In this document: piece by piece, positions 1 through 24,911 of the stretch
Numbering within the stretch: position 1 is the first letter of the stretch
Layout of the letters: each line of letters opens with the position of its first letter
Assembly (NCBI RefSeq): GCF_000003605.2
Contig: NW_003109084.1
Location: 230,902-255,812, forward strand
Source: Saccoglossus kowalevskii
Lineage: Eukaryota; Hemichordata; Enteropneusta; Harrimaniidae
Reading direction: 5' to 3'
Length of the DNA: 24,911 bases
Program-made: the position numbers and the translations under genes
The notes under the pieces: generated by a model
Seen by the model: the letters and a program-made list of their open reading frames with translations, nothing else
Database searches by the model: none
What the model was told of the DNA's origin: nothing

Positions 1-430
1 TTTATTTGGCCATATTACTACGACACGAAACACATGTTTTGATATAAATAAACAATCTGTTGTATACGCCACTTGGAACTCAAGTTTCAAGGACATGCTC
101 GCGACAACCCCTCCGCTTTAATATGACGAGCACAAAGAGAACTTAACGGGGACTGTGTCATTTTCAATGACTTGTATTTTTATTAAAAAACCGAAATATA
201 TCACCTTTTTATCAATGTTTACTTTTTCACTTTTGTAAGCATTTAATCACATCATGCAACAATGCTTCGTGTTGCTGCATCAAACTAAACGCTATACCAG
301 TATGTATTACAATGTCATACAGCAGAAAAACAGCTGTGATTATCTTGTACTTGTTCCAATCGGAAATAAATATGGATGATAGCTTACTCCTATCTTGATG
401 AAACAAAATAAAACTTTTTTGTCAATCGCT
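1..430 (-). other. 3' flank / 3' UTR side of the NXT gene
   Basis: This stretch lies past the NXT stop codon. No second gene is visible in it. On the minus strand there is an AATAAA at 184-179 and an ATTAAA at 247-242, either of which could be the NXT polyadenylation signal, giving a 3' UTR of roughly 200-270 nt. Confidence 0.5.
179..184 (-). terminator. Candidate polyadenylation signal of NXT (AATAAA)
   Basis: AATAAA on the minus strand, about 247 nt past the NXT stop codon. ATTAAA at 247-242 is an alternative. Hexamers are frequent in DNA this AT-rich, so position is the only support. Confidence 0.35.
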
Positions 431-588
431 TCATTCATGAAATCTGAAAGAGTCACTGGCGACTTTCCAGACGTCTCCCGTTTGAGCGAGTACAAAAGTC
501 TGATTGAATCCCTGCATCCGATTCCCTTCAAATTTGACCGTGCCAGAAACGGTTACCAACACAGATGTCACTCCATTTGTCGCTTCCT
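431..588 (-). CDS. NXT1: NXT exon 4 (terminal)
   Basis: Acceptor TTTTTTTGCAG ends at 589. The exon starts with 2 nt completing Glu82 and codes residues 82-133, ending DSFRFHE and TGA at 433-431. It holds the KFEGN strand and the FNQTFVL and VWKVASD strands of the NTF2-like sheet. Confidence 0.95.
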
Positions 589-3500
589 CTGCAAAAAAAC
601 AGAAAGATGAACCACATGAAGATATCTGGTGATAAAGATACAACCATTTTCATTTGTACAAATAATATTGCGCATCAATACTCCATCCCGTCCCAATCAA
701 CAATTTCTGATAAATGCACCTGGTTAACAAAACAAAATCATTTTCTGAAATAGTGCATGAGGGCTCACTTTGAAATCTCAATTCCACAATCATTGTGTGA
801 GGGCTCACTTTTAGGTTATATTTATGGAACAATTAGATTTTTTACGAGTGTGAAGATTCTCGTTTGATCCACACACGATTAGCACTTGATTCGCATTCGA
901 TTCACGTATGATTGATACTTCCATTGAAATAATTCACGCAAATGTTGATCTATAGCAATTGCAGCTAATTTATCAATATTTTTGTGATGAAAAATAGACA
1001 TAAATTTAGTATTTTCTGTTTCTTTAGCTTTTTATACTTGTTTGAGCCCATGTGACTTCCGATGTGAGTGAGACTGTAACCATGATTTTACCCAAAAGAA
1101 ATAGGTTGATCCCTGTTTTTCCTACATAAAAAATGCTATGCATGGGTTTCTCGAGAGAACAAAACTGCAAAAGAGAGCACTGCAATTCAGCAGCGCCACT
1201 AAGTGGGGGAGATAGGGATTTCCCTACCAGAGTGTGGATTTTTTTATCATTCTAAGTTAGGGCTTAGGGCCAAAATTACTATCAGACAGGTCACAGTTGA
1301 AGACTGTGGCCACATGTGATCTCTGGTTAATCAGAATTTTATGGTTGCCAGAGGATCTGCTTTCCAGGGTAAGGGGGTGCATGGCCATGGCATGAGGGTG
1401 CTGCGCCACTGTTCCCTTGTTTAAAAAAATCCTTGATACACGCATTGTACGTGAATAAAAAAAATGAGAATTAATACGGTAGAATACAAATCAAAGTCAT
1501 TTTTTACCTTTCGGCAAAATTAATAGAATCATTTTTGGTTGATTCAAATAAATAGTGATTCATTTCAGCTTTGTTAGGACCACATATATCACAATATTTT
1601 CTCTTACTTGAAAACCAAATCATATCACTAAAGAGTGCATCTTACTTTGTTGGCAATGGCTTACCAAGCTGAAACCAGCAGTTATACTAAATACTAATCA
1701 CTCATTTTACAAAGTCTCAAGTAATTATTTTGGTTGTAATTCCTGTACCCTTACCAGCAATTGGCTGACAGTCCAATGTATCAACTCTAAAATCACTCGT
1801 TGGTAGTTGTTCGTAAAACTTTGTGATCTGTTGAGAACCGCTGCAAGCATTTCCATTCCAAACAAGAGACGCATCGGCAGAATATAATTTTGATAATTTC
1901 TGTGAAGTCATAAACTGTTATTAGTATCAGACATGGTATATCATCCATGCATCCCAGCAACTCCACTGCACTCACCACAGCCTATTCCTGTTGTAATTAA
2001 AATTATTTTATGCCCAACACTTCATTAAAATAGTTACATTTTCTATCACTAGTACACCCCTCCAATCCCTTTGATCATTAATATTTATAGCTCTGTGTAC
2101 AGGTCTGTGAAGAGTGATATAAAATATGGACATATCCTGTACATGCAAGTAAAGCTGCCAGTTTGCAGGGAGAGCATGTTGGTGATTTTGAGTTCACAGG
2201 CAGTTCTGAACTGGCAATTGTGAGTTTCCATGCAGCTGTGAACTGGCGGTTTGCGAGTTTGCAATCAGCTCTGAACTGGCGTTTGCGAGTTTGCAATCAG
2301 CTATGAACTGGCGTTTGCGAGTTTGCAATCAGCTATGAACTGGTGTTTGCGAGTTTGCAATGAGCTCTGAACTGGTGTTTGCGAGTTTGCAATCAGCTCT
2401 GAACTGGCGTTTGCAAGTTTGCAATCAGCTCTGAACTGGTGTTTGTGAGTTTGCAATCAGCTGTGAACTGGCGTTTGCAAGTTTACAATCAGCTCTGAAC
2501 TGGCGTTTGAAAGTTTACAATCAGCTCTGAACTGGCGGTTTGCGAGTTTGCAATCAGCTCTGAACGAGCATTTGCAAGTTTGCAATCAGCTCTGAACGGG
2601 TGATTGCGAGTTTGCAATCAGCTCTGAACGGGTGATTGCGAGTTTGCAATCAGCTCTGAACTGGTGATTGCGAGTTTGCAATCAGCTCTGAATGGGTGAT
2701 TGCGAGTTTGCAATCAGCTCTGAACGGGTGATTGCGAGTTTACAATCAGCTCTGAACTGGCGTTTGCAAGTTTACAATCAGCTCTGAACTGGTGTTTGCA
2801 AGTTTGCAATCAGCTCTGAACTGGTGTTTGCAAGTTTGCAATCAGCTTTGAACTGGCATTTGCAAGTTTGCAATCAGCTCCGAACATGCGTTTGCGAGTT
2901 TGCAATCAGCTCTGAACTGGTGTTTGCAAGTTTGCAATCAGCTCTGAAACTGGCGTTTGCGAGTTTGCAATCAGCTCTAAACTGGCGTTTGCAAGTTTAC
3001 AATCAGCTCTGAACTGGCGTTTGCAAGTTTGCAATCAGCTTTGAACTGGCAGTTTGCTAGTTTGCAATCAGCTCTGAACTGGCGTTTGCAAGTTTACAAT
3101 CAGCTATGAACTGGCGTTTGCAAGTTTGCATTCAACTCTTACCTGGCGTTTGCAAGTTTGCAATCGGCTCTGAACTGGCGTTTTCAAGTTTGCAATCAGC
3201 TCTGAACTGGTGTTTACAAGTTTGCAATCAGCTCTGAACTGGCGTTCACAAGTTTACAATCAGCTCTGAACTGGCGTTTGCAAGTTTACAATCAGCTCTG
3301 AACTGTGGTTTGCAAGTTTACAATCAGCTCTGAACTGGCGTTTGCAAGTTTACAATCAGCTCTGAACTGGCGTTTGCGAGTTTGCAATCAGCTCTGAACT
3401 GGCGTTTGCAAGTTTACAATCAGCTCTGAACTGGTGTTTGCGAGTTTGCAATCAGCTCTGAACTGGCGTTTGTAAGTTTGCAATCAGCTCTGAACTGGTA

Positions 3501-4815
3501 TTTACGAGTTCGCAATCAGCTCTGAACTGGTGTTTGCGAGTTTGCAATGATTGAAAATGAAAACTGGGCATTTATTTTAAAATGCTTGCTGTAAGTGTTT
3601 TGGTATATGATTGTTGTTTATTCCATATTTGTCGCCTTGTTTACTACCTGTGAATAACTAAAAATCGCTGATTGAAATGGCTGAACAGGACGTTTATTTT
3701 AAAATGCCCACTGTAGAATATAAATGTAGTTGGCCAGTTCCAAAGTTGGCTTGTCAGAGAAGTCAGCCAATGAGCAAAAAGAAACAAGGTGTTGCAATGT
3801 GCATTTCATGTTTTATGCAAGTCAGTGTTATTTACATTATATCTCTTTTTGATAGCAAGAATATATGTAGTACAGTATCTCTAATGTGTTGTACATTGTA
3901 AACAGCATTATCTGTTTACAGTGATGTAAATTAATGGGCTACCGCAAGTAATAAAACTTATGTTCGATTATTTTATAGCCGTAATGTAAATTATTTTGTT
4001 TACTTAATTTGAACGCCTGACGACTGTGGTACTTTAAATATATTTGTTTTCTCCCAGCAATTTCTTACTTGATAAAAAAAAAATCCTCTCAAACGATAAG
4101 AATATATATTTCAATGTGTCAGCCACACAAAAATCATCCAAATTATCTAGTTAGCTAGCAATCAAGCATAACGGAGCTCAATTTATTATCAGATACAAAT
4201 TTGATTATGCTGAAGGTATTGTCGGTATGGTGATTTTGAAAATTATAACGATGGGATGAGGGGGATCATTCCAGTATTTTTCGACACCCCCCCTACGGAT
4301 GGATATTAAGGTTATGACACCCTATGGATTCAAATCCACGATTCAGGTGTTGGATTTTTGTTAACTCACACACCCCCTGGACACTTTACTGATTTGACGT
4401 ATACAGATGTGTATGTAAAAAAATTTAATATATCAAAAATATGACACCTCTCGGAATTAAACCATCCCCTCGGATTTAAACCGTCCGTGGGGGGGGGGGG
4501 GGAACTGGAATGACCCGGGCGCGATCGTCAGTCTTTTGTTACCTGTGAACTCGAAGTCGAACGTTCAGAGCTGACTCGTGATAACAATAATAAAATTTAC
4601 AAACTCACATTTCTTCTTTTATCCAAAGAATCGTAATATATTTTTTGAAATTCTTCTCCTGCTTGACAAGCTTGGGCTATTTTAATTTTAAAATCCTACA
4701 TAGAATAAACAAAAGTAGTCATCATACGATCCATCATGGCACAATATTCACAGTACAATGAAATCAAACTGGAACCGTAGCATGTAATTTCAAATATACT
4801 CACAGACGCCGCCAT
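431..4815 (-). CDS. NXT1: NTF2-related export protein (NXT1/NXT2, p15), complete four-exon gene
   Basis: Exons on the minus strand are 4815-4804, 4695-4609, 1899-1755 and 588-431, coding for 133 aa (human NXT1 has 140). Known role: NXT/p15 has an NTF2-like fold and pairs with NXF1/TAP to carry mRNA through the nuclear pore. Seen here: an N-terminal helix with QACQAGEEF and YYDSLDKRR, then LVWNGNACSG, TLDCQPIA, GTVKFEGN, FNQTFVL and VWKVASDSFRF, all matching human NXT1 in order. Asp76 in LDCQP is the residue that in human p15 contacts an NXF1 arginine. The loop before VWK is shorter than in human and the C terminus ends three residues sooner. All introns are GT-AG with matching phases (0, 0, 1). 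The start was chosen because ATG lies in an AAAATGGCGGC motif and is followed after four codons by GTGAGT. NXT1 versus NXT2 cannot be separated; invertebrates usually have one copy. It is divergent with the 5176-9346 gene. Confidence 0.95.
589..1754 (-). other. NXT intron 3
   Basis: 1,166-bp GT-AG intron (donor GTAAGG at 1754, acceptor at 589), phase 1. No gene inside. It has a 13-bp direct repeat, TGAGGGCTCACTT, at 758-770 and 798-810, spaced 40 bp, and short TE-like GC-rich text near 1190-1240. Confidence 0.85.
1755..1899 (-). CDS. NXT1: NXT exon 3
   Basis: Acceptor ACTTCACAG ends at 1900; donor GCTG|GTAAGG. Codes residues 34-81 plus the first base of codon 82: KLSKLY, SLVWNGNACSG, FYEQLPTSDF, TLDCQPIA. 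The start was set by alignment of KLSKLY to human LLSRLY directly after DKRR; an ATG slightly upstream (1911) is intronic. Confidence 0.95.
2181..3549. repeat. 32-bp minisatellite, about 43 copies, in NXT intron 2
   Basis: Head-to-tail array with a 32-bp period (for example unit starts at 2281 and 2313). The core on the plus strand reads GAGTTTGCAATCAGCTCTGA, followed by ACTGG and GTTTGC. Most units differ at a few sites (TGC/TAC before AATC, GCG/GTG after CTG). A cluster near 2590-2750 shares a GGGTGATTGCGAG variant, suggesting local block duplication. A few units are 33 bp. There are no unique spacers. Confidence 0.97.
3550..4265. other. Rest of NXT intron 2 with a duplicated ~50-bp block
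   Basis: No gene seen. Two related blocks begin at about 3548 and 3670; both start TGATTGAAA and share the run TTTATTTTAAAATGC. A 74-codon ATG frame starts inside the second block at 3677 but looks like chance. Confidence 0.6.
4266..4513. mobile_element. MITE-like element with poly-C/poly-G terminal inverted repeats
   Basis: The left end TCATTCCAGT (4266-4275) is inverted at the right end (4504-4513). Further in, the left side has a C7 run then TACGGATGG, and the right side read inward has a C14 run then ACGGACGG. The inverted repeat is therefore about 35 bp with a variable homopolymer. There is no coding capacity in 248 bp. No clear target-site duplication was found, so the exact ends are uncertain by a few bases. 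Confidence 0.6.
4609..4695 (-). CDS. NXT1: NXT exon 2
   Basis: Acceptor TATGTAG ends at 4696; donor AAT|GTGAGT. 29 codons, phase 0 on both sides, residues 5-33: DFKIKIAQACQAGEEFQKIY, then YDSLDKRRN. This is the N-terminal helix of the NTF2-like fold; DFK, QAC, EEF, YY and DKRR all match human NXT1. Confidence 0.95.
4804..4815 (-). CDS. NXT1: NXT exon 1 coding part (MAAS)
   Basis: ATG GCG GCG TCT followed directly by GTGAGT at 4803. Joining it in phase 0 to exon 2 gives MAASDFK, against MASVDFK in human NXT1. The 108-bp intron that follows is the shortest in the gene. Confidence 0.9.
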
Positions 4816-4818
4816 TTT
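4808..4818 (-). promoter_or_regulatory. YY1-type motif over the NXT start codon (AAAATGGCGGC)
   Basis: The minus strand reads AAAATGGCGGC, the YY1 consensus found at the first exons of many animal housekeeping genes, where it often supplies the start codon. Binding here is inferred. Confidence 0.6.
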
Positions 4819-5175
4819 CGCTCTCCCACGCTGCTTTGTCTACTTCCGGGTTCAGGGTCAAGGGTGAGCATCGTTCCAGGGGGGTTGTATACTCGTAAGC
4901 GGTAAGCCGACTTATGCAGTTTGAGATAAAAAGAGGCCACGACAGTTGCTGCCGACGTGAGTGCCACCGCAGAAAGTGTTTTGAGACAAAGGGTGGGTAG
5001 TTTTCGAGGTTTAGAAAAGTGGAAAACGTCCGCATATTTAGTTCAGCATTTCCGATTGTTCAGTCGGCGTGCGTGTGTACGTGGTACTGGTGGTTGGCAT
5101 CATCGTCAATACACGGTGTGGCATACACTTTGTAGTTAAGTTAAGCTACTGGCCTGCGAATTACGCGTTCTCGCG
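4816..5175. promoter_or_regulatory. Shared head-to-head promoter of NXT and the membrane-protein gene
   Basis: The 360 bp between the two divergent start codons are richer in G+C and CpG than anything around them (CGCC, CGACGT, CGTGCG, GCGTTCTCGCG). No convincing TATA box sits at the right place for either gene, which fits a CpG-type bidirectional promoter. The 5' UTRs of both genes must lie here. Confidence 0.7.
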
Positions 5176-5569
5176 ATGATCCAAGTTGATGTATTCTGGT
5201 CCTTTGCGATGGGCGCATGTTTCGCCTCATGCGCCGCCGAGTCGTTAAAGAGGGAAACTTCTGTGTTCATCAATAAATACTTCGTGTATTGCGTTTTGTA
5301 TCTGAGCCTTATCTTTGGTCCGTCTGGTGTATATCTACTATGGGGATACCCAGGATGGGAGACGATGTTTTTTCTAGATCGCAGCCTTAATCCGATCTGG
5401 CCGTGTTTATTTGCCTGTACGAACGTCTTGCAAGGAGTGTTGGGGTTTGTTGTGGTTTGGAAATTAATTCATAACGGCAAAGAAGCGACAGCGCACGCTG
5501 TCTGGACCATGGCATACACTTGTATGTTTACTATCTTGACACTTGGGTATGACAGATTCCTCTATGCAG
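5176..5569 (+). CDS. Membrane-protein gene exon 1
   Basis: 131 codons plus one base, residues 1-131. It ends CTCTATGCAG before a GC donor. Holds the WGYPGWETMF motif and about four hydrophobic segments. Confidence 0.88.
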
Positions 5570-8500
5570 GCAAGTTGATAACTAAGGGATGGACCATTTT
5601 AAATTATGTGGTGCGATTTGAGGCTTTGGACGCTTTTCAAAATGACTAAAGAGAAAATGTATGAATCAGCAATTGAATTTTAAAATTGAAGAAAACTGCT
5701 GCTAGAACTGATAAATCACACTTGCTCTATTTCCCTCCCCCTGCCACGGGTTTAAAATGGTCCATCCCTTAACTTTTTTTGGTTTTAATTAATTCTAGTT
5801 TAAAAATGTACAGCGATTATATTATGGGCAGTACTCGAACATTTATGGAAAGTGATTGTTGTCATAGCAACACTAATTTGGCAAAATGATAAAAATACTG
5901 TTTATAACAGAGAGAAAAATCATTATGCAAAATAATGCACCATTGAGGGTTCAGTTAACAAAATAACTACAGTAAGTGTTAATTTATTAATGAAACCTTT
6001 AAACTACTAGTAATCTGTTCTTTTTTGTTGAACTTTAGATTTTATATTAGGACAATGAATTGGACATTGTACATTCATTTCCTGTTGACTTCTTTACATT
6101 GTTCTGCAAAAACGTTTTGATTTTTTTAACATGATATCTGAAAAGTTTGAGATAGTAGAGATTGTCTAAATTTGACAATCATAAATACAGTCAGCTGCAG
6201 ATATTTTTTATTAATGATACAAATAACAAATTATAACGATTTTGCTATTACCGGTAATCAGTGTTTATAGCCAACTTAATATACCAATAATTTTGATCAG
6301 CTTAGTGAAATAAAATATGAATTTCCAACGACTTAATTAATATTTTATAAAGTGGGAAAAAATATGCTATATTAATAATGTCAAATTTTTTATTGAAACT
6401 GGAAATTTTATAATATGCCAAAGTATATTGATAATGATTGAGATGTGTTAAAAAAACAAAATACATTAAATTTGACCTTATATAATTGATGAAAAAATCA
6501 CTTGTCATCAACTAAATTATATCAGCTTTCATACCTTGTACCGGATAGTGTGTTGGCCTCACTTAAGATAAAACTATCAGATAAACAAAAATCGTTTAAA
6601 TCGTGCATATCAGGTTTGAAATTTGTATAGCTTCTAATTTTATTTTACTGAGGATATGGCAACTTGATCTGCAGATTTTTTTTTGTCACTGAATTGTGGA
6701 AATTGTGCTTATATTCCAACATTAGCATTGCAGATCAAACAACTCATGTGTAAAGGGATGGACCATTTTTTTGAACGGGTTATTTTTTCTCCCTCCCCCA
6801 GTAAAGGTAATAATCACTTTTTACATATGTGTTCTGAGAGTTTTTTTGGGAAATAAATAAAACCATTAAAAGTTGACAAAATTGTTCTAAAATTCGAAAA
6901 AGACTTTGGGAGTCTTTGCAGTTAATGAGTCTGTGTATCTGTCTGTGTGTGATATCTTGAGAACCAATTATCAATTTCAATGAAACTTGATACAGTACAC
7001 AGATACTCTAGGATAAAGCACAGACCTAATGAGCGTTTGGTTGAAATCCTGTAAATAGTAATTACCTAATTTGCATATTAATTGGCCAATTTTAAGCCTT
7101 TTAACTTTTTTCTCATGTACCATAAAACTGATTTCAGTGAAACATTGTATATAGATGCTCTGGGATAATGCACAGACCTGATTAGTGTTTAGTTGGAATC
7201 TTTGCATATTAATCACCTAATCAGCATATTAAGTAGCCAATTTTAAGTATTTTCCCTTGTTTCCAAGTTCTCAAGTACCATTCAACAAATTTTTATGAAA
7301 CATGGTTGATATCCATGAATATTTGCATATTAATTAGCCAATCAGATTCAATGAAACTTGGTATATAGGTTCAATTTTGTGCTTACTAATTACCTAATTT
7401 GCATAAATTAACCATCTTATATGTGCTCCACAGATAACTTGAAGTACCACCCACCACAAATTTTAATGACACAAGTAAATACAGTATCCTTATTTGTACT
7501 CCATGCCTCCAATACCTTCAGCACACAGGAGTTCTTTCTAAGCTTTCTTTGATTCATACATGCACACGCGATAAAGTTGAATAAAATAACATCTAGATAT
7601 CTGTACACACTTTGAAAGATATTACTCTGGGGGACAACAAACAAATACAATAATAATAATTATAATAACAATAACAATAACAATAACAATAATAATAATA
7701 ATAACTGCTTTGTTACACAACAATATTGAATACCATCAGTGGGTACCATACAGTTTGGTAAAACCGAACTACAACATTCTAAATGCAACAAATGAATCAT
7801 AAAATCACATGGTCTCTTTGTTCTCTGACTTGGTCCTTATCTATAAACTGTAGTTTTCAAGGATTTTCAAACTACCAAACTATTCGTCATACCGGTAATT
7901 TTTTTACGAAAATTGCTTCTTTGTTTTTTGTTGTTGCAACCTGGCTTATTAATGTCTGGTTATAAAATCAACCCTTTCTGTTGATGATGTAGTTGCTGAT
8001 GAACACTATTGATGCTGCAGCAAATAATGTTTCTAATTATCACACCACCTTACCCCCAGCATTTCATTACACTCACTTTTATTGATTTTCCAGGATCCTT
8101 AGCAGAGTGGCGTGCTGGCAAGAAGTACAAACTAATAGATTTTTTCTGGTGTGATGTTTTCTATACTTTGCTAATAATGGGAGTTGTTGTTATTCCTCCG
8201 CTGTACTATGCTGTAGTAACGTTCCCAACTGATGTACCGATAAACAAAAGTAGAAAATGGACAATGATTAAACAGGTAAAACAGAAATGTGCCTATCTCT
8301 TTCACAGTCGTTTCTGCTATTGCTAACTAAGTCGCTGTAATATTGCTAGCTAAATTGCTGACTGGTTTGCTATGTATGTCTCAAGAGCATAACTGGTTAA
8401 ATCAAAGTATTTTTATGAGAGTGCTCTATTCGGTTACATCTTTCTTAAAATTCTTGGGATAAGACACTTTATACAATAAGATGAAATAACATTTTTAGGG

Positions 8501-9346
8501 AATTTCATCTTTATTTGATATTTGAACAATATTAGAACTCCTGTTGAGCTTGGTTTTATCAAAATTATTTCGTATCTATCTTGTGATGCCTATAGCTAAC
8601 AAGTTGGGAAACTTAGCCAGCAATGCAGCTATGTTGATATCTGAAACAACATTTGGCGATGACAGTAATTGATTGATTGATTAAAGCTTATATGTGCTAA
8701 GAGATGATGGACTGATACTGCCACGTTAAAAAATACACAAGTGCATTGTATCCATACACAGATGTATTTGATTGAATCTTAGTACCAGATTTTGCAATTT
8801 GATCAATAACTTACTGGTTATGATTAATTTGATTACTTTTTGTATTCTTCAGTGAAATTTAAGAACTTAAACAATGAGCACTAAGCATTGTCTCTGCTTA
8901 GCTTGTGTATGCTAATTATTCACTATTTATGCAAATTATTGAATATTTATGCAAATTAGTGACAATTCACACTAATTAGTGACATTTTATTTGACTCATT
9001 GAACATGCATATTATTGACTATTTCTGCAAGTTATTGATTATTTAAGTGTTTGTGCTAATTATTGATTTTTATTTTAATTTATTCAAAACTTTAAAAAAT
9101 GCTGTCAATTACCTTAATTTTAACAATTTATTATTTATTTTGCAGGCACTCACAGGCTACATGTATGCATCCATTGCAGTGGTGGTAGGATTCCTTCTTT
9201 TACACAACATGAAACAAACACCGCCGTCTTGGGGATACGATCGACTGCTTGCATTTCTCATCGGTCAAGCCGTATTTGGTGTTTTTATTTTTCTACCAAT
9301 GTTTTTTATTCCACTCAAACGTAATAGAATGCGAAAAATTAAATGA
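5176..9346 (+). CDS. Unrecognised multi-pass membrane protein, 258 aa, three exons
   Basis: Exons 5176-5569, 8094-8275 and 9146-9346 join in matching phases (1 then 0) into 258 codons. I do not recognise the family. Seen in the protein: about six or seven hydrophobic segments (weak at 6-21, then roughly 36-56, 75-97, 107-124, 147-173, 194-212, 225-249), consistent with a polytopic membrane protein. Aromatic-rich motifs stand out: WGYPGWETMF (56-65), GYDRFLY (124-130) and WGYDR (221-225); GYDR occurs twice, each beside a membrane segment, perhaps an internal duplication. The loop EWRAGKKYK is charged. The tail is basic (KRNRMRKIK) and ends RKIK, loosely like a dilysine ER-retrieval signal. There is no obvious signal peptide or catalytic motif. 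The start is the first ATG of an open frame next to the CpG promoter, with G at -3. The gene shares its promoter with NXT. Confidence 0.88.
5570..5575 (+). other. Non-canonical GC splice donor (CAG|GCAAGT)
   Basis: Exon 2 needs a phase-1 partner. The only good match at the end of exon 1 is GCAG|GCAAGT, which joins G to GA of exon 2 to give Gly132 in YAGSLAEW. GC donors normally carry an otherwise near-perfect consensus, as here (CAG|GCAAGT). The nearest GT donor upstream (GG|GTATGA at 5547) would put exon 2 out of frame. Confidence 0.8.
5585..5769. mobile_element. 185-bp MITE with Tc1/mariner-style TA target duplication
   Basis: Perfect 19-bp terminal inverted repeats: AGGGATGGACCATTTTAAA from 5585 and its reverse complement ending at 5769. 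TA flanks both sides (5583-5584, 5770-5771). It is too short to code for a transposase. It lies in intron 1, 15 bp downstream of the GC donor. Confidence 0.85.
6754..6800. mobile_element. Partial second copy of the same MITE family end
   Basis: Begins AGGGATGGACCATTTTTTTG and continues to CTCCCTCCCCC, matching the terminal repeat and the inner C-rich part of the 5585-5769 element. No matching right end was found nearby, so it looks truncated. Confidence 0.6.
6960..7440. repeat. Degenerate ~151-bp tandem repeat, about three units
   Basis: The blocks GATAAAGCACAGACCTAATG (7012) and GATAATGCACAGACCTGATT (7163) are about 151 bp apart. Each is preceded by CAATGAAACTTG-like text and followed by TTTGCATATTAATT..CCAATTTTAAG. 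A third, shortened unit ends near 7440. The three 66-79-codon minus-strand frames here come from this repeat and nearby AT-rich DNA. Confidence 0.7.
7649..7705. repeat. Compound (AAT)n/(AAC)n microsatellite
   Basis: Mixed AATAAT and AATAAC trinucleotide/hexanucleotide units in intron 1 of the membrane-protein gene. Confidence 0.9.
8094..8275 (+). CDS. Membrane-protein gene exon 2
   Basis: Acceptor TTGATTTTCCAG ends at 8093; donor CAG|GTAAAA. Two bases complete Gly132, then residues 133-192: SLAEWRAGKKYKLIDFFWCD, a long hydrophobic segment and KWTMIKQ. An open frame runs upstream to 8009 but only through intron sequence. Confidence 0.88.
8276..9145 (+). other. Membrane-protein gene intron 2
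   Basis: 870-bp GT-AG intron, phase 0, AT-rich. From about 8905 to 9065 it holds loose ~20-bp repeats built on TATTTATGCAAATTA and ATTAGTGACA. Two exact ATGCAAAT octamers lie at 8929-8936 and 8949-8956. No gene seen. Confidence 0.8.
9146..9346 (+). CDS. Membrane-protein gene exon 3 (terminal)
   Basis: Acceptor TTATTTTGCAG ends at 9145. 66 codons, residues 193-258, with two hydrophobic segments around NMKQTPPSWGYDR and the basic tail; TGA at 9344-9346. Confidence 0.88.
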   Translation, partial: ALTGYMYASIAVVVGFLLLHNMKQTPPSWGYDRLLAFLIGQAVFGVFIFLPMFFIPLKRNRMRKIK

Positions 9347-10232
9347 ATGTTTTTTTTCAGTTTTGGTTTTTCTAAATTCAGGGTAAAAGCATGCTGAAAT
9401 ATGGAATTTTAAAGAATCTAACATTTTTTTTTCTGGGGCAGTTAATTTTCAATGAATGGTGTTTCATACTATTTTTTGAGGGGTATGCATATAGATAACA
9501 TTCCCAAAACTGTTTTTATTTAGCAAAATACAAATTTTCGGTAGCTGAAATTGTGATAAATTGAAATGAAAATTGCCAACATTACTGTTATATTAACAGT
9601 ATATTATTTTAGTTTTTCAATTATATTTAGGTTAACTGAAAACCCATTAACTTTATCTTGAGCTATTTTTTCTAATTTGATATTTGATTATATTCACTGA
9701 GTTTTTAAATTCATCGATTTTCCAGCAAAACCACAAGATCTATCATCTTTACTTAACTGATTTGAAAGACAAGCTGACAAACAAAGTGTCATTTTCATCA
9801 AGTTATTAGCAAATAATTAATGTGTTTACAGTACTTAGTATGCCCTACACTTTTTTTTACACAAGTTTTTGAAGTCTGCTATTATATATATGACATAAGA
9901 ATTTCATGTTTTGTTTCATCTAATATTATCAGCTCATGGCAGCATGCTACATTGGTCCCCATGTCAGTCATGATATGGTAATATTAATGTCTGTTTCAAA
10001 TCCAGACTTTTGTTGATAGGATTAGTTTAAAAAATGTTTGACTCTGGCAAATTAATATATTTTAAAGTGAATTTAAAGAAATGCAATGATGAACTCCTTT
10101 AGAAATATAAATATTAACATGAATAATCATGTATATATAGAGTTGATACTGGCTGCTATAACACCTATAATTTGGTAATGTGTGTCAATAATCTGATGAA
10201 ATGAAATGCATTACCTCAAATTAATGTCCTAG

Positions 10233-10238
10233 AATAAA
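10233..10238 (+). terminator. Candidate polyadenylation signal of the membrane-protein gene
   Basis: The first clear AATAAA on the plus strand past the stop codon (in TAGAATAAAATTTTG), implying a 3' UTR of about 0.9 kb. AT-rich context makes this weak. Confidence 0.3.
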
Positions 10239-10626
10239 ATTTTGGGTGATCAGTATCAGATTTTCTAATTGATGCTTTATAACAACGTTGAGTGTTCTGG
10301 GTAATTGTCCATTTTATTGATGCTTAAAAGCAAAGTGTTTTACTTAATTATTGTCATATTTGGTGCTATTTGAATTTGTTTTATTGAAAATATCATAGTA
10401 TTGAAATATAAAAAAGAGGTTGATCAATTGAATTAATGATGAAATTCGGTAATTTGCAGGTATTTCTATATTATTGTAACTTGTCTAGATATTTTATTTA
10501 ATCTCAGCCCCCGGCATTTTTTTATTTTTAACAAAATTCAAATCATTATGAAGAAAAATAAGTTCATAAATCAGGGTAAAAAGTATACAACATATTATAA
10601 TATATTCGGATTCATTTGTATATTTA

Positions 10627-10662
10627 GTACCATATATGGCTATTCATTTGCATATATGGTAC
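10627..10662. repeat. Perfect 12-bp inverted repeat (hairpin)
   Basis: GTACCATATATG at 10627-10638 is inverted exactly at 10651-10662, with a 12-base loop. Confidence 0.8.
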
Positions 10663-10896
10663 ATATCTCATGAATTAAAAATGTGCCTTTCATTTTTAAA
10701 CAATACAATTTTATTATATTATATATTACTATTATATTATTATACTATGCAAAATAAATTATTATAGTCACAAATGAAATTTAGAAATTTTAGTAAAGTT
10801 GGCTATCTGCTCCAAATTAATTGTCTAAATTGACCTAATTAAATTAGAATATTCATGGCCCAGTGCTGTGAATGGCTGCTATCTGATTGTATTGAT

Positions 10897-10965
10897 AATG
10901 TGATTGGTTTAATGTAGCCAGCTAATGAAATGCTGAATATATTGTGTTTTTGAACCAATCACATT
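10897..10965. repeat. Perfect 13-bp inverted repeat with CCAAT cores
   Basis: AATGTGATTGGTT at 10897-10909 is inverted at 10953-10965. Both arms contain an inverted or direct CCAAT. It may be the core of a small non-coding transposon, but no target duplication was found. Confidence 0.6.
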
Positions 10966-13859
10966 TTTCATCAGTTAGTAGATCACTTCAATAAATTTAT
11001 TTTATATGAATAATAATATATGAATAAATGTATTTCCATGGTTACTTGAGACTGGTATCCTTGATTACCTCAATTGCCTTCTTTCATTGATCACTTATGC
11101 CTTTTAATTGTGTCTTAACATTATTGCTTTCCTGTGAATTCCACCAGTGTCTAATATTACGCAGTAATGCTAACATATCCAGATGTTGAACAAAGATTCA
11201 AACATTATGCCATTTTTGGTGAGAGTGAAATCTGCTTATAACTTTGTTTGCTTTGTTATACAGTATATGTTGAAGTTTATGTTTTTATTAATATGTTTAA
11301 TTTGGTAGAGATCTGAACATGACCTGAGTCATCTTCAATTCCAGTATAGATCTTGACATGTCCTGTGTCATTTTCTAATTTGGTAGTGTTCTAAACATGA
11401 CCAGTGTCATCTTCACATTTAGCTGAATTTTAATTGAATTGTAGATAGCAGTGAATTGCATGCACGAGTTTATACGATAACTGGTTAGAATTTATTTCAT
11501 ATGCATGTTTTTATTGATTTTGATTTTTTAAATGACTGTTAGTTTATATTTTATCAAAACCAAAGATTGTAATTCTTGGCAATACCTTGTATGGTGCTAT
11601 ATTAAATATTATAATTAAATGTTATATTCACGAATTTAATGTGTATCGACTATGCATGTTACCTTTAGTTACGTTGAAATGATAGTATGCTATGAAGCTT
11701 GTACTGTGTACAATTGGAAAGACGAAACTATGCAGTTGATTAATTGGAAATTAAAATTGTTTCCTAGACAACAAACCAAAGTTCCTAATTAAAAAGATTA
11801 AGTTGAAAATTGTCTACCATTAAAATGTTCATGGCTTGCAAATTGAAAAGTTGCTTGGCTTATATATTTGTGCAGCAAATTTTGTTGCCTACCATTAACA
11901 TTTCTTTGGGCCGGTAAGGGAAATTGATAAGCTACCTACTGCTAATTTGCAGTGTCAGCAACGTTGGCAAGATTATTTGTTAACTCAACAATGTACGAAA
12001 GTTTTAGTGATTCTACTGAATTAAATAGATTTGGTGCCGCAAAAACAAAATTTGCGGTGATCGACCCTTTAGGTACTAATTAATAATAGATCAACAAATA
12101 CAGCATACAAAATTGTCCGTTTAGTATTGCTTCTTATAAAAATATTTTTAAAACGAAATAATGCAAGATATGGTTGTTTTCTGTCGACTAATATCCGAAT
12201 GAATTATTAGGCCCCAATTTAGGTACTTGACATTGTGATGCGATTTTTGCCGTTCAACCAAGTTTAACCTCCCAAGGGAATAATTACAAAATGTACAGCC
12301 AATTTACGATAAAATTCAAATTTATTGTACAACAAATTATACATTGGAATAAAAATATTAGAACTCAGAGCAGCAAATGTGACATTTTCTTCTCAAATTG
12401 CGACCAATTCCATTCAATATATTCATTTCGAATGTGTCAGCGATATGTTTCATAATGATCAATTTACTCGTGTGTCTCCGATACAACGACCATAGGAAAG
12501 ATTACTTATCTTTACATCATCACAGAACCTAATCATCTTGTCTAATTTTATGGACAACTGATGCATCTAGACCTAATTGTGCGTGGTTGACTCAAATCTG
12601 ATTATTGTCTGACTCCGGTCAATTAATACATAAACAGTTGTCAGTATGCACGCTTCAAACGATGTGCTCCGACAACCACAATTAAAAAACGACTCTGAAC
12701 TACATCGAATTTGAATCAATCCTAGTTGCGAATTTGTTGAGATTGATGAGTTACAAGTTTGAACAACTTAATAGTTGTCTTGAAAGAAAGATGGATGGAC
12801 TTGCATTGTTTTCATTGAGTAAGCACAACTTTGTACAATGACATGACATCTGTTAAGCTTACCTCTCGTAATTTACGTGTTCTTATCGCAGCAAAACCAG
12901 ACGCCCATCAATTCAATTTCTGATATAAATGTAAATTCTCTCAGCAAAATTTTCCAAGCATTCAAGGTCTTTTATGAGACGCTTGTCAAAACTAAAATGA
13001 TTATAGCAATATCCGACGCCAAACAATTTAAAAATATATTTCACTTGATATAATATTCAATAGAAACAAATGTTCGTCCAAAACAAAGAAAGGTTGTAGT
13101 TTATATATATAAAAATGTCGCTGAGTTACAAATGTATATTATGATGCATGTCTTCTGGGTCATTATGGGTTGTCATTAATATATATAAAATATAAATCTA
13201 TTGTAATTGCAATTTATACACCAATTTTCAATGCAAATATGTTATGTACGAGACCATTGTAGACATCTCAGCGCACCTGGCAATTGTCTTCATCTTTGAA
13301 AATCTAAATACTAGTAATTGTTTCAAGCAACCAAACAAAGAACATTCATAGTATTCGAAAATTTCAAAACAAGATGACCTCAGCAAAGCTGACTGGGCTT
13401 AAGTTTTTGGCAAGCATAACATAAACTCTTTGTTTGATTTTAAGTTAGTTTCTGAGATTTTGCAATAAACACCCCCATCTTATTTCTAAAAAAAGATAAA
13501 CCTTACCAAGAAATCAAATAAGACGTAGATAACTGCGGGAATAAAAATAGCCAATAAGGTGTAAACATAAAGTGATTAAAAAATAAATAAAACCCTGTTA
13601 TAATTATTATTCATATAAAGACGCCATCGTAATCTGCTCAGGAATGTTGTATAGCTAAATAATTTTATTCTGTACTGTCTTTCAGCGATAATATAAATTA
13701 ATCATGTGAAGATATCCATAATAGGTAGATTAAAAAAGAAAATGAAACTACCCACCTCTTTTGAAGTTCAATTTCTTGGTGGTAGTCAGGCGACCAGACA
13801 AATATGTAGAACAGCGGAATATAATATATGGTTTCAATAGTTTTACTGTCTCAATTGGA

Positions 13860-13877
13860 GATCTCGCACGCGAGATC
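13860..13877. repeat. Near-perfect palindrome GATCTCGC-AC-GCGAGATC
   Basis: Two 8-bp arms around a 2-base centre. About 60 bp further on, a looser inverted pair TACCCCCTC / GAGGGGGTTA encloses a short segment (13924-13970). Confidence 0.6.
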
Positions 13878-14920
13878 AACGATACGAGAAACCGCAACAA
13901 ATGTGTCACACGTTCCCTCAAACTACCCCCTCTTCCGGTGGTGCAGTATGTGATATTCCGAGGGGGTTAGATGGTAAACTAAATATAAAAGTAACCTGAC
14001 GTATATGGTACGGACTCTCATTGAGAATTGCCATAGTAACAGAAAACAGCACACTAGCGTGAACGGGGACGTGTTCTAAGAACTTCCAATAAATTGCAAT
14101 GTTCCACAAGAATCTCTATTAGGCCCTACATTTTTGCCATCAATGCATTGCCAGCTGTACAGATTATTGTAGAATGCGATTATTCGCAGAACACGCTAGC
14201 TTATTTTTTATTTCAATTTGCATAAAATTACTAACTTACAAGTAAATTATTAGTCGGTACACATAATTAAGTGGTGTGACAATAATATTTATAAACGAAT
14301 ACTGAACACTTCGAAGCAAACATAAATAACAAACTGGAGGGACCATCATATATGCAAGGTTAAGTTCAAAAACGGATACTGTATATATTAAAACACAGTA
14401 TCTCATTCGAATTTATAACCTTTACGAAATCCTCTTGTAAGAATCTTATTTAGATTTATTTTTATGCGATTAGTGAAGAATTCATTCATATGACGACAAC
14501 CTACACCAATCAAAAACACATTATCCGAATCTTAATTCTTTCTTTGCAGAATTCTTGATATTTACACAGTACCAGTATCAGTTATTTGTTTTCAATAGTA
14601 TCAATCGGTTTTCCTCAATACATATCCTAAACAATTTTATTCTACATGGACTCAAAAAAAAAGAAAAGCTTAAATCATTCCTAGACAATCTTCAGAAACA
14701 AAAGATGCAAAACAACATATATTTTGAATATAAATTATCTGTTTTATTAAGTTTTCTTTTAGTAAGTTTTCGTAAATTATAATTTGTTGTTTTGTGTATA
14801 ATAAACCAGTGCACAATATCAAAAATGTATTTGCATATAAAGCAGGAAACCGGACTTGGTGTTTGGCTTCCTCCAAAAAATTGGTAAATATCTATATTCC
14901 AATTTATGTAAATTATTCTA

Positions 14921-14926
14921 TTTATT
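14921..14926 (-). terminator. Candidate polyadenylation signal of the scavenger-receptor gene
   Basis: AATAAA on the minus strand about 195 nt past the TGA at 15121. Support is by position only. Confidence 0.35.
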
Positions 14927-15120
14927 TGAACTGAAATGATTTGGACAATGCATATAGGAAGCTTTCAGCCCATCCACAAGTTGCAACATAACTGTTATAA
15001 TAAGTACATTTGTTGTGGGTTTAATTATAGCAAAACGATCATTTTAAAGAAAAAAATGTGTTGGAAAACGGCGCAAAAATTCTGACACACATGGGCACAC
15101 TCATCTCACACTTAGTGGTA

Positions 15121-20608
<5,488 letters not shown>

Positions 20609-20819
20609 CTGTCAAATCAAGACAAAAACAGGACCATGATCATATACAACAGTCCTAGTAATGCTCGATCATCATGCGATGTGAATGGACACACATACAC
20701 GGCGATTGGAATGTATGGTGTACTAGTACTTGGAATCATACCTATGCCAACCCATCATAATATGTGCATACATCAAATTAATCCTCCATTCTATCAGTAG
20801 TTAGGTTAAAATAGAATTT

Positions 20820-21585
20820 AACCCCCCCAAAAATTGCTACAAAAGGTTTTTCAACTGATTCTAGTACTTGTTAGTGTACTTTTTAACATACTGAAAGTTC
20901 ACCAAAGTAGGATCCCCGGAAATGTTTTTTTTTCAAGATGGCGTCCAAGATGGCCGCCGAAACTTCTTAATGATTATAACTCTGTAACTATCAACTCAAA
21001 TTTCATGATCTTGGTGTCTATCCCTAGGTTTTCGGGGCAAAGAACACATTAAGATCATACAAAATGATGTTGGCCTATAATGTAACACACAAATCCAGTA
21101 TGGCGTCAAAAATGGCTGCCAACACCTCCAAATGACCGCAAGTCCATAACTATTGACACAAATGTGATAATCTTGATGTCTATCCCCAGGTTTTTTGGGG
21201 CAAGGAACACATTAAGAGAACTTTGGATATCACTGAGCTATTGAATCATTATAAAATTTAATTATGATCTTCAGCTGTCACCTCTATCACCACTATCACC
21301 TATTGCACAAACACCTTTGTCCATGGAATAAGTTTCAGAGTTTTCAGTTTCGTGTGTCATTCTCTTCCTCGGTACCAACATCTTGCGTGTTGTTTGGATT
21401 GTCACAGTTTTCAGTTTGGCAAGAGCCACATACAGCAGTGCAGGGGAGTCCATAGCGTCTGCAGCTGCATCAAGAGGATTTGCATCCCACCAAACAGTCG
21501 CAATGGATAATTTTCAAGAGTTTGTCAGGCGCAGCATTTTTTGGGGTCATAATTGGAATTAACTGATCGTTTTCCTGTTTCAATC
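20820..21585. repeat. Left terminal inverted repeat
   Basis: Matches the reverse complement of 23424-24185. It contains two ~163-bp subrepeats and the C-terminal cysteine-rich exon of the element's gene (minus strand, stop at 21344). Similarity stops at CCTGTTTC near 21581-21585. Confidence 0.9.
20935..21216. repeat. Two ~163-bp subrepeats inside the left inverted repeat
   Basis: Unit 1 starts with AAGATGGCGTCCAAGATGGC (20935) and unit 2 with GTATGGCGTCAAAAATGGC (21099). Both continue through TAACTAT.., ATCTTG(G/A)TGTCTATCCC and end in GGGGCAA(A/G)GAACACATTAAG. Mirror copies are in the right repeat. The ATGGC cores resemble YY1 sites. Confidence 0.8.
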
Positions 21586-23440
21586 TCCATTCGATTGGAT
21601 TCATTTCATTTGCCATCCCCATCCATACCATAATTTGAAAGTACACACATTGGCTATGGAATCTTGTTGCAGGTAATGTTGGGGGAAGCCATTCAAGAGT
21701 GACAAATGATTCAGCAGTTGCCACTTTCTTGGTGAAAATGATAAGGCGCAGTGATGATAGTGTATCATTATACTTGCCACCAAAGAGATTAACCATCATG
21801 TCTTTGGCAAGACCTGATATGTCCTCCTGAGATTTGTTTTGAAGGATGAATGCACTAGCACAGGACTTCATGACAGGATCAGATTTCACTAATTTCCGAA
21901 AGGCTGACTTTTTTTCCGATGCCGAAAATCCTTGAAGTTCAAACACAGCCTGAGTAGGCATGTACAAAGAGCAACTCATTGCACACATCATCTCCTAAAG
22001 TTTCTTTCAACAGGTTAATGTTATACACTTTGTGTTCTTTTGACTGCTTATTAGCATCAGAACGGAAGAAGATGATCTCATTGTCTGTTCTGGAGTAATG
22101 AAGGAGCAAGATCAGCGAATCTGTATCCTCAGCCACCGAACACCACTGTCACTAGTCCGTAATGTCTCTCAGTGAAGTCTGCATAATACTCGGCTATTGC
22201 ATCATCTTTCTTCCAAGGTAAACGGTGGAGCAAAGAACCACCTCAAGCACGTACCAATCTGTTTCAGGAATAGAGTTCATCACAGCCTCACTTGATAAGT
22301 CCGCAGCATGGTCGCGAATTGTCTGCTCTTCGAAGAATGTTCCTGGCCTCAAAGAGGACTGGAGGGTAGGGGCTTAGTTCATATGTCAAAACTTTTTCAA
22401 GGGAAAGATCTCCTGACCTTGACCCCACAAGGAAACACTGGAACAGAAGGGCAGTACGATTTGCCTTGATCAACATTCTTGCCATGTCAACCATGCGCTG
22501 ATAAATTAGTCACAACTGGCTGGACTTTGAGGTCTGAGGAAGCTCAGATTTCTTCTTCTCCATTACTGTCTTGAGTCGAATCAAAACCTCAGAACAAGCA
22601 GCATCTCCTAGCGTTGTCTCTCCACTAAGAAGGGAGGAATACAATTCCTCGGCTTGATCCAGCAATGTCTGAATCTCGGGATCGTCTTTGACCATTTCCG
22701 TTATAAGCTGGTTACGTAGGCACTTGTCAAAAAGAAGATGGCCCCACAAAGCCCTCCGGACAGCTTTCCCTGTCATCATGTGCACAACTGCATTTTCTCC
22801 AAAGACAGTCTTGAGTATGTTTTTGAGCCCAGTCCCTTCCATGAGAGTTCCTATGGCCACCAGCAAGTTCATAAGTGTATGAAAACACCCCAACATCAGT
22901 ACAATGCCATTCAAGTGACTACTTTGTGGCGCATCAACGATGATATCGGCAACCTTCCAATACAAGGGCTGGTCAAATGTTACAATGGTGGCAAGGTTGT
23001 GCTTCATGGCAAGGTTGCAAACAAAGTCTAATGTAGACACAATGCATGATTTGTCTCCAGAGTACATATTGATCATAGGCAAGAATTTGACTGAGAACTG
23101 CCCAGGGTGCTGGCTCCCCTGATGCAAGATATGCATCATCCCTAGCCAATTCGGTGTTGCCTCTTTGAAGCCGAGGGAGACTTCCCACAGAATATCGATC
23201 CTCTTGTCAGAGTCAAGAAATCTCGGCAGGTCCTGGAAAACTACCTCATGACAAGCATGACTTGCAAACCTGTACTCCAAGATTGTTTTAAGTTTTCAGT
23301 CCTGAGATCTTTCTTCGTGGAATGATATGGTTCATCCTTTTTCTAGGGGTGATAGAAGCAATGACACCCATTCCATGAAATGTCCCTTTGCTGATAATAG
23401 TGATAATGTTGTGATCAATTGGGATGGAAACAGGAAAATG
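21344..23440 (-). pseudogene. Decayed transposon protein with PIN-like and CXC-like C-terminal parts
   Basis: Read on the minus strand. A first piece has ISKGTFHGMGVIASITPRK (about 23440-23290). After a frameshift comes the longest open stretch, 23280-22513, with TLDFVCNLAMKHNLATIVTF, DQPLYWK, LGCFHTLMN and GENAVVHMMTGKAVRRALWG. An in-frame TGA at 22512-22510 follows SSQL, then YQRMVDMARMLIKANRTALL and SPYPPVLFEARNILRRAD. More frameshifts follow (near 22300, 22210, 22130). AEDTDSLILLLHYS, YNINLLKETLGDD and LLFVHAYSGC look like the C-terminal half of an XPG/FEN1-type PIN domain. After a frameshift at about 21950 come FELQGFSASEKKSAF, QENDQLIPIMTPKNAA and C-x-C-x3-C spacing typical of zinc binding, with a TGA in CKSS*CSC. 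The 23280 frame opens with TTG, not ATG, because its true upstream part is out of frame. I recall similar proteins from many invertebrate genomes but cannot name the family. Confidence 0.8.
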
Positions 23441-24185
23441 ATCAGTTAATTCCAATTATGACCCCAAAAAATGCTGCGTCTGACAAACTCTTGAAAATTA
23501 TCCATTGCAACTGTTTGGTGGGATGCAAATCCTCTAGATGCAGCTGCAGACGGTATGGACTCCCCTGCACTGCTGTATGTGGCCCTTGCCAAACTGAAAA
23601 CTGTTACAACCCAAACAACACTCAATACGTTGATACTGGGGAAGAGGATGATGCTCAAAACTGAAAACTCTGAAACTTATTCCATGGACAAAGGTATTTG
23701 TGCAATAGGTGATAGTAGACAGCTGAAGGTCGTGAATTCAATTTCATAATGATTCAATAGCTCAGTGATATCCAAAGTTCTCTCAATGTGTTCCTTGCCC
23801 AAAAAACCTGGGGATGGACATCAAGATTATCACATTTGTGTCAATAGTTATGATCTTGCAGTCATTTGGAGGTGTTGGCAGCCATTTTTGACGCCATACT
23901 AGATTTGTGTGTTACATAATAAGCCAACATCATTTTGTATGATCTTAATGTGTTCTATGTCCCCAAAAACCTAGGTATAGACACCAAGATCATCAAATTT
24001 GAGTTGATAGTTACAGAGTTATGATCTTTCAGATGTTTCGACGGCCATCTTAGACGCCATCTTGAAAAAAAAAACTTTTCCGGGGGTCCTACTTTGATAA
24101 ACTTTTAGTATGTTAAAAAGTACACTGAAACCTACCAGAATCAGTTGAGAAACCTTTTGTAGCAATTTTTGGGGGTTGAGGGGTT
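23424..24185. repeat. Right terminal inverted repeat
   Basis: Inverted match to 20820-21585, with the same two subrepeats and a plus-strand copy of the cysteine-rich exon. Confidence 0.9.
23425..23664 (+). pseudogene. Inverted copy of the element's C-terminal CXC-like exon
   Basis: Reads QENDQLIPIMTPKNAASDKL, then HCNCLVGCKSSRCSCRRYGL, then PCTAVCGPCQTENCYNPNN, and stops at 23664. All cysteines are present, whereas the minus-strand copy in the main gene has a stop where this one has Arg. There is no ATG and no upstream gene, so it is a fragment carried in the inverted repeat. Confidence 0.8.
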
Positions 24186-24582
24186 ATTTTCCATATATTG
24201 ACCTGACTACAGGCCGGGGAGGGCGAGTAGTTACGTCTCACATTATGATATTTCATTGTTCGCGTGTTGAATTCTATTTGCTAGTGTTTTGGCAGTATAG
24301 TGTAGGCTATACATATACTATGTAGCATTCAAAACACATCTTTAACATATACTAACTACTAAAACTAAACGGAGAAGAAATGCTGATTTCCTGTACATGG
24401 TGAGTTTAGTGAAATCGACATCAATGCTCTGCTGTGCAGCGTAGCCCTCGGTGTTAAAACGAAGCAAGAAACCAGGTATATATTACTCCTTCCCGGGGCG
24501 ACTGGGAGAGAGGATACACGAATGTTTAAGATGACCTTTGTGTAATGTCCAGTACAGTAGTACACATTTATATTCATGTAAT
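24186..24582. other. No gene recognised
   Basis: About 400 bp between the inverted-repeat element and the LTR. I looked for the receptor's missing first exon (signal-anchor span on the minus strand) and did not find it. The 82-codon minus-strand frame at 24365-24613 shows no membrane span or family motif. Confidence 0.5.
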
Positions 24583-24723
24583 TGTTATTTGTGAAGTGCG
24601 CCCTCACAGGCAATATGTAAAACAGTGTTTACAATATGGCTGCCATGTTCATGCAGTGAATAAATAAAGCTCAAGTTTGTGTTCCCACCATTGTATTAAT
24701 TTCTGCCTCACGATCTTACAACA
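24583..24723 (+). mobile_element. 5' LTR of a Ty3/gypsy-like retrotransposon
   Basis: The right end ..TTACAACA is set by the primer-binding site beside it. The left end TGTTATTTG is proposed because it mirrors AACA and is followed by GTGCGCCCTC, common near the start of animal gypsy LTRs. AATAAATAAAG at 24659-24669 fits the LTR polyadenylation signal. The left end is less sure than the right. Confidence 0.6.
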
Positions 24724-24737
24724 TGGCGACGAGGATG
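24724..24737 (+). other. Retrotransposon primer-binding site (tRNA-Ser type)
   Basis: TGGCGACGAGGATG directly follows the LTR end ACA. It is complementary to CCA plus the acceptor-stem end of a serine tRNA (GCU type) as I remember that sequence. This sets the element on the plus strand. Confidence 0.75.
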
Positions 24738-24911
24738 AACAAGATCTAGTGCAACATTCAAGAAAACCTGAGATGCCTGCAGAAATATTTTAATTCATAA
24801 ACCGTGAGTTGAACATTGACTGAACATACATGTAGTGTGTAAATCAGCCATACACATTTCCCAGTGTCAGAGTTTACAGATTCGTTAGAATTCAGACTAC
24901 CGTCAGAGTAA
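24738..24911 (+). mobile_element. Retrotransposon leader, cut by the window edge
   Basis: Sequence past the primer-binding site. No gag frame is visible yet in these 174 bp. Confidence 0.5.

Follow-up and report, generated by a model that had tools for sequence, protein, structure and literature searches.

Layout of the element in the window

The window, i.e. the whole stretch of 24,911 nucleotides analysed here (C347:230902-255812 in the searched Saccoglossus kowalevskii genome of 572 Mb and 4830 contigs), contains an element with the remnant of a minus-strand gene between two long inverted arms. Its features are listed below, where L018 denotes a full-length relative and L025 and L068 are two more distant elements of the same genome.

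20798..24209, minus-strand gene remnant: whole element, 3412 bp, with the termini TAGTTAGG...CCTGACTA
20795..20797, no strand: left copy of the target site duplication, CAG; layout as in L025 (TTG) and L068 (TTA)
24210..24212, no strand: right copy of the target site duplication, CAG
20798..21190, plus strand: inverted-repeat portion of the left (C-side) arm, corresponding to the inverted repeat of full-length L018 (375 bp)
21191..21591, minus strand: inner portion of the left arm, formed by the gene's 3' end including the Cys-rich C-terminal exon and a downstream stretch; beyond the inverted repeat in L018
21347-21538, minus strand: Cys-rich stretch of the left arm, one TGA inside
21592..23416, minus strand: gene body remnant, with two internal deletions relative to L018, at about 22131-22137 and 22452-22454
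23417..23418, no strand: junction of the inverted exon copy with the gene body; microhomology of about 2 bp (TT)
23417..23957, plus strand: overwritten inner portion of the right arm, an inverted C-side copy with the second Cys-rich exon; outer limit within about 23807-23957
23470-23661, plus strand: Cys-rich stretch of the right arm, no stop
23958..24209, minus strand: outer portion of the right arm, of the N-side (5'-side) terminus type

Alignment of the two arms (20797-21591 against 24210-23417) gave 721 identical positions among 783 ungapped columns, with 23 gap columns; the arms (20798-21591 and 23417-24209) are ~794 bp long and 92.1% identical, and a repeat search of the window recovered the same arm pairs in pieces. 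This similarity is far beyond chance. Together, the arm alignment and the exon matches confirm the claim of the initial annotation that long inverted repeats are present here, each carrying the Cys-rich 3' end of the gene. The span of 20820-24185 that had been given for the element does hold inverted repeats, but its limits were too narrow, since the repeats reach 20798 and 24209. Moreover, because the similarity of the ends extends outward past ATTT to TAGT, the proposal that ATTT is the flanking target duplication has to be rejected: ATTT is internal to the repeat, the element ends are TAGT...ACTA, and the true duplication is the 3-bp CAG. The ends of related copies suggest a terminus of TAGTYRGG or near it. 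A 3-bp flanking duplication was found in all three both-ended elements (CAG in the window, TTG in L025 and TTA in L068), L018 with its eroded N terminus and L019 with its missing C terminus being left out of this scoring. The chance of one such match is ~2%, and the product for three is 6.6e-6, with the ends picked from the alignment. The identical CAG on both sides is evidence that the two ends are parts of a single insertion.

Between the arms, the longest open piece of the gene body covers 22510-23280 and encodes 256 aa. Compared with L018, the window copy lacks about 680 and 215 bp of coding sequence, and the deletion at 22452 carries 3 bp (CTG) of microhomology as read from the sequences. 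Furthermore, the 5' coding part of L018 (open frame from 2746) up to L018 position 4097 is missing from the window element, which bears out the earlier statement that the N-terminal part of the gene was removed. Because of the two coding deletions and the TGA in its own Cys-rich exon, the window copy is, judging from its sequence, dead.

Minus-strand exons of the CD36 family were detected at 20441-20611 (E 2.8e-15) and 18490-18807 (E 4.3e-7), and the element lies directly upstream of the more N-terminal one. Because it adjoins the exon at 20441-20611, the element is probably located in an intron of a CD36-family gene or just upstream of that gene. Elsewhere in the window, 2113-3550 is a minisatellite of about 32-bp units, with 34 register copies of a 300-nt reference, and 5176-5649, 8009-8326 and about 9146-9345 (by eye) are candidate exons that may encode a small multi-pass membrane protein; the frame at 5176-5649 showed a sub-threshold EXPERA match (E 0.038).

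Relatives in the host genome

A search of the genome with the left arm gave at least 17 matches, and the relatives were studied in ten fetched stretches plus four more. The full-length relative L018 occupies 1996-7654 of its stretch (5.66 kb) and has a 375-bp inverted repeat that is 88% identical between its arms. The 5' part of its gene starts from about 2746, its Cys-rich exon stands solely beside the right repeat (the C arm), and its N arm resembles the window arms only as far as the limit of the inverted repeat. The deleted relative L019 has an inverted repeat of 364 columns, while those of the more distant L025 and L068 measure 201 bp plus 41 bp and 141 columns, respectively. Overall, the inverted repeats are about 130-375 bp in these four relatives, in which both arms were seen. 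The stretches of L021 and L022 end short of the far arm, and no inverted repeat was found in those of L066 and L067. These data fit the expectation of the initial annotation, i.e. relatives with shorter inverted repeats and, in L018, a longer gene whose 5' part is missing in the window. Two further observations concern the N arms: in L018 (2650-2718) and L023 (6365-6433) the N-side terminus occurs a second time, internally and in inverted orientation, and the first ~720 bp of L018, given this internal copy, look like a separate small element.

Among the 11 loci searched for the Cys-rich exon, six (L019, L021, L025, L066, L067, and L068) gave a single clear match and L020 a weak one (29%, E 1.6e-5; 4297-4488, with the only arm of this locus about 0.9 kb away), and no match was found in L023, L024, L026, and L027. 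A genome-wide search listed at least 82 exon matches at E<=0.01, with one apiece within L018, L019, L021, L022, and L025. Only two opposed pairs less than 10 kb apart occur among these listed matches, namely the window and a pair on contig C1299 (157835, plus; 160833, minus). The latter was discounted, as its exons face inward with no inverted repeat joining them, and only one of the two closely resembles L066. Thus, the exon is single in the relatives, and the at least 82 listed matches include no second pair joined by an inverted repeat; exon copies in both arms of most relatives, the finding that was to speak against the earlier reading, were not seen. In a separate observation, the Cys-rich motif has two direct matches of equal score, 7 kb apart, on contig C1712 (824-1006 and 7867-8049, in open frames of 329 and 435 aa), perhaps representing a tandem pair of related genes.

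The 256-aa piece of the window had 57 matches in the host genome. The same protein family is represented in L031 (C4014) by an open frame of 830 aa (85-2574, minus strand), which shares 47% identity with a portion of the window protein and had no Pfam match at E<=1. As for the junction at 23417/23418, only one of the eight genome matches to 23250-23760 crossed it, which was the window itself. In query coordinates the join is at 168/169; the other seven matches either start at 168 or 187 (five matches) or end at 169 or 73 (two matches). The 2-bp microhomology of the junction may be due to chance. With the junction found once and crossed by none of the seven other matches, the later transposition of a foldback form, which had been invoked previously, is neither needed nor shown.

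The mosaic right arm and its proposed origin

To assign the arms, arm-specific columns were defined by three C arms (that of L019 lacking the outermost bases) against three N arms. Of the 16 arm-separating columns up to 21040, 15 had the N-side letter in the right window arm (eight of the 16 belong to one insertion); in the sixteenth, the inserted base is present but different. The right arm was also N-side at all seven substitutions where the left arm is C-type. A FastTree phylogeny of 20797-21040 placed the C arms and the left window arm on one side and the N arms, L020, and the right window arm on the other (local support 0.994), and the C-arm split had a support of 0.998 in a reduced set. 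In a column bootstrap, an N arm was nearest to the right arm with a frequency of 0.98 for 20797-21040, compared with 0.03 for 21041-21190. Inward of 21190, the N arms of the relatives are unrelated, and the right arm tracks the C arm for 400 bp, to 21591, where the gene body follows. Divergence between the two window arms was 31/243 in the outer part versus 37/539 in the inner part (Fisher P 0.009). Non-TIR internal sequence, missing from one arm in the relatives, is present in both window arms in opposite orientations, as in an extended-TIR derivative of the Galileo type.

These results demonstrate that the outer ~250 bp of the right arm are of the normal 5'-side type and that only the inner part was overwritten. 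The idea that the right end had been overwritten by an inverted copy of the left end therefore holds for the inner part, which is C-type and carries the exon, but fails for the outer ~250 bp, where the N-side markers and the tree place the end itself on the 5' side. With this correction, the overwrite idea stands, because the relatives have shorter repeats and one Cys-rich exon, and the 5' part of their gene is missing here.

Since the right arm is N-type outside and C-type inside, the switch is placed within the former inverted repeat, most probably in the 150 bp at its inner end. Within this zone, N-type letters reappear in the right arm at 21075 and 21144, and two of the five strict columns in 21053-21215 are N-type. 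A maximum chi-square analysis from 20824 put the break at 21040/21053 for two choices of parents (P 0.0026 and 0.047); with 12 strict sites the P value was 0.15, and arm-majority parents gave a different break (P 0.91). The control with the left arm as the target yielded P 0.16, and the analysis from 20798 yielded P 0.044, 0.12 (break 20804/20807) and 0.0014. An exact breakpoint by this method was dropped, being unstable to the choice of parents. Regarding the donor, the two window arms differ at 30/389 positions in the inner part, and the right arm differs from the C arms of L018 and L021 at 27/389 and 25/385, respectively. The grouping of the left and right window arms in the tree is weak (support 0.71-0.83). 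On these distances, either the element itself or a close copy may have served as the donor.

Based on these findings, we consider it likely that the inner part of the right arm was copied from a C-side arm, with a switch inside the shared repeat. The ancestor would have been a DNA transposon of roughly 5.6 kb with inverted repeats of about 375 bp. It would have carried a single gene, the Cys-rich 3' exon of which bordered the C-side repeat on its inner side. Damage in the 5' half, either a break or a gap left by excision, would then have undergone faulty repair, in which the right-hand end kept its N-side terminus and paired via the inverted repeat with the C-side arm of the same element, of the sister chromatid, or of a close copy. 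Copying would have run inward beyond the repeat into the Cys-rich exon, and the copied end would have been end-joined to the gene body at 23417/23418. Taken alone, a gap repair in which strand invasion preceded end joining is the step towards which we lean slightly, and the repair presumably happened in place rather than before the insertion.

A variant of this repair step, rather than an alternative to the mosaic arm, is template switching at a replication fork in the hairpin-forming element, with no gap made by a transposase. The inverted repeat permits such an intramolecular switch and short microhomologies are present at the junctions, but the product would be the same as that of gap repair and nothing here separates the two; we regard this variant as plausible but rather unlikely. 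An ectopic crossover between two opposed elements via their inverted repeats, giving a chimeric arm that a later deletion joined to the gene body, would account equally well for the mosaic arm, and the inner distances allow the donor to be another copy. However, such a crossover would normally unlink the flanks, yet CAG is found on both, and two events are required, which makes this course improbable. Slightly more doubtful still is a scenario in which an inverted copy of the left end took the place of the entire right end and the resulting foldback form later transposed to this site: the arms are indeed about 92% alike along their full length and the flanks do show a target duplication, but the outer 250 bp of the right arm are of the N-arm type, ATTT sits within the repeat, and the junction occurs at one place only. 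Finally, it is hardly credible that exon-bearing long arms are the normal architecture of the family with one copy lost in the relatives, as the exon is single in all four relatives with both arms seen (L018, L019, L025, and L068), the window is the one opposed pair with an inverted repeat among the at least 82 listed exon matches, and nothing was found in favour of this reading.

Copying from the C-side arm through the shared repeat, our preferred reading, implies that no unusual architecture belonging to a new class of transposons has to be assumed for gene-carrying arms; a single accident of repair via a short inverted repeat suffices.

Comparison with known transposons

The Academ transposons (AcademX) have a Cys-rich (Cys8) C-terminal motif. 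The layout of the element is reminiscent of Academ, in which a Cys-rich C-terminus is combined with an XPG-type nuclease domain. The Cys-rich C-terminus is present in the element family, with no Pfam family matching it, and putative FEN-like motifs were seen by eye in L018 6018-6869 (GQDTDLLILLL and GCDSTSRIFGIGKKSA). Searches of the transposon proteins against Pfam and NCBIfam gave no XPG match, a profile of 11 fragments had no PDB match, and a whole-genome XPG_I search returned nine matches at E<=10, all of which lie outside the transposon loci. More generally, Pfam, PHROGs, NCBIfam, and PDB yielded no match above the curated cut-off and none usable for these proteins; the best Pfam match was Prok-RING_1 for the N-terminal piece of L018 (E 0.0015, below its cut-off). 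No viral relatives were detected in IMG/VR by protein scans and a DNA pattern. The 3-bp duplication of the window element agrees with the target duplications of 3 or 4 bp given in a passage on AcademX (PMC10045372), and the 5.66 kb of L018 is close to the mean Academ length of 5565 bp listed for a bivalve library (PMC10294476). Overall, the element is Academ-like by its layout and 3-bp duplication, but it was not filed as Academ because no profile supported an XPG nuclease domain.

Interrupted gap repair gives rise to internally deleted DNA transposons such as those of P and Ac/Ds. The window element resembles these derivatives in its kept termini, lost interior, and short microhomologies at the joins, but it goes beyond a plain deletion in that the opposite arm, copied in inverted orientation, serves as filler. 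Long inverted arms with a predicted capacity to fold back are shared with FB and Tetris. The arms of Tetris are described as a variable number of ~220-bp tandem repeats (in part of PMC4079207), whereas each window arm has two divergent subrepeats of about 105-118 bp, which are also present in L018 with its short inverted repeat. Such foldback-like arms are not typical of the present family, given that the junction was found once and that the four relatives have inverted repeats of about 130-375 bp.

The closest parallel is Galileo, a member of the P superfamily in Drosophila. In the sections of PMC4168063 concerned, a nearly complete copy has the last 69 bp of its ORF in both TIRs, and copy 147 has more than 500 bp of the ORF there. 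A passage of PMC3573991 proposes that one TIR was broken and repaired from the other, the copied tract running past the TIR. The product is the same in both cases, namely a gene end present in both inverted arms. The window element differs from Galileo in its gene (no P-type or THAP match was obtained for the pieces scanned), in its 3-bp duplication, in lacking the 5' half of the gene, in a junction found once, and in markers showing that the recipient arm retained its outer part. The same kind of accident has already been described for Galileo, and what is added here is a different gene and the retained outer arm markers; our literature search, with few papers in full, brought up no other instance. 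It is conceivable, though we hold this only tentatively, that arm switching via the inverted repeat common to both arms is a general way for ordinary DNA transposons of unrelated superfamilies to become foldback forms. If so, the markers in the window catch the switch within the repeat, with the recipient terminus intact and thus recognisable by the transposase. The surviving portion of the recipient arm is visible here because the two original arms differ, which the near-identical arms of Galileo (98-100% within a copy in the part of PMC3573991 that deals with them) would hardly allow.
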